A stretch of DNA of 64,000 bases, taken from assembly GCA_001887945.1 (NCBI GenBank), contig LDOQ01000076.1, forward strand, positions 1 through 64,000. Reading direction: 5' to 3'. Made by a program: the position numbers and the translations under genes. Origin of the DNA: Spraguea lophii (lineage: Eukaryota > Microsporidia > Spragueidae). Shown in pieces: positions 1-64,000 of the stretch (positions are counted from its first letter, which is position 1; each line of letters opens with the position of its first letter). A model generated the notes under the pieces. The model was given only the letters and a program-made list of their open reading frames with translations. It was not told the origin of the DNA and did no database searches.

Positions 1-2064
1 TTCTATATGCTCTGGTAACAGATAAGTCATCATTATAACTACAGATTCAATATAATCGAGCATAGAGTATTGCTTGATAACTGGTTTTGAATTTAGAGGT
101 TGGTGTTTAATAACATGAGAATAACATTTAGATGTTAGTTCTATTAAATAATCTAATATTTCTTCTTTGTCGCCGAGTGATACATATTGGAAAATATTTC
201 GTAACATTTCTTCAACCTGTATTCTTGTCTTCGTATATTTTTTTGGTTTACATGAATTACATAATTTTATTTTATCTAAGTTTAATCGTTCATTATTAGG
301 AATATTTAACCTTGTATAAAATTCTTTAATATCTAGATTATAATTGATGAGGGTTGAATGGTTATAAAAACGAGTTCCTCTGGTATATCCCCGTGGCCTC
401 ACTGTCTTATATTTTATATTTTTTAAAGTATCATTATTTACTTCTTCAATACTGATCATTTCTGAATCCTGTCGATAGGGATCAGTTTTGGAACGTATAG
501 GATTTTTACTTAAATCAATCTTTAAATTTGTATTTTTTATAATGTTTATTCTCAGCGGTAAAAATCCTATACGATTATTAACTAGTATCAATTCTTCAAG
601 GGTGATTATATCAAATATATTTTCGCCTATCGTTCTTATTTTATTACTGGATAAATCTAATAATTTTAAACGTAATGTACTTCTAAAAACATTCGTTATC
701 TCAATTATTTTATTACTTTGTGCAATAAATACCTCCAAATTTGTAAGTCGAGAGATGTTATTGGGTATATAAGTTAAATAACACTTGGATAGATCTAAAC
801 TCCTTATTTGGGAATCGATTGGAACATGTTCAAATATATCAATATTATCATTAAATTGTCTGTTAGCTCTAACAATTAATTCGGAAATGGCATTATAATA
901 AAAAATATTTGGTAATACGCTTATGTCGGAAATAGTTAACTCAAGAGTTATTGGGTTATCGCTTGTACAGGGATATCTTTCGATTTCTGTTAATAACATG
1001 TTAAATTTTAAGGAAAGTTTTTTTAACTGGTTTAATTGAAAAACATCTTTAGTAAGTATAGAAATTTCATTTGAATTTAAATTAAGTGTTTCCAATTTTT
1101 GTAATGAACTGGTAGATATTGATACTTTAGTTATTCTATTATAAGATAGATCTAATATCAACATATTACTAAATAAATCATTTCCGATAATAAACTCTGT
1201 TATATAATTTTTAGATATATTTAATATTTTTAAACTGGAAAATAAATGTATCTCTTCAGGTATTTTATTAAACGTGTTCTGTGAAATATCGAGTTCTTCT
1301 AAGTTGATAAAATTTGTAAAAAATGAAGGTATTCTATCTAAATCGTTATGACTAATAATTAGTGTTTTTAAATATTTATAATCTTCTATTAATAAATTGT
1401 TGTCATTTTTCTCGAAAGTAGTCGTCGTATACTCGACCGAATTTTTTGTTGAGAACAATAATATGTTTTCAGACAAATTTAACTCTTTAAGGTTTTTTAA
1501 TTTAAAAAGATTATTATTAACACTTTTTAAATTTGTACAGCCCCCAATACATAAAGTTTTAAGTCCTTTCAGTCTAATAATTCCAGGCGCTATTGCATTG
1601 ATTTTATTATTATTAAAATGTAGAACTTTCAATTTTGTTAGTGAAAATAGACTTTCGGGTATTGTTTCAAATTCGTTATTACTTAAATCTAAATAATCTA
1701 ATTCTGTAAGATTTCTAAATTCTGTGGGTAATGTAGCTAACCATAATGTTGAAATGATAAGTCGTTTAATACATGTAATTTCACATAATAATCTAGGAAT
1801 TATACAATAACCTGTTCTGGTGTCTTTATTGTTTAATTGTGATATTGTTATCTCCTTGTTATCTATATAATTATCCAATGTAAATGTACAGCTAAAATTT
1901 AATTTATTTCTAATTTCGTCGAATAACCTAAATAAATCCTTACCACATGTATTTGGTATTAAATTCTGTAAAACTTCATAGTTTTTATTCGTTCTATATG
2001 TTATTGTATGTGTTCTCGGAATGCAATTTGAAAATACAATAAAAAAGAATAATAAAAAATTCAT
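1..2064 (-). CDS. Secreted leucine-rich-repeat protein, 3' end cut by window edge
   Basis: An open minus-strand frame runs from ATG at 2064 to base 1 with no stop, so about 688 residues are visible and the C-terminus lies outside the window. The N-terminus (MNFLLFFFIVFSNC) is a hydrophobic signal peptide, so the protein probably enters the secretory pathway. From about residue 115 to 530 it carries many tandem leucine-rich repeats of the form LxxLxLxxNxL, for example LDYLDLSNNEFETIPESL and LEELDISQNTFNKIPEEI. Past the repeats is a non-repetitive tail with a CNSC pair. LRR domains are protein-binding scaffolds, and secreted LRR proteins are an expanded family in several microsporidia. The partner is unknown. 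A second, unlinked LRR gene lies at 30521-32128. Confidence 0.85.
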   Translation of the reverse strand, partial: MNFLLFFFIVFSNCIPRTHTITYRTNKNYEVLQNLIPNTCGKDLFRLFDEIRNKLNFSCTFTLDNYIDNKEITISQLNNKDTRTGYCIIPRLLCEITCIKRLIISTLWLATLPTEFRNLTELDYLDLSNNEFETIPESLFSLTKLKVLHFNNNKINAIAPGIIRLKGLKTLCIGGCTNLKSVNNNLFKLKNLKELNLSENILLFSTKNSVEYTTTTFEKNDNNLLIEDYKYLKTLIISHNDLDRIPSFFTNFINLEELDISQNTFNKIPEEIHLFSSLKILNISKNYITEFIIGNDLFSNMLILDLSYNRITKVSISTSSLQKLETLNLNSNEISILTKDVFQLNQLKKLSLKFNMLLTEIERYPCTSDNPITLELTISDISVLPNIFYYNAISELIVRANRQFNDNIDIFEHVPIDSQIRSLDLSKCYLTYIPNNISRLTNLEVFIAQSNKIIEITNVFRSTLRLKLLDLSSNKIRTIGENIFDIITLEELILVNNRIGFLPLRINIIKNTNLKIDLSKNPIRSKTDPYRQDSEMISIEEVNNDTLKNIKYKTVRPRGYTRGTRFYNHSTLINYNLDIKEFYTRLNIPNNERLNLDKIKLCNSCKPKKYTKTRIQVEEMLRNIFQYVSLGDKEEILDYLIELTSKCYSHVIKHQPLNSKPVIKQYSMLDYIESVVIMMTYLLPEHIE

Positions 2065-3309
2065 TAAAAATCGAAGAAATATTTTTTTATATACAAAAAA
2101 AGATCAGTTTTTTTTTAAATAATTTTCTGAGATATGAAAAATATATTTGTAAATTATAAAAACATTATTTTATGAAAAAATGTTTTAAAATTTGTATTTC
2201 TAAATATAAGTAAATTGTTAAGTAGGGTTTTTTATTCTCAATTGTTTCTTGAATTTGGTTGTCATTAATTTTTTTATAAATATATATTGTATCGTATATT
2301 TTATAAATATTATTTTTTTGTTATATAATAAATTACATAAGGATGTAAAATAAATATAATTTTGTAAAAAAAAATAAAATATTTTTCTACTTGATATAAT
2401 AATATAGATTTTCAACAAAAAACAATGTAATAATCACGTTGTATAGGTAATAAAAAAATATAGACATTTTTATAAAAAAAATATTTATTTTTGTAATAAT
2501 AATTAAAAGATCAATATTTTGGATGGATTTTTGTTGAAAATGAGAAAATATTATTGATTAATTTAAAAATCCTATAAAAAAGTAAATACATGTTTAATTG
2601 TGAATCGTTTACAGATTAGTATTAGATATTGTTTTGTAAAATTAATTTTTAAAGAGAATTATTTTCAAAAGATCTTTTATCTCCTAAGCAGAAATAATAT
2701 CTCATTGTTTAATATTTTGTATTTTTTATTATAACTTAATTATATTCTTATTAAAGAATGGTCAATGTTGAATTAAAATAAATGATCCTAAAATAATTTT
2801 TATAATATATTTTGATCCAACTTTGTTTTAACCCTTTTTTTTAATATTAAAAGTTTTTGTTCAGTCTTATTATTGTTGAATATTAAATTTTAAAAATTAT
2901 ATTATTTAGTAATAAATTTATTGTATTTCTGATTGGTTATTCCATCTTTTATTATGTATTTAAGTATTTGATAGTTTGTCTTAAATAAGAAACTTCATTA
3001 ATTATAAATTTTTGCTGTCACATCAAATATATTTGTTTATATTATTGAGATATAATGAAGTTTACTTTATAATAAATATAATTTTGTTTTTCATATCCCG
3101 GTCGAATAATGTGTATAATTTGTTATTTTTTACATTTTTGATTATAACACAATTATTTATTTCAATATATTTTTATTAATTTCTTATACAAATATTTTGC
3201 TTTTGTTTTCATTTACATTCTTTCGATCATATAATATTCCTTATGCTATATTTTCTTTTATTACGCTTATGTTTGTACACTTTGGTTATTATATTTGTTG
3301 AATAAAATT

Positions 3310-3336
3310 GAGGCCCCGTGAAATTAAGGCCTCCCT
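3310..3336. repeat. GC-rich palindromic box 1
   Basis: GAGGCC...GGCCTC forms a perfect 6-bp inverted repeat around an AT-rich loop containing GAAATTAAG. It stands out in a desert of A+T. A related box occurs about 165 bp downstream, in the same orientation. Function unknown. It could be a transposon end or a protein-binding site. Confidence 0.5.
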
Positions 3337-3476
3337 CAAAAATAAATGTACACAAAAAAGTAAAAAGGGGGATTTATTTCTATTAAATTATTTCATAACA
3401 TATTATTTTTTTCAATTTCTGGCAATCTCTATATAGTCATATTTTAAAAAAATCACTGTTTTTTTGAATGGTTCCT

Positions 3477-3496
3477 GGGGTAAAATTAAGACCCCA
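3477..3496. repeat. GC-rich palindromic box 2
   Basis: GGGGT...ACCCC forms a 5-bp inverted repeat around AAAATTAAG. The core RAAATTAAGRCC is shared with the box near 3310, so the two are direct repeats of one another as well as each being a palindrome. Confidence 0.45.
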
Positions 3497-4038
3497 ATGG
3501 TCAAAATCAATTGTTAAACTGAATGGTTGATATTAGAGTATAGTTCATGTAATTATTATTGATGTGTATATTGAAATCCATTCAATATAATAATAACTAA
3601 AACAAATTATTTTATTTGATTTCTCCATCTAAAGGAATTTTTAAAAAAATATAAAATACTATTAATGATAAGTGAATAATTTGGTCTGTAAGAGTTTTCT
3701 GATGTAAATCAGTTATGTACTCTATTACATATATATTAAAACAAAAATTGAATGATGTTGTTGTTATACTAAAGCATATTGAATTGTTTATGGGATTAGG
3801 ATTGTTGGTGTACATAGGATATAAATTTTAAATATTCCAAATATGATGTATATTGATATACACATATAATTATCCCAGTCTCTATAACTTTAATATCTAT
3901 TCTAAGTGATAAATATTCCAAATGGCAATTAATCATAACTAAATGTAAAATTTTAACTATGATTAAAACACTATTAGGAATATCTAAAACATGTTAAAAT
4001 AGAATTTGAATATAATCAAAAGGTTTGAAATGATTAAT

Positions 4039-5025
4039 TTAATTATACATTGACATATCACTTACTTCTTCAACATCTTTGGGCTTGCTTAATATCCAGT
4101 CCCTAGCTGTATTAACACCTTCATTTATACAACCATCGAAGTCCTTTTCTTTATACATTCCATAAAAGACACCTGCAATAAAAGCATCACCTGCACCAAA
4201 CGTGTCGATTTCAGTACTCTTAATCTCTTCAATTTTGTGAATGTGAAGATTTTCGTTTTCTGCGCAAATAACGGGGTTTGGACCGTTTGTACAAAAAACC
4301 ATTTTATTATTGCTTGATAATCTTTTAACTAATTGTTCTATATTATCTGATGTTGTTTTATGAAGTAAATAATAAAGTTCTTTTATTTCTTTGTGGTTAC
4401 CAAATATTATATTTGCTCTTTTGTAAAATTTATGTAAACAAATGTTTTCTTGGTCTACTAATTTTTCATTTTCAAGATGTAATGCTAATAAAACGTTATG
4501 ACTTAATTTATTGAGAAGATATTCAGAAATATCACTCGAATACATAACTGAATAATTTGAATACATTATTATTTTTGCGTTATTAATTGTTTGTAAATTT
4601 TTATCTATGAACGATTCTGTAACAAAAAAGAAATCATCAATCACAATAGGAGCATAAACACTTCTATTCATTGAAAAAATATATCTCTTATAATTTTCAA
4701 CATCTCTTCTTAATTCTAATGCGAATGGAATTTTTGCTATAAAAAACTTTTCTTTTATGATTTCTGCTCTATCACTTCCAACTGCTCCTAAGAATTTACT
4801 AGGCACCCCTTTTTCATTCAAAAGTTTGATAGGAATATAACAAGGGCCACTTAATTGTATAGAATGTATGGGACATTCTTTCAATAACTCGGTATGTGGT
4901 CCTTTGAGAATTATTTGAACACCTTCTTCAAATCCTTCTTCTTCTGCTCTTTTCTTTTCTTTTTTTCTAGGGAGTATTCTAATATCGATTACTAATTGTG
5001 ATAATCCTATTACAAAAGTATCCAT
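4039..5025 (-). CDS. pfkB-family sugar/nucleoside kinase, probably adenosine kinase
   Basis: A 328-residue protein of the ribokinase/pfkB fold. The C-terminal family signature is clear: DTFGAGDAFIAGVFYG at about 274-289, where GAGD (277-280) forms the anion hole and the Asp is the catalytic base. An N-terminal stretch at about residues 55-90, ending in FLGAVGSDRAEIIKE, matches the first pfkB signature. In eukaryotes this pattern with a DT(F/N)GAGDAF motif fits adenosine kinase (adenosine + ATP to AMP), which would suit a purine-scavenging parasite; ribokinase is the alternative. The longer open frame to 5067 begins with TTG, so I take the first ATG (MDTFVIGLS), which also aligns with where the family starts. 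It heads a minus-strand run with the septin upstream. Confidence 0.75.
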   Translation of the reverse strand: MDTFVIGLSQLVIDIRILPRKKEKKRAEEEGFEEGVQIILKGPHTELLKECPIHSIQLSGPCYIPIKLLNEKGVPSKFLGAVGSDRAEIIKEKFFIAKIPFALELRRDVENYKRYIFSMNRSVYAPIVIDDFFFVTESFIDKNLQTINNAKIIMYSNYSVMYSSDISEYLLNKLSHNVLLALHLENEKLVDQENICLHKFYKRANIIFGNHKEIKELYYLLHKTTSDNIEQLVKRLSSNNKMVFCTNGPNPVICAENENLHIHKIEEIKSTEIDTFGAGDAFIAGVFYGMYKEKDFDGCINEGVNTARDWILSKPKDVEEVSDMSMYN

Positions 5026-5359
5026 ATACTGTTCAAATACTTTTATTATATATCTTACGAGTTTCAAACGTCTATTTACGTAATAAATTCATATCAGGTT
5101 TCTAAAAAAAAATTGAAGATGATGGCTTTTGATATGATACAGATAATTACATGTTTAAGGATTATCAATCAAATATTATAGACCGTGGTACTAAATATAT
5201 AAAAGATTTTCTCCTTCTCTGGGTGAAAACAAAAAAAATAATGTTATACTTTTTATAAAAAACTTCATAAAAGAATAAATTTATAGAAAAGAAAAAGATA
5301 CTTCAATAATCGGTAAAGTATTGTGATGATAAAAATAAATAATTCTTTTTTTACTTTAA
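5026..5359. other. Spacer between kinase and septin genes
   Basis: AT-rich sequence with no coding pattern. Presumably it holds the promoter of the kinase gene and the 3' end of the septin transcript. No CCC box is seen next to the kinase start. Confidence 0.5.
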
Positions 5360-6343
5360 TTATCTTTCGTCTATCGATACTTGTCCTATTCTTTTATATA
5401 AATTTTCCGAATTTTTAATATCATTTTGTTCACTCATAATATTTTGTATTTCTTCTTTTATTTTTTTAATTCTTTCGGCTTTCAAATTTTCATCTATACT
5501 TTCTCTCTCCAATCTTTTTAATCGATAACTTTCATAAAAGTTTTGATTTGTTTTGTTTATTAGATCATCTAGATATGAATGTATTAATATTTTTCTAAGT
5601 GCAATTAAATCACTTGTATCGTGTGCTTCAACATCGATAAATCCCCATGGATACATTCTCCCCCTATGCAAATTTCCATTTATATTGTGGATTTGTCCAC
5701 TTGCAATGACTGCCAATGGAAAATTGAAAACTTCAGATGTATTTGGTGGAGAATATGTGCGGATGTCATTTTCATCAAAAATCTCTAATACTTGTTGTTT
5801 TTTATATCTAAGTTCCTCTTCTGTATAAGAATCAGTTTTGCTGATAATTGGTAAGAAATTACACATCTGAGAAATTTCCTTCATTAGCTCTATTTCTTCT
5901 TTAGTAATTTTATCCCCGGGAATCATATATAAACATACGTGTATTTTATTATCAACTTTGGCTTTTATTAAACTCTGTTCCATGTCATAATATTCTTTTA
6001 ATTTGTTTTCTATATAATTTTTTATTCTTTCAAGATTATTTAGATGGTACGTCGAAATGTTAGCTGTTAATTTTATATCGTTTTCAAATATTTCATTTTT
6101 TACAAAAGTTATATCATCTTCTCTCTCTTTATCTACGATTGGAGAACAAAATAAATTGTTTATGAGTGTAGACGATCCTAGACCTCTTCTCCCAACGACT
6201 AATATATTTATATAGAATCCATTTTCTATTGACTTTTTTCTTATTTGATCGGGCACGAACGCAAATCCTACTTCCTGTGTGGTTTCAATTTTCTTTTTAG
6301 AATTTTTTATTGTGATTATCATTGAAAAAACAACACCAAACAT
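5360..6343 (-). CDS. Septin with degenerate GTP-binding motifs
   Basis: A 327-residue septin. It keeps the family framework: VGFAFVPDQIRKKS before the G domain, the VCLYMIPGDKITKEEIELM segment that follows the G3 region, and the septin-unique GRMYPWGFIDVE. Septins polymerise into filaments at membranes and division sites. The nucleotide-binding motifs are altered. The P-loop at 51-59 reads GRRGLGSST, with Ser replacing the invariant Lys. The G3 motif DTPGFGD is not recognisable, and G4 reads SKTD instead of AKAD. The short C-terminal tail (about 255-327) is charged and probably helical. I infer a subunit that joins filaments without hydrolysing GTP. A weaker alternative start is Met8. Confidence 0.85.
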   Translation of the reverse strand: MFGVVFSMIITIKNSKKKIETTQEVGFAFVPDQIRKKSIENGFYINILVVGRRGLGSSTLINNLFCSPIVDKEREDDITFVKNEIFENDIKLTANISTYHLNNLERIKNYIENKLKEYYDMEQSLIKAKVDNKIHVCLYMIPGDKITKEEIELMKEISQMCNFLPIISKTDSYTEEELRYKKQQVLEIFDENDIRTYSPPNTSEVFNFPLAVIASGQIHNINGNLHRGRMYPWGFIDVEAHDTSDLIALRKILIHSYLDDLINKTNQNFYESYRLKRLERESIDENLKAERIKKIKEEIQNIMSEQNDIKNSENLYKRIGQVSIDER

Positions 6344-6447
6344 TTATTTATATTCTTGATCTGCTGATATATTGTATCATATTTGATACTTTTATCAAAT
6401 GTGATGCAAAACCTGTTTAGCTTTAAAAATGTTACATTTAAAATATT

Positions 6448-7650
6448 TTAATTATAAATAACTACGTTCTGAAATATTTTTTTAAGATATATTATTTCAT
6501 CTACATATTTTTTAGAGATATCCATAAGCGTGATAATTTTAATAATTTCCGAAGAAGATTTTTCTAAATTTTCTTCTATTGTTGAATGTAATAAATTTGT
6601 AAATCTTTCATCTGTTTCTATATTCTCATTTCTGAATACATAATTAATGTTAAAATATACAGTAAAAATATATTCTTCAAAGTTTTGACTTATATTCTCT
6701 CTTAATCTTATTAAAAGAGATTGTATATTTAATTTTTCTGTAATAATTTTATTTTCTTGAGAATTAATACCTTTAACCGGTTTATTTTTACTTTTTAGTA
6801 TTTTATTAGGATATTCTAAATATTTTATTTTTTGGTTATACTGTTCATTTTCAATTTTAATTGCTTTAAATAATGATTTTATAATACGCTTCTGTGAATT
6901 AACTATGTTTTCTTTATCTGTATTATCAATATAATTTATAATTTCTTTACAATCAGATAAAATCCCTTTATTAAAAATTCCATAACTTTTGATTATCTTT
7001 TCTTCTGCGGATCGAAATGAAATGGATTTCTTTTTTTCTTTTTCCGTTTTATAAAGTCTCTCTTCCAATTGCAATATACTTTTTTCTTTTTCAATAATTT
7101 TATTTTCTTGAATTGAAACTTTTCCTTCAAGATCTTTAATGTTTCTTTTCAATTGACTACTTTCTCTTTCAAAATTTTTTAAAATTTGCTTGTTTTCCAT
7201 TTGATTTCCATCATCCTTACTTTTAAATTCATTAATTTCTTGTTTGTATTTATCAACTTGAATAGAAAGGGTTTTATTTTCATTTTGAATAAACTGAAAT
7301 TGATTTGTTACTGTTTTTAATTCTTCATTCTCCTTTTTTATATTATTTTTTTGAAAAAGTATTTTTTTTATTATTCTATTTTGTTCATCATAAATATGTT
7401 CTTCTAATTTCTGTAAACCAAAACAAACATTATTTCTTTTCTCTATAAAAATATTATCTTCATTATTTTCTTGTAATAAATATTCTTTAGTATTAAAATC
7501 CATTATTATGCTATTTTGTATTAAATTCAATTGTTTTTCTATTTTTATAATCTTCTCTAATTCTTTCTTTGATTTTAAAAGACATTTTTCTTTTTTAGCA
7601 AAGCTCAATTCAAATATAACATTTTCTAATTTTGTAAGTTCTTCAGACAT
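6448..7650 (-). CDS. Coiled-coil protein, function unknown
   Basis: A 400-residue Lys/Glu/Asn/Ile-rich protein starting at a normal ATG. Residues about 10-45 and 90-205 have heptad-like spacing of Leu, Ile and charged residues, typical of long coiled coils. The C-terminal half (about 215-400) looks more globular and helical, ending KKYVDEIIYLKKIFQNVVIYN-like. No signal peptide or membrane segment is seen. Such proteins in this position could be kinetochore, spindle-pole or vesicle-tether components, but no family motif identifies it. It lies between the septin and RanBP1 genes in the same orientation. Confidence 0.6.
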   Translation of the reverse strand: MSEELTKLENVIFELSFAKKEKCLLKSKKELEKIIKIEKQLNLIQNSIIMDFNTKEYLLQENNEDNIFIEKRNNVCFGLQKLEEHIYDEQNRIIKKILFQKNNIKKENEELKTVTNQFQFIQNENKTLSIQVDKYKQEINEFKSKDDGNQMENKQILKNFERESSQLKRNIKDLEGKVSIQENKIIEKEKSILQLEERLYKTEKEKKKSISFRSAEEKIIKSYGIFNKGILSDCKEIINYIDNTDKENIVNSQKRIIKSLFKAIKIENEQYNQKIKYLEYPNKILKSKNKPVKGINSQENKIITEKLNIQSLLIRLRENISQNFEEYIFTVYFNINYVFRNENIETDERFTNLLHSTIEENLEKSSSEIIKIITLMDISKKYVDEIIYLKKIFQNVVIYN

Positions 7651-7736
7651 TGTGTTGCTTAATTTAAAGAATTTTAAAAATATATTGAAACATTTTTAAA
7701 GTAAAACGCAAAATGATTAAAATCAAATGTAAAATA

Positions 7737-8381
7737 TCATTTATTGATTATTTCAATGTTTTTCTGTTTCGCCTCTTCAAATTTATCTTTAAAATCTTTA
7801 TAATTTTCTTCATCATTAAATTTTACTATATATGTTTGTGAAGGATCATCTATTCCATCATCACATACATCGCCTCTTGTTTGCCACATCCAAGTATTTT
7901 CTGCTGTTTGATGTGCTGTTAAATCCATATTTTCTTCAATAAAATGATTACATCCTAATTTATAAATCTTATCACGTACCATTGTTATTTTATACATCTT
8001 TTTTTCTTCTACAAAAGAAATAAAAATATATCCTATACCTCTTTGTTCAACTTTATTTCTTTTTTTATCGAATCTAAAAAGTTTACATTTTTCTTTAAAA
8101 ATATCATTACCAGATAATTCTTCTCTGTCGGATAATTTATCATCTTTTTTTTCTGTTTTTGTATCAGTCTCTACATTTTTTTCTTCATTATTCTGTATAT
8201 CTTTATCTTCTTGTTTATTATCCTTATTTATATCATCCTTTTCTTTTTTCTCATCTTCTTTATCAGATATATCCTGGGATTTTTGTTCTATATTTTTATC
8301 AGCTTCTTCTTTATTTACTTTGTTTTTAATTTCTTCATTTTCCATAATATCATTTTTTTCTTTTTTTATTTCTTCAGTCAT
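7737..8381 (-). CDS. RanBP1-domain protein
   Basis: A 214-residue protein. Residues 1-90 are a highly charged Lys/Glu/Asp linker of low complexity. Residues about 95-214 form a Ran-binding domain: FKEKCKLFRFD, then QRGIGYIFISF, the Arg-containing strand KMYKITMVRDK, CNHFIEENMDL, TWMWQTRGDVCDDG and a closing helix YKDFKDKFEEAKQKN. RanBP1 binds Ran-GTP and promotes GTP hydrolysis with RanGAP in nucleocytoplasmic transport. The start is well supported by a CCC box immediately upstream on the coding strand (8383-8385). The acidic N-terminus could instead make this a Yrb2-like nuclear paralogue. Confidence 0.88.
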   Translation of the reverse strand: MTEEIKKEKNDIMENEEIKNKVNKEEADKNIEQKSQDISDKEDEKKEKDDINKDNKQEDKDIQNNEEKNVETDTKTEKKDDKLSDREELSGNDIFKEKCKLFRFDKKRNKVEQRGIGYIFISFVEEKKMYKITMVRDKIYKLGCNHFIEENMDLTAHQTAENTWMWQTRGDVCDDGIDDPSQTYIVKFNDEENYKDFKDKFEEAKQKNIEIINK

Positions 8382-8585
8382 AGGGTTTTATTTCAAAAAA
8401 AAATAAAAAGATAAAATTAAAAGGTTGCTATTATTTCTATTCGATTAAAATAAATTTTAAAAGTTAAAAATAAGTCAATTGAAATTTATGATTGGTATAT
8501 TTTTGATCATCATAAGTGAAACTTATTTTATATCTTAAACGTAGTTTCATTGGATTTATTTAAAATTCAGATATTATTCCATCAC

Positions 8586-9302
8586 ATGTTTTCTCTATTA
8601 GAATTGTTTTTGTTTGTTAATTACGTATTCTCCAGGGATCTTAATGTATCCAATCGTGATTTCAATTCAGCAGAAATTCCTTCGGCATCCAAAGACACCA
8701 CCATGAAAATTATATTTTTTAGAATCTTCGCATCGAAGGAAACTATAGATGAATTGAATATAAAAGGTATGGATCTTAACAGAATTGTACAAGATACAAA
8801 GCATAAGCTTCAAGAAACAATAAACTCAGTACTTGCTAGATTAGGACATAAAATGAGAATAGCATTTGATTATGAAGTAGGTCTTGAAGTACCAATGGGT
8901 ATAAATCTAAACCAATGCACACCCGATGTTTCTGAAATCGCGAATATGTTATCCATAGCATATAAAGCAGATCAAAACGTTCCAAGCATTCTACTATTAC
9001 ATTGTAAATCAGAAAATTATAATCAACTTTTCCTTCAAAGAAATATAAGAGTACCATATTTTTATTTCAACCTCTTTCCATCATGTACCACCAATACGTT
9101 AATATTCTATGATCCTGAAAGAGTTAAACTTATGGTTCTTCTAGCCACAGCCATGCTTACTGCTGCAGGTGTAAAAACACCGGCACCGGTTTTATTCCAA
9201 GAAATACAAGGAGATGATGCAGGTGTTACACATGCTATTAGATTAACAGATGATACAGTACGATTAATAATCGATAATAGTTGTTTTGCTTCTCATAAGT
9301 AA
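8586..9302 (+). CDS. Predicted secreted protein of unknown function
   Basis: A 238-residue protein starting at ATG 8586. A longer open frame to 8550 begins with TTG and is not needed. The N-terminus MFSLLELFLFVNYVFS is a good signal peptide. The mature part is less biased in composition than neighbouring unknowns and looks globular, with a block of strands and helices at about 45-150 (MKIIFFRIFASKETID, KMRIAFDYEVGLEVPMG) and conserved-looking NQCTPDV, LLLHCK and PSCTTNTLIFYDPERV segments. Three or four cysteines could form disulfides. I recognise no family. It is read in the opposite direction to its neighbours. Confidence 0.7.
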   Translation: MFSLLELFLFVNYVFSRDLNVSNRDFNSAEIPSASKDTTMKIIFFRIFASKETIDELNIKGMDLNRIVQDTKHKLQETINSVLARLGHKMRIAFDYEVGLEVPMGINLNQCTPDVSEIANMLSIAYKADQNVPSILLLHCKSENYNQLFLQRNIRVPYFYFNLFPSCTTNTLIFYDPERVKLMVLLATAMLTAAGVKTPAPVLFQEIQGDDAGVTHAIRLTDDTVRLIIDNSCFASHK

Positions 9303-9557
9303 AAAATAAAGATAGTTTTTATTATATTTATTTTTCGTGATGTTTAATTTTATAAAATTTTTATTTGTGATAAATTCTAGAATGGTAAAAGATCATTTAA
9401 ACATAATTTTAGAAATTGATAGAAAATTCTTTTCATTTAAATTTATTTAGCTTCTTCAAAGAATTTAAAAAATTATTAAGTAAAATTAATTACTTAAGAA
9501 AAGATCCGAAATGGTAATAATTACCTTAATATTTTAAATTAAACCAATTTATTTATA

Positions 9558-10760
9558 TTATCTTAAAGGATTGGGTATAATTCCAAACGATAGTTGTTTT
9601 TCATTTCCATTTTCATTAAAATTTTTTTGTGTCATATAGTTTTTTACAGGCCAACTATCATGGAATATATCTTTCTTTTCATTGTTTTTTTTTATTTGTG
9701 GGTTTTCATTATTTTGTGTTGTAAGCATTCTAATAAGATCTATGGTACTTTTTAAAATAGTTTCCAAGCCTTTTTCATCTTTTTTGTTTTTTTGTTCATC
9801 TTTCTTATTTTCTTGTTCATCTTTATTTTGTTTTTCTGTATTTTTATTTTTGTCTGGCTTTTCTTCTTTAGTGGTATCTTTTTGTTCTTTCGTTTTATTC
9901 TCCTTTTTTTCCTTATTATCTTTCAATTGTTTATCTTCATTTGCTTTGGTAATTGAAGTTTTTTTATCTTTTGGTTTAGCTAATGGTTCAATATTTTCTT
10001 TAAGATTTACATGTGGTTGTAAATTATTTACACCGATAGATTTATTTTGATTTTTTATTTCGTTTCCATCGATATAATATTTTGTTACATCGTTATTTAA
10101 TAATATTCTATTATTTTTAGTCTCAGTTTTTTTAAAAAAAGCCATTTGTTTTTCAATTTCCTTCAACATACGATCTGAAAATATTTTCTTTTGACATTTT
10201 TCCATTTTTAAAATAATATTTGCACTAAAAATATGTTTTCCTATTTCAGCCACATCATATTCTGTTAGATTATCGGGTATTGTAATTTCAAATATATCAG
10301 TAAAAACAAAATATACTTTTTCAAGAATAATTGACAATAGATCTTTATGATAATTATTTTTTGAATTTAAATTAACATTATATACACCACCGCATGGATA
10401 TTTTTCATCGTATGATGATAATTCTGCATTATTCGTATAACTTATCAAAATAATTGTATATTGACTAGGAAATATATTATTCATTACTTTTATTCTCTCT
10501 TGTATTTTATCACTTCCTGCTAATTTTGTGAAACTATTATACTTATAATTTGTAGAATATTCTGAAAATCCGATTATTTCTGTATCTATTTCAACGTTAA
10601 ATAATCTACAATATTTATTTAAATAGTTTTTAATTACTTTTGCGTAATCATCTGCAATTTCTTTATTTATTTGCTTCTCATATAAAATATTTATTTTTAT
10701 ATTCTTCAGATTAGAAGAAGCTAAAAACATGGAACAAAGAAAAATAATAGAAATGTTCAT
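9558..10760 (-). CDS. Predicted secreted protein with Lys/Glu-rich tail
   Basis: A 400-residue protein. The N-terminus MNISIIFLCSMFLASSN is a signal peptide. Residues about 20-215 look globular, with two or more cysteines (for example YPCGGVYN and MEKCQKK). A very long Lys/Glu/Asp/Asn-rich segment at about 255-345, built of irregular KDE repeats, follows, then a short non-repetitive end. The arrangement of a small globular domain with a charged, disordered repeat tail recurs in microsporidian polar-tube, spore-wall and host-exported proteins, but no specific family is recognised. The gene is single and unclustered. Confidence 0.7.
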   Translation of the reverse strand: MNISIIFLCSMFLASSNLKNIKINILYEKQINKEIADDYAKVIKNYLNKYCRLFNVEIDTEIIGFSEYSTNYKYNSFTKLAGSDKIQERIKVMNNIFPSQYTIILISYTNNAELSSYDEKYPCGGVYNVNLNSKNNYHKDLLSIILEKVYFVFTDIFEITIPDNLTEYDVAEIGKHIFSANIILKMEKCQKKIFSDRMLKEIEKQMAFFKKTETKNNRILLNNDVTKYYIDGNEIKNQNKSIGVNNLQPHVNLKENIEPLAKPKDKKTSITKANEDKQLKDNKEKKENKTKEQKDTTKEEKPDKNKNTEKQNKDEQENKKDEQKNKKDEKGLETILKSTIDLIRMLTTQNNENPQIKKNNEKKDIFHDSWPVKNYMTQKNFNENGNEKQLSFGIIPNPLR

Positions 10761-10885
10761 AATTTGTTGAGTTTCAATGTTTTTGATGTTATTTTTGAAA
10801 CAATAATGATCAAAAAATAAAATGATATTTATAGTAAATTAAAATGATATTTAAAATTATAAATATATTTATTTAGATCAGAGAA

Positions 10886-12616
10886 TCAGAATCTCCAAAA
10901 ATATAAATCTGAAAACTTTTCAGATTCTCTATCGTTGTGTGGAGAATAAGCAGGAAAGATAGAATCTACAAAAGTATTAAGTGTAGAATACGTACTTACC
11001 AAAGTACCTTTCAATTCAAGATAAACTTCGCCTTTAGGATTTGTTGTAAATATTTTAGAATCACATATATCCAACGCTTTGTAGGTAATTACATCATTTA
11101 TACGATTCCCGAATCCTGCTATGAAGGGATTGTATCCATTGAAAATGTCTTTAATGGTTTTTAAACAACTGATCTTAAAATCCTCTGGTCTTCTTCTTAT
11201 TAATTCTCTATACAATGCTCCAAATATTCCATCGGGTGATAATATTATCGGTCCTTGTGGAAGACTGTATTCATCTTGACTGACTCTATTTAACATATTC
11301 TCTGTTCTTTGGTGCTGTCCTATAGCTCTAGAAGATAGATAAACTATGTGATACCCATTTCTTTCTATCTTTGTAAGAAGTTTAGCTATTCCTTTATGAG
11401 TCCAATCTTTACCTACAAAATCACATATATGTCCCATAACATCACTTTTTGTAATTGTTCCATCAATATCCGAGACTACAATTCTATCTGTATCTTTCCA
11501 TAAATATATTGTTGAAGAAAGACGTTGTTCTGCACCATCTACTTTAAAAATAACTTCATTCGGACCATATGTTAATCCTAATTTTTTTAGTCCGGAAGAA
11601 TCCAATATAAAACATTTTGCATAATCTCTTTTTTTATACTTTCGCGATCTAAACCAACCTTTTTTACTTTCACATTTATTTTCTAAGAATTCTAAAAATC
11701 TTAATTTTTTATTTTTTGAATCCGCAAGAAAGATTTCACGCACCGTGAAAAATAATTCATTAAAAAATATAAAAGGAATATAAAAATAAAAACTACAATT
11801 TTTACATCCTTTCAATTCTACGATTGTTTTAGCAGAATCATTTAAATCTCTCGTTCGATAAAGTTCAAATATTTTATCAGCCGAATCTATTAATTTTTTA
11901 TCAGATGATTTTGAATAACTAATAGACATTTCTTTACAATTATTAAAACATAAATTTTGCACATTTTTACATTCCGTAACATCAGGATATAATAAATTTT
12001 TGAGTCCATAAAACAATTTTTCATGATTTTTTATCAAAAATTCCGTATGCTCATAAGAATCCAATAATTGAGAAAATGTTTTACTTTTATCAGGAACCGA
12101 ATAAAATCCATCATCCACTTTTATATTTTTTTTATAATATGACCGCTTATCATAATTCTCCGATCTAAAAAATTCTATCTCATCCTCAGTATAATATTTT
12201 TTATTCTTAAATATTTTCATCTCATAATTTTCCGCATCCATCGAATATTTTATTTTTTCAAACCTCGTCGCTTCCAATTTTTCAATTTTAAAAGATTGCA
12301 AATTCGCAAATCCATTTTCCATATTATCACCAACACTATCCGAATCCTCAATATCCTCAAAATACAATTCCCCTTGATATCCTATCCTCATTGATATATC
12401 AGTCATATTACCATTTACATGCAAATAAACAATTTGTTCAGAAATCCTAAACATTTGAATAGTACCAAATTTTATCTGAAATGGAGAACAAGAAAGAACA
12501 CCATCGGCACTTTCAACCACAATAACATCATTTACACCACTAATAGTTGATGGATTAATATTTTTATAAAAATCACTTACAGTATAAAATATATTATTCA
12601 CCAAATTAAGAGACAT
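10886..12616 (-). CDS. PAH1: Lipin / phosphatidate phosphatase (Pah1/Smp2 family)
   Basis: A 576-residue lipin. The N-LIP domain is at about 1-95, starting MSLNLVNNIFYTVSDFY with SGVNDVIVV and FQIKFG. The catalytic LNS2 (HAD-type) domain runs from about 373 to 540. Its DxDxT motif is DIDGT at 383-387, followed by HICDFVGKDWTHKGIAKL, the YLSSRAIGQ segment and LPQGPIILSPDG. The enzyme converts phosphatidate to diacylglycerol at the ER and nuclear membrane, feeding phospholipid and triacylglycerol synthesis. At 576 residues it is shorter than yeast Pah1 (about 860), the usual microsporidian reduction. The start is fixed by a CCC box directly before the ATG (12617-12619 on the coding strand). Confidence 0.93.
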   Translation of the reverse strand: MSLNLVNNIFYTVSDFYKNINPSTISGVNDVIVVESADGVLSCSPFQIKFGTIQMFRISEQIVYLHVNGNMTDISMRIGYQGELYFEDIEDSDSVGDNMENGFANLQSFKIEKLEATRFEKIKYSMDAENYEMKIFKNKKYYTEDEIEFFRSENYDKRSYYKKNIKVDDGFYSVPDKSKTFSQLLDSYEHTEFLIKNHEKLFYGLKNLLYPDVTECKNVQNLCFNNCKEMSISYSKSSDKKLIDSADKIFELYRTRDLNDSAKTIVELKGCKNCSFYFYIPFIFFNELFFTVREIFLADSKNKKLRFLEFLENKCESKKGWFRSRKYKKRDYAKCFILDSSGLKKLGLTYGPNEVIFKVDGAEQRLSSTIYLWKDTDRIVVSDIDGTITKSDVMGHICDFVGKDWTHKGIAKLLTKIERNGYHIVYLSSRAIGQHQRTENMLNRVSQDEYSLPQGPIILSPDGIFGALYRELIRRRPEDFKISCLKTIKDIFNGYNPFIAGFGNRINDVITYKALDICDSKIFTTNPKGEVYLELKGTLVSTYSTLNTFVDSIFPAYSPHNDRESEKFSDLYFWRF

Positions 12617-13157
12617 GGGTCCTAAAAAACAATTTTATATATACCAGACATGAAACAACTATGATAAAATGTTTATAATTTTAAAATATCCTAATTAAAT
12701 AATATTTCCCAATATAGAACTCAATCATATTATAATAATATAAAAATATAATCCTAATATATTTTGATTTAAGGTTTTTGTTGCAGTTATACATTTGTTT
12801 GATATTTAAATAAATAACAATGATATAATAATATTTTATTAATATCTTTATAGTTGTATAAAGGTTTTATTAATATGTTTTATAATTATAAGATATAGTG
12901 TAATTATAATATTTTATTTTATAGTTATATAAATATCTTTATAGTATTAATATAGATATGATAATTTATAATAATAATTTATTTATAATTATAAAATATT
13001 ATCTTTATTGTATAACAACGTATATTAAATATTTATATTATATACATTATCATATCTATATTATATACTATCATATATATTATCACATATATATCTCATA
13101 GATACATTCTCCTTTTCTCCTTTTTATAAAATTATATAGAAAATAAAATAATAATCT
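12617..13157. other. AT-rich divergent spacer
   Basis: Separates the divergent lipin and 90-residue genes. It holds simple ATA/TTATA-rich sequence, including many TATA-like runs around 13020-13100, but no coding pattern or RNA gene was recognised. Confidence 0.5.
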
Positions 13158-13430
13158 ATGGAGTATATTACAGCATATATAGATTTTAATTCTTCTATCA
13201 ATGGTATATCCACGGAATTTAGAATATTTGAAACTTCTACACATTTATTTATTTATATTTCTCAAGAAACTAATACTATGATTTTTGAAGATCAAATACT
13301 TAAATATCTTAAAAAAATGAAAATTAAACGTAAAAAAACACATGTAGTATATTGTAATTTAGTAGATTATGATTCTTTAGAAGGTGTTAATTTAACATTA
13401 TTACATATTTTTTCAGAGAGTTTAAAATAA
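13158..13430 (+). CDS. Small protein, function unknown
   Basis: A 90-residue open frame starting with ATG. It has no signal peptide or membrane span. Alternating hydrophobic segments (MEYITAYIDFN, EFRIFETSTHLFIYIS) suggest beta strands, followed by a basic helix KYLKKMKIKRKK and a strand HVVYCNLVD. Size and pattern would suit a small assembly factor such as a proteasome-assembly chaperone, but that is only a guess from shape. Codon use matches neighbouring real genes. Confidence 0.5.
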   Translation: MEYITAYIDFNSSINGISTEFRIFETSTHLFIYISQETNTMIFEDQILKYLKKMKIKRKKTHVVYCNLVDYDSLEGVNLTLLHIFSESLK

Positions 13431-13622
13431 TAATTTTTATTAAAAGAATATAACTATTGTTTATGATAAGAATTTTATTTAGAGAATATAATATTGCTTA
13501 TGATAATTTTATAGAATATCACTATAGAATATAATAATATTACTATAAGAGATTTTATAGTAATATTATATTTTTAATATTATATTTTTTTTTCTGAACA
13601 TTTTTTTGTATATAACAAAAAA

Positions 13623-13626
13623 CCCC
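13623..13626 (+). promoter_or_regulatory. CCCC start-proximal box deciding a start
   Basis: CCCC directly precedes ATG at 13627. The open frame extends upstream only to a TTG, so this box supports the internal ATG as the true start. CCC boxes abutting start codons are characteristic of microsporidian promoters. Confidence 0.6.
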
Positions 13627-14043
13627 ATGTCCAGATCTCAAAAACTTAAACATCTTTTTAATAAATTTATTTGTGAGGTAGCTACTGATGATGCACATAG
13701 GAAAGAGATGCAAGATATCTTTGTTTCTATTTGTGCCAAATATAATGTATTTTTAAAATTAGATACTTATGATAGTGAATTAAGTAGTGGACGAACAAAC
13801 AATAGAGATTTAAAATCAAAAGAATATATAAAAGAAATATTAGAATCTCATATTGTAAATAATAAAATAGATCTTTGTAATAAAATAGAACATGTGGAAA
13901 CAAAATTAAAAAATAATAAAATAGAGCTTATACAAAAAATTAAAGATGCTAAAAATAAATTAAAGCTGGTGGAAGAAGAAAGAATAAAAGAAGAAAATCA
14001 ATATCAAAGAAATATAGATATTTGTTATGAAACATTAAAATAA
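13627..14043 (+). CDS. Small coiled-coil protein, function unknown
   Basis: A 138-residue protein beginning MSRSQKLKHLFNKF, right after a CCCC box. Residues 1-50 look like a compact helical domain with two cysteines. Residues about 70-130 are Lys/Glu/Ile-rich heptads typical of a coiled coil. No signal peptide or membrane segment. The size and layout fit a small structural subunit, for example of a kinetochore, tether or splicing complex, but nothing identifies it. Confidence 0.55.
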   Translation: MSRSQKLKHLFNKFICEVATDDAHRKEMQDIFVSICAKYNVFLKLDTYDSELSSGRTNNRDLKSKEYIKEILESHIVNNKIDLCNKIEHVETKLKNNKIELIQKIKDAKNKLKLVEEERIKEENQYQRNIDICYETLK

Positions 14044-15250
14044 ATGGTAAATATTATATAATTTTTATATATTTTGATATATTTTAATAATTTCATTTAT
14101 ATTCCTTTGATATACGAATAATTAATTATTTAAAAATATTTTATAATTATTTATTTTAATTTATCTTCTTAAGTAAAATAAAAATTATATTTTGTATAAT
14201 ATTTTCTAATTAAAAAATTTTATATCTTAAACGTATTATTACGATAAAAACTACTTTCTTTTCTTTTAAAAGGGAGAAAAAAACTTTATTTATTTATTGT
14301 TAGAATCTAGCAATTACTACACTCTACAGCTCGTGAAAACTAATAACCTTAGAATAAGGATATGATTTTTGACCATTTAAAACTACTTTTAAGATATTCT
14401 CAGTTACATTGACCATGTCTCTGATACTTCTCGGTTTAAAGAAAAAATTTATTTTTTTGTTAAATATTATTATGATAGAGAATATACCATTTCTAATATA
14501 ACACATTTATTTACAATATACATAATAACATAATCTATCAATAATCTATCAATAATTATTTATTATTTATTATATTTTATAATCATACGTAATTATAAAG
14601 AAATATTATTATATTTACATTGTATTAAATATCCTTAATAACAAAAATATTATAAAAATACAGAAATTTAATAGAAATTCTTTAAAATGATAATTTAAAA
14701 ATATCATAGCATTTATATTTTCATTCTTTGGATTATTATTATATTTTTTAATAATTTTATGTTATAAAATTTTATACGAACAGTGGAAGTAAGAGAAATA
14801 ATAATTCTGGATTTATTATTATAATTCTATGATATATTCTAAAATAAAAATATGTATATATGTAGCGAAATCAGTTAGTACAAGTGTTTATGAGTTTTGA
14901 TGACATTTGGTGTATTATTGATGTTGTTTATATTTTAAGCATTATTTTTTAAAAATATTATTTAACCATAAATGCATTGATAAAATATTTTATGTAAAAA
15001 TATATAACATTATTCGCATGATTATAAATCCAGATAATATAAAATTCTTAATAAGCAAATAATATTATATATTCTTGATTTTTAGACATATAAATAATAT
15101 GAATTTCATTTTATTGTTGTTTATGCAGAACATTCTAGAATATTTTAATTTTGTTTGTATTTTAAAACTATAAATACTAAATGTATTTTTATTTTATGTT
15201 TGTTTTTTTATAATGAGGGTATAAAATTAATATTTTTATAATCCCACCAT
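14044..15250. other. AT-rich spacer with a SINE tail fragment
   Basis: About 1.2 kb without a convincing gene. A 60-codon minus-strand frame at 14324-14506, starting with ATG, has a slightly richer C-terminal half (PRSIRDMVNVTENILKVV) but no family match. I leave it as doubtful. A short piece of the dispersed element lies near 14835-14915. Confidence 0.5.
14835..14915 (+). mobile_element. SINE-like element, 3' body fragment
   Basis: The segment TATGTATATATGTAGCGAAA and the following CAGTTAGTACAAG match the 3' body of the dispersed element (compare RC of 32731-32750 and + 48718-48760). The head and core are missing, so this is a short relic. Confidence 0.45.
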
Positions 15251-17665
15251 ATGAGTAATGTACAGGTATCCATTCGCTTACGCCCCTGTAAAGATTCTAT
15301 AGCTTATATAGAAAATACACAAATTTCAATTTATGGTAAATCTTATAACTTTCCATCCACATCTACTCTATATAATGTAGATTCTACCCAAGAAGATGTA
15401 TTTGTAAATAGTGTTCAACCAGTGATAGATAGAAGTTTAGAAGGTTATAATTCAACAGTAATGGTATATGGTCAAACAGGTAGTGGTAAAACATATACCA
15501 TGGGTATAGGTCTAGATGTTATTACTGAAAGAGAATATGGTATTGTACTTAATAGCTTAGAATACATATTTAACAAAGGAGAACATAGTGTTAGTTGTAC
15601 ATTTATAGAAATTTATAATGAAAATGTATATGATCTTCTTAACAAAAGAAATAAATTGGTTTTAAGAGAAATTAGCAATGAAGTTATTGTTTGTGGTGTA
15701 AGTGACATAAATTTAAATTGTATGGAATCTGCTAAAGAATTAATAAAAAGAGCTTGTTTAGAGAGAACTACCAAAAATACAAAAATGAATAATGCATCTT
15801 CTAGATCTCATGCTATTTTTACTGTTACTCTTACAAAAAATATAGATGATAATTATTTAGTTTCAAAAATAAATTTTGTAGATTTAGCAGGATCTGAGAG
15901 AATAAAAAAATCGGGTGTCATTGGTGAAAAAGTAAAAGAGGCAATAAATATTAATCAGGGTTTATTGTCCCTTGGGAATGTAATAAATGCTTTATACCAC
16001 AGGGATAATCATATACCTTATCGTTCTTCTAAAATAACAAGAATCCTTCGATCTTCTCTTGGAGGAAATTCATCTACTCTTTTTATAGCTTGTATAAATC
16101 CATCTAATGATGATATATCAGAAACACAAAATACTTTAAAATATGCTTTAAGAACTACTTCAATATCAAATAAAGTAGAAAGGAATAAAGAAATAGATAA
16201 AAATAAAATATGTCAAACAGAACAAGCTAATGAAATAAGAAGATTAAAACAAGAAAATATATTTTTAAAACAACAAATAAAAGATTATCAGAAATTTAAT
16301 AATCAAGTAGAAAATAAAGAGAATAAAATTCTTGAACAGAAAATAATACATTTAGAAAAAATAATAAATGAATATAAAAATACAACATGTAAATGTATGA
16401 AGAAGAATATTGATAATAAAAATAATAACAATATAATAGAACATAATAACAACAATACAATACAACATAGTAATGATATTAAGAATATTGATAATGATAA
16501 TAATAACAATATTAAAATGAATATTAAAACAATACAACGTAATAATGAAATGAATATTAAAAATAAAAGAAAAGTATCGTTTAATCTTGAAGAGAAAGTA
16601 AAATTTATAAAGAAAGAAGATAAAATAAGATTCTTAAGTACGAATAAAATACCCATCAAAAATAATTTAATCGAAAATAATTTTAAGGATTTAAATGAAC
16701 AAAAAGAAAATTATAATAAAGATTTATCTAAAAATGTCAGTGATATAAATATTAATCTTTATAGAAATATTCCCAATAAAATAAATGATAAAAAATTTAC
16801 ACGTAATAATGAAGATACTAAAAATAATATTTTAAATCCTACTAAGAAAATACAATTAAACACTGTTATTTCATTAGAAGATCATAGAAATTCTATATCT
16901 GAAGTATTATTTAATAATCATTTATACAGCTCTTCTTTGGATGGAAGCGTTAGAAAATGGGATTTAGATAAAAATAAAAGTCAAATAATGATAGAAGAGA
17001 AAGATCCTATAAAAAATATATCAGGTAAAGATAAAATATATTACAGTTGTAAGAATAAAATAGGATTATTGGAAGAAGGTAAAGAAATATTTAAATATTC
17101 TTCTGATATCAGTAATATTTTTATAGAAGATAATTTATTATTCTGTGGACATGAGGATGGGTGTATAAGTATGACTGATATAAGAAAAGGAATGTGTTGG
17201 AGTAAGAGGGTTCATAGAGGTACAGTGTTTAAAGTATTAAAATATAATAATGAAATATTCAGTTGTAGTAGAGATCATTCTGTAGGTGTTAGTGAAGGAA
17301 TGGATGGTATTGGATTTAGAATGCTTAAACCTCCTCATTATGATTCTGTTCATGTGCTTTTAGAATCCAATGGATGTTTAATTACTGGTGGTAGAGATTG
17401 TTCATTAAAAAAATGGAATATAAATTCTGGTTTAGTACAAAAAACTATACCCTATGCTCATGATAGTTGGATTAGATGTGGTTATAAATTAGAAGATGGT
17501 TTTTGTACAGGGGCTAAGGATGGTTCTATGGTATTTTGGGATGTAGATAAGAGTATTACAGAAAAATATAAATTTTATGTTGATGGTTGTATTAATAGTA
17601 TAGTAGAAAATAATTATAATTATTTTGTAGGCTGTCAGAATAAGAAGATTTACGTTGTAAGATAA
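15251..17665 (+). CDS. Kinesin motor protein with C-terminal WD40 domain (kinesin-4/KIF21-like)
   Basis: An 804-residue protein. The N-terminal kinesin motor (about 1-310) has the P-loop GQTGSGKT at 74-81, switch I NNASSRSH at 180-187, switch II DLAGSE at 211-216 and the tubulin-binding stretch YRSSKITRIL at 257-266. A coiled coil follows (about 315-375). Next is an Asn/Ile/Lys-rich low-complexity linker (about 385-540). Then come WD40 repeats to the C-terminus (for example SSLDGSVRKWDLDK, CGHEDGCISMTDIR, TGGRDCSLKKWNIN, TGAKDGSMVFWDVD). A motor plus WD40 tail is the architecture of KIF21 kinesins, which walk to microtubule plus ends and dampen growth. The start follows a CCCACC box (15243-15248). 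Confidence 0.92.
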   Translation: MSNVQVSIRLRPCKDSIAYIENTQISIYGKSYNFPSTSTLYNVDSTQEDVFVNSVQPVIDRSLEGYNSTVMVYGQTGSGKTYTMGIGLDVITEREYGIVLNSLEYIFNKGEHSVSCTFIEIYNENVYDLLNKRNKLVLREISNEVIVCGVSDINLNCMESAKELIKRACLERTTKNTKMNNASSRSHAIFTVTLTKNIDDNYLVSKINFVDLAGSERIKKSGVIGEKVKEAININQGLLSLGNVINALYHRDNHIPYRSSKITRILRSSLGGNSSTLFIACINPSNDDISETQNTLKYALRTTSISNKVERNKEIDKNKICQTEQANEIRRLKQENIFLKQQIKDYQKFNNQVENKENKILEQKIIHLEKIINEYKNTTCKCMKKNIDNKNNNNIIEHNNNNTIQHSNDIKNIDNDNNNNIKMNIKTIQRNNEMNIKNKRKVSFNLEEKVKFIKKEDKIRFLSTNKIPIKNNLIENNFKDLNEQKENYNKDLSKNVSDININLYRNIPNKINDKKFTRNNEDTKNNILNPTKKIQLNTVISLEDHRNSISEVLFNNHLYSSSLDGSVRKWDLDKNKSQIMIEEKDPIKNISGKDKIYYSCKNKIGLLEEGKEIFKYSSDISNIFIEDNLLFCGHEDGCISMTDIRKGMCWSKRVHRGTVFKVLKYNNEIFSCSRDHSVGVSEGMDGIGFRMLKPPHYDSVHVLLESNGCLITGGRDCSLKKWNINSGLVQKTIPYAHDSWIRCGYKLEDGFCTGAKDGSMVFWDVDKSITEKYKFYVDGCINSIVENNYNYFVGCQNKKIYVVR

Positions 17666-17855
17666 ATAATATAAATAAGATAAAATACTTATGTTATGTA
17701 TTATATGTTATGTGTGTGTTATATAACAGAGAATAATACAACACAGAGTAATATAACATAGAATAATATAAGATAAATATAATTTAATTAATTATAATAT
17801 ATCATAGAATAATAGAATACCATTTAAATATATCATAGAATAGAATACAAATATT

Positions 17856-18296
17856 TTACTTCTTTTCTTCTTCTTTGTTTGATAATCTTACTTCTATTTC
17901 TTTATTATTAATTATTTTATTATTTAAATATTTTATAGCTTCTTTTGCTTCTCCCATACTCTTATATTCAATAAATGAATATTTACTATTTATTTTACTT
18001 TTTATTGTACATTCTCCAAATTTATTAAAAATATTATATAATAAATTATCATCTAATCCATTATGTTTTACATATAATTGTATATTAGATTTTCTATAAT
18101 AACTTATATTTAATTGTTTATTATATAATTTTATATTAATTTTATTTATATCCATATCTTTATTTGTTTCTAAAATAGCATATTTTCTATCTTTATTATA
18201 AATTAGTTTTTTTATAGAAGTATAATTATTAAATAATTCAAAAAGAATAGATTTTGTAACACGTTCATCAATATTAGAAATATAGAATATAAACAT
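17856..18296 (-). CDS. Double-RRM protein, probably SF3b subunit 4 (Hsh49-like)
   Basis: A 146-residue protein made of two compact RNA-recognition motifs. RRM1 starts FIFYISNIDERVTKSILFELF and RRM2 starts IQLYVKHNGLDDNLLYNIF, with aromatic RNP1-like strands KYAILETN and YSFIEYKSM. The phrases NIDERVTKSILFELF and LDDNLLYNIFNKFG resemble SF3B4/Hsh49, the SF3b protein that holds U2 snRNP at the branch point. The protein is only just longer than two RRMs, so linkers and tail are stripped. If right, the organism keeps at least part of the spliceosome. It could also be another small RRM protein. It is divergent from the LisH gene at 18596. Confidence 0.65.
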   Translation of the reverse strand: MFIFYISNIDERVTKSILFELFNNYTSIKKLIYNKDRKYAILETNKDMDINKINIKLYNKQLNISYYRKSNIQLYVKHNGLDDNLLYNIFNKFGECTIKSKINSKYSFIEYKSMGEAKEAIKYLNNKIINNKEIEVRLSNKEEEKK

Positions 18297-18351
18297 AATA
18301 AAGAGAGATATAAGGGTAGGGGTAGTAAGTAGCTTTATAATTTTATAATTT

Positions 18352-18440
18352 AATGATTATAGTTTGATAGTGATAGTTTGATAGTGATAGTTTGATAGTG
18401 AGATGATGGTTTGATAGTTAGATGATGGTAGTGAAATGAT
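18352..18440. repeat. Minisatellite in a divergent promoter
   Basis: About three copies of a 14-bp unit (AGTTTGATAGTGAT), followed by degenerate ATGATGGTTTGATAG units. It occupies much of the spacer shared by the divergent SF3b4-like and LisH genes. Confidence 0.7.
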
Positions 18441-18595
18441 GGTTTGATAATAATAATAGTTTAATAACAATAATATAATAATATAATAATATAATATTAT
18501 AATAAATTAAATATATATGACAATTTAAATTAAAATAATTACATCAACACTTATTAATCACTTATAATCACTTATACCCTTATACCCTTATACTT

Positions 18596-19549
18596 ATGAT
18601 TAATACTGATATGCATATTAAGAGAGAATACATTGAAGAATTAATATCTGATCATTTATATTTTTCATGTTTTACTGATACATATATTTTATTTTGTAAA
18701 CATATAAATATATCACCTAATACAATACCTTTATTACAAAGAAAAGAAATTAAAAATCTATTAGAAAATAAAAAATATTTAGAAGTATTAAACATAATAA
18801 AAGATGATAATTTAAATTGTAATGATTTAAATAATTATAGTTTAGGAATGAATAGTTTAAAAGAAAGTAATTCAGAAATAAACAATTTAGCGGAAGAAAT
18901 AAAAAATGTTAATCTAAATGATAGTAATTCAGAAATAACCAATAATAACCTAAATATAAAAACCAATAATAATCCAAACAATAATAACATAAATAATGAT
19001 AACCTAAATATAAATAACATAAATAATAATACAAATAAATCATATTTAAAAGAAATAAAGAATAATCTAATTATTAATTTAAATATAAAAGAAGATAAAG
19101 AAATAATAGATATTCTTATAAAATCTATATTTTTACAAAATATAAAAAATAATAAATATAAAGAAGGTATAGCATTTATAAGACAAATGATAAAAGAAGA
19201 AGAATTTATTTTTGATGAAAATATATTTAGTGTTTTAGGATATAAATATTGTAATAGAGATGGTTGTAATAGTGATATAGATAGAGATGGTAATAGAGAT
19301 GATAAATATTGTAATAGAGATGGTTGTAATTTAGAGAAAGATAATAATAATCATAATGATGATAAAGATATAGATAATAAAAATAATAGTGATATAAATA
19401 ATAATTTGTATATAGAAAAATATAATAAAGATAATGTAGTAGAAGAAATAAATAGTAAAATATTTTATAAAGAAAAAAGAAGAAGATATAGTAAATTATT
19501 GATGCTAATAAATCATTATAATTTTCTTATGGAATTAAAACATAGTTAA
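18596..19549 (+). CDS. LisH/CTLH-domain protein, GID/CTLH-complex-like
   Basis: A 317-residue protein. Residues 8-45 (IKREYIEELISDHLYFSCFTD) form a LisH motif. IKNLLENKKYLEVLNIIKDD at about 51-70 is the start of a CTLH helix pair, continued after a low-complexity insert by NKYKEGIAFIRQMIKEEEF. This order is seen in GID8/RanBPM-type subunits of the GID E3 ubiquitin ligase, which in yeast degrades gluconeogenic enzymes. Two Asn-rich inserts (about 90-155 and 215-265) interrupt it, the second containing a repeated YCNRDGCN motif. Two ACCC boxes at 18576-18587 precede the ATG. A different LisH/CTLH protein remains possible. Confidence 0.6.
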   Translation: MINTDMHIKREYIEELISDHLYFSCFTDTYILFCKHINISPNTIPLLQRKEIKNLLENKKYLEVLNIIKDDNLNCNDLNNYSLGMNSLKESNSEINNLAEEIKNVNLNDSNSEITNNNLNIKTNNNPNNNNINNDNLNINNINNNTNKSYLKEIKNNLIINLNIKEDKEIIDILIKSIFLQNIKNNKYKEGIAFIRQMIKEEEFIFDENIFSVLGYKYCNRDGCNSDIDRDGNRDDKYCNRDGCNLEKDNNNHNDDKDIDNKNNSDINNNLYIEKYNKDNVVEEINSKIFYKEKRRRYSKLLMLINHYNFLMELKHS

Positions 19550-19757
19550 ATAAAATAATTATTATTTTTATTATTATTTATATTCTATATTATATTTCTT
19601 ATAATGATATTTATATTGTAATATAATTAATTGTAATCGGTTTATGATCTATATTCTATGTTATATTTATATATATTCTATAATATAATTATATAAAAGT
19701 TATATACTTTTTGTTTGAATTTTCATATAAAAAGCTTTATATTTTTTTTACTACACT

Positions 19758-19760
19758 CCC
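19758..19760 (+). promoter_or_regulatory. CCC box deciding the start of the acidic-protein gene
   Basis: CCCTC immediately precedes ATG at 19763. The frame can be extended only to a TTG at 19715, which would add a false hydrophobic leader. Confidence 0.55.
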
Positions 19761-19762
19761 TC

Positions 19763-20434
19763 ATGCCTATTAATAACAATGCTGGTAACAACAGTCCATT
19801 AGACAGATATTATATATCTGATGGTGAAGAAGATTTTTTTCTTAGTGATAAACCATTAAAATACATAGACACAGAATCTAGTGATTCGATATCTAATGGT
19901 AGTGAAGATACAGCAGAATTGGAATATTCATACGATGAAGGAAATGGTGAGTATACTTATGATAGCATAGATGAGACGGATATGCGAATAAGTAATTATA
20001 GAAATAATTATTCTGATATAATACATAGAAGATTTGTTACAACAGAAAATACTTCGGATAATAACGATCAAAATGGTATAGCGGGGAATTCGGAAAATAG
20101 AAATTTTGAGGTATTTTTGGAAAAGGCGGAAATCGTTGAAGAAAAATTGGATGAGGTTAATCACGATATTGGTGTAACTTTTGATAATTTGAGAAGTTTG
20201 AAAAAACGGAGAAGAAAACTTTTAAAATTTAAAGCAGAGATTTTAAATGGTAATAATGATATAGATATAGATGAAATATATTATGATTCAGAGGATTCTA
20301 TATCTGATGAACATTACAGTGAAAGTTCTATAAGATTTCTAAATGAAGATAATAACAATAATGAAGATGAATATCAAAGTGAAAGTGATAATGATTATGA
20401 AGAAGAGTATTACAGTGAAAGTGATAATTTATAA
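19763..20434 (+). CDS. Acidic Ser/Asp/Glu-rich protein, function unknown
   Basis: A 223-residue protein starting MPINNNAGNN behind a CCC box. It is dominated by Asp, Glu, Ser and Asn. A short helical basic segment (about residues 125-165, with KKRRRKLLKFKAEIL) resembles a nuclear-localisation or nucleic-acid-contact patch. The C-terminus has repeated YYSES/YQSES acidic motifs that look like casein-kinase-2 sites. An upstream extension to TTG would look secreted, but the CCC box argues against it. Possibly a nuclear acidic chaperone-type protein, but no family is recognised. Confidence 0.55.
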   Translation: MPINNNAGNNSPLDRYYISDGEEDFFLSDKPLKYIDTESSDSISNGSEDTAELEYSYDEGNGEYTYDSIDETDMRISNYRNNYSDIIHRRFVTTENTSDNNDQNGIAGNSENRNFEVFLEKAEIVEEKLDEVNHDIGVTFDNLRSLKKRRRKLLKFKAEILNGNNDIDIDEIYYDSEDSISDEHYSESSIRFLNEDNNNNEDEYQSESDNDYEEEYYSESDNL

Positions 20435-20648
20435 AAATAAGAATATCATTAAGATATTGATTACAATGATATTCATAACAATAAAAGAAATAATAAATTG
20501 TAACATATTAACTATAATAAAAATAAACTGTAATGATACTCATAATTAAATAATAAACTATTAACACCACATATAATAATATTACATATAAAAATATTAC
20601 ATAACGATAATCATATTTATTTACCTTCTATTCAAAACAATTATACAT

Positions 20649-21023
20649 TTACTCTTTCACATCTAATGGATATAATAAATAATACGGATGTAAGAATACC
20701 ATCCATATAAAAGATATTACTGATACTGTTATTTCTATGACTATGCGTGTATAAGAATATGAATTTCGTACATTTTCTAAAAGAAAGAATAAAATATCAA
20801 TTAGAAAAGACATAGAAACAATAACATAAAAATATGTAGATTTTAAAGATTTTAGTCCTATAAGCCTTGTTATTATCTGTAAGCAGAAGAAAAATATATT
20901 ACGTATATTATCTATTCCTATAAATTTTTTACTCTTAAACATATCCAATGGGAAGATTATTGCAAGACGGACAATGGTATAGAAAAATAGCCATCTTGGA
21001 AGCAGACCTGGGGATGAAGCCAT
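20649..21023 (-). CDS. ERG28: ERG28-like membrane protein
   Basis: A 124-residue protein with four hydrophobic segments (about 11-30, 43-62, 64-85 and 96-115). The opening LLPRWLFFYTIVRLAII, a central RLIGLKSLKS..YF segment and the late ITVSVISFIWM segment follow the pattern of Erg28. That small ER protein tethers the sterol C-4 demethylation enzymes into a complex. The start is well supported by CCCCC immediately before ATG (21024-21028 on the coding strand). Sequence similarity is by eye and modest, so another small four-span ER protein is possible. Confidence 0.55.
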   Translation of the reverse strand: MASSPGLLPRWLFFYTIVRLAIIFPLDMFKSKKFIGIDNIRNIFFFCLQIITRLIGLKSLKSTYFYVIVSMSFLIDILFFLLENVRNSYSYTRIVIEITVSVISFIWMVFLHPYYLLYPLDVKE

Positions 21024-21440
21024 GGGGGTGGGAAAATGTATAAAGATTTATAAATAAATATTTTAAAAAATGGTATCAGAATGTAAAACATAAAAATATT
21101 TGTATATTACATTACAATTGTTTTAAGATTGTGTATATGAAATTAATAATGTATATGGTGATAGTATATGAAATAATGATAGTGATGATGATAATATAAT
21201 GATGATGATGATGATGGTATTAAAAGATTAATGATTTATATAATGATGATGGTATTAAAATAATTTGTTATGATTATTTATAAGATTTATGTAAAAAGAT
21301 TAATAATGTAATAATGGTATAATATAAAAATATAGGGTTTCTTAATCAATAATGGTATAATATAAAAAATATTTTAATTATTATAAATTTTTATTTATAT
21401 TACTTTATTATTTCTTTTATATCATATTTATATTTTTTAA
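21024..21440. other. Spacer with TGA/ATG microsatellite and a direct repeat
   Basis: Contains a (GAT)n tract around 21180-21220. The phrase AATGATGATGGTATTAAAA is repeated, and AATAATGGTATAATATAAAA occurs twice around 21311 and 21350. No gene is seen. Confidence 0.55.
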
Positions 21441-21913
21441 AATGAAATTTTTATTTATAGAAGTTCCCTTGCTAATTACGATTTATACTGTGGTATATGA
21501 CATTTGGTTTTTAAAATATATTTAAATTTATATCAATTGGTTTCATTGTAGATATGCATTAATCTCATCTTACCTTATATTCTAGAATGTTAGAATTTTG
21601 TGTATGCTGAATCATCATTCTATAATCTTTAATAAGATTCTAATATCTTTCTTAACATATAATATTGGTTTAGTCGCAAATCAATACAGGGATTACAATT
21701 ACACTAGCTAAACACTATTTTAATCTAGTAATGGGACCGTCATACAAGGCCTGGACAATGCTACACTATCGAACCCTCACCCACTTAAGAATCTTTCTAT
21801 TCTCTTCTGCCTTTTATTATTATTTTTCTGAAAAATCTTCAGAGTGTGAGAGTCAAACTCACTAGACTTAGGATTTGGTTATCATCTCATGACTACTGAA
21901 CCAGGTGGGCTGC
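21441..21913 (-). mobile_element. SINE-like element, near full length (copy A)
   Basis: Read on the minus strand, it begins with a tRNA-like head with a box A-like CTGGTTCAGTAG and a box B-like GAGTTTGACTC. An A-rich AATAATAAAAGGCAGAAGAG linker follows, then the conserved core (ATTGATTTGCGAC in reverse), then the 3' body and the tail TTCTATAAATAAAAATTTCA. It aligns over its whole length with the copy at 32631-33114. Box B is mutated from GGTTCGAATCC, so transcription is doubtful. Confidence 0.75.
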
Positions 21914-22850
21914 ATTAAAATATTAAAATTATTTTATTTATTAAAAATCCCAAAAATATAAAATATAATATTTTTATATTTAATCTTAATCAACAATACA
22001 ATTTTCTAATAAAAATATCTTTTTATATATAATGAAATATTTATTAACAAATTTTTATAATTAACAAAGAATATTATTAATTCAAAGTTAAATATACTAT
22101 TATTTGATTTAGAATAATTTTATATAAATTTTTTAATCATTAATTTAATTACATTTGAAAAAAATATATTATTTATTTTAATTAAAAACATATAATCCAT
22201 TACACATTATTATAAACAATTTCATATTTGACATTACACTGAATTTAAAAAATAATATTTTTAATTAAAATAATAATTTTTAGGATGGTCTATTTTTCAA
22301 GAATGTCATAATAAAATATATCATCCTTATCATATTATATAATCTATATCTATATCATCTTTATCAACCATATAATCTATATCTATATCATTGTTATTAC
22401 TTATTAATTGTTTTATAATGAATATTATGATATAACATATATTTGACAGTTAAAAATATTTTAACATTTATTTTTATTTATAAAATAATTAATATGTAAT
22501 AATATAGATTATAATAAATAATAATGATATGAATGATATTAACTTTATAATTTACTTTATTATCATTTAATATAATTTGATATTTTAATTCTTATTTGTT
22601 ATTTATGAATATATCATATTTTTTTATTATTAGTTGATATTATTTTTTTATCTACGAATATATCATATTTTTTATTATTATTTGTATTTGTTATTATTAA
22701 ATTATATTTGATATATGCCAATTATATCATTCTAATATATTATTATTCTATTGAATATGTTAAATTGTATTTATAATTGATATATTCCAATTATCATTGT
22801 TATATTTTATTTTTTTGATAATAAAATATATTGGTTTTTTTTGATAAATA
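21914..22850. other. AT-rich spacer upstream of homeodomain gene
   Basis: Over 900 bp of A/T with locally repeated phrases (CTATATCTATATCAT near 22340-22395; TATGAATATATCATATTTTT near 22605 and 22660). No gene, RNA or GC-rich signal is seen. Confidence 0.5.
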
Positions 22851-23183
22851 ATGTTTATATTAAGATTTGGATGTAGTCTAACCATGGATGAGAATGTTAA
22901 AAAACGTAATAGAACTATTATGTCGTCTAAGCAGATAAGAATATTAAATAAGTATTTTAATATTAATTCTTTTCCATCAACTGCTGTAAGAGAGGAATTG
23001 GGGAAGATATTGGATATGAAGCCCAGAACAGTGCAAGTCTGGTTTCAGAATCAAAGGCAGAAGAAAAAATTTAAAGATGAATATGTCAATATGAAGGAGG
23101 AAAAAATGGAGCCGTTGAAAATATTGGCGGAGTTGGCAACGTGTGTCGTAGATAGAGAAAATAGGAAAGAATATCAAAAGTAG
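22851..23183 (+). CDS. Homeodomain transcription factor
   Basis: A 110-residue protein that is little more than a homeodomain. Residues about 18-77 run from KKRNRTIMSSKQIRILNKYF through the helix-3 recognition sequence VQVWFQNQRQKKKF (62-75). Trp48, Phe49 and Asn51 of the standard numbering are present. Position 52, usually Arg, is Gln here, and Arg53 is kept. It should bind DNA as a regulator. Microsporidia have a dozen or so such small homeodomain proteins, some near a sex-locus-like cluster. A second ATG at 22884 (MDENVKKRNR) is an equally good start and would give 99 residues. Confidence 0.93.
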   Translation: MFILRFGCSLTMDENVKKRNRTIMSSKQIRILNKYFNINSFPSTAVREELGKILDMKPRTVQVWFQNQRQKKKFKDEYVNMKEEKMEPLKILAELATCVVDRENRKEYQK

Positions 23184-23683
23184 AAATACAAATAATAAAA
23201 TATATTTTTTTTAATGTTTTTTTTTTGGAAATTTCATAATTGAAATTATTTTTTTATAGAAATTTATTATATGATATATAAGTAATATAAAATAATTATA
23301 TTGATTATTATTTATATATTATAAACAGTTTATATGACAATTGGTATAAAAAAAATATATTCATATTTTTATATTATATTATGATATATAAGTAATATAT
23401 AAAATAATTACATTATATTTAAATTAATATAAAATAATTAAATTATATTTAAATTAAATTAATACGGAATAATATTAATTGTTACAAATAAATAATTCAC
23501 GCTCTTTTATTTGAGAGACATCACAAAAAATATATTTTATTAAAATATAAAATCTTTAAAATTTAATGATAATAATTTTAAAAGTAATAATTAATAATGT
23601 ATTTATTTATATTAAAATAATGATCATTATTATATTTTTTTATTATCTACTCTAATTAAATAATTTAAATCATAATAAAAAAA
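23184..23683. other. AT-rich spacer before tRNA-His
   Basis: Contains a local direct repeat (ATTATATGATATATAAGTAATATA around 23267 and 23378) and no coding pattern. Confidence 0.5.
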
Positions 23684-23755
23684 TGCCCGCCCCGAGAATC
23701 GAACACGGGTCTCCACGGCCACAACGTAGCGTACTAACCACTATACTAAGCGGGC
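23684..23755 (-). tRNA. tRNA-His(GTG)
   Basis: The minus strand folds into a complete cloverleaf. The acceptor is GCCCGCT pairing with GGCGGGC, and the D arm is GTAT-AGTGGTTA-GTAC. The anticodon stem is CTACG/CGTGG with loop TTGTGGC (anticodon GTG, His), and the T arm loop is TTCGATT. The T stem has one T-T mismatch (positions 52-62). The discriminator base is A, and the base just upstream (23756) would give a genome-encoded G at -1, the residue normally added to tRNA-His after transcription. Box A (TAGTATAGTGG) and box B (TGTTCGATTC) form the internal Pol III promoter. No intron. Confidence 0.95.
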
Positions 23756-24107
23756 CGAAATTGGTAATGTATAAAATATATATAGTATTAGAAATATAAT
23801 TCTTATAAGTTTATTATTTTTGTATATTATGGATATTTAATAGTAAAAGTTAAATATTTAATGTATATAAAAAATTAGAAATATAATATTTATTAATTAC
23901 AAAGTATTAAAAAATATAAATATATCCAATATTAAATTATTAATATAATATGTCATAAAAGTTTTTTGTTTAGTTAATGGAACAAATAAAGTATAAATCA
24001 TGAAATATAAATATATTATTGGATATAAAAACTATTGTAATACTCTATAATACAGCCCTGGTTTTTTTACAAAAAAGGAAATGTTTGATATTTTTCATCA
24101 AAATTAT

Positions 24108-24110
24108 CCC
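24108..24110 (+). promoter_or_regulatory. CCC box deciding the start of the DDT gene
   Basis: CCCT precedes ATG 24112. The open frame otherwise runs up to a TTG at 24019 and would add a spurious hydrophobic leader. Confidence 0.55.
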
Positions 24111-24111
24111 T

Positions 24112-25608
24112 ATGATTGAAAGTGTTGTAATTAGAAAATACATTATTCAATATTTTTTAGATAATGGTCATTTGGATTTATGGGCAATGTCAAAGGACTT
24201 GAACGAGTATTTTTCCAGCCATTTTCTCTCTAAAGAATATATTTGTATTAAAAAATTAAAATGTACTGGAAGGATTGTAAATTTTGGTAAAAGTGAATGT
24301 ATGGTGGCAGTGAATGTAGATAATGGAAATAAAATGCAAAAGATAAACACTGAAGATATTACAAGAAGAGATGAATTAACTATAAATGATATTAAAAACT
24401 TTTTAGAAACAGTAACGCAGGAAAATTTACCATTTGGAAGAATGCTTAAGCCTAATATTCTTGAATCTTTAACAAAACCTAAGACATTAATAATTAAACC
24501 TGCGCAAAATAAAGAAAGTATGGAAAATTCTATAAAAGTACATCAAAAAAATTTTAAAGTAAAAACATATACAGAACAAGAAAAAATTCATATTAAAAGA
24601 AAACTTACCCCCGAGGTTGAAGAAAAAGAAAAAATTAAAAAAATAGTAAAACCAGAAGTAAATAAGCTTACTGAATATATTAAACTCACAGGTAAACCAT
24701 TGGATATAAAAGATATAGATGATTCTATGATTTATAAATTTTTAGATATCTATGGATTCTGTAAATGTTTTGGTTCTTATTTGGGAATATTTGATTTTAG
24801 CCTTGAAAATTTTGCTACTCAAATATTTGATTTTAAAAGTAATTTCTTTTTTGAAATTATTTTTTCAATTTTAAAAATATTAATTAGTGAGAGAAAAAGA
24901 AATAGGACAGAAGGTTTAAAAGAAATTATACTGGATGTACAAAATAGGTTTTTTAAGGATTTTCCAGAAATACCAATTCCTGAAGATTTTAAACGTATAC
25001 AATGGTTCAACCAAAAAATTACAATAAAAATATGGAAATCCTCAGTAAAAAGCTTTTTATTCGATATTTCTTCTTTACTCGGAATCAAGAATATTTTTGA
25101 TTTTAAGATATTGGATGAAACTGAAGATAATTTAGAAGGAAAAATGGATATTTTAAGATTTTTATTTTTTATTGCTTTAGAGACGAACACTGTAAAAGGA
25201 TATTTAGATGAAATTTTGGAAAATTTTAAAAGAAAAGAGAAAAAAAGAAATACTGAAAATAATACACATAGAAAATTAAGATATGAATTTAAATTATCAA
25301 AGCCTGAAGATGTCGAAACAAGAACCGAATTACAAAAGAAATTAGACTCCTGTCAAAGTTTAGTAGAAAAATATACGACTGATCTTTATAAATCTTTTTG
25401 GAAGATTTATGTAGGAAAATATGACGGAAAGCCTATCTATTGCTTAGATAATATGCTAATTTATCAAGATAATGGTAAATTTTTTGAATATGATGGTTCT
25501 TATAAAACTTTGATAGATAACACTGAGAATCATTTTAATTTGAATTATAATATCAGATTATTTGTTTCTGCGAAAATAGTTTCAGGTGCCTTAAAAATCG
25601 AAAATTGA
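24112..25608 (+). CDS. WAC/DDT/WHIM-domain protein, ISWI-remodeller accessory subunit (Itc1/Acf1-like)
   Basis: A 498-residue protein with three parts. First is an N-terminal module (IRKYIIQYFLDNGHLDLWAM through LKPNILESL, about 5-130) resembling the region downstream of the WAC motif in Acf1/WSTF. Second is a DDT domain at about 205-275 (LDIYGFCKCFGSYLGIFDFSLENF). Third is a C-terminal WHIM-like block ending near KPIYCLDNMLIYQDNGKFFEY, which contacts ISWI and linker DNA. Itc1/Acf1 proteins set nucleosome spacing with an ISWI ATPase. No PHD finger or bromodomain is present. A CCC box supports the ATG at 24112. Confidence 0.72.
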   Translation: MIESVVIRKYIIQYFLDNGHLDLWAMSKDLNEYFSSHFLSKEYICIKKLKCTGRIVNFGKSECMVAVNVDNGNKMQKINTEDITRRDELTINDIKNFLETVTQENLPFGRMLKPNILESLTKPKTLIIKPAQNKESMENSIKVHQKNFKVKTYTEQEKIHIKRKLTPEVEEKEKIKKIVKPEVNKLTEYIKLTGKPLDIKDIDDSMIYKFLDIYGFCKCFGSYLGIFDFSLENFATQIFDFKSNFFFEIIFSILKILISERKRNRTEGLKEIILDVQNRFFKDFPEIPIPEDFKRIQWFNQKITIKIWKSSVKSFLFDISSLLGIKNIFDFKILDETEDNLEGKMDILRFLFFIALETNTVKGYLDEILENFKRKEKKRNTENNTHRKLRYEFKLSKPEDVETRTELQKKLDSCQSLVEKYTTDLYKSFWKIYVGKYDGKPIYCLDNMLIYQDNGKFFEYDGSYKTLIDNTENHFNLNYNIRLFVSAKIVSGALKIEN

Positions 25609-25993
25609 TAATAATAAAAATTTATCTATTCAATAATTTCTAATGTATGATATATTCATATAGTTTATAATAACTTTTATTTTTATATTCTTTTCTTATC
25701 TATCATCCTTTTTCTTTTTATTGATATTTTTTTAATACTCTCATATAATTAATTTATCTTCTTTTAAATCGTTTTAGATAAATAACTTTTTTAATGATAT
25801 TCACAGATTAAAAGATTTATACAACACAATATTTTTATATTATCATAGTAGTTTGTTTTAACGTAAAAATAAAACATATTTTTTATTTTGAAATTTATAA
25901 CAAATCTATCAGGAGAAAAAAAGACCAATAGTAAATTTTAAATAATTTAATTGGACAGATCATTTTTATAAAGGTGTTGGTGTTCTAATTATT
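25609..25993. other. Spacer before AOX gene
   Basis: AT-rich, with no coding signal. There is no CCC box directly before the AOX start. TTGGACAGATCATTTTTATAAAGGTGTTGG precedes it. Confidence 0.5.
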
Positions 25994-26908
25994 ATGTTTT
26001 TAAAAAGAATAACAGAATCTTTTAATTTACCAAGGAATATTTTACATTTAAGTAATAATAAAAATTCACTTAAAAAGAAAGGTGAAAATAATTGCACATC
26101 TTTTACGACATCTCCAAAAAATCAAAATATTATTTTTAAGGATAATAAAATTTTACCTTCGGAAAAATGCGCAATAAAAAAATATAACGATAATATAAAA
26201 AATAACAATCCTTTAAAGATAAGAAATAATTATAAAGAAACTTTTGTTCCTATAAAACAAGTATCTTTGGAAGAACTTAAAAATTATGATTGTAAAAATG
26301 GCTTACACGTAAAACCAAAAAGTATTGGCGAATCTATCGCATATGGTGTTGTAAGGACTCTTAGATTTTTTGCAGATATTTATTTTCAAAAAGATTATAT
26401 AAGACGTGTTGTTGTTTTGGAAACTGTAGCTGCCATTCCTGGGATGGTTGGTGGATTATTTCATCATTTATATTCTTTAAGAAATTTGGTTGATAATAAA
26501 GAAAGAATACAAATTTTATTAAAAGAGGCAGAAAATGAAAGACAGCATTTACTTACATTTTTAAAAATAATGAAACCGAATATTTTTGATAGATTTGTTA
26601 TAAAAATAACACAAGCCGTATTTTTTAATACATATATGGTATTTTATTTTTTATTTCCGCGAACTTGTCATAGATTTGTAGGATATCTTGAAGAAGAAGC
26701 AATAAGATCATATACTGCATTTGAAGATGAAATACTTTGTGGAAATATAAAAAATATTAACGCACCACAGATTTCTAAAGATTATTGGAAATTACCTGAT
26801 AATTCTCGATTAATAGATGTTGTAAGAGCAGTAAGAATTGATGAAGTACATCATAGAGATGCAAACCATGAAATAGCGGATAAAAACCCTTTTGAATTTA
26901 AAGAATAA
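25994..26908 (+). CDS. AOX: Alternative oxidase (mitosomal terminal oxidase)
   Basis: A 304-residue alternative oxidase. All diiron-ligand motifs are present: LET at 142-144, ENERQHL at 180-186, LEEEA at 232-236 and RIDEVHH at 281-287. The membrane-dipping region lies between them. The enzyme oxidises ubiquinol and reduces oxygen to water without pumping protons. In microsporidia that keep it, it works with glycerol-3-phosphate dehydrogenase to reoxidise cytosolic NADH. Residues 1 to about 85 are a Lys/Asn-rich presequence lacking acidic clusters at the start, consistent with mitosome import. Many microsporidia, including Encephalitozoon, have lost this gene. Confidence 0.96.
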   Translation: MFLKRITESFNLPRNILHLSNNKNSLKKKGENNCTSFTTSPKNQNIIFKDNKILPSEKCAIKKYNDNIKNNNPLKIRNNYKETFVPIKQVSLEELKNYDCKNGLHVKPKSIGESIAYGVVRTLRFFADIYFQKDYIRRVVVLETVAAIPGMVGGLFHHLYSLRNLVDNKERIQILLKEAENERQHLLTFLKIMKPNIFDRFVIKITQAVFFNTYMVFYFLFPRTCHRFVGYLEEEAIRSYTAFEDEILCGNIKNINAPQISKDYWKLPDNSRLIDVVRAVRIDEVHHRDANHEIADKNPFEFKE

Positions 26909-27081
26909 ATGTTATTTAAGTGTTATAAAATAACATACAGATGTTATGAGATAAAAAAATCACATTAAATATTTTTTTCATTCCTATTTTCTTTATTTTC
27001 TTATCTTCATATGAAAATAAATTTGAAATATTTTCTTTGTATTCCTTATTCTAAAAAAAATATTTTTACTCATATCCTCAT

Positions 27082-28101
27082 ATGAAAGTAAATTTACTAT
27101 CTCTTAGAATTATAGATAAATTATCATCCAAAGAATATTTCCTCATGCTTCAAAAATCAGCTGACAAATACAAAATAATTTTGGGCGCATCCATTGAATT
27201 ACACCAACCACAAAAAATATATTTTGAATCAATTGATAGCACTGGTTTATTTACACCCATTACACATCAATCTTCCGTTACATCATTATTTATACATTCT
27301 ATTATAAATTTTATTAATCCAACATTCTTAGAATTATTTTACCATTCAAAAAATGAAATACTTTTCAAAAAAAGTAGCAAAAATAAAAATAAAAAAATTT
27401 GTAAAAATATGAAAAAATATTGGTTGAGAATATTAGAACGATATAATAAATGTTCAGAAAGTAATATATATGAAAAATATATATTTAATAATAAAGAATA
27501 TAATATTCCATATAAAAATATCGAAGAAATAATATTTTTTGATGATGATCCCAAAAGAAAAGTTTATGATTTTTCAAATAAAAATATCTCATTAAAAGAA
27601 TTATATGATATTTTACTATGTAAACATGATTTTGTAGAGGGAGGATTCATTACATTAAAATGTAAATGTAAAAAACATAATAAAAATACTACATTAAAAG
27701 AAAATATAACATTAAAATGTGAATATGAAAAAGATAATAAAGATATTACATTAAAAGAAAATATAACGTCAAAAGGAAATATTACACTAAAAGATAATAT
27801 TACAACAGAATATGATGAAAATATAACACTAAAAGAAAGTATAACAACGAAATACAATAAAAATATACAAAAATTAATAGAAATATTTCATAATAATACA
27901 TTATTTTATAATAATTTTAAAAATCTTATATTACAATTAAACTTCGAGAATGAAGAAAAAAGTTCTGAATCTTTAGAAATTATAAAAAAAGAATTAAAAT
28001 TAGAATCTTTTAATTTTCAAGAATTTGATTTATCAAAAAAAGAAAAACATTGTACAAAAGAAAATATTATTAAAATAAATGTAAGAAAGAAAATATTATA
28101 A
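27082..28101 (+). CDS. RTT109: Rtt109-type histone acetyltransferase
   Basis: A 339-residue protein whose landmarks follow fungal Rtt109. IYFESIDSTGLFTP (46-59) matches the KADTNGY strand, VTSLFIHSIINFINP the next helix, MKKYWLRILERY (110-121) the KWW...RL helix, and FFDDDPKRKVYDF (152-164) the FPDDPKARF motif with its key Asp pair. Rtt109 acetylates newly made histone H3 on Lys56 (and Lys9) with chaperones Asf1/Vps75 during replication. After FVEGGFITLK (184-193) an insert of degenerate TLKENIT repeats runs to about residue 255, interrupting the catalytic domain. At 339 residues it is shorter than yeast (436). The start lacks a strong CCC box (CCTCAT only). Confidence 0.75.
   Translation: MKVNLLSLRIIDKLSSKEYFLMLQKSADKYKIILGASIELHQPQKIYFESIDSTGLFTPITHQSSVTSLFIHSIINFINPTFLELFYHSKNEILFKKSSKNKNKKICKNMKKYWLRILERYNKCSESNIYEKYIFNNKEYNIPYKNIEEIIFFDDDPKRKVYDFSNKNISLKELYDILLCKHDFVEGGFITLKCKCKKHNKNTTLKENITLKCEYEKDNKDITLKENITSKGNITLKDNITTEYDENITLKESITTKYNKNIQKLIEIFHNNTLFYNNFKNLILQLNFENEEKSSESLEIIKKELKLESFNFQEFDLSKKEKHCTKENIIKINVRKKIL
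27720..27850 (+). repeat. TLKENIT codon-level repeats inside Rtt109-like gene
   Basis: At least five copies of a 21-30-base unit encoding (T/S)LKENIT or close variants (ACATTAAAAGAAAATAT and relatives), tandem and slightly diverged. Confidence 0.7.
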
Positions 28102-28853
28102 AAATATATAATAAAATAATTATATCATATTTTATTTTATTATGTTTCATATAGAATAAATATTTATTTAATCTTTTTAAGATGTGAAAATATTCTTATT
28201 AAAAATTTATATTCTCAATATTCAAATTTTCTGTAATAATTATTTTTTATATAGAACATATTACATTACTAATCATGTTTTATATCTAACCTTTCAAACT
28301 AATAATAATAATTATTTTTTATAAAATAAAATATGATTGAAATCTGATATTTTCTAAAACATTTATATTTCTATCCAATGTAAGAAAATTATCAAATAAA
28401 AATATTTTATTTATATAAAAAATAATTGTAAAATATCTATGAATCTGAAATATAAAACATATTACATTACTAATTATATCAAGCTTATAGGTATTATATG
28501 TTTCTTTGGAACTACAATATTAATTGTTGTTACTTTAAGATTATTTTATACAAAGAATAATATAAAGCGTATATAGAGAGTATAAATAAATTATTATAGT
28601 AGATTGTATATATTTTATTATATTCTACTGATAATTATCTTTTAAATGTTGTAGAAATTAATATTATTTTTTTATATTTTATATTTTATTTAAAAGACAA
28701 TTGATATTATAATCAACTGACTGAATGAATGAATAGCTAAACAAACAACTGTTTAAACTAATTAACTAAACCATTTTAATTAATCGAATGAATGTTATTA
28801 TTATTATTATTTATATTTTATCTTAGTTTATTTTTTTATTTTTTTATTTCCCC
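28102..28853. other. AT-rich spacer
   Basis: No gene or RNA was recognised. The phrase AAAACATATTACATTACTAAT occurs as near-copies around 28256 and 28455, an imperfect direct repeat of unknown meaning. Confidence 0.5.
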
Positions 28854-30035
28854 ATGAAGATACCAGTTATTGCACATAATTACAAGCAAACATCAAAACA
28901 ACGTAAAAATGATATTTCTGTTAAATCTTATATTAAAAGTTCTTCTTATTTTCCTTTGTATGAAGAGAGAGAATATATTCGTTCTTTAAATTCTACAAAA
29001 ATAGAAAGATTGTTATCTAAGCCTTTTGTATATTCTTTACCCGGGCATAGGGAAGGTGTAAATCAGTTGAAAATGTTTGATGATGTGATTTTAACTTCTT
29101 CTTATGATGGTGAAATAATTAAGTGGGATTTAAAAAATAGAGAGATAGTGAAAAAATACGGGAAATATCAAAATGCGAAAATTGAAATTTTGGATGAAAA
29201 AAATATTTTTATTTCTGATGGTAAAGTAGTAAATCTTTTGGAAGATGAAGTAAAATTTTCATATGAGGTTGAAGATTATGTGAGAAATATTTATTATAAT
29301 GAAAATTTAATGGTGTGTGGATATAATAATCTTTTGGTATTTGATAAAGAGCGAATGCATTATAAAAATAAATTTAAAGGAGAATATGGTTTTTGTGTGA
29401 AAGAAAATAATTTGGTGGTCTGTGGTGATGGTAGCCATGTAATTCTTTTTGATGAAAGAATTGAAAAAGAAATAAATAGAGTCAAAGTGGGATTGTGTCC
29501 AAATGATATAAAAATAAATAATGAATTTTATAAATTATTGGTAGCTAACGAAGATAAAAATGTTTATGAAGTGGATATGCGTAATTTTAAGATAAAAAAT
29601 TATTATGGTCATACTAATAGTGTATTATCTGTAGATTATCATCCAAATAAGAAAGATTTTATTTCTGGTAGTATGGATATGTCTATAAGAATATCAGGAG
29701 GAAAGGATATTTATTATAATAATAGAATGTTAGAGGTAAATGTGGTAAAATATGACAGCTCTGGAGAATATATTATTAGTTGTAGTAATGATACATCAAT
29801 TAGAGTATGGAGAAGTAAGGCAGATAAAAAGGCTGTTATGAGCAGAAGAGAAAAGAATACTATGATATATAATGAACAATTGAAGGAGAAGTATAAGGAT
29901 GTAAAGGAAATAAGAAGAATAAGAAATCATAGGTTTTTACCAAAGAAACTTAAAAATAGTATAAAAGAATTAAATAAGGAAAGAGAGGCTAAGAAAAGGA
30001 AAGAAGAGAAGCGAAAGAATACAGAAAATAAATAA
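28854..30035 (+). CDS. SOF1: Sof1/DCAF13 U3 snoRNP WD40 protein
   Basis: A 393-residue WD40 protein. The N-terminus MKIPVIAHNYKQTSKQ and the REYIRSLNSTKIERLLSKPFV segment (about 45-65) are Sof1 hallmarks. Seven-bladed WD repeats occupy about 60-320, for example TSSYDGEIIKWDLK and SGSMDMSIRIS. The conserved Sof1 tail (LKEKYKDVKEIRRIRNHRFLPK, about 345-366) is followed by a basic end. Sof1 is part of the small-subunit processome that processes 18S rRNA precursors in the nucleolus. CCCC directly abuts the ATG (28850-28853), one of the cleanest promoter boxes in the window. Confidence 0.95.
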   Translation: MKIPVIAHNYKQTSKQRKNDISVKSYIKSSSYFPLYEEREYIRSLNSTKIERLLSKPFVYSLPGHREGVNQLKMFDDVILTSSYDGEIIKWDLKNREIVKKYGKYQNAKIEILDEKNIFISDGKVVNLLEDEVKFSYEVEDYVRNIYYNENLMVCGYNNLLVFDKERMHYKNKFKGEYGFCVKENNLVVCGDGSHVILFDERIEKEINRVKVGLCPNDIKINNEFYKLLVANEDKNVYEVDMRNFKIKNYYGHTNSVLSVDYHPNKKDFISGSMDMSIRISGGKDIYYNNRMLEVNVVKYDSSGEYIISCSNDTSIRVWRSKADKKAVMSRREKNTMIYNEQLKEKYKDVKEIRRIRNHRFLPKKLKNSIKELNKEREAKKRKEEKRKNTENK

Positions 30036-30520
30036 ATTTAAATAAATAAAAAGTTTATAATTTTATCTGAATAAATAAATTTTAAAATTTTCTATAGCAG
30101 TTAGGATAAATGTCACATATACAACAGAATTTAATGAGTAAGAGAAGGTTGGAAATTAACATTAAGATGAAAATATTTCCTATTGGTAATTTAAACTCGT
30201 TTTGACTTTAAGACTAAAATTTTTTAAACGAACCATGAATTTTTTTAGCAAAAGTATTAATAAAAACTTTTCGAGTCAATTATGAAGACTATTATCATCT
30301 TATAAATATACCACCGATAGATGATCAGATTCGTTCCTTCTTACGAAGCAAGACAATAAGATTTAATTTCGTAAATTTAAGATCGAAAATTTTTATTTTT
30401 TCACATTTATAGAAATTTCTTTTTTAAAAAACTAATAGTCTCGGTCTATGATGAACCACAACGGTCTGGAGTACTTTGATAGTAATTAAAACTTTATTTT
30501 AAAATATGTATTTATTTTTA
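30036..30520. other. Spacer between convergent Sof1 and LRR genes
   Basis: Noticeably richer in G+C than other spacers, yet without a frame. Its last 70 bases (30430-30500) resemble the 3' tail of the dispersed element. Confidence 0.45.
30430..30500 (+). mobile_element. SINE-like element tail relic
   Basis: AACTAATAGTCTCGG, ACAACGGTCTGGAG and TGATAGTAATTAAAACTTTATTT match the tail at 54165-54235 (AACTAACAGTAT, ACAACCGGTCAGAAC, TGATAATAATTAAACTGTTATTT). Only the tail is present. Confidence 0.4.
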
Positions 30521-32128
30521 TCATATCCTTATTTTCTGTTGTAATTGTTTCTGTATTGTTATTATTTCTTCTTTTATCATATTAGTAAATGAACAAAACT
30601 CGATAATCTTTAACATTTTCATATCACATAATGGTTGTAATATTTTATCGGTAAAGAAACATTCAATAAAATAAAGTTTTTCTAAATTTATAAAATTTAT
30701 AAAACATTGTATAGTATTTTCTTGCAAAAGACAGGATTTAATGTGTAATTCTTCAATATGTTTTAGATTTGTTAAAATTATGGGAAATGGTTGGGTGAAA
30801 CCTGATTTAAAATGAAAATTTTTTATTCGTTGATAATTGTTTATGTTTTCAACGAAATTTTCAATCCCTAAAAATGGGTTAACACCTTGAAAAATATTGA
30901 GCTGTAAGGTTTGTAATTTTTTTAATAGATAAAATTTTTGATTGAAAAACGTAAAATCGGCAAGATATATTTCCAATTTTTCTAAATTTATAAATTTGTT
31001 CATTTGACAAGAAATACTCTGTGGGCCTACGGTATTATCACAGTTTATATATCTATTTTTTGTATAATCGTATATCTTCAAAGAATTTATATAATTATAT
31101 ATAGATGTGCCTGTTATACAAATGGGATATGTACCATTTGTTGTTATATGTATATTTTTTTCACTATTATCTATTTCAATATTCTGTAATTTATTGTTGT
31201 GATTAAGCTCCAAATCGGTTAATCCGCATGTTTGTAAAAATAAAGATTGATATTTTATACAATTTGTAATAGTTAATTTTTTTAAGTTAACCATTCTCGT
31301 AAGGTTTAAATAACCTTCAGTGACGTCATTATAACCGAAATCTAATTGTTCGAGATTTTCAAGTTGTATTATAGATTGTGGAAATTTTTTAAATCCATTA
31401 TATCCTAGAATTAATTTCTTACCTTTAAATTTACTATAATCAAGATTATAATTCCCTAGATTATTTCGAGATAAATTTAAAGAGATTACTTTTTTACATT
31501 TAAATATATTATCCAATATTTTTTGTAAGTATAATTCAAAATTTTCGATTCTAGTTTCTTCTACGTCAAATAAACCGTTTGTAAAGAATAAAGTACTAGT
31601 AAACTGGATATATTTTAAATCATTATTAATAGAAAAATCTGAAATATAAGTTATATCATTTCTTGAGCAGTCAAATATGGTTAGTTTGTTTAAATGTCCT
31701 ATATCAACGGAATTAATCATACGCGAATGTATTTTTAGACATTTTAACATTTTCAAATGTTTTGTTATCGTATATATTGATGTCTTTATCACAAATGAGT
31801 CCTCTATATGTAAAAATTCAATTTGTGTATTGGAATTTAAAAATTGGTGGATATCCTTATAACTAGATCCCTCTATTAATTTAAATCCTTTAATTTGTGG
31901 TTTATTCATAAGTAATTTTGTATATTCTATTTCAGTTTTCTTATTAATACGTTTAAATTGTATACATATATTTTCAAACAGATTAAAATATTTAAAAATA
32001 TCTTTTATGTTATTTTCGGTTTTCTTCGGGTGATCTTTTTTTAATCTCTTCGCATTGGGAGAACATTCGATATTTTTTATATTCGTTGAAATCAAAATTT
32101 GTATGATATAAATTGTTATGATTCTCAT
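30521..32128 (-). CDS. Secreted leucine-rich-repeat protein
   Basis: A 535-residue protein. The N-terminus MRIITIYIIQILISTNI is a signal peptide ending near the Cys at 22. Leucine-rich repeats fill about 95-530, with clear units such as VISLNLSRNNLGNYNLDY, LEQLDFGYNDVTEGYLNL and LEELHIKSCLLQENTIQ. The repeats are irregular in length (about 22-26 residues) and lack a transmembrane segment or GPI signal, so the protein is likely secreted. It resembles the edge gene at 1-2064 in build but not in close sequence. As with other microsporidian LRR proteins, the partner may be a host or spore protein. This is inference. Confidence 0.85.
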   Translation of the reverse strand: MRIITIYIIQILISTNIKNIECSPNAKRLKKDHPKKTENNIKDIFKYFNLFENICIQFKRINKKTEIEYTKLLMNKPQIKGFKLIEGSSYKDIHQFLNSNTQIEFLHIEDSFVIKTSIYTITKHLKMLKCLKIHSRMINSVDIGHLNKLTIFDCSRNDITYISDFSINNDLKYIQFTSTLFFTNGLFDVEETRIENFELYLQKILDNIFKCKKVISLNLSRNNLGNYNLDYSKFKGKKLILGYNGFKKFPQSIIQLENLEQLDFGYNDVTEGYLNLTRMVNLKKLTITNCIKYQSLFLQTCGLTDLELNHNNKLQNIEIDNSEKNIHITTNGTYPICITGTSIYNYINSLKIYDYTKNRYINCDNTVGPQSISCQMNKFINLEKLEIYLADFTFFNQKFYLLKKLQTLQLNIFQGVNPFLGIENFVENINNYQRIKNFHFKSGFTQPFPIILTNLKHIEELHIKSCLLQENTIQCFINFINLEKLYFIECFFTDKILQPLCDMKMLKIIEFCSFTNMIKEEIITIQKQLQQKIRI

Positions 32129-32630
32129 ATGACTCCTTTTAAAATCATAAATAAATTTATTTAATATTCTTTTTTTTCTAAATTATAATTAGCATTTAAT
32201 AACAAATGTTCAATAAAATTGATTTTTATTATAATGAAACTTATTTTAAAATCCATGTCTCTATTTTTAGTATATTTACGTATAAAAATAATAAATTAAT
32301 TATGTTTCATAATTAGTTAATCGAAAAAATAATCTTATGGTTTTTTTACAAACGAAAAAAGTAAAGAAGAATAGGTAATTGATTTATTTAAATTTATATT
32401 CTTATAATCAACAGTTTAAATAAAATTTATAACTTGCATATCCTGTTTTGAATAAAGAGAGAATATCGCTAAAAATAATTAATTATTTTACTAATTTGGA
32501 GATTCCAGTATTTACCTAAGGCTTATATGCCACAAGAAGATAATTTTTATTTAAATTTTCTCTTTATATATTTATTTTTAAATTTCTAAACTAATCACAA
32601 TTTATTATTACTAAATATTTATATTGTTTT
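32129..32630. other. AT-rich spacer upstream of LRR gene
   Basis: Contains the promoter side of the minus-strand LRR gene. No CCC box adjoins its ATG. No coding signal. Confidence 0.5.
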
Positions 32631-33114
32631 TTAAGAAGCTTTTATTTATCAAAGCTTCCTGGCCGGTTGCGGCCTACCATGGTCTGTGACCTTCGGTTCC
32701 TCGAGCGAAATTAAGCTTGTACTAACTGGTTTCACTACATATATGCATTAATCTCATCTTACCTTATGCTCCAGAGTGTTAGGATTTTGCGTATGGTGCG
32801 CGTCGCCGCCCCCACTTCCAGCTCTTAAGGAATTCCCAGCCTCTTTCGTTGCATAGTATTGGCCGAGTCACAAATCAATACAGGGATTGCAACTACATCA
32901 GCTAAACACTACTTTGATCTAGTAGCGGGGCCGTCGTACAAGGCATAGCTATGCTGCGCTATCGAAACCTCACCCACTCAACAACCTTTTTCTTCTCTTC
33001 TGCGTTTATTATTATTATTTTTTTTTTGTTTTGAAAATTTTTTCTGGATGAGGGATTCGAACCCGCCAGGCTTGGGGTTTGGTTACCACCCCACGACCAC
33101 TGGGCCAGGCGGGA
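32631..33114 (-). mobile_element. tRNA-derived SINE-like element, best-preserved copy (copy B)
   Basis: On the minus strand the element starts with a tRNA-like head: box A TGGCCCAGTGG, a GGGGT...ACCCC stem and box B GGTTCGAATCC, the canonical spacing of a Pol III type-2 promoter. Next come an A-rich (AAT)n/GCAGAAGAGAAG linker and a unique body with the core GTATTGATTTGTGACTCGGC. The 3' segment TGTAGTGAAACCAGTTAGTA and a tail ending in AAGCTTTGATAAATAAAAG follow. It is much richer in G+C than its surroundings and codes for nothing. It looks like the youngest of the family copies here. Confidence 0.82.
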
Positions 33115-33143
33115 CTAATATTAACATAATAAATAATAAAATT

Positions 33144-34088
33144 GGGTAAAAGGGTTACTGAGATGGGAACAAAAAAGTATATTATTAAAAGAGATTGAAA
33201 AGTAAAAAAAACTTTAATTCAGTTTAAATAAAGCTAACAAATCCGAAAGGGACCTTTTATTTTCTGAAAATCTAAAAATTCATTAAAAAAATTTCTGATA
33301 TTTTTATATTTATTAATCTCTTTTGATTTTAGATATTTCCATTTGTTTTTAATTCTTTAAATATTCATTTCATACTTATTTGGATCAACAAAGAATCTTT
33401 TGTGATTAATAGTCTCGTGTTTATGTATTGAATTTTTTTAAAAACTATACTCTTTTCAACAACCTGTAATTACGGTTATTTTTGATTTTACATTCATGTA
33501 TATGATTGTTTGGAGTTTATCAGAACTGTTCTTAAGTATTATTGCAAATAATACATCATCATTTTTTCTATATACATCGCATACAACCCAAATTTGTTTT
33601 GTTATTTTATCCCTATATATTGCCTTTTAATGACAAAAGGTTCATCTATTTCAACTATATGACACTTACTTTTAATCGTTTTTTGGGAAATTATATACTC
33701 TTTACCATTATATACTTTTTGGTTTTTTATATGTCTCCTTATTTAAACCTTCTTTTTAATTTTATTTTTTTAGAAAATTCATAATTTATTTCTAAAATTT
33801 ACTCGTAAGTATACGTAAATCATAAAAAAATTTATTTTAAGTGAATATCGTTTACTAACCATAATCTCTTCTTATAATAAAAATATGACGCTTCAAACGT
33901 ATTGCCAACTTAGTATTTAACAAATTTCTGCATTTATAACATTTTTTATTTTTTAAAATTATACCTTCTTCTCTTAAAAACGTAACAAAAAAAGATGTAT
34001 TTCGATAAGATGTTTTAAAGTATCTCTGTTTTTAATCGCTTTTAATAATATACTTTTTTGTTCCCATCCCAGTAGTAACCCTTTTACC
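33144..34088 (-). mobile_element. Decayed Merlin/IS1595-like DNA transposon
   Basis: The two ends are inverted repeats about 57-60 bp long (33144 to about 33203 and about 34029 to 34088). Both read GGTAAAAGGGTTACT, then a GATGGGAACAAAAAAGTATA stretch, then TTATTAAAAG; one end has a three-base insertion. The interior (945 bp overall) carries a broken minus-strand transposase. Merlin elements have short TIRs and a single DDE transposase related to bacterial IS1595, and are known from microsporidia. Flanking AAAATT/AAAAAATT could be a blurred target-site duplication. Confidence 0.8.
33300..34010 (-). pseudogene. Broken DDE transposase (Merlin/ISXO2-like)
   Basis: Coding similarity can be followed in pieces on the minus strand, across stops and frame changes. 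An N-terminal part has FLREEGIILKNKKCYKC (about 33950-34005), like the zinc-ribbon start of these enzymes. Next is CHIVEIDE (about 33640-33665), holding the first catalytic Asp. Then comes QIWVVCDVYRKNDDVLFAII (about 33535-33592). ITVITGC followed by TGA sits where DCW normally carries the second Asp (now Gly). Last is INHKRFFVDPNKYEMN (about 33370-33415), followed by TAA where the third catalytic Glu is expected. Inactive. Confidence 0.75.
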
Positions 34089-36096
34089 AAAAAATTTAAA
34101 AAAAGACGGAATATTTTGGATTGAGAAAAATGGAGAAGGTAAATGGTATAAGCTAAAGATATGAAAAATAATCATATTTCAGATTTGGTAAGCCAATCCA
34201 TTTATTTCAGTATAATATCAGCGAAAAAACATTAAAAAGTTTTCGGTCGATATATCAAAATCAACGATTTTTAAAAGTTTGAACAACCCACATTTTTCAT
34301 TAAAATTATTACCAGCTTTGTTCTTATTGACGGGGATCCTGAAATTACAATTAAGAAACAAAAAATTTATGAGTAAATTTCCGTTTATTTATTATGTAAA
34401 TATCATTCTATTTCTTTTATTTTTATAAATAAGATTGGATTTTCTTTTATTACAAAAATGAAGTGTGGTCAAATTATTATTTGCATATCTTAAAATTGGT
34501 GAAACACAATCAAAAAATTATAATTTTATTATTATTGTAAATAAAGATAATATTTGATATTATAAATACAGCATTAATAATGTTAATGAAATTGATTTTA
34601 AACGTTTTTTTGAAAACTTACACAACATTGTTATAATCAAGGGAATTCAAATTCCATGTATATATTTGGAAATGCAGAGATTCATAATTTTAGTGGTGTA
34701 GAGGACCTAATTAATAATCTGACTCGTTTGTTTTGTATATACCGCCGGGTTCCTTATTCATAAATATAATTGAAAATTATTTTGGTAAATATAAAAGAAT
34801 GATAGGAATATTGGTAATAAACACAAAAATTAACTATTTACATATATCAATGAAAGTTCGAACGTAATTACATAAGATAATTTAATTGGCTTCCTTAGAA
34901 AAATGCTTAAATACTAACAAAAATGTAGAAATAGAAAATAATAGTGGAATATGTTGGATGTAATGACATCCAAACAAAAGTTTTCAAAAATAAAACACTT
35001 TTTAACAAAAAGAACATCTTAAGGCGTGATTTCAGAACATGTATAAATAATATTCAATTAAAAAAATATGTCTTTATCTAATGGTTAAAAAATGATCGAA
35101 CGGCTACCTGGGATCTAAAGGAATAAAATTTTATTGAGATTAGGTAATCCTAATAGTTTTCAAAAATTTTTTTTATTTGTTAACATATTTATTTTGTATA
35201 AAGTTGGTTATCAATCTCTATATTTTTCTTATTAATACTTAAAATTTATAGAATTGTATGTTCTCTAATATTAAAACTATTTTTCCTTAAAACACTATTT
35301 TCGATAACTTCTAATGTAAATAAAAAAACTTTTTTATCATATCATTAACTGTTTATTTATTTCAATATCCGTGGTGAGAATTTTGTAGATATAGGTGTTT
35401 TAACCCTGTGCATGTTCTAAGTATATACAACAGAAATAACTATAAAAACATAATCATAATTGTTGCTTGTATGTAAATTAAATCTATGATCATCTAAGAA
35501 AATAATTACCTTTTCTTTCATCCCAACAAATGTGAGGAATAATCACGCATGTGAAATTATGTCAACTGAGAAAATAACATAAATCCTTTTTTATTCGTTT
35601 TTTAACTAATGTTGTTGTCTTCATCATTTCTTGAATATTGAATTGAGAAATAAATTGTTTTTATGTACATATCCGAATCAATCAATAGATATTGACAAAC
35701 ATTCCTCTAATAACATCACATTCATGTATATAAAGTTTTCACTTTTCCTATTAACATAATCACCAAAATAAACTGAGGAAACCGGCACAAACGTGATTCT
35801 ATAGATATTACTTTCCCAATGAATAATAATTTCGATCAAGTTAGATTTTTTTTGGTCTTTTTAAATGTTTTGTCGTAAGAAATGGATATTTATAAAACGA
35901 CGTATTTTTTTTAACGACCATTAAGTATATCAGCAACAAATTATAAATATAAAAAATCAGAATAAACAAAATTTTATTTAAAAATAATTTAGTTTATTTT
36001 TCTTGACTCCCTTGTATTATTATTAACTTTATTTAAAGACGAGTGTTTACACCAAATAAAATATTTTACGTATATTAAAAAAAAATAATCTTTTTA
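34089..36096. other. 2-kb relic-rich spacer without a gene
   Basis: Composition is less extreme than in the AT deserts and many short frames end in stops, as in decayed coding DNA. One patch near 35046-35125 on the plus strand (TATWDLKE context) vaguely recalls an integrase chromodomain. I could not trace any complete family. Confidence 0.4.
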
Positions 36097-38370
36097 TTAA
36101 AAATCAGATGACAATGTTGAAGTATCATCAGCATTCTTTTTTGTTTTATTTTGTCTACTTTTTATTACAAAATCATCTGAAAATGATGAAGTTTCATCTA
36201 AATCTTTTCGTACTTTTTGTTTCTTTTTAGTTGCCGCTTTTTTTCTTGGTACAATTTTTCTTTTACTTGTTTTTTTTACTGTTGCAAATTTAGAATTCTT
36301 ATTATTTAAATTTCCTTTCTTATTCTTTGCCGTAATATTTATATTATCTTCGTCATAATCATCACTAGACGTCTCCAACTTTTTATTTCTCTTCATATTT
36401 TTTATATCATCAACTATAAAATCATCTGTATCTAAAGACATAGTATCATCACTGTTATGAACAGAATTTTTTTTTCGTATAATAACGTCATCATCACTTT
36501 CATCGGGAAAAGATTCACATTCCGATATTTCTTTTTCTGAGATTTCTTCTGACGATAAACTTTCATATTCAGATGAATCCTCCAAAATACTATTTCTTTT
36601 ATTTATTCTAGGAACCTTCTCTTTTTCTTCTTCATAGTAATCCTCTTCATAATAATCACTTTGAATAACCTCTTCATCCATTTCATCACTAAATTCTGTA
36701 GTTTCATCTTGTTCTAAATAATATGACGGTGGAACATATTCTGCATTGATTTTATTTTGAAATTTTTCCAAATCCATAAAATCATTCAAAAAATGTTTCA
36801 TTGCCATACTTTCTATTTTTTTATAAATATCAATATTTTTTTCTGCTGTAATTTTATATTCGGAAGCATTCCAATTTTCATTTTTTTCTAAATTTAAATT
36901 ATAAGTAAACCCTTCTTCAATAGAATCATTATCTCTCTCCATATGAATAAAATCTACTTTAAAAAATTGTTGATGAATATTTTTATATATTTTAAAAAAT
37001 GGAAAAAGAGAAAATAACAATATATTACCAAGATCATCACTTAGAATAAGAAATTCACCATCTTGTGTAAACTGAATATCTATTATTCTAGATCTAATAT
37101 TTTCTATTTGTAAAATATCTCCTTCCGAATTATAAATTCTAAGATCATTTGATATATGAATAAATACATTTTGTGTTGGATGGGGTGCTAATACACCAAC
37201 ACCCGTTATATCTATTACATGTTTCAACTTTCTTCTAAAAAATATTCTTATTTTATTATCAGAACATACTCCTACAATATAATTATCATCATTTAAAAAA
37301 CACACTCTTTCACATCTATCATAGGTTTCAGATTCATAATATATCGGATCTCTTCTCCAATATCCTTTATTTTTTGAATTTTTTCTTTTTTTTAAATTCC
37401 CCATTCTTGGAGTACCCGTATCAAAATATTCAAATTCTAAAAGCAAATTAGAATTTGTAGCACCTACAAATTTTAGTTTATTTTTACTAGCACACGTAGA
37501 AATAACAGAAAACCTTTCAGATTCTAAAGCAATAACATCATTTCTAAAATTTTCCATATCAAACACCATAAAACATGGCCAATTTCCACCACAAATTAAA
37601 AATCTTTTTCCTTGAGTTATACATATAGCTCTAGTCTCCCTAGAACCCCAAGCATCCTGTATTATTGTATTTTCTTCTTCATTTATTATATTATTTTCAT
37701 CAAATGTTATTTTTTTAATAATACCTTTGCTTTCTACCACTAAAATTTTATATTCTAAATTTTCTGTAATTTCTATAAATTCTACCAACTCAATTTCATT
37801 TTCTACGTCCATTGAATACATCACTTCAAAATTTTCCAATGACCAAATTAATAAAACACCCGATACATCACACGACGCAAGATACCTACCATCATCACTT
37901 ATATTTAAATCATTGATATTACTTTTATGTCCTACAATACTTTTTAAAGCCAATCCTGTTCTACAATCCCATAATTTTATTATTCCATCATCTCCTCCAG
38001 AAAAAAAGAATTTTTCACTATTATCCATGCATATACACGACACCTGTGATATATGTCCTACAAGATTTATTATTTTTTTATAGTTACATTGATCAATAGC
38101 TAATTCTTTGGGAAGAACATCCTTTACATTATGTTTATAAAAACAATCCGTTTGTAATAAAAAATTATTCAATGGATTTAAAAGATCCTGAAAGTAATAT
38201 CTTCTCATAAATTCTGTTAAATTTTCTATTCCACATTTTTTCAAAATATCAGAAAAAGCTTGATAAATATCCTCAGGGCATAATTCCAACTTCAAACCTT
38301 TTTTATATTTTCCATGACGGTTTAACACTGTAGATATAAGAGATAGAGAATTATTAAGCTCATCCGACAT
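36097..38370 (-). CDS. PHIP/BRWD-like WD40 protein with acidic-basic tail
   Basis: A 757-residue protein. An N-terminal helical region (about 1-95) precedes WD40 repeats from about 100 to 440. The first repeats, SGGDDGIIKLWDCRTGLALKS and LASCDVSGVLLIWSLENFE, match the PHIP/BRWD chromatin-protein style. The C-terminal third is disordered: Asp/Glu/Ser-rich acidic blocks (about 575-690), then a Lys-rich block (KRKIVPRKKAATKKKQK) and a final acidic SDDF repeat. No bromodomain is visible, unlike animal PHIP/BRWD. A nuclear chromatin role is inferred. The frame extends to a TTG at 38388, but a CCC box before ATG 38370 fixes the start. Confidence 0.7.
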   Translation of the reverse strand: MSDELNNSLSLISTVLNRHGKYKKGLKLELCPEDIYQAFSDILKKCGIENLTEFMRRYYFQDLLNPLNNFLLQTDCFYKHNVKDVLPKELAIDQCNYKKIINLVGHISQVSCICMDNSEKFFFSGGDDGIIKLWDCRTGLALKSIVGHKSNINDLNISDDGRYLASCDVSGVLLIWSLENFEVMYSMDVENEIELVEFIEITENLEYKILVVESKGIIKKITFDENNIINEEENTIIQDAWGSRETRAICITQGKRFLICGGNWPCFMVFDMENFRNDVIALESERFSVISTCASKNKLKFVGATNSNLLLEFEYFDTGTPRMGNLKKRKNSKNKGYWRRDPIYYESETYDRCERVCFLNDDNYIVGVCSDNKIRIFFRRKLKHVIDITGVGVLAPHPTQNVFIHISNDLRIYNSEGDILQIENIRSRIIDIQFTQDGEFLILSDDLGNILLFSLFPFFKIYKNIHQQFFKVDFIHMERDNDSIEEGFTYNLNLEKNENWNASEYKITAEKNIDIYKKIESMAMKHFLNDFMDLEKFQNKINAEYVPPSYYLEQDETTEFSDEMDEEVIQSDYYEEDYYEEEKEKVPRINKRNSILEDSSEYESLSSEEISEKEISECESFPDESDDDVIIRKKNSVHNSDDTMSLDTDDFIVDDIKNMKRNKKLETSSDDYDEDNINITAKNKKGNLNNKNSKFATVKKTSKRKIVPRKKAATKKKQKVRKDLDETSSFSDDFVIKSRQNKTKKNADDTSTLSSDF

Positions 38371-38372
38371 AA

Positions 38373-38375
38373 GGG
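38373..38375 (-). promoter_or_regulatory. CCC box deciding the start of the WD40 gene
   Basis: Coding strand reads AAACCCTTATG. The box is two bases before the ATG at 38370 and inside the TTG-initiated extension, so the shorter protein is favoured. Confidence 0.55.
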
Positions 38376-38644
38376 TTTTATTTCGCAATAAAAAATAATA
38401 TATTCTGTAACAAATATTTTTTATCTGTTTTATGAGCTGTTTGTGATCTTTGGACGTAAAAAACTAAAATGGAAATTATAATTATTTTTTTAAAAATTAA
38501 AATCCTCTATAAAATAAATTTATTATGAAATATTTTCATATAAAACTTAATTTTAAAAATTTAACATAAGTTTCATTATAAAATAAAATACTTTTTTAAA
38601 ATGAATACAAAATAAGGATAATTAAAATAAAATTTAGATTTAGA

Positions 38645-39114
38645 TTTTGCTGAGTAATGGTGGGACGGTAGTCAAATCTAATGTTAACGGGTTCGAATCC
38701 CCCACCTATAAGAATTTTCAAAAAAAGCAGAAGAAAATATAAGAAAAGAAAGGTTGTTGTGTGAGGGAGGGTTCGGTAATGTAACATTAATTATATTCTA
38801 TACGACGGAATACTATTGATTAAAATAGTATTTAGTTGAAATGGTTGCAATCTCTGTATTGATTTGTGACTCAGCCAATATTATACCAAGCAAAAGAGGT
38901 TAGAATCTCATTAAAGATGATGGAATGATGATTATGCCATACATAAAATTTCAACACTGAATATAGATAAAATAAAATTAATATATATCTGTAACGAAAC
39001 CAGTTAATACAAGTTTAAATATCATTTAGGAATCAAATGTCATAAACCGTAATAGCCTATAACTGGACAGAAAACTTCTATAAACAAATAATTTTAATAA
39101 ATAAAAGTTTTATT
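38645..39114 (+). mobile_element. SINE-like element, near full length (copy C)
   Basis: A tRNA-like head with an intact box B (GGGTTCGAATCC at 38689-38700) and a weaker box A (TTGCTGAGTAATGG). Then come the A-rich GCAGAAGAAAAT linker, the core GTATTGATTTGTGACTCAGCC (38855-38880 region), ATCTGTAACGAAACCAGTTA and the tail TTCTATAAACAAATAATTTTAATAAATAAAAG. Same orientation as copies D and F. Confidence 0.78.
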
Positions 39115-39199
39115 TTAATATTAACATTATCATAGAATTATAACTTTATTAACAATTAAAAATACTAAACAAATAAAAAATAGCTTCAATTATTTTTTA

Positions 39200-41716
39200 T
39201 TAATTTCCTTTTCCTTTTAAATTCTTCTTTCTAAACTCATTCTTTATCTCCGCTTTTTCTATTGCCTTATCTACTGCTCTTTCTATTCCCTCACTTTTTA
39301 TTTCCATTAAAAATATTTTACTCTTTTCAAACATCATTCCATAAGATGAACTAAATAATGTTTCTATTGCATACGATAACAACGATCCATTATTTTTAAA
39401 CGCTACTTTTATTTTATCGTAATTATTCATAAATTCTTGAATAAAAATATCTTTAAATTCCAATGAAGAAATTAACCCTGAGCATAATATAATTTTATCT
39501 TGTAATAAAATTTCTTCAGTATATAAAAGCTCTACAGCTTTAAGATATGCATTTTTATCAGTAAATTTACCCATTGCTACTAATGCAGCAGTCTTTTCTT
39601 CTACTACACCTTTATCATAAATTTCTAGGAAATCTTCCAAATTATTTTCTTTCTTTGCTACAGCAGAAAATAATGCACTTCTAAAAACAGAATTTATAGA
39701 ATTTTTATCTTTTTTATATTCTTCCCATTTACTGTAAATTTTATCAATGAAATTATTTTCATTGTTTGCAACTAAAAGATTGGCTATAAGTATCGTATTG
39801 GATAAATCATTAATATTATTTCCTGGATTATTAAAATCTACTTTTCTATCTTTTATAATATCTAATATTAATTCTTCGAAATATTTTTTATCTTCATATA
39901 AAATATTTTTAAATCCTGTTATTCCCAACAACAATGCTGAAAGTACCTCATGATTATTTTCATTCTTAGCAAATGTAGAAATATTTATTATTGTATCCAA
40001 TTTAATATAAGATGATAATGATTGTAATACCAAATCATTTATATAATTTAATCTATTTCTTACTGATAGATTTTCTACTTTTAATATTTTATCTTCATAG
40101 AGTGTTGAATAAAATCCTACACCTTCATTGTTTATCTTAAAATCTTTATCCTGTTTTTCTATTTTTATTTCTTTTTCTTTCATTTCTACCAAAATCTCTT
40201 TATCTCCAAATTTAATTTTTAATGGAATAAACCACTTCTCTCCTTTAGTGTCTTTTTCTATTCCCTTGAAAAATCTTTCTTGTGTTATTTTTATTTCATT
40301 TTCTTCTTCTGTTATTCTTAAAAGAGGAAAACCTTCTTTTTTAGTCCAATCATTCATTAATGAATAAACATCATGTTTGGTGTCACTAAGAGCATTCCAA
40401 AGATCAGCAGATTCTGCGTTGGAATATTGGTATTTTTTTATATAATTTTGTAATCTCTGTTGAAAATTAGTCTCTCCAATGTAATTTTCTACCATTCGTA
40501 TCAACGATGAACTTTTAGAATAAGAAATCGCATCAAAGATTTGTTCTACTTCCTCAGGAGTTTTTACTTCTACTTCAATAGGATGGGTATTATTCAAAGA
40601 ATCTAATTCCATTCCTCTATAAACCTCATCATTCATAAAGGTTGTTTCTACATCCCAATCTATAATATCCTTAGGAAACTTTGTAATACATTTCATAGCA
40701 GCCCATGTTGCAAAACCTTCATTTAGCCATAAATCTTTCCACCACTTCATAGTAACTAAATTTCCAAACCACTGATGAGCTAATTCGTGACAAATTACTT
40801 CTGAAACTCTTTTTAATGCATTAACAGTACTAATATTCTTATCGTATAACAACGCAGTATTTCTGTAAGTGACTAACCCCCAGTTTTCCATAGCACCCAT
40901 ACTAAATTCAGGTATCGCAACATTATCTAATTTTTTAAGAGGATATTTTACACCAAAGTAATCTCCATATACTTCTAAACTCTTCTTTGTTACTTTTAAA
41001 GAAAATTCACCTAAATCTTTCAATCCTTCTACCGTATAAGTTCTTAATGTTATTTCATCTAATTTATCTTCCAAAAATTCTATTTCTCCTATTACAAATG
41101 CCAAAAGATACGTACTCATTTTAGGTGTATCTGCAAATTCCACAATTTTATTATTTTCATTTATTTCTTCTTTAACAACCTCAGTATTTGAAAGAATAGA
41201 AAATTTTTTATCCGCCGTAATTTTCATTTTAAACACAGCCTTCAAAAGAGGATGATCGAAACAAGGAATAGCCAATCTTGCATAACCAGGCTCAAAATGA
41301 GTAGAATAAATTATTTTCTTTTCATCCCCTACTTTATAAACACTTTTATAAAATCCTTCCATATTATCCTTCATCACACCCTGATATTTTACCAATAACA
41401 AATATTCACGAACCTCCAACTCCTTTGTATAAATCTTTATCTCATCATCCTCCATTTTATATTCTTTTACCAAATTTACATCATCACTATATTTAACTCT
41501 CTTTTCTCTTCTAACCTCATCAAAACTATTTTTATCTTCCAACATAACTATTTCTTCTATTTTCAATCCTTTTGAATTTATAGCAAATTTATCTGTCTTC
41601 TCCTTTACCTGCACCTTAATAACATTAACACCTAAATAATCATCATCCTGTACCACAATATCTATAAAATAATTTACAGGATATACCTTCATCCAATAAT
41701 CATTACCAGCAACCAT
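39200..41716 (-). CDS. M1-family zinc aminopeptidase (aminopeptidase N type)
   Basis: An 838-residue metallo-aminopeptidase. The substrate-binding motif GAMENWG is at 274-280. The zinc site HELAH is at 310-314, with the distant Glu of NEGFA at 333, and the WWKDLWLNEGFATW block is intact. An ERAP-type C-terminal helical domain follows (about 480-838). It removes N-terminal residues from peptides. With the start placed at 41716 (MVAGNDYWMKVYP, right after CCCCT) the protein is cytosolic. The longer frame to ATG 41794 adds a hydrophobic run (MFLFFVAP) that could be mistaken for a signal peptide. The C-terminus is Lys-rich. Confidence 0.93.
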   Translation of the reverse strand: MVAGNDYWMKVYPVNYFIDIVVQDDDYLGVNVIKVQVKEKTDKFAINSKGLKIEEIVMLEDKNSFDEVRREKRVKYSDDVNLVKEYKMEDDEIKIYTKELEVREYLLLVKYQGVMKDNMEGFYKSVYKVGDEKKIIYSTHFEPGYARLAIPCFDHPLLKAVFKMKITADKKFSILSNTEVVKEEINENNKIVEFADTPKMSTYLLAFVIGEIEFLEDKLDEITLRTYTVEGLKDLGEFSLKVTKKSLEVYGDYFGVKYPLKKLDNVAIPEFSMGAMENWGLVTYRNTALLYDKNISTVNALKRVSEVICHELAHQWFGNLVTMKWWKDLWLNEGFATWAAMKCITKFPKDIIDWDVETTFMNDEVYRGMELDSLNNTHPIEVEVKTPEEVEQIFDAISYSKSSSLIRMVENYIGETNFQQRLQNYIKKYQYSNAESADLWNALSDTKHDVYSLMNDWTKKEGFPLLRITEEENEIKITQERFFKGIEKDTKGEKWFIPLKIKFGDKEILVEMKEKEIKIEKQDKDFKINNEGVGFYSTLYEDKILKVENLSVRNRLNYINDLVLQSLSSYIKLDTIINISTFAKNENNHEVLSALLLGITGFKNILYEDKKYFEELILDIIKDRKVDFNNPGNNINDLSNTILIANLLVANNENNFIDKIYSKWEEYKKDKNSINSVFRSALFSAVAKKENNLEDFLEIYDKGVVEEKTAALVAMGKFTDKNAYLKAVELLYTEEILLQDKIILCSGLISSLEFKDIFIQEFMNNYDKIKVAFKNNGSLLSYAIETLFSSSYGMMFEKSKIFLMEIKSEGIERAVDKAIEKAEIKNEFRKKNLKGKGN

Positions 41717-41717
41717 A

Positions 41718-41721
41718 GGGG
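41718..41721 (-). promoter_or_regulatory. CCCC box deciding the aminopeptidase start
   Basis: On the coding strand GCCCCTATGGTT places the box right before ATG 41716, within the longer open frame that begins at 41794. Confidence 0.55.
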
Positions 41722-41799
41722 CAACAAAAAAAAGAAACATATATGTTTCTTTTGATAAAACTTTAAAAAGATAAAAATGATTTACTTCAAACATATCAG

Positions 41800-42149
41800 A
41801 AGATAAAGAAGAAGAAGATAAGAAGATAGTTTTTATAAAGAACCATTAATAATAATTTGTATTATAAATTAAATCAATGATAAAAAAATAAGAATACAAA
41901 GAATAAATTAAATAATAAATAAAATAATGTTTTATATTTGTTATTTGTATAATTTAATATTTTTATATATGAAGAATATTTTTATATATTTTATTTATTA
42001 TTTATAATATTTTTATTTCATATGATTTATAGATTGTGATAATTTAATATAATTAAAATAAATTAAATTACATTTAATTTCAAAATATAGAAAACATAAA
42101 TAAATATTAAATTAATAAGTTTTAATATGTTTTAATATCTTGTTTTTGA
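41800..42149. other. AT-rich spacer
   Basis: Upstream of the aminopeptidase. AT-only sequence with ATTTATTATTTATAATATTT phrases. No gene seen. Confidence 0.5.
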
Positions 42150-42535
42150 AAATTTTAAAATAAAAAATGATATAACAAAAGTGATTGAGTGGATGAATGT
42201 TTGGTAATGTGACTTTGTTGTGTCTTATATGACAATTCTATTACCAAATTAAAGTAGTAGTTAATTGATAATGTTATAATTTTTATAATGATTGATGACT
42301 TGGTTAATATTATATTAAGAATTATTAGAATCTAAATAAATTAAAACTGACGGTGTTGTATACCAGATACAAAATTATAACATTTTAGAGTATAGGTTAA
42401 GATAAAGATAATTCTTAAATGTAGTGAAACCAGTTATTATAAATAATTCGTATTTGAGGAACCAACAGTCTTAAATCATACTGAAATGTATTCCGACGAA
42501 ATAATTTTACATTTTAAAGTTTTATTTAAAAATAA
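42150..42535 (+). mobile_element. SINE-like element, head missing and degenerate (copy E)
   Basis: From GATTGAGTGGATGAATG onward it follows the family body: TACCAAATTAAAGTAGTAGTTAATTGAT, ATGATTGATGACTTGGTTAATATTATATTAAG, GTAGTGAAACCAGTTATTAT and a tail ATTTTAAAGTTTTATTTAAA. The tRNA-like head cannot be recognised. Confidence 0.65.
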
Positions 42536-43163
42536 TTGAATTTGATTTAACTTTTTTTAATTTTGAAATGTAATATCACAACCAATAGAAGCAGGTTTCT
42601 GAGTATATATTGCAAAATTATGATTAAATCTTTTACAAGAATAAAAATTAGTACAAATCAGGGTTGCTATAAATTTAAAAATAAACAGAATCTAATAAAA
42701 AAAAAACAAAATATCACAAAATCTAATAATTTAAGATAACATAAGTTGAGGTATAACCTATACATTTACTATAAACTCTGTAAATATAAATCAAATAACT
42801 TCAAGATAAATACCACAAATATTCATAAAACTTCTTTAAATAAAAATTTCATTTAAAAAAATACAAACTTATAATTTTGATCGTATTTATAGAGAAATAT
42901 TATTCATTTAATGTATTATTATATCTGAACTAAAGCTTTATAATTTTTATAAAAATAATTCCATTGATTTTATTATACTATTGAATTTGATTGAATTCAA
43001 TTTTCAAATTACCAATATATTGATTCCAACATAATGTAATTAAAAAGATTGATAACACCACATTAAGATATTAAAATATAAATTTATTTTCTTAAAATAT
43101 TTTTTATTTACATTATTATATTTCATTCTTTTAATTTAATCTGCATATTTTTATCCCCACGAA
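42536..43163. other. AT-rich spacer before TFIIF gene
   Basis: No coding signal. The CCCC box of the TFIIF gene lies at its end (43155-43158). Confidence 0.5.
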
Positions 43164-43892
43164 ATGAAATTAGACACTTCCAAATCCGATGTATCTATCT
43201 GGCTAGTAAAACTACCTCCATATTTATCAGAACGTATTCTTAATGCCTCATCTGATACAACAGAATTAGAAATAGGAAGTTTAGAAATAACACAATCAGA
43301 AAACAACCAAGCTGCAGTTACATTAGACCTTTCAAATGATTCTAGATTTACTGATCTTCCACAAGATTATGAAATAAAATTTATTGATACATCACTCCCA
43401 CTTTACGTATCGAGAGAAGAATTACATGAAAATCCAATGTTTGAAAATATTACACGCATAGAAGGTAAAATAGTTAAAGAATGTTTTGTTAGTCCGGTAA
43501 TCAATAAAAAATATATAGCATTTAAAAAACAAAGACAGGCAGTTAGTGTAGCAAATAATAAAAAAGAAATACAAGTTATTGATTATCTTAAGGAGGGTAG
43601 AAAAGGAGAAAGATTCGGATCAGCAACAGAATTGGAAGTGCATGCTAGAAGAAGAAGAATTGAGTTGGCTAATAAAAAGAGAGAAAGATTGGATAAAGAA
43701 TATATTATAAATATAATGTTTAAGGCATTTGAAAAACATGATGAGTGGACAGTAAAAGATTTGGCTGATTTCGGTGGACAGCCCATAGCAGCAATACAAG
43801 AGGTTATATCAGAAATATGTGAATTGAATAAAAAAGATAATAAAAATACGTATACTTTAAAAGCAGAATATAAAAATAATTTAAAAAATTAA
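43164..43892 (+). CDS. TFG2: TFIIF beta subunit (Tfg2/RAP30)
   Basis: A 242-residue protein. The N-terminal dimerisation domain starts with SDVSIWLVKLPPYLSERI and includes VTLDLSND. The linker carries the conserved IEGKIVKECFVSPVINKKYI. The C-terminal winged helix spans about 185-240, with KRERLDKEYIINIMFKAFEKHDEWTVKDLADFGGQPIAAIQEVISEIC. It pairs with TFIIF alpha and brings RNA polymerase II to promoters. Shorter than yeast Tfg2 (400) and close to human RAP30 (249). The promoter box CCCC (43155-43158) sits five bases before the ATG. Confidence 0.95.
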   Translation: MKLDTSKSDVSIWLVKLPPYLSERILNASSDTTELEIGSLEITQSENNQAAVTLDLSNDSRFTDLPQDYEIKFIDTSLPLYVSREELHENPMFENITRIEGKIVKECFVSPVINKKYIAFKKQRQAVSVANNKKEIQVIDYLKEGRKGERFGSATELEVHARRRRIELANKKRERLDKEYIINIMFKAFEKHDEWTVKDLADFGGQPIAAIQEVISEICELNKKDNKNTYTLKAEYKNNLKN

Positions 43893-44959
43893 ATAAAAAG
43901 TATCTGTAACTGTTATTCTATCTTTTAATAAAAATTATGTAATTTTAAAATATTTTATTTATTCTTATTCTTACTGATTGAGTACGTTAATAAGAATACC
44001 TTAATAAAACAGGTTAGATGAAAAAATATAATATCTTAAAATAAGAAGGGTGAAAAAATATAATACTTAAAACAAGAAGGGTGAAAGACTTCTCCTCGTT
44101 TATTAGAAAATAATAATTTAAAACAAAAGAATAAAATATTATCTTTAATAAAAAACATTATTCTTTTTTATTCTTTTGAAAAAGAAGAGAAATCTTTCAC
44201 CTCACCTGTTTTAAGGTATTCTATTTTTTTATCTCATCTGTTTTAAGGTATTCTATTTTATTAACAAAATAATAAATATCCAATTACAAATTAAATACAA
44301 AATATTTAAATTAAATATTGATTCTTATTATTCTGAGATATCTACAACCATAATTTTTACAAATTTCTTTAAAGGATATAAAAAAAAAACACTTATTATT
44401 TTATTACAAATTTATAACAATAATAAATTAATATAACTATTATATTAAATAATTAAATAATTATATTAATAACTGTTAGAATAATAATAGTTATATTAAT
44501 TTATATTTACCTTTTAAGGTTATCAATCTTATCACCTCCTTTAAAAGTCACAATCTTTCAATAAAAATAATTATAACAAAAATAGAAATAATAACAATAA
44601 TTGTAATGACAGTATAATAAAGATTATATTTATTATTATAATTGTTATAATCTTAATATAACTATTATTACTATAATTATAATTATTATAATCTTAACAT
44701 TATTATTATATCTTCTATATAATTTCTATTATAAATAATATTATTTCTATTATAAATAATATATTATTAATTTACCATATTTGTATTACAACTATATTCA
44801 GTTACAATCTTAATATTACTTTTATAAACTATAATATATATTATTTATAGTAATTATAATAATTATAACCATTATATATTATTATTTCCTATTTTTATAT
44901 ATTTTTTATAATTTATCAATTTTTTAATCATTTTTTTTTAATAAAAAGAAAATATTGTT
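43893..44959. other. Spacer with a fold-back repeat and AT-rich run
   Basis: The first part contains the imperfect inverted repeat listed separately. From 44380 to 44959 the sequence is almost pure A/T with short echoes such as TATTATAAATAATATTATTTC. No gene seen. Confidence 0.55.
43993..44270. repeat. Fold-back element with internal tandem units
   Basis: The left arm (about 43995-44110) contains two tandem units of roughly 33 bp with AAGAAGGGTGAAA. The right arm (about 44180-44268) contains two units of TCATCTGTTTTAAGGTATTCT. The arms are imperfect reverse complements (AATACCTTAATAAAACAGGT against ACCTGTTTTAAGGTATT; GGTGAAAGACTTCTCCTC against GAGAAATCTTTCACC). Spacer about 70 bp. A MITE-like relic or a structured transcript end. 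Confidence 0.55.
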
Positions 44960-47947
44960 ATGGTGTTAGATAAGATGACACAGTATAAAGATAATTATAA
45001 AATATTAAATAAATATATAAAACATAATAATATTATAGAAAATAGATATAAAGATAATAATATTATAGAAGAAATAAATGTAAGTAGTATAGAAGATGAT
45101 ATTAAAGATGTAAAAATTAAATATAAAAAAGTTATACAGGAATTTAAAGATAAATATATTATAGGTAATATATTAGATATTAATGGAGAGAGTATTTTAA
45201 ATATATTAGATATTAAAGATGATAGTATAGTGAATGAAGATAACGATGATGATGAGAGTATATTAAATATAGAGAATGAAGAGAATATAATAAGTATAGA
45301 TAACGAAGAAGAGAGTATAATGAGTATAGAGAATGAATACAATAGTATAGAGAGTATAGATAATGAAGGAAAGATTGTAGAAGAAAATATAGATAATAAA
45401 GAGAATATAATAAGTATAAATAAAGAAGAAAGTATATTAAGTATAGATAACGAAGAGAGTATAATAAATATAGAGAATATAGATAATGAAGAGAGTATAT
45501 TAAGTATAGGTAGTGAAGAAAGTATAAACATTATAGAAGATAATATACACAATGATATAAAAAACAATATAAAAGATGATATAGATAATGAATATATTGT
45601 AGATAACATAGAAAATAATATTTATACAATAAAAGAATTAAAAAATGATATAGAAGATAGAAAAGACAATAATACTATTAAAAATAATAAGAGAACAAAA
45701 AACAATAAAAATCAAAAAGAAAATAAATATAAAATGAAAACAAATAACAATAATATGTTTACATATATCAAAAGATTATCAAATAAATATAATAATATAA
45801 AGAGAAAGATAGAAGATAATAATAATATTAATGTAAATAATAAAAGTATATCTGATAATATAATCTATATACCGTATCTATCTTCATTGAAATATAAAAT
45901 AAATGGTATAGAAATATTGGTAAGAGATAATACACTTACTGTTATAAAAATAAATACAATAGAAAATAGATTAAATAGTATGGATTTATTTATTAGAAGA
46001 ATAGATGATATAAAATTTTATATAAAAGATAATTATCTTTATATTCAAAGTAAACAAGATTTAAATGATAATAGTTATAATAACGGTTATGATAATAGTT
46101 ATAATAGCAATATTACTACTGACAATAACAATAATAATCATATTAATAATACTACTAATATAGATGATAGTATTTGTAGCTTCTCAAAAGAAAATATAAA
46201 TTATAAGATAAAGATAAAAAATATAAATGTTAGAGATTTGATTATATTTTTAAATTATTTAAAATATTGTAATAATACATTTGTAGATGATAGAGAGTAT
46301 ATGAAATATGTTTATAATACGAATTATAATTTTTATGAGATATTTAAATATTATAATGTAGATTATGTGGGGTTAGGTGGGGTTAATATTCATGGATTTG
46401 AAGGTAGGATAGGTACGAATGTAGAATTATTTTATTTTTATGTTTTAAATTATGTTTTAAAATTATATTTGGAAAATAATATGATGGATAAAATGTATAG
46501 TTATAATTTTAATGGTATAATAATAGGTGTATTGGTTAATAGTAAAAGGGAATCTAAATATTATATAAAATATTTGGATACGTATGTAAATTTATCTTAT
46601 ATAAGAAATATATCTTCTGTGCAATATCATAATGTTGGACAATATGATAGTGGTAAGATAAAAAATAGAAATTTTAAAGATGTGAAATATTCTTATGAAG
46701 TTGATTGTAGAAGTTCGATGGAAAAAATAATTTTAAAATATTTAAACTCTATGAAAATTAAGATTGTATTTAGTTCCGATCATTTGAATAATATTTTATT
46801 ACTTAATACAATATGTAATGGCTTGTCTGGTATAAAATATAGTAGAGAAGAAATATTGGATTATTTTACATATAAATACAATATAATAATAAAAGATAAA
46901 AAGTGGTATAATAAAAATGAAGATAAACAAATATTATATCAAGAAGAGATAAAAAGAAATAAACAAAATAAATATATTGGAATAGAATATTATAAAAATA
47001 ATAAAATAAATATTGTAGGTGTTGGTATATCTTCATTTATGGAAGATAAAGGGTTACCAAAGGTTAGTAAAAATAAAAATATAGAAGATATATATAAGAG
47101 TATAAATATATTTAAAAATCCTAGAATATATGATAATAAATATACAATATTTTATATTCTACATAATATGTTCTATATAAATATAAAATATATTTTTAAA
47201 GTAAAATGTAATAAAAATAGAAAGAAGGTTATTATAGATATAATAATGAATATAAATATAAATGATATAATAAAAATATCTAAGGAATCGAAACAAGGAA
47301 TTAATAATAGTAAAATAGATAGTAGAATATTTATAAAAAATTATATTTTTATTATAAAATATTATATAAAGAAATGTAATACAGAAAATATTGATAAAAA
47401 GTATTTAGAAAATTATATTTATCTATTATTTATAAATAATTATAATTATAATACTTTCATAAATAAATACAATCTATTTATTCCTAAGATATTATATTCT
47501 AGAATAAAATATATATTGAAAAATAACATTAACATGACCTTAAGTAACCCTAATGATACTATAGAAGATATATATTTTTATAATAAAATAAAACTGTATT
47601 TAAAGGCATATGATGAATTAGAATACAATATATTTCAATATTTATTATTGTATAATAGATATAATAATATAAATAGTAATGATATAAGAATATTAGTAAA
47701 TATGTTAAATATATATTTTAATTTAAAAATATTTAGAATACGATATAAAGAAAGAGAGAGAAGTTATAATCATATGGATGATATTAAAGGCATGGCAATC
47801 GATAGGTTTAGCAGAGGAAAGATGATAAAATATATTTTTATCAAAACAAAATTAATATTTATAAATGAATATTTAAATGGAGAAAATAATAAAATACAGC
47901 ATATGCTTAGTAAACTAAGAATATTATATAATCATTATTTTAAATAA
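44960..47947 (+). CDS. Large Asn/Ile/Lys-rich protein with ESILSIDNEE repeats, function unknown
   Basis: A 995-residue open frame starting with ATG. Residues about 60-190 are tandem degenerate repeats of (E/N)(S/N)I(L/M/I)SI(D/E)NEE. Residues 230-300 are Asn/Lys-rich low complexity. From about 305 a longer globular region follows, with less biased patches such as YIPYLSSLKYKINGIEILVRD, VDYVGLGGVNIHGFEGRIGT (about 475) and a helical C-terminus. The conserved-looking patches mark a real gene, but I recognise no family. No signal peptide or clear membrane span. Codon use is extremely AT-biased. A scaffold of a nuclear pore or gamma-tubulin type complex is possible, but unproven. Confidence 0.65.
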   Translation: MVLDKMTQYKDNYKILNKYIKHNNIIENRYKDNNIIEEINVSSIEDDIKDVKIKYKKVIQEFKDKYIIGNILDINGESILNILDIKDDSIVNEDNDDDESILNIENEENIISIDNEEESIMSIENEYNSIESIDNEGKIVEENIDNKENIISINKEESILSIDNEESIINIENIDNEESILSIGSEESINIIEDNIHNDIKNNIKDDIDNEYIVDNIENNIYTIKELKNDIEDRKDNNTIKNNKRTKNNKNQKENKYKMKTNNNNMFTYIKRLSNKYNNIKRKIEDNNNINVNNKSISDNIIYIPYLSSLKYKINGIEILVRDNTLTVIKINTIENRLNSMDLFIRRIDDIKFYIKDNYLYIQSKQDLNDNSYNNGYDNSYNSNITTDNNNNNHINNTTNIDDSICSFSKENINYKIKIKNINVRDLIIFLNYLKYCNNTFVDDREYMKYVYNTNYNFYEIFKYYNVDYVGLGGVNIHGFEGRIGTNVELFYFYVLNYVLKLYLENNMMDKMYSYNFNGIIIGVLVNSKRESKYYIKYLDTYVNLSYIRNISSVQYHNVGQYDSGKIKNRNFKDVKYSYEVDCRSSMEKIILKYLNSMKIKIVFSSDHLNNILLLNTICNGLSGIKYSREEILDYFTYKYNIIIKDKKWYNKNEDKQILYQEEIKRNKQNKYIGIEYYKNNKINIVGVGISSFMEDKGLPKVSKNKNIEDIYKSINIFKNPRIYDNKYTIFYILHNMFYINIKYIFKVKCNKNRKKVIIDIIMNININDIIKISKESKQGINNSKIDSRIFIKNYIFIIKYYIKKCNTENIDKKYLENYIYLLFINNYNYNTFINKYNLFIPKILYSRIKYILKNNINMTLSNPNDTIEDIYFYNKIKLYLKAYDELEYNIFQYLLLYNRYNNINSNDIRILVNMLNIYFNLKIFRIRYKERERSYNHMDDIKGMAIDRFSRGKMIKYIFIKTKLIFINEYLNGENNKIQHMLSKLRILYNHYFK

Positions 47948-48385
47948 AAAATTATTATTAAATAAAAGTGAAAATTTTTTTTTCGTTTTTATAAAAATTA
48001 ATAGATATCATATTCCGTGAACAAGGTGGAACCGTTTTCTATAAAAATATTGACAGAAACTTATTCATCTGGTACTTTCTATGTTTATTTAAAGAATAAA
48101 ACCTTTTGTTAAATATTATATAATATATTTATTTTTTTCTATATATATTCTTTCTATAACCGAAATATAAATAATTGTTTAATGTTTCAATCTGTTTCGA
48201 ATGCTATTTATTAACCAATCGACATTCTTAGATGATGTGGTTATTTTTAATTATAAAAAAAGGGAAGAAGATATTAGGATATATTGGATAAATTGAAATA
48301 ATTATAAATCACATACAAACAAGAAACATTTTAAATAAAATACTAGTTGTATTATATTTTTTATGTAAAACTAATGAATTTTAAA
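47948..48385. other. Spacer downstream of the large repeat protein
   Basis: AT-rich, without a frame. No RNA gene recognised. Confidence 0.45.
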
Positions 48386-48838
48386 CTGCTTAACTGAGTG
48401 GTTATGGGATGGTAATTAAATCTCAAGCCTGGCTTCAAATCCCCATCCAGAAGAATTTACAAAAAAAAAGATTAAAAGAAGGAAAAGGCTGTTGAATAAG
48501 TGTGAATTGGATAAGTGTAATAATAGATACACCCTGTACGGAACCCGTTATTGGACTAAAATAATATCAACTGATATAATTGCAACCCCTGTATTTATTT
48601 GTGACTCAGTTGGTGTTATGGCAAACAAGAGATTAGAAATCTTTAAGGAATTGGAAAAGAAATGTGCACATACGTAAAATCCCAACGTTCAGGAGCACAA
48701 GGTAAGATTATATTAATGCATATTTGTAACGAAATCAGTTAGTACAAGCTTAAACATGTTTCGGAAATTAAATAACGCAGACCACAATAAGCTGCAATTA
48801 GTCAGGAAATTACGATAAATAAAAGTTTTACTTAAATA
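48386..48838 (+). mobile_element. SINE-like element, near full length (copy D)
   Basis: Head TGCTTAACTGAGTGG (box A region), then CTTCAAATCC in place of box B, and the AAAAAAGATTAAAAGAAGG linker. Core TGCAACCCCTGTATTTATTT and GTGACTCAGTTGG follow, then AATGCATATTTGTAACGAAA, CAGTTAGTACAAGCTTAAAC and the tail ACGATAAATAAAAGTTTTAC. A short open frame inside it (48492-48677) is accidental. Confidence 0.75.
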
Positions 48839-49132
48839 AATATAAATATCTTATATATATATAAATGGCAAGTTTCAAAGTTTTCAAAATTTTAATTTTA
48901 ATTATCGCCAAACATTCCATGTCTTTTAAAATATGTGGTAAGACTTATTTCGTTCCATCCACATATATTATTTCATGGTCATCTTCATTATCTATAATGA
49001 TAAAAAATAAGAATCATAACAACAATCACAACATCGGCAATTACATATATTAAATTTTATTATCTTTCTCGTTATTACTCGAATCTCTTGGATCTTGGTT
49101 ATCTGTATTTTCTGTAACCAGGGTATTTAATG

Positions 49133-50101
49133 TTACTTGTGTTTTCTCGGTTCCAATCTTTTTTGACAACATTGATATTTATTCGTTAAATCAGGGTTTG
49201 GAGTTTCGATTTCATCTGTTTGTGTACTATTCTCATTCAGTATTATATTTTTATTATTTTCATCTCGTGGTTTATTTGTTTTTTTACATAAACACAATAT
49301 TTCTTTATTCATGTTACATTGGTTCGCACTCTTTCCAATATATCCATTAATCATTCCACGATTGTGTGTCTCATAATAAAATTTAGTATATACTTCCGAA
49401 TAAATATAATTAAATATAAAGGCATCGATATTATATGTTTTTGAATCTTTATCAATTGTTAAATTATCCAAATCATATTTTCCTTGTCCCGGTTTTAAAG
49501 GATATACATTGTATATATCTTGATCTCCTGAACATTCAGAATTAGAATTTGTGGTATTATCAAAACAATCCAATGGGAGAATTAAATATTTAGAACAAAA
49601 ATTCAATCCGAGGAGACGAATTGTTTTGGAGGGCTGATCCTGTAACAGAGTAGATATCTTTATTGAATTCGAGAAACAATTATACCATAAAGTTGTATGG
49701 AAACACTTTTCTTCTATAAATGCTGTTACTTTAAAAACTACTGAGAGAATTTTAAGACGTATATCAGAAACATTTGATGTTAAATCCCCATTCATTATTC
49801 TATAAAAATCAGGTTCTTCTACATAAATAAGTGCAGTCTGTTCATTGTCCCTAAATTCAAGCTCAACACCATCATATTCTATTTCTGTGATTTTCACCTG
49901 TTTTCTTTGTTCCGTACAATTTGGCGAAGAAATTGACATTATGCCATTGATTTCATATTTTTCTTTTTTGATATTTTCTATTCTTATTACTTTTTTTCTT
50001 TCTTCCGTGTTAATATTATTATTTGTTGCATTAATATTTTGCAAAAATCCATCATAATTCAAAATTATGAATGTCATAAATAAATTTAAAAAATTAACCA
50101 T
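49133..50101 (-). CDS. Cysteine-containing secreted protein, function unknown
   Basis: A 322-residue protein with an N-terminal signal peptide (MVNFLNLFMTFIILN). The mature protein has about eleven cysteines spread over its length, including CLCKK and QCCQK near the end, and several Asn-X-Thr/Ser sites. That composition suits a disulfide-bonded extracellular protein. The middle (about 60-240) looks globular with beta-rich segments such as KITEIEYDGVELEFRDN. No family is recognised. The C-terminal 60 residues are polar and perhaps disordered. Candidates are spore-wall or host-facing proteins. This is inference. Confidence 0.65.
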   Translation of the reverse strand: MVNFLNLFMTFIILNYDGFLQNINATNNNINTEERKKVIRIENIKKEKYEINGIMSISSPNCTEQRKQVKITEIEYDGVELEFRDNEQTALIYVEEPDFYRIMNGDLTSNVSDIRLKILSVVFKVTAFIEEKCFHTTLWYNCFSNSIKISTLLQDQPSKTIRLLGLNFCSKYLILPLDCFDNTTNSNSECSGDQDIYNVYPLKPGQGKYDLDNLTIDKDSKTYNIDAFIFNYIYSEVYTKFYYETHNRGMINGYIGKSANQCNMNKEILCLCKKTNKPRDENNKNIILNENSTQTDEIETPNPDLTNKYQCCQKRLEPRKHK

Positions 50102-51162
50102 GCCTTGCTTCCGGGTATTATTATTTAAAATAAAAAGATCAATATTCTTGACATTTTTTACTAGAAGATTTATTATATAAAATTATATATTTAAATTCTA
50201 GAATGTATAATGCTTTCTATTTAATTTTAGATAATATCTTATTTAATTTTGTAGTTTTTAAAAAAATAATTTTTCTAATACTTATTTTTTTATTAATAAA
50301 ATATTGTTTGGTTGTTTCCATATTACTTGTTCTCTTAAAAATTTTTGATAATATTCATTTAAATCTTCATAAGCGATATTGTATGATATACATATGAAAT
50401 GAAGAATTTATTTCATCGGAAATGATATAAATATATAATCAGTGGCATTTTATATTTCATAATAAATACTGAATAAGATAAAATTTAATGGGGATAGAAA
50501 AAGTTAAAAGATTTTTGAAGATAAAATTTTTTATTAGATACACAAAAATAAATTGCAATTTCATTTGTTACAGGATTAGCTTATGTTCAAAAAGGATTTA
50601 AATCTGATTAAAATACAATGTAGAGGACGATATGAATCGTATCACTAACAAGACCATGTGATAAGATAAGGTCAATATGTAGTAATAGACCTAATTATTA
50701 TTAGATAATTATGTTTTAAGTAACCAATAATACAAACAATGTAGGTGTTATTAAATAAGATACTTTAATAGTAAATGAATGTTATTTTAAAAAAAGTTTA
50801 CCTATGCGTATTTATGTTGGGTAAATTTGAAATCGACAAATTTCATAATATAGGATAATTTAACGTAACAGTTATTTATTTTGTATTTTTTATATAAAAA
50901 TAATAAAATCGAATAAAAAATGCTTTCGAAAATTTTATCATTTTGAAAATTCTAAAATTGAATGGGGAAACTTATAACATTGACATTAACCTGCCTAGTT
51001 TAATTACAGAATAATTTTTTTAAATGATGAGTAGGAAAAGCTCGTTAATACATCCCTAAATGGAGTCTAAAGTCAAATTTCAAATATAAATAATACTGAA
51101 TTTTTTCTGTTCTCGAGGATTTTTCATATTTTCTTGATAATACTTTAATTATTCTCAAAATG
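50102..51162. other. AT-rich spacer
   Basis: A 64-codon hydrophobic frame at 50203-50397 (plus) begins with ATG but consists of Leu/Ile/Phe runs without a pattern I would call a gene. No RNA gene seen. Confidence 0.4.
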
Positions 51163-51505
51163 CTCGGGCCGGATACAGCTCATCGTCGTATGAAGTCGTT
51201 GATTTCTTAAAGTACGAATAGTTTGTATCGATTAATCTTGTTATAAATATACACCAACTTCATCTTCATTTATTATCCTAAGCGTTATGATTTTGAATAT
51301 AATCCACATCCTTGCCCGAATTCTTAATGTAATATTAATGAAATCCCAAGTTAATATAAAAATTATGACTATATAAACTAAATACTGTTTTGATCCAGGT
51401 AGAGTGGCATACAAAACATAATTAAAGTCGCATTATTATATCCTCACATATTTTATTTACATTCACCTGCTTCATCTGAGATTTTATTCTTTTTTTTGCT
51501 TTTAA
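51163..51505 (-). mobile_element. SINE-like element, degenerate copy without head (copy H)
   Basis: In the minus orientation it follows the family body: CATCTTCATTTATTATCC then AGCGTTATGATTTTGAATATA, TAAACTAAATACTGTTTTGATCC and CATACAAAAC match copy B at 32755-32945. The tRNA-like head is absent or unrecognisable. Confidence 0.6.
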
Positions 51506-51514
51506 ACTTTACAA

Positions 51515-51602
51515 AGACTTAAGAACCGAAGGTCATAAACTATAATAAACCGCAATCGGTCAGAAAACCTCTATAAACAAAAGTGTTATTTAAAAAAAAT
51601 CT
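51515..51602 (+). mobile_element. SINE-like element tail, opposite strand to copy H
   Basis: AAGAACCGAAGGTCATAAAC, then ATAAACCGCAATCGGTCAGA and CCTCTATAAACAAAAGTGTT reproduce the element tail (compare 48755-48835). It abuts copy H in opposite orientation, so two insertions are nested or joined. Confidence 0.6.
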
Positions 51603-52315
51603 AGAAGGATTATTTGTTTGATAATATATCCACATACAGGAAATTAGGAAAGATAAATTAAACTTTTGAAACAGTTTTAATTTATCATTGAAAAGTTATA
51701 AATAATTTTCCTAAAAAATTGATGAAATCTTTTAAAGCAATATTTCTTCAAATGCGTAACCTAAGGATTTTTATCTTCAGTCTTACAAGATTACATTAGA
51801 AAATATATGATAAAAATACTAAGATACATTTTTTTATATATTTTATTTTGTAACAAAAAATAGTTTTTCATTTATTACGTATATTATTATATTTAATTAA
51901 AGTATATATATGTTTAAAAAATTATGTTTACAAGAAATATTTTGAATGTTTTATGAATCAGTATGAAAATTTTATATAAAAAATTAATTGTAACTATCGA
52001 TGAACATTAATCAATATATTGAATTAAAATAGGTCTATAATCGCAAATGATGTTAGTAATAACATAAATTATGATATATATATTTTATATATGATAATAT
52101 TGATATCTTGATAATTTGTTAGACTGTTTTCGTTTTCTACCAGAGAAGGATAAACCTTCTCACCTTCAATATCTTAATTATAAAAATATTATATCTTAAT
52201 TTAATTTAATCTATTTTATTTTATAATATTTTTATTTCAATTTTTCTATTGAAATATTTTTTAACAGCTTTCTTAAGCCATTATTAATATTTTTATTTTA
52301 CCCATTGGATTATTT
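51603..52315. other. AT-rich spacer before Dus1 gene
   Basis: No gene seen. An interrupted CTTCTCACCTTC-type pyrimidine run near 52155 and the CCC box at 52301-52303 are the only features. Confidence 0.45.
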
Positions 52316-53602
52316 ATGTCTAAAAAAACCTTTAAAATAGTTGCTCCGATGTATGATCATTCTGATTATGCTTGGCGTATACTTTCTGCTCGATATGGTG
52401 CAGATATGTGTTTTACAGAAATGATACATTCAGAGTCATTGTTAAGAGAATATAATGGTAAGAAAAATAGAAATAGAAATAAAAAATCTGTGATAATAAA
52501 TAATAAGAATACAACAGATGATTTGAAGGATTCGGATTCTAATTCTTTATTGGTTTCTAATGCACATGTTGTGGAATTTTATAAAAAGTTTAGTACGGGG
52601 GTGTTAGATGATAGATTGGTGATTCAAATTTCCGGTAATAATTTGGATAGTATGTGTACGGCAGGAAAAATTTTAATGAATTATAATGCTAAATATATTG
52701 ATATAAATTTGGGATGCCCGCAGAATATTGCTAAACGTGGGAATTATGGAGCGCATCTAGCTTTAAACGATAAAAAATCCAAAAGCGAAGATGGATCCAA
52801 ATTTACGAAGATATCATCATTAGTGAAAGGCTTATCATCTAATGGAATTCCTGTCAGTTGTAAAATACGTATATTTGAAGATTTGGAAGAAACATTGGAA
52901 TATTGTAAAATTTTGGAAAAAAGTGGATGTCAAATGTTGACAGTACATGGAAGAACTGTGTATCAAAAAGGAAAAGATACTGGATTGGCTGATTGGAATG
53001 CAATTAAAAAAATAAAAGAAGTATTAAAAATACCTGTCATAGCTAATGGTAACATTCTAGACTATGATGATGTTATTAAATGTGTTGATTATACAAAATG
53101 TGATGGTGTAATGGTAGCTGAATCTCATCTACAAAATCCCACGTTATTTTGTAGTGGTGAATTTAATACATTTGTTATTTTTAAAGAATATTTGGATATT
53201 TGTAAAGATGTAAAAAATTCGGCAACTATTAAAGAAGTACGATGTCATGCATATAATATATTTAAAAGAATAATTAATAAATCACGTACAATGTTTTTTA
53301 ATAAAGATTTTATATTTGATGGAATAAATAATAACTGTGAAAATATTTATCATAATGAAACTTTTAACGGAAATGATATAAAAACCCCTAAATCATTAAA
53401 TAATAAAAATAACAAGCAAATTAAGATGTGTGATTTTTTGAGAGAAAGAATAGGTAGATGTAAAAATTTAAATGATTTTTATAAATTTAATAATGATTTA
53501 GAAAATATGATAGATCAATCATTAATGAAAGATGAAGAAAAAAGAGAAATTAAAATACTTAAAGCAACATCGAGAAGTGGTGAAAAATTAAATCCAATAT
53601 AA
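52316..53602 (+). CDS. DUS1: tRNA-dihydrouridine synthase, Dus1 type
   Basis: A 428-residue flavoenzyme that reduces uridine in the tRNA D-loop. The TIM-barrel start KIVAPMYDHSDYAWRIL, TEMIHSESLL, the catalytic-Cys motif NLGCPQNIAKRGNYGAHL (131-148, Cys134), CKIRIF, LTVHGRTVYQKG and VIANGNI are all present and closest to Dus1. Dus1 modifies U16/U17. Two Asn/Lys-rich insertions (about 48-80 and 345-375) lengthen the protein, and a helical domain follows the barrel. A CCC box lies at 52301-52303, 12 bases before ATG. A standalone gene. Confidence 0.95.
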   Translation: MSKKTFKIVAPMYDHSDYAWRILSARYGADMCFTEMIHSESLLREYNGKKNRNRNKKSVIINNKNTTDDLKDSDSNSLLVSNAHVVEFYKKFSTGVLDDRLVIQISGNNLDSMCTAGKILMNYNAKYIDINLGCPQNIAKRGNYGAHLALNDKKSKSEDGSKFTKISSLVKGLSSNGIPVSCKIRIFEDLEETLEYCKILEKSGCQMLTVHGRTVYQKGKDTGLADWNAIKKIKEVLKIPVIANGNILDYDDVIKCVDYTKCDGVMVAESHLQNPTLFCSGEFNTFVIFKEYLDICKDVKNSATIKEVRCHAYNIFKRIINKSRTMFFNKDFIFDGINNNCENIYHNETFNGNDIKTPKSLNNKNNKQIKMCDFLRERIGRCKNLNDFYKFNNDLENMIDQSLMKDEEKREIKILKATSRSGEKLNPI

Positions 53603-53914
53603 AAAATTCGGATTTATTAAATTATAGAATATTTTTATTTGCTTCTAACGTATTATGAAGTTTTAATCTTTATGTGTTTAATTAATTTTTGATAAACAAG
53701 ATATTTTAAATTTCCAGAACAAAAGTTTGAATATATTAAATTCACCACTAAAATATTATATTTTTATTTCAATTATCTCGTTAAAATAAATAACTATTAA
53801 GTAGTATGTGCAATATGGTTTTATTATATGCACTCAATAAACTTAATAACACAAATATATTATGTGCTTAAGGAACCAATAGTGCGGATTTGCGTTTGAT
53901 GACGTAATTTGATT
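53603..53914. other. Spacer with a second SINE tail echo
   Basis: AT-rich. TGTGCTTAAGGAACCAATAGT at 53870-53890 echoes the tail of copy F (TGTGCTTTAAGGAACTAACA at 54149), so an older tail probably precedes it. Confidence 0.4.
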
Positions 53915-54240
53915 ATACCTTGTTATGACGGTATTACTACTAGATTAAAGTAATGTTTAGCTGGTGTAATTGCAATTCTTGTGTTAATTAGTGATTCGCC
54001 CAATATTATATCAAGAATGGATTTGAAATCTCATTAAGACTATGAATGGCGATATTACGCATTATACGCAAAATCAGATGTTCTGGGGTATAAAATAAAA
54101 TAATATTAATGCATATCTATAGTGAGATTAGTTAATACAAGTTATTTGTGCTTTAAGGAACTAACAGTATCAAATTTAATAGACAACAACCGGTCAGAAC
54201 ATTTGATAATAATTAAACTGTTATTTGGAAAAATTTTATC
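53915..54240 (+). mobile_element. SINE-like element, head missing (copy F)
   Basis: Begins near TACCTTGTTATGACGG. It holds the core AGCTGGTGTAATTGCAATTC, TTGTGTTAATTAGTGATTCG and CCCAATATTATATCAAG, then ATGCATATCTATAGTGAGAT and TTAGTTAATACAAG. The tail is ACAACCGGTCAGAACATTTG followed by ATAATAATTAAACTGTTATT. Confidence 0.68.
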
Positions 54241-55293
54241 TCTGGTGAAAAATAAATAAAATGAATTTATGAGATCTTTATTCATATTTCTGTTATATTA
54301 CATAATTAATTATAATAATAATTTAAAATTAAATATCATATAATATATTATATATTTAGAAATTCTATTACTATAATTATATTTTAATATTAAATATTAT
54401 TTAATTTGCGAATAAATGAATAGTAATCAATCTATAAATATAAAATCGCGCTTGTTCCAATATTTATTCCTTGGATATTTTAAATAATAAAGTATAATAA
54501 AATAATATAAAGATTGGTAACAAACCAATATACCTTCCATATTAACAAATATTAATATTATAAAAATGTCAGAGATATCTAGATATTGTATAATAAAATA
54601 TATATTAAAATAAATAAAAAGTTAATTTCTATATTATTCACTATATAAACATAATATTATTTTATATTTCAATATATCTAATATAATAATATTATAATTT
54701 AAAACAATAATGTCTTATAAAAGTATAATTTGAAATAATACTATAATACATAATAATGTATACAAGATATATCAACTATTATATTATAGTATTATTTTAA
54801 ATTATAAGAGTGTTTTATACCTTAAATATAATTGTGTATGTATAATTTAATATACTTTTATAGTAAATTATATTATCCAAGATTTAAAGTATTTGTTTTT
54901 ATTGTAATAAAAGAATAAATTAGATAATTTAATAAACTTATGATTAAATTATAAAAATAACAAAGTATAATCTTTTAAATGAAAAAATATAAAAGAATAA
55001 TAAATACGATGGAAGATATTTTTTAATTGAAAATATTTTTACAATTAAAAATATTATTGACTTTTTAAATTATGAATTTATACTCTTTTATACAAAAATG
55101 GAATTTTTTATTGATGGTTTTTGTTTATTGTGATTAATGAAAATATTTTTTATAAAAATTTTATCTTGATTTTTGCGTTCTTTTTCTTTTTTTTGGAATT
55201 TAATGACATAATTCATATCTCATTAAATTAAAATCAAAAGAATCATTGATATATCACCATAATTAGTATTTAACTACAAACAATTCCTTTGTT
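54241..55293. other. AT-rich spacer before GATA gene
   Basis: About 1 kb with simple AT sequence and a long imperfect palindrome around 54660-54800 (AATATAATAATATTATAATT against TTATATTATAGTATTATTTTAAATTATAA). No gene seen. Confidence 0.5.
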
Positions 55294-56520
55294 ATGACAG
55301 AATATAATTTTAATAATGGGATATATAAAGAAAAGGATGAAGAGGAAATGGATGGAAAGGATGTAGAGGATGTAGAGAAAACAAATAAAATAAGTGGTGT
55401 TGATGAATTGTATCAATCTGGGATGGATAATCAAATCATGAAACAAAAACATAATGAATATACTGCATCACAGTATTATGGGAGATCTCAGGTGCATCCA
55501 GATTATCAATATCAGAGGAAACAGGATGCTTATATGCATGAAAATACACACTCAATGTATTCACCAAGGATGCCTCAATTTTTTTCATATCCTCACCATG
55601 ATTCAAATATAGGTTATCATTTCTATGATATGAATAGTAATGGTCAATTTATACCCAATATATCATCACATGATACAATGAATACTATGAGAGTAATTAA
55701 AGAGGTTAGGAGAAAACCTAAATTGAGAGTATGTAGCAATTGTGTGACAACCACCACTCCGTCTTGGAGAAGGAGTGTTGATAAGAAACAGTTACTATGT
55801 AATGCCTGTGGTTTATATCAAAAATTACACCATAAACCGAGGCCCTTTGCAACAACACCAGATGGCAAAACTAAAGCCTTAAAAACTGGTTTTGAAAAAT
55901 ACAAATGTCTTTCTTGCGGTATTACAGAATCAAGAATGTGGAGAAAAACACCATCAAATCTTCCAATTTGTCACAGTTGTTACATACAAGAAATAGGCCA
56001 CCATATTTCCAACGATCATCCGAGTGAGATACAGAATAATGAAATATATGATAAAGGATTAAAAGGTGATTACATGCCACACAACCAAGAAATAAATTAT
56101 AGAAGAAACCATCACGACATGGCATATGACATGTATTCACCACAGGATAGATCCTATGCTAACCACCTATACACTGATCAAATAAAAGATCAATATTCTC
56201 CTCAAATGGATACTCAAGAACCTCAAGATAAACAAGAAACAAAATTTACAGAAACAGATGAACATTACAAAACACCGTTTTCCAAAGATATATACACATC
56301 CAATTATTCAACCATAGATAAACAAAGAAAAAATATGTCATATTACAGAGATGATGGTTACTTTTACGAGCAGAATGCAGAAAGAAAAGAAACCACGAAT
56401 GAAAATGAAAAGAGTAAAATAGTAGAATCTAATTTTCACAGTGATAATCCATATAATCACAGTTATCCAGAAAAAAACTTTGTAAATAAAAACAGCCCAG
56501 ATAGAACAGAAGATCATTAA
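55294..56520 (+). CDS. GATA-type zinc-finger transcription factor with two fingers
   Basis: A 408-residue protein. The first finger (147-172) is C-X2-C-X18-C-X2-C and reads CSNC...TPSWRRS...LLCNACGLYQKL, the classic GATA pattern with the basic tail HHKPRPF. The second (205-229) is C-X2-C-X17-C-X2-C and reads CLSC...ESRMWRKTP...PICHSCYIQ, weaker in the tail. GATA factors bind (A/T)GATA(A/G). The flanks are polar, Tyr/Met/His/Asn-rich and probably disordered. In fungi, GATA proteins often control nutrient or developmental genes. The role here is unknown. Confidence 0.93.
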   Translation: MTEYNFNNGIYKEKDEEEMDGKDVEDVEKTNKISGVDELYQSGMDNQIMKQKHNEYTASQYYGRSQVHPDYQYQRKQDAYMHENTHSMYSPRMPQFFSYPHHDSNIGYHFYDMNSNGQFIPNISSHDTMNTMRVIKEVRRKPKLRVCSNCVTTTTPSWRRSVDKKQLLCNACGLYQKLHHKPRPFATTPDGKTKALKTGFEKYKCLSCGITESRMWRKTPSNLPICHSCYIQEIGHHISNDHPSEIQNNEIYDKGLKGDYMPHNQEINYRRNHHDMAYDMYSPQDRSYANHLYTDQIKDQYSPQMDTQEPQDKQETKFTETDEHYKTPFSKDIYTSNYSTIDKQRKNMSYYRDDGYFYEQNAERKETTNENEKSKIVESNFHSDNPYNHSYPEKNFVNKNSPDRTEDH

Positions 56521-57216
56521 ATGTATCAAATGTACTATTTCTTTTTTCACAAAGTTTTATAAATAAAAAGATTTTCAATATATTTTTATCTTTTAAAAAT
56601 AATTTAATGACTTTCTTTGAACATATAAATAAAATTTACAAATTTACACATATTAAATATTTTTAAAATAAAGCAATAAGTCTTATTTTAATTATCTGGA
56701 GATCTTTTATCATTTAAATGCTTTTTTATTATGTTTATTGCAATGTATTTTTCAAAATAATAAATAAATTGTATTAAATATATTACTTATTTTCAAACTC
56801 AATGATTAATTGTTATTCTGTTATAATCGATAAACGATAACAAAAGATATAAAATATTTTATTTGTATTGAAATGAAATAAATAATTCTCTTATCTATAT
56901 AATAATGATTTTATTGGCATATGTTTATTTAATTAATTTTCTATTATCAAATATATTTTTTAAAGTTTTGTATATAAAAACTAACCTATCCTAACCTTAG
57001 AGGACTAAATAATACATAATTTATTTTATAACTAAGATAAAAGAGGAAAATAAATAATAAAATATTATATACACGATAAACAATAGAAAGAATAATAAAA
57101 ATTTAGTTTTAATAAAAAAAAGAATTAACTTTTCAATATTTTAATTATTTTATTACTCATTTAAAGATTAAAATCATAATTTAAAAATATCATAGATACT
57201 ATTATTTCACTCGCAT
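56521..57216. other. AT-rich spacer between convergent genes
   Basis: About 700 bp of simple AT sequence between the convergent GATA gene and the anchored-protein gene. No coding signal. Confidence 0.5.
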
Positions 57217-58434
57217 TTAAAATGATGAATACCCTAAATCCCCGTTTTTAGAATTTTTACATTTCTTGGTATTTTTATCCTGATACATGTTCTCGAAGTT
57301 TGTCATCATATTTTCTTTATTTTTTTGTTTAGTAGTTTTAATAAGTTCTAATATATCTCTTAATATTTCCCTGTCTTCATTTTCAAATATTGGATCATAT
57401 TTAACATTCGAATTTCTCATCTGTTCAAGCTTTTTGGATCCATATTTTTCATCTGTTCTAGAGGTGTAATCTGTACGTTCTGTATCTGGTTTTTGTTTAG
57501 ATGAGGTGTTCGTTGTATAGTCGAATGGATTTATATCAAAATCAAACATTTGTTTTTTCGCCTTTTTTGTATTTTGAACGGGTTCTGAATCATTCCTTTG
57601 TGTAGAGGTAACACAATGAAAAGGTGTATCCCTATTTTGAAATATTGACGAATCAAATGGTCTATTGCAACATAAAAATGGTGTTCCTATCGCTAAACCT
57701 TTGTGATTCAAACCATTTTGATTTTCAACTAAACCTTTACATTTTTTAGTGTTAATTTCAGTATCTTCGTTCACTTCAACTATCCTGTTTTGATCATTTT
57801 TAGCTGTTGTGGGTAAAGGTATCAAAGGGGTTGACATACTGGGGGTACTATAGACTGGTACAAAATATTTCGCCTCTTGATTCATTATTGGCATGAAATA
57901 TGATTGTTGTGTTTGGTTTTCCGGATGTTTTACTTCTTCTGATACACAAGGATTTAAATCAATAAGATCATTTAAGTCACCCAGTAAATTTCTTTTTGGA
58001 TACTTTATTTTATTCTCACCAATAGCTTTTGAATTTTGACTGTTTACAGAGGTTTGATCTATTTCAGATTTCGTATTTTCAATCAATAAAGTATATTCGT
58101 TTAAAGGTGTTGTAGTATTATTTTTATAATCATTATCAATTTTTCGCTTTCTAACCAGTGGATTTAAAATACCTTGTTCCATATTTTTAACTCCATCCGC
58201 CTCTATACTCTTTTCATTATCTTTTTGCTCAGCTACTTTAACTCCTTCTACTGCCTTATTTTCTGGTTTAATAATATCGGAATTAAAAAAACCTACAACT
58301 TTTCCATACAATAATTTTAAAAGACACGTAGTACTTTCTTTTTCTTTATAAATAGATAGTGATACTTTAACAATTATAACGAATAAAATAATACATGCTA
58401 CAGCGATCATCGTAATTGCTCTTTTAATCAACAT
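57217..58434 (-). CDS. Signal-anchored protein of unknown function
   Basis: A 405-residue protein. Residues 7-28 (TMIAVACIILFVIIVKVSLS) form a membrane anchor after a short basic start (MLIKR), so it is likely a type II membrane or secreted protein. The rest is polar, Asn/Lys/Thr/Glu-rich and largely disordered, with two phrases rich in Pro (STPSMSTPLIPLP) and one with FLCCNRPFD. No domain is recognised. It could be exported, since disordered anchored proteins are common among microsporidian surface and host-directed proteins, but nothing here proves it. Confidence 0.6.
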   Translation of the reverse strand: MLIKRAITMIAVACIILFVIIVKVSLSIYKEKESTTCLLKLLYGKVVGFFNSDIIKPENKAVEGVKVAEQKDNEKSIEADGVKNMEQGILNPLVRKRKIDNDYKNNTTTPLNEYTLLIENTKSEIDQTSVNSQNSKAIGENKIKYPKRNLLGDLNDLIDLNPCVSEEVKHPENQTQQSYFMPIMNQEAKYFVPVYSTPSMSTPLIPLPTTAKNDQNRIVEVNEDTEINTKKCKGLVENQNGLNHKGLAIGTPFLCCNRPFDSSIFQNRDTPFHCVTSTQRNDSEPVQNTKKAKKQMFDFDINPFDYTTNTSSKQKPDTERTDYTSRTDEKYGSKKLEQMRNSNVKYDPIFENEDREILRDILELIKTTKQKNKENMMTNFENMYQDKNTKKCKNSKNGDLGYSSF

Positions 58435-59308
58435 ATTGATACCCGTGTATTTCCCCTCTTATATAAACATGTATTAACTACATTTATATAATTGAAATAT
58501 TATCTTTCGGTAATTTGAAATATTTGGTTAGTAGAAAATAGAAAATATCAAAATATATTATACTTTTAAACAGCTTTATAAATTTAAAATGTTTTTATAA
58601 CATATTAATTCTATAAATATACTATAATAATATAATTATTTTCAACCATATGCCATTTTCTTAATATTGAAAATTATTAATATATTTTATATTAGCAAAC
58701 AAATATATTATATATACTACGTAATTATCATTATACCTTCAATTATATAAAATATTTTTTATTTTGTTTTATTTATAGAATATTAGAATAATTTATAATT
58801 CATTATTGCTGTATTATAAATATAATTTGATATAATTATAAATATTAATAACTGTTTTTTATATTTATTAGATTAATAAAGTTATTTTTTTCCTTGATGT
58901 CATATATCTTTTATTTTCTACGTAACAATATTTCATTTAAAATTATTTAAAAATAAAATATTACGTTAGAATATAATATATTTATTTTGATTTTTGAATA
59001 AATATTCCATTATTCAAAAAAAGCAAAGTCGATCTGTTAATTTTTTTATAAATAACCTGTTTAAAATATTGATTTTATTATTTAAAAAAATGAAAAGTTG
59101 ATTTGTTAATCTTTTATAGGTAAATTATTTAGAATATTAGTGTTTCAGATAGAAATAATCTGATAATAAAAAATCGAATCCGTATCCAGAAAAACAAAAT
59201 ATTTTAATATAAAACGTTTGAAAATCATATCATCACAATCACCATCATTTAATCATTATCATGCAATTCTAAAACATTGTTTATTTTACATTATCCCACA
59301 ATATTCCT
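58435..59308. other. AT-rich divergent spacer
   Basis: Separates the divergent anchored-protein and EF-hand genes. A phrase TTTGATTTTTGAATAAATATTC appears with a diverged copy (TTGATCTGTTAATTTTTTTATA / GTTGATTTGTTAATCTTTTATA) near 59030-59115. No gene seen. Confidence 0.5.
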
Positions 59309-59719
59309 ATGTCAGAAATTTACGATATATTTACGCGTATAAATAAAAGTGGATCAAATAGAATAAGTAGAGCAGAAATGGATACATTTATAAATACATT
59401 ACATTCTCCATTATCACCACAAGATAAATCTCTTATAATAAAAACCATCCCAAAAAAAGGAATAAATTTTGATGAATTTAAAGATGTATGGGAATCGTAT
59501 ATTAATAATCCAGGGGATATAAATAGAATAGAAGATGTATTTGCATATTCTAATAAAAAAGGTAATGGGAAAATAACAATAGATGAATTAAAAAATATTT
59601 TTATACATTTGTGTGAACCTAAGACAGAAAAGGATTTAATTAAATTAATAACAATAGCAGATACCGATGGTGATGGTATGGTTTCATTGGAAGAGTTTAA
59701 AGGAATATTAAAGAAATAA
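59309..59719 (+). CDS. EF-hand calcium-binding protein (calmodulin-like)
   Basis: A 136-residue protein arranged as EF-hand pairs. Loop 1 (NKSGSNRISRAE, about 12-23) and loop 3 (NKKGNGKITIDE, about 82-93) have Asn at the first calcium position instead of Asp. The last (DTDGDGMVSLEE, about 118-129) is canonical. The second hand is not recognisable, being replaced by IPKKGINFDEF. So it likely binds one strong calcium ion. Candidates are divergent calmodulin, centrin or a myosin light chain. The length (136) is a little short. A CCC box (59295-59297) precedes ATG by 11 bases. Confidence 0.88.
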   Translation: MSEIYDIFTRINKSGSNRISRAEMDTFINTLHSPLSPQDKSLIIKTIPKKGINFDEFKDVWESYINNPGDINRIEDVFAYSNKKGNGKITIDELKNIFIHLCEPKTEKDLIKLITIADTDGDGMVSLEEFKGILKK

Positions 59720-59807
59720 TTACAAAAAAATATTATACAATAATTTAAATTCAGTATGTTAACAATTAATATTCTTTTATTAATAAATTTATAATTTTAA
59801 AAATATT

Positions 59808-60248
59808 TTAACTGCTTTTTTCTTTCAAATATATTTTCAACATTGTAAAACTTTCTTCAAAATCATCTACCTGCTCCATAGAATACGTGCTTATTATACC
59901 ATTATCAAATTTTAAATTTAAAAGTGCGCTTCTTTCTAAATGTGGATTATATGCTCTATGTTTTACAATCATTGAATCTTCTGTAACAGATGTAATATCT
60001 ATAAAAATCTTCTTATCGTGCAGACGTATACTGAAACCATGGCTTATAGGTTTTGTAGACATATAGAACCATATAGGTTTATAATATGCATCAAATTCTT
60101 CTTTTACATCCAATATAAGAGAATAACTTCCAGAATTAAAAAATAATAATTCTGATCTGCTCGCAGCAGAATAAGTCTTTTCTTTTATGAAATTATAAAT
60201 TTTATTGTATTTACAATTGAATCCTAAGAAGAAAAGAAATAAGCGCAT
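59808..60248 (-). CDS. Small secreted protein of unknown function
   Basis: A 146-residue protein beginning MRLFLFFLGFNC, a short hydrophobic leader compatible with a signal peptide. The rest is a plausible beta-rich fold (for example SELLFFNSGSYSLILDVKEEFD, KKIFIDITSVTEDSMIVKHRA) ending in a charged helix (EESFTMLKIYLKE). The layout, two sheets with a C-terminal helix, is reminiscent of p24/emp24 cargo-receptor or lipid-binding folds, but no signature settles it. It lies 74 bp downstream of the Hsp90 gene, same strand. Confidence 0.6.
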   Translation of the reverse strand: MRLFLFFLGFNCKYNKIYNFIKEKTYSAASRSELLFFNSGSYSLILDVKEEFDAYYKPIWFYMSTKPISHGFSIRLHDKKIFIDITSVTEDSMIVKHRAYNPHLERSALLNLKFDNGIISTYSMEQVDDFEESFTMLKIYLKEKSS

Positions 60249-60322
60249 GGAATAGACGAGAAATTAAAATTTTAAAGACAAAGTTTTATATTGAAACAAA
60301 TCAATGTAAGAAGAAAATTTTA

Positions 60323-62650
60323 TTATAAATCTTCTTTTCTTTCTTCCAATACTTTTTCTTTCTCATTGAAATCTTCAATTTTTTCTTTAAGTCCTTCAAT
60401 CTCAATCTTTTCTTCTTCAATTTTCTTTTTGACACCTTCTTCTCCCAATTTATCTTTCAATTCTTCAATCTTTTGTTCTTCTTCTTTTATTTTTTCTTCT
60501 AACTTACTCTTTTCATCATCCAATCTCTCTTCAACTTCACTGCTACTACTACTATGACTTCCATATTTCTTCTTCTCTTCTTTAACCAATGGTTTAATAT
60601 TATGAGTTTCAAGACCTAAATCTTTTCTAGCCATATTCAACATATTAATGTAAATTGGACCTATCTTTTCTGGTTTGATGTCACAAATAGAACATGCGGC
60701 AGTAAAATATTGCATAAGTATAAGTTTACTATTTTCTCTGTCAGTAACACTCCTTTCTATCAATTTCTTTACATCTTCACTATCTGTATTGATTTCCAAG
60801 GTTAATTTATTTTCAAACATATTTGCTATTGCTGTATTCTGAATATGAGAATATCCCATCATAGCTCTTAATGTTTGAGACATAGTCTCTTTATCTTGTC
60901 TAATAGAAAATGGTGCTGTTATAAGTCTTTTACTTACTTTTACATCCTTTACCAATCCCTTTAAAGTTTCTTTACAGAAACTAATAAAGTTATCATAATC
61001 TCCTTCTATTTTCTTTCCTGTAAAAGTTCTTGTAACAATATCTGTAAGATCTTTACCCTCATAACCTTTAAGTATCTTCACTATTTGTTCATCAGTAAAA
61101 GTATCAATAAAGAAATATGGGTAATCTATTCCATCAAATAATGGATGAGAAACAGAATAATTTTTCATTTGATCTGTAAGAGATGTGTAATAAATTTTAT
61201 AAAGATTTTTTTCTTCTTCCTTTTTGTTATCATCCTCTTTTTTGTCGTCTTTATCTTTGTCATCTTTTTCTTTTATTTCATCTTCAAAGATTGATACTTT
61301 ATCTTCTGAAATTTTAGAGAAATCTTCAAGGGTCATATAACCTTGTGATGTTTGGAATGGGAAAATATCAATAAATAAGTTTGCTAATATTTCCTTATCA
61401 GCCTTTTTATAATTTAAATATGCATTCTTTATGTTAGATTCATAACATTTCATCATTCTTTCACCTTCTTTTTCATCTTTGAAAAGATCTTTCATAATTG
61501 CTATGATTTTCTTTTGTAATGTTTTGTAAAGAGCAGCTATGGTTTCTTCTGAATTTATTAATTCCTCTCTTGTACTTACTAACTCAGCATCATTACTTTT
61601 TAAAATTATTGTCATTGGTTTTAAGAATTCTGGATACTTTATAAAGTTAGGATCATCAACTCTTCCTCCACTTACGAACATAATCTTGGAACCTTCCAAT
61701 TCAACACCTAAAGCTCTAATATCTAAGAAAGTAGGGATGAAAAGCATTACAGTAAAAGTGGCCTCAGACATTCCACCTTCGGATGTTTCTTGAGGAATTG
61801 TAAGTTTCAATTCTCCACTGTAATGTAAATTTCCATTTTGTTTAAGTTCTTTGTAAATTCTCTGGTATTCTGATTCTTCGTTATTTTTAACCCATGGGAA
61901 TAATTCAGTTTTTTGCAATGTTTTTGCTTCTGCTTCTTTATCCTCTTCCTCTTCTTCTTTCTTTTCTTCATCCTCATCACTTTCTTTATCTTCTTCCTTC
62001 TTCTCTTCTTTCTTAGGTTCTTTCCACATTAATATTTGGTAATTTCTTTGAATATCCAATAAATTCTCTTTTATCCATTTTTCTATCGATTTATCAGATG
62101 TTTTTTCTGCAAACTTATCAATCAAATGTAAAGTAACGGTAGTTCCTACTTCTTCCTTTTCCATCTCTTCTATCTTATATTCTATACATGCTTTTTTAGC
62201 ACTAAATTTATAAGCTTTATCACATCCATATCTTTTTGTTTCTACATCCACGTGATTTGCTACAAAGAATACTGAGTAAAATCCCATACCAAATCTTCCA
62301 ATAATATCTTCAGATCCGGATCCTCTGCTACCACTACCACCAACTTTTCCTATAAAATTTATCAAATCATCCTTATTCATACCTATACCTCTATCTTTTA
62401 TTTGAAATATTTTCTTTTCTTTATCGAACATAATTTCTATATTCTTCTCCAAATCAGCATACAAATCCCCGCTTTCCAACACGAGTTTCTTTGTGGCATC
62501 AATAGAATTAGAAATTAATTCCTTAATAAAACTAAATTCTTCACGTAAAAGCCTAGCTGTTATATTTTCTATGAGATTAGGATCCAATGTCATTGTATAC
62601 TCATCACACATTGTATATTTTATGAAAAAAAATAACAAAGATTTCAGCAT
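60323..62650 (-). CDS. Hsp90-family chaperone with ER features (Grp94-like)
   Basis: A 775-residue Hsp90. The ATP pocket carries the conserved KELISN with catalytic Glu and Mg-binding Asn, DRGIGM and GRFGMGFYS. Middle and C-terminal domains follow, including TAPFSIRQDKETMSQTLRAMMG. Three features point to the ER instead of the cytosol. The first Met, placed directly after a CCC box (62651-62653), starts a hydrophobic leader (MLKSLLFFFIKYTMC). The C-terminus ends KEDL, close to the KDEL retrieval signal. The MEEVD tail of cytosolic Hsp90 is absent, replaced by a Glu/Lys coiled coil. Acidic linker about 205-240. The N-domain is divergent. Confidence 0.88.
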   Translation of the reverse strand: MLKSLLFFFIKYTMCDEYTMTLDPNLIENITARLLREEFSFIKELISNSIDATKKLVLESGDLYADLEKNIEIMFDKEKKIFQIKDRGIGMNKDDLINFIGKVGGSGSRGSGSEDIIGRFGMGFYSVFFVANHVDVETKRYGCDKAYKFSAKKACIEYKIEEMEKEEVGTTVTLHLIDKFAEKTSDKSIEKWIKENLLDIQRNYQILMWKEPKKEEKKEEDKESDEDEEKKEEEEEDKEAEAKTLQKTELFPWVKNNEESEYQRIYKELKQNGNLHYSGELKLTIPQETSEGGMSEATFTVMLFIPTFLDIRALGVELEGSKIMFVSGGRVDDPNFIKYPEFLKPMTIILKSNDAELVSTREELINSEETIAALYKTLQKKIIAIMKDLFKDEKEGERMMKCYESNIKNAYLNYKKADKEILANLFIDIFPFQTSQGYMTLEDFSKISEDKVSIFEDEIKEKDDKDKDDKKEDDNKKEEEKNLYKIYYTSLTDQMKNYSVSHPLFDGIDYPYFFIDTFTDEQIVKILKGYEGKDLTDIVTRTFTGKKIEGDYDNFISFCKETLKGLVKDVKVSKRLITAPFSIRQDKETMSQTLRAMMGYSHIQNTAIANMFENKLTLEINTDSEDVKKLIERSVTDRENSKLILMQYFTAACSICDIKPEKIGPIYINMLNMARKDLGLETHNIKPLVKEEKKKYGSHSSSSSEVEERLDDEKSKLEEKIKEEEQKIEELKDKLGEEGVKKKIEEEKIEIEGLKEKIEDFNEKEKVLEERKEDL

Positions 62651-63284
62651 GGGATAAAAAATATTATTTCTTTTATAACCTAGAAAATATTTGGAAGAAA
62701 ATGATTGGTCAGTTTTTTATAATTTTTAATATGAAGTTTAATTCAACCGAATTTAATACGTTCTTTAAATTTCTATTAAATTGAAAGATTAAATATTAAA
62801 AAAACTGACTTATTAAATTTTTGTAAAAATAAACATATGCAGAATATTGGTAGAAAAAATTAAACGAGTAAATTAAATTCAATATAATTTTTATTATAAA
62901 AAGAACATAATGTTTTTTTAAAGAATATTTTAATAAAATAATAGTTATTATAAAAATTTGTTAACCAATTATTTATTTGGATTTAAATGGATATTTTTTT
63001 AGAATAAAAAATATTTTCGTACGACAGTAAATTAATTATGGAATATCAATAAATTAATAAAATAGAAAATTATACCTCATTCAGGAAAATAATGATTTAA
63101 AGCATATATTCTTTATTTGATAAATTATACTCTTTCTTTAAAATAAATAATTATTTTTATTTCGATAAATTCTATAGATATTTATTATTATCTTATACTT
63201 ATAGAATGTATTAAGTATAATGATATTACATATATATTCTTTGTTACATCTATGATTATTAGACATAGAATAAAATATACTTGT
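62651..63284. other. AT-rich spacer upstream of Hsp90
   Basis: Holds the CCC box of the Hsp90 gene at 62651-62653. No other gene or RNA seen. Confidence 0.5.
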
Positions 63285-63624
63285 TTATTATAATACATAT
63301 CTATTGATCTTATCTTATTTTATGTTTTTAAAATGTTAAGGTTTTGTGTATGCTTCTTTAACGATATAATTAAATTCAATCACCTTTCTTTCTATAATGT
63401 TGGCTAAGTCGTCGATATAGATATTAACCAATTAAACATTATGTTAATCTAATAATGAGATAAACAAACAAGGAAAATTCAACTTACATTATAAACTCCT
63501 CGTCCACGCAAATTAAAACATTTTCTTCTTTGGTGTTTTTTTATTTTGAAAAAATTTCTAATTGATGAATTCTCATTTGTTAGAGTTGATATTCGATTAC
63601 CATAACCATTGATCCAAGCGTGCA
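63285..63624 (-). mobile_element. SINE-like element, degenerate (copy G)
   Basis: In the minus orientation it starts with a decayed tRNA-like head (TTGGATCAATGGTTATGGTA, where GATCAATGG stands at box A). An A-rich linker with AAAGAAGAAAATG follows, then the body (GGCTAAGTCG, ATGTTGGC, ATAAGATAAGATCAATAG). The last third and the tail are lost. Confidence 0.55.
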
Positions 63625-64000
63625 TTTAGAAAATAAATACTCTCCTCAAATCTTTATATTTCAACGAAATTACATTAATTGAAGTAATAAAATGGTAAAT
63701 TTTATTAATAATGATGTAAATTTTTTTAGAAAATATATTTGAAGAATACGTGTGAGAATGGTTATTAGTATTTTAAGTTATAAAAATTATTTATTTAAAA
63801 AAAATAGATTATAAACTGATTCGAGATAAAGAATGATTGCTAATATTTTAATTTTATTTATTAACTTTTAAAAAATTAAAATAAAATACTATTTAGCTTT
63901 ACTCAAAATTTATGAAATATTCCAGAAATACTAAAGTTTTATAAATAAATTATTTGGATAGATAAATAAATTATATTAGACATTTTATAAATCTTATTTG
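63625..64000. other. AT-rich window edge
   Basis: No supported feature. Confidence 0.5.

Follow-up and report, generated by a model that had tools for sequence, protein, structure and literature searches.

A tRNA-related SINE family in the genome of the microsporidian Spraguea lophii

Within a stretch of 64,000 nucleotides of the Spraguea lophii contig LDOQ01000076.1 (positions 1 to 64,000, corresponding to C7:1-64000 of the searched assembly and called the window here), one non-coding sequence of about 470 bp recurs in at least eight copies or large pieces, which raises the question of what kind of element it is. Microsporidia are a textbook case of genome reduction. An abundant and partly young SINE in a genome of 5.27 Mb would mean that LINE trans-mobilisation works there and, if true, that non-coding parasitic DNA could still spread in a reduced genome. 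The repeat is very probably a tRNA-related SINE, which means a retrotransposon, neither coding nor autonomous, of about 484 nt followed by an A-rich tail, as had been proposed from the letters of the window and their open reading frames (the sequence-only reading). It is a new family of a known kind and of an ordinary type, found in an unexpected host. The sequence-only reading had also named three observations that would speak against a SINE, namely copies confined to the window, coding capacity in the consensus, and a longer autonomous element as parent of the copies; all three were looked for and the results support the interpretation as a SINE.

A profile made from 42 young copies of the genome matched ten pieces in the window with E-values from 1.6e-185 to 0.00035 (nhmmer), among them all eight stretches reported earlier, and gave no match in the reversed window. 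The best match is a young, 5'-complete copy on the minus strand at 32634..33115 (E 1.6e-185, profile 1-479 of 484). Its boundaries, originally given as 32631-33114, were corrected, as the element starts at 33115 with the G preceding TCCC. Nearly full length are also three old copies at 21441..21909 (minus strand, E 4e-69, 71.8% identity to the consensus), 48390..48831 (plus strand, E 5.5e-57, 68.2% identity) and 38649..39088 (plus strand, E 3.5e-46, 66.8% identity). Further old pieces lie at 53918..54209 (plus strand, profile 170-467, E 7.2e-31), 42176..42478 (plus strand, profile 123-433, E 3e-15, 60.4% identity), 51152..51502 (minus strand, profile 84-467, E 5.9e-08) and 63298..63621 (minus strand, profile 4-371, E 1.4e-06). 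An old 3' piece at 51521..51590 (plus strand, profile 412-481, E 1e-06) stands beside 51152..51502 in the opposite orientation, and a 35-nt fragment is found at 14852..14886 (plus strand, profile 365-399, E 0.00035, 90.9% identity over 33 nt). When 32631-33114 was used directly as query against the window, five other stretches of 81-475 nt with 67-75% identity were found, together with three shorter ones. The SINE pieces cover 3208 of 64000 bases (5.0%) of the window, which has a GC content of 0.227. They occur in both orientations and, as had been noticed, only in spacers: they overlap by 0 bases with open reading frames of at least 100 aa, though such frames make up 59% of the window, and none of 2000 random placements had as little overlap.

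The window also codes for a lipin protein, whose relatives among the matches listed (best 120 of 501) reach at most 43% identity at a coverage of at least 95%; the named ones near the top of these best 120 of 501 come from Encephalitozoon, Ordospora, Nosema, Astathelohania, and Vittaforma. This agrees with a microsporidian that has no close named relative in the database searched. Another protein of the window carries PF17020 (DUF5097), and a single open reading frame of 804 aa at 15251-17662 combines a kinesin motor domain with a C-terminal WD40-like region.

The family extends far beyond the window. In the whole assembly (5,273,041 bases, 73 contigs), patterns of the young form matched 128 times for the head (at most two mismatches), 177 times for the middle (at most three) and 158 times for the tail (at most two), with 0 matches of the reversed controls, hence well over a hundred copies exist and not those of the window alone. 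A DNA search of the assembly listed 427 candidates at first look; 40 of them were scored and 43 matches were returned; 40 of these 43 are full-length with 96-100% identity, the window copy at 32634..33115 included, which itself is 96-99% identical to the 39 other scored copies. The 42 full-length copies that were aligned, which are the best-matching ones and no random sample, share a mean pairwise identity of 97.5% (minimum 91.2%) and a mean identity of 99.0% to the nearest neighbour. Five old copies of the window have only 60-72% identity to the consensus. Since old and young copies are present in the same genome, the SINE family looks long resident and recently active. Ten pieces were counted in the 64,000 bases of the window vs five in 75,651 bases at loci chosen for their reverse transcriptases or tRNA genes, and by extrapolation the genome would hold several hundred SINE pieces in total.

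The consensus of the 42 full-length young copies has 484 nt and a GC content of 0.465. It shows no coding capacity, as its longest stop-free stretch is 94 aa (on the minus strand) and only 22 aa when counted from a Met. Its first ~72 nt form the tRNA-related head, which contains both predicted Pol III boxes of the sequence-only reading: the A box TGGCCCAGTGG of the internal promoter at consensus position 9 (33097..33107, minus strand) and the B box GGTTCGAATCC at position 53 (33053..33063, minus strand), both identified from their sequence by the common A and B box consensus. Compared with 41 of the 57 tRNA genes that were found in the assembly, the head is most similar to tRNA-Arg(TCG) with a score of 43 vs a shuffle maximum of 24, tRNA-Leu(TAG) being nearly equal with 40. 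The designation tRNA-derived is backed by the two boxes and this similarity, but no cloverleaf is left: neither ARAGORN nor Rfam RF00005 detected one in the head, and on its own the head is no more stably folded than shuffled sequences (z -0.53). A SINE need not keep a cloverleaf.

The head is followed by an A-rich linker with a TTTT at position 79 (33034..33037, minus strand), which is a possible weak Pol III terminator and could cut transcription short, a point that counts against the reading as a SINE. The longest T run at this place is T4 in 36 of the 42 copies, T3 in five and T5 in one. All 31 tRNA genes whose 3' flank was read have a run of at least T4 starting within 8 nt, and the first such run is T4 in three of them and T5 or longer in 28. 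Because of this preference for at least T5 in 28 of 31 tRNA genes, the T4 inside the SINE is probably leaky as a terminator in this genome. Beyond position 79, no four consecutive T occur in the consensus.

The 3' part appears to be structured. In the window copy, a terminal hairpin predicted from the sequence, GAAGCTTT...AAAGCTTC, with AATAAA in its loop and 3' arm, lies at 32635..32658 (minus strand); in the consensus AATAAA is located at position 467. For the final 146 nt of the L002 copy the predicted fold has a z of -2.75, and 0 of 200 shuffled sequences were as stable. One pair of the final hairpin varies among the copies (G.U in 33 of 42, A-U in five, G-C in one), which is suggestive of pairing, at a single position though. 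Genome-wide, the family ends with ...ATAAATAAAAGTTTCATTCGT and an A-rich tail. The 3' end given in the sequence-only reading is corrected accordingly: the family ends with ATTCGT followed by the A-rich tail. The window copy is 99.4% identical to the L002 copy over query positions 1-481 and differs from it in the final bases. The body gave no match beyond chance in Rfam; up to an E-value of 1 only two weak matches to the element appeared, one to CrcZ, which falls chiefly on the A-rich linker, and one to tmRNA, whose 13 nt are those of the T-loop. A ribosomal origin of the body was considered, as its 3' part resembled LSU rRNA by eye, and was dropped as Rfam gave only these two weak matches.

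The DNA that was fetched contains 93 distinct pieces, and the insertions were studied on the 54 that reach 88% identity or more and include a 3' end. The SINE-like behaviour claimed at the outset is borne out here: exact direct repeats of at least 9 nt flank 41 of these 54 young copies, vs 2.4% of 1052 mismatched flank pairs. The repeats are 9-17 nt long, most commonly 14 nt (14 of 41), and 39 of the 41 copies carry zero to two extra nucleotides at the 5' junction. ATTCGT is reached by 51 of the 54 copies, and 50 of these 51 continue with at least five A. Of the 54 copies, 41 start at position 1 and one at position 2; the other 12 do not start before position 13, and a contig or locus end cuts three of these, including C72:146684, which starts at 261. 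Repeats of at least 9 nt are kept in six of the nine informative 5'-truncated copies, the smallest being a 29-nt remnant at C4:76858 with a repeat of 16 nt. Two further truncated copies were seen on C47 and C48, one of them with a visible repeat. The 13 of 54 copies without an exact 9-nt repeat, which speak against the reading as a SINE, include the window copy, whose best exact flanking repeat has 6 nt only and whose 3' end is atypical for the family, as well as copies at contig ends and a pair on C1. Repeats of variable length, an A-rich tail and 5' truncation together are the mark of LINE-type target-primed reverse transcription. The base ahead of the repeat is a pyrimidine in 35 of 41 cases; since measuring the longest repeat beside an A tail largely excludes A at this place, no preference for an insertion site is claimed.

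A LINE, on whose machinery such a SINE would depend, is present in the assembly. A search for RVT_1 gave nine stretches, of which three are surrounded by long direct repeats, two belong to one TERT-like protein and the rest are decayed or cut. At C72:3-1439 (minus strand), a 479-aa open frame runs off the contig, with an upstream piece in another frame. Its Pfam matches are below the curated cut-offs (RVT_1 with E 0.0018, PF14529 with E 0.0019, PF03372 with E 0.0015), and its residues 360-467 match LINE-1 ORF2p chains with E 1.3e-9 to 2.5e-9. A wider family search with the C72 protein led to reverse transcriptases and endonucleases with 28-39% identity among the five best, and PF14529 searched across the genome found nothing. 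The GC content of this LINE (0.43) is close to that of the SINE (0.46), and both are out of line with the genome. Decayed relatives of the LINE are present on C48 and C1. An L1-like, APE-type LINE as on C72 is most likely the partner of the SINE. The usual proof of such a partnership would be a 3' tail common to both, and the low-scoring Pfam matches and the missing PF14529 hit count against this model. Identity to the C72 protein is 29-39% in its three best relatives, and no recent LINE donor is visible among them. The other decayed reverse transcriptase, on C5, is matched in the genome by two short relatives only.

The C72 LINE is also what speaks for regarding the copies as internally deleted or truncated forms of a longer autonomous retrotransposon, as its GC content is similar (0.43 vs 0.46) and it is cut by the contig end, so that its reverse transcriptase half and its 3' end lie outside the assembly. 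This explanation is nonetheless very improbable: 41 of 54 young copies share one start position and open with a Pol III-type head, and a comparison of the SINE with the C72 LINE stretch gave no significant similarity. Moreover, among 32 places that were fetched by the tail alone (of 158), 30 continue into the SINE body, one is the 29-nt remnant and the last, C11:5516 (one mismatch), lacks the SINE body, and neither a LINE nor another recognisable coding sequence was found at any of them. A longer autonomous parent element was not found in the assembly. The exact 3'-end pattern of the SINE also had no match in viral_contigs, a collection from which records near this genome may be absent.

Even less probable is that the copies belong to a MITE, some other DNA transposon of the non-autonomous kind, or a small element of LTR type containing a tRNA-like portion. 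The element is short, non-coding and present in many copies, as MITEs are, and MITEs have been described in Nosema (PMC4405373), but its direct repeats vary in length (9-17 nt), it has an A-rich tail and 5'-truncated copies, and the ends of the consensus, GTCCC... and ...TTCGT, are by eye not inverted repeats. That the copies are instead genes of a non-coding RNA family with many members, or segmental duplications, without any mobile element would agree with the intact Pol III-type boxes and the stable 3' fold and has similarly little chance of being true, as most copies (41 of 54) are surrounded by direct repeats of their own, five old copies of the window, changed mostly towards AT, are down to 60-72% identity, and Rfam gave no match beyond chance.

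For the SINE, a cycle of the following kind is most likely. Pol III would start at the head via the internal A and B boxes, read through the weak internal T4 and terminate at a run of T in the flanking DNA on the 3' side. The resulting RNA would have a structured 3' region and end with an A tail. The LINE's endonuclease and reverse transcriptase would then nick the target, prime on the nick and copy the RNA, resulting in direct repeats of ~14 nt and sometimes in a 5'-truncated copy.

By description, the element resembles AfuSINE2 of Aspergillus fumigatus, which likewise has a tRNA-related head and short target-site duplications, there of 4-14 bp (PMC5063351); the likeness is one of structure, and the host group differs. 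With the mammalian T+ SINEs, described as carrying AATAAA, a Pol III terminator and an A tail (PMC8466645), it shares the AATAAA near the A-rich tail. Unlike these, it has no 3' terminator of its own, only the TTTT at 79 and the AATAAA at 467. Non-LTR elements are already known from the host group: four LINE families were reported in Anncaliia algerae (PMC4202319), and the LINEs of Trachipleistophora hominis carry frameshifts (PMC3486916). The expectation that such elements are not a standard part of microsporidian annotation was nearly right, the exception being an unspecified SINE class of 28,669 bp (0.18%) in Nosema bombycis, which is known from a table entry that gives no structure (PMC3614468). 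The word SINE is absent from the main texts of PMC4202319, PMC7313128, PMC12558613, and PMC3486916, and the literature searched, mostly open main texts, contained no structural description of a microsporidian SINE.

The old copies of the window show 68-99 changes from GC to AT vs 16-30 from AT to GC each. Singletons point in the same direction, with 43 GC>AT in 9450 GC sites vs 18 AT>GC in 10878 AT sites, which would correspond to an equilibrium GC content of about 0.27, estimated from few counts. A RIP-like mutation was not adopted as explanation, as the 34 C>T / G>A singletons have no clear context bias. In 60 of 336 columns, at least three of five old copies share a non-consensus base; as 52 of these 60 columns are GC>AT and recurrent decay can explain most of them, no older subfamilies are claimed. 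The copies are ready markers, since their decay reveals the local mutation spectrum, and scoring which isolates carry a given copy would yield clean characters for phylogeny. A more far-reaching view, which we consider rather unlikely, would be that of a long-resident and still active SINE/LINE pair, with a SINE that has twice the GC content of its host despite AT-ward mutation, favours the 3' flanks of tRNA genes and rearranges the genome by recombination between copies.

Old SINE copies follow directly after the terminator T run, in the same orientation, at the tRNA-Lys gene C47:5473-5545 (L041 1043-1573), and the same arrangement is found 3' of the tRNA-Ala gene C45:103444-103515 (L133). 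These are two of 32 tRNA 3' flanks seen, 29 of which comprise 45-50 nt only, and the 3' flank of tRNA genes is a possible insertion hotspot, noticed after the fact. Two inverted copies at locus L053, C1:142815-143300 (minus strand) and C1:143893 (plus strand), have swapped flanking repeats of ~14 nt and 12 nt; a recombination that inverted the intervening segment would give this picture, and so would a misassembly. Identical 5' flanks of 33 nt precede the copies at C1:213343 (L054) and C52:213 (L121). A matching repeat follows the tail of the C52 copy but not that of the C1 copy, which indicates either an exchange between copies or a chimeric contig.

Among the other reverse transcriptase loci, L044, L045, and L046 contain elements of LTR type, whose direct repeats measure 220, 260, and 245 nt, respectively, and are 97-98% identical. 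Presumably these are Ty3-type elements, and judged from their repeats they are probably young too. L048 2722-6396 (C2) codes for an Asn-rich protein of 1224 aa with RVT_1 matches, which by eye resembles a telomerase reverse transcriptase. A different repeat of ~190 nt is present at C48:23720-23912, beside a SINE and the decayed LINE, and at ten further places, with 73-78% identity between places. Finally, at least seven contigs (C15, C22, C25, C54, C56, C58, C60; loci L068, L112-L117) start inside a SINE copy, and the SINE is therefore probably one cause of breaks in the assembly; six of them start ~118 nt ahead of the tail, as expected from a break in a short-read assembly.
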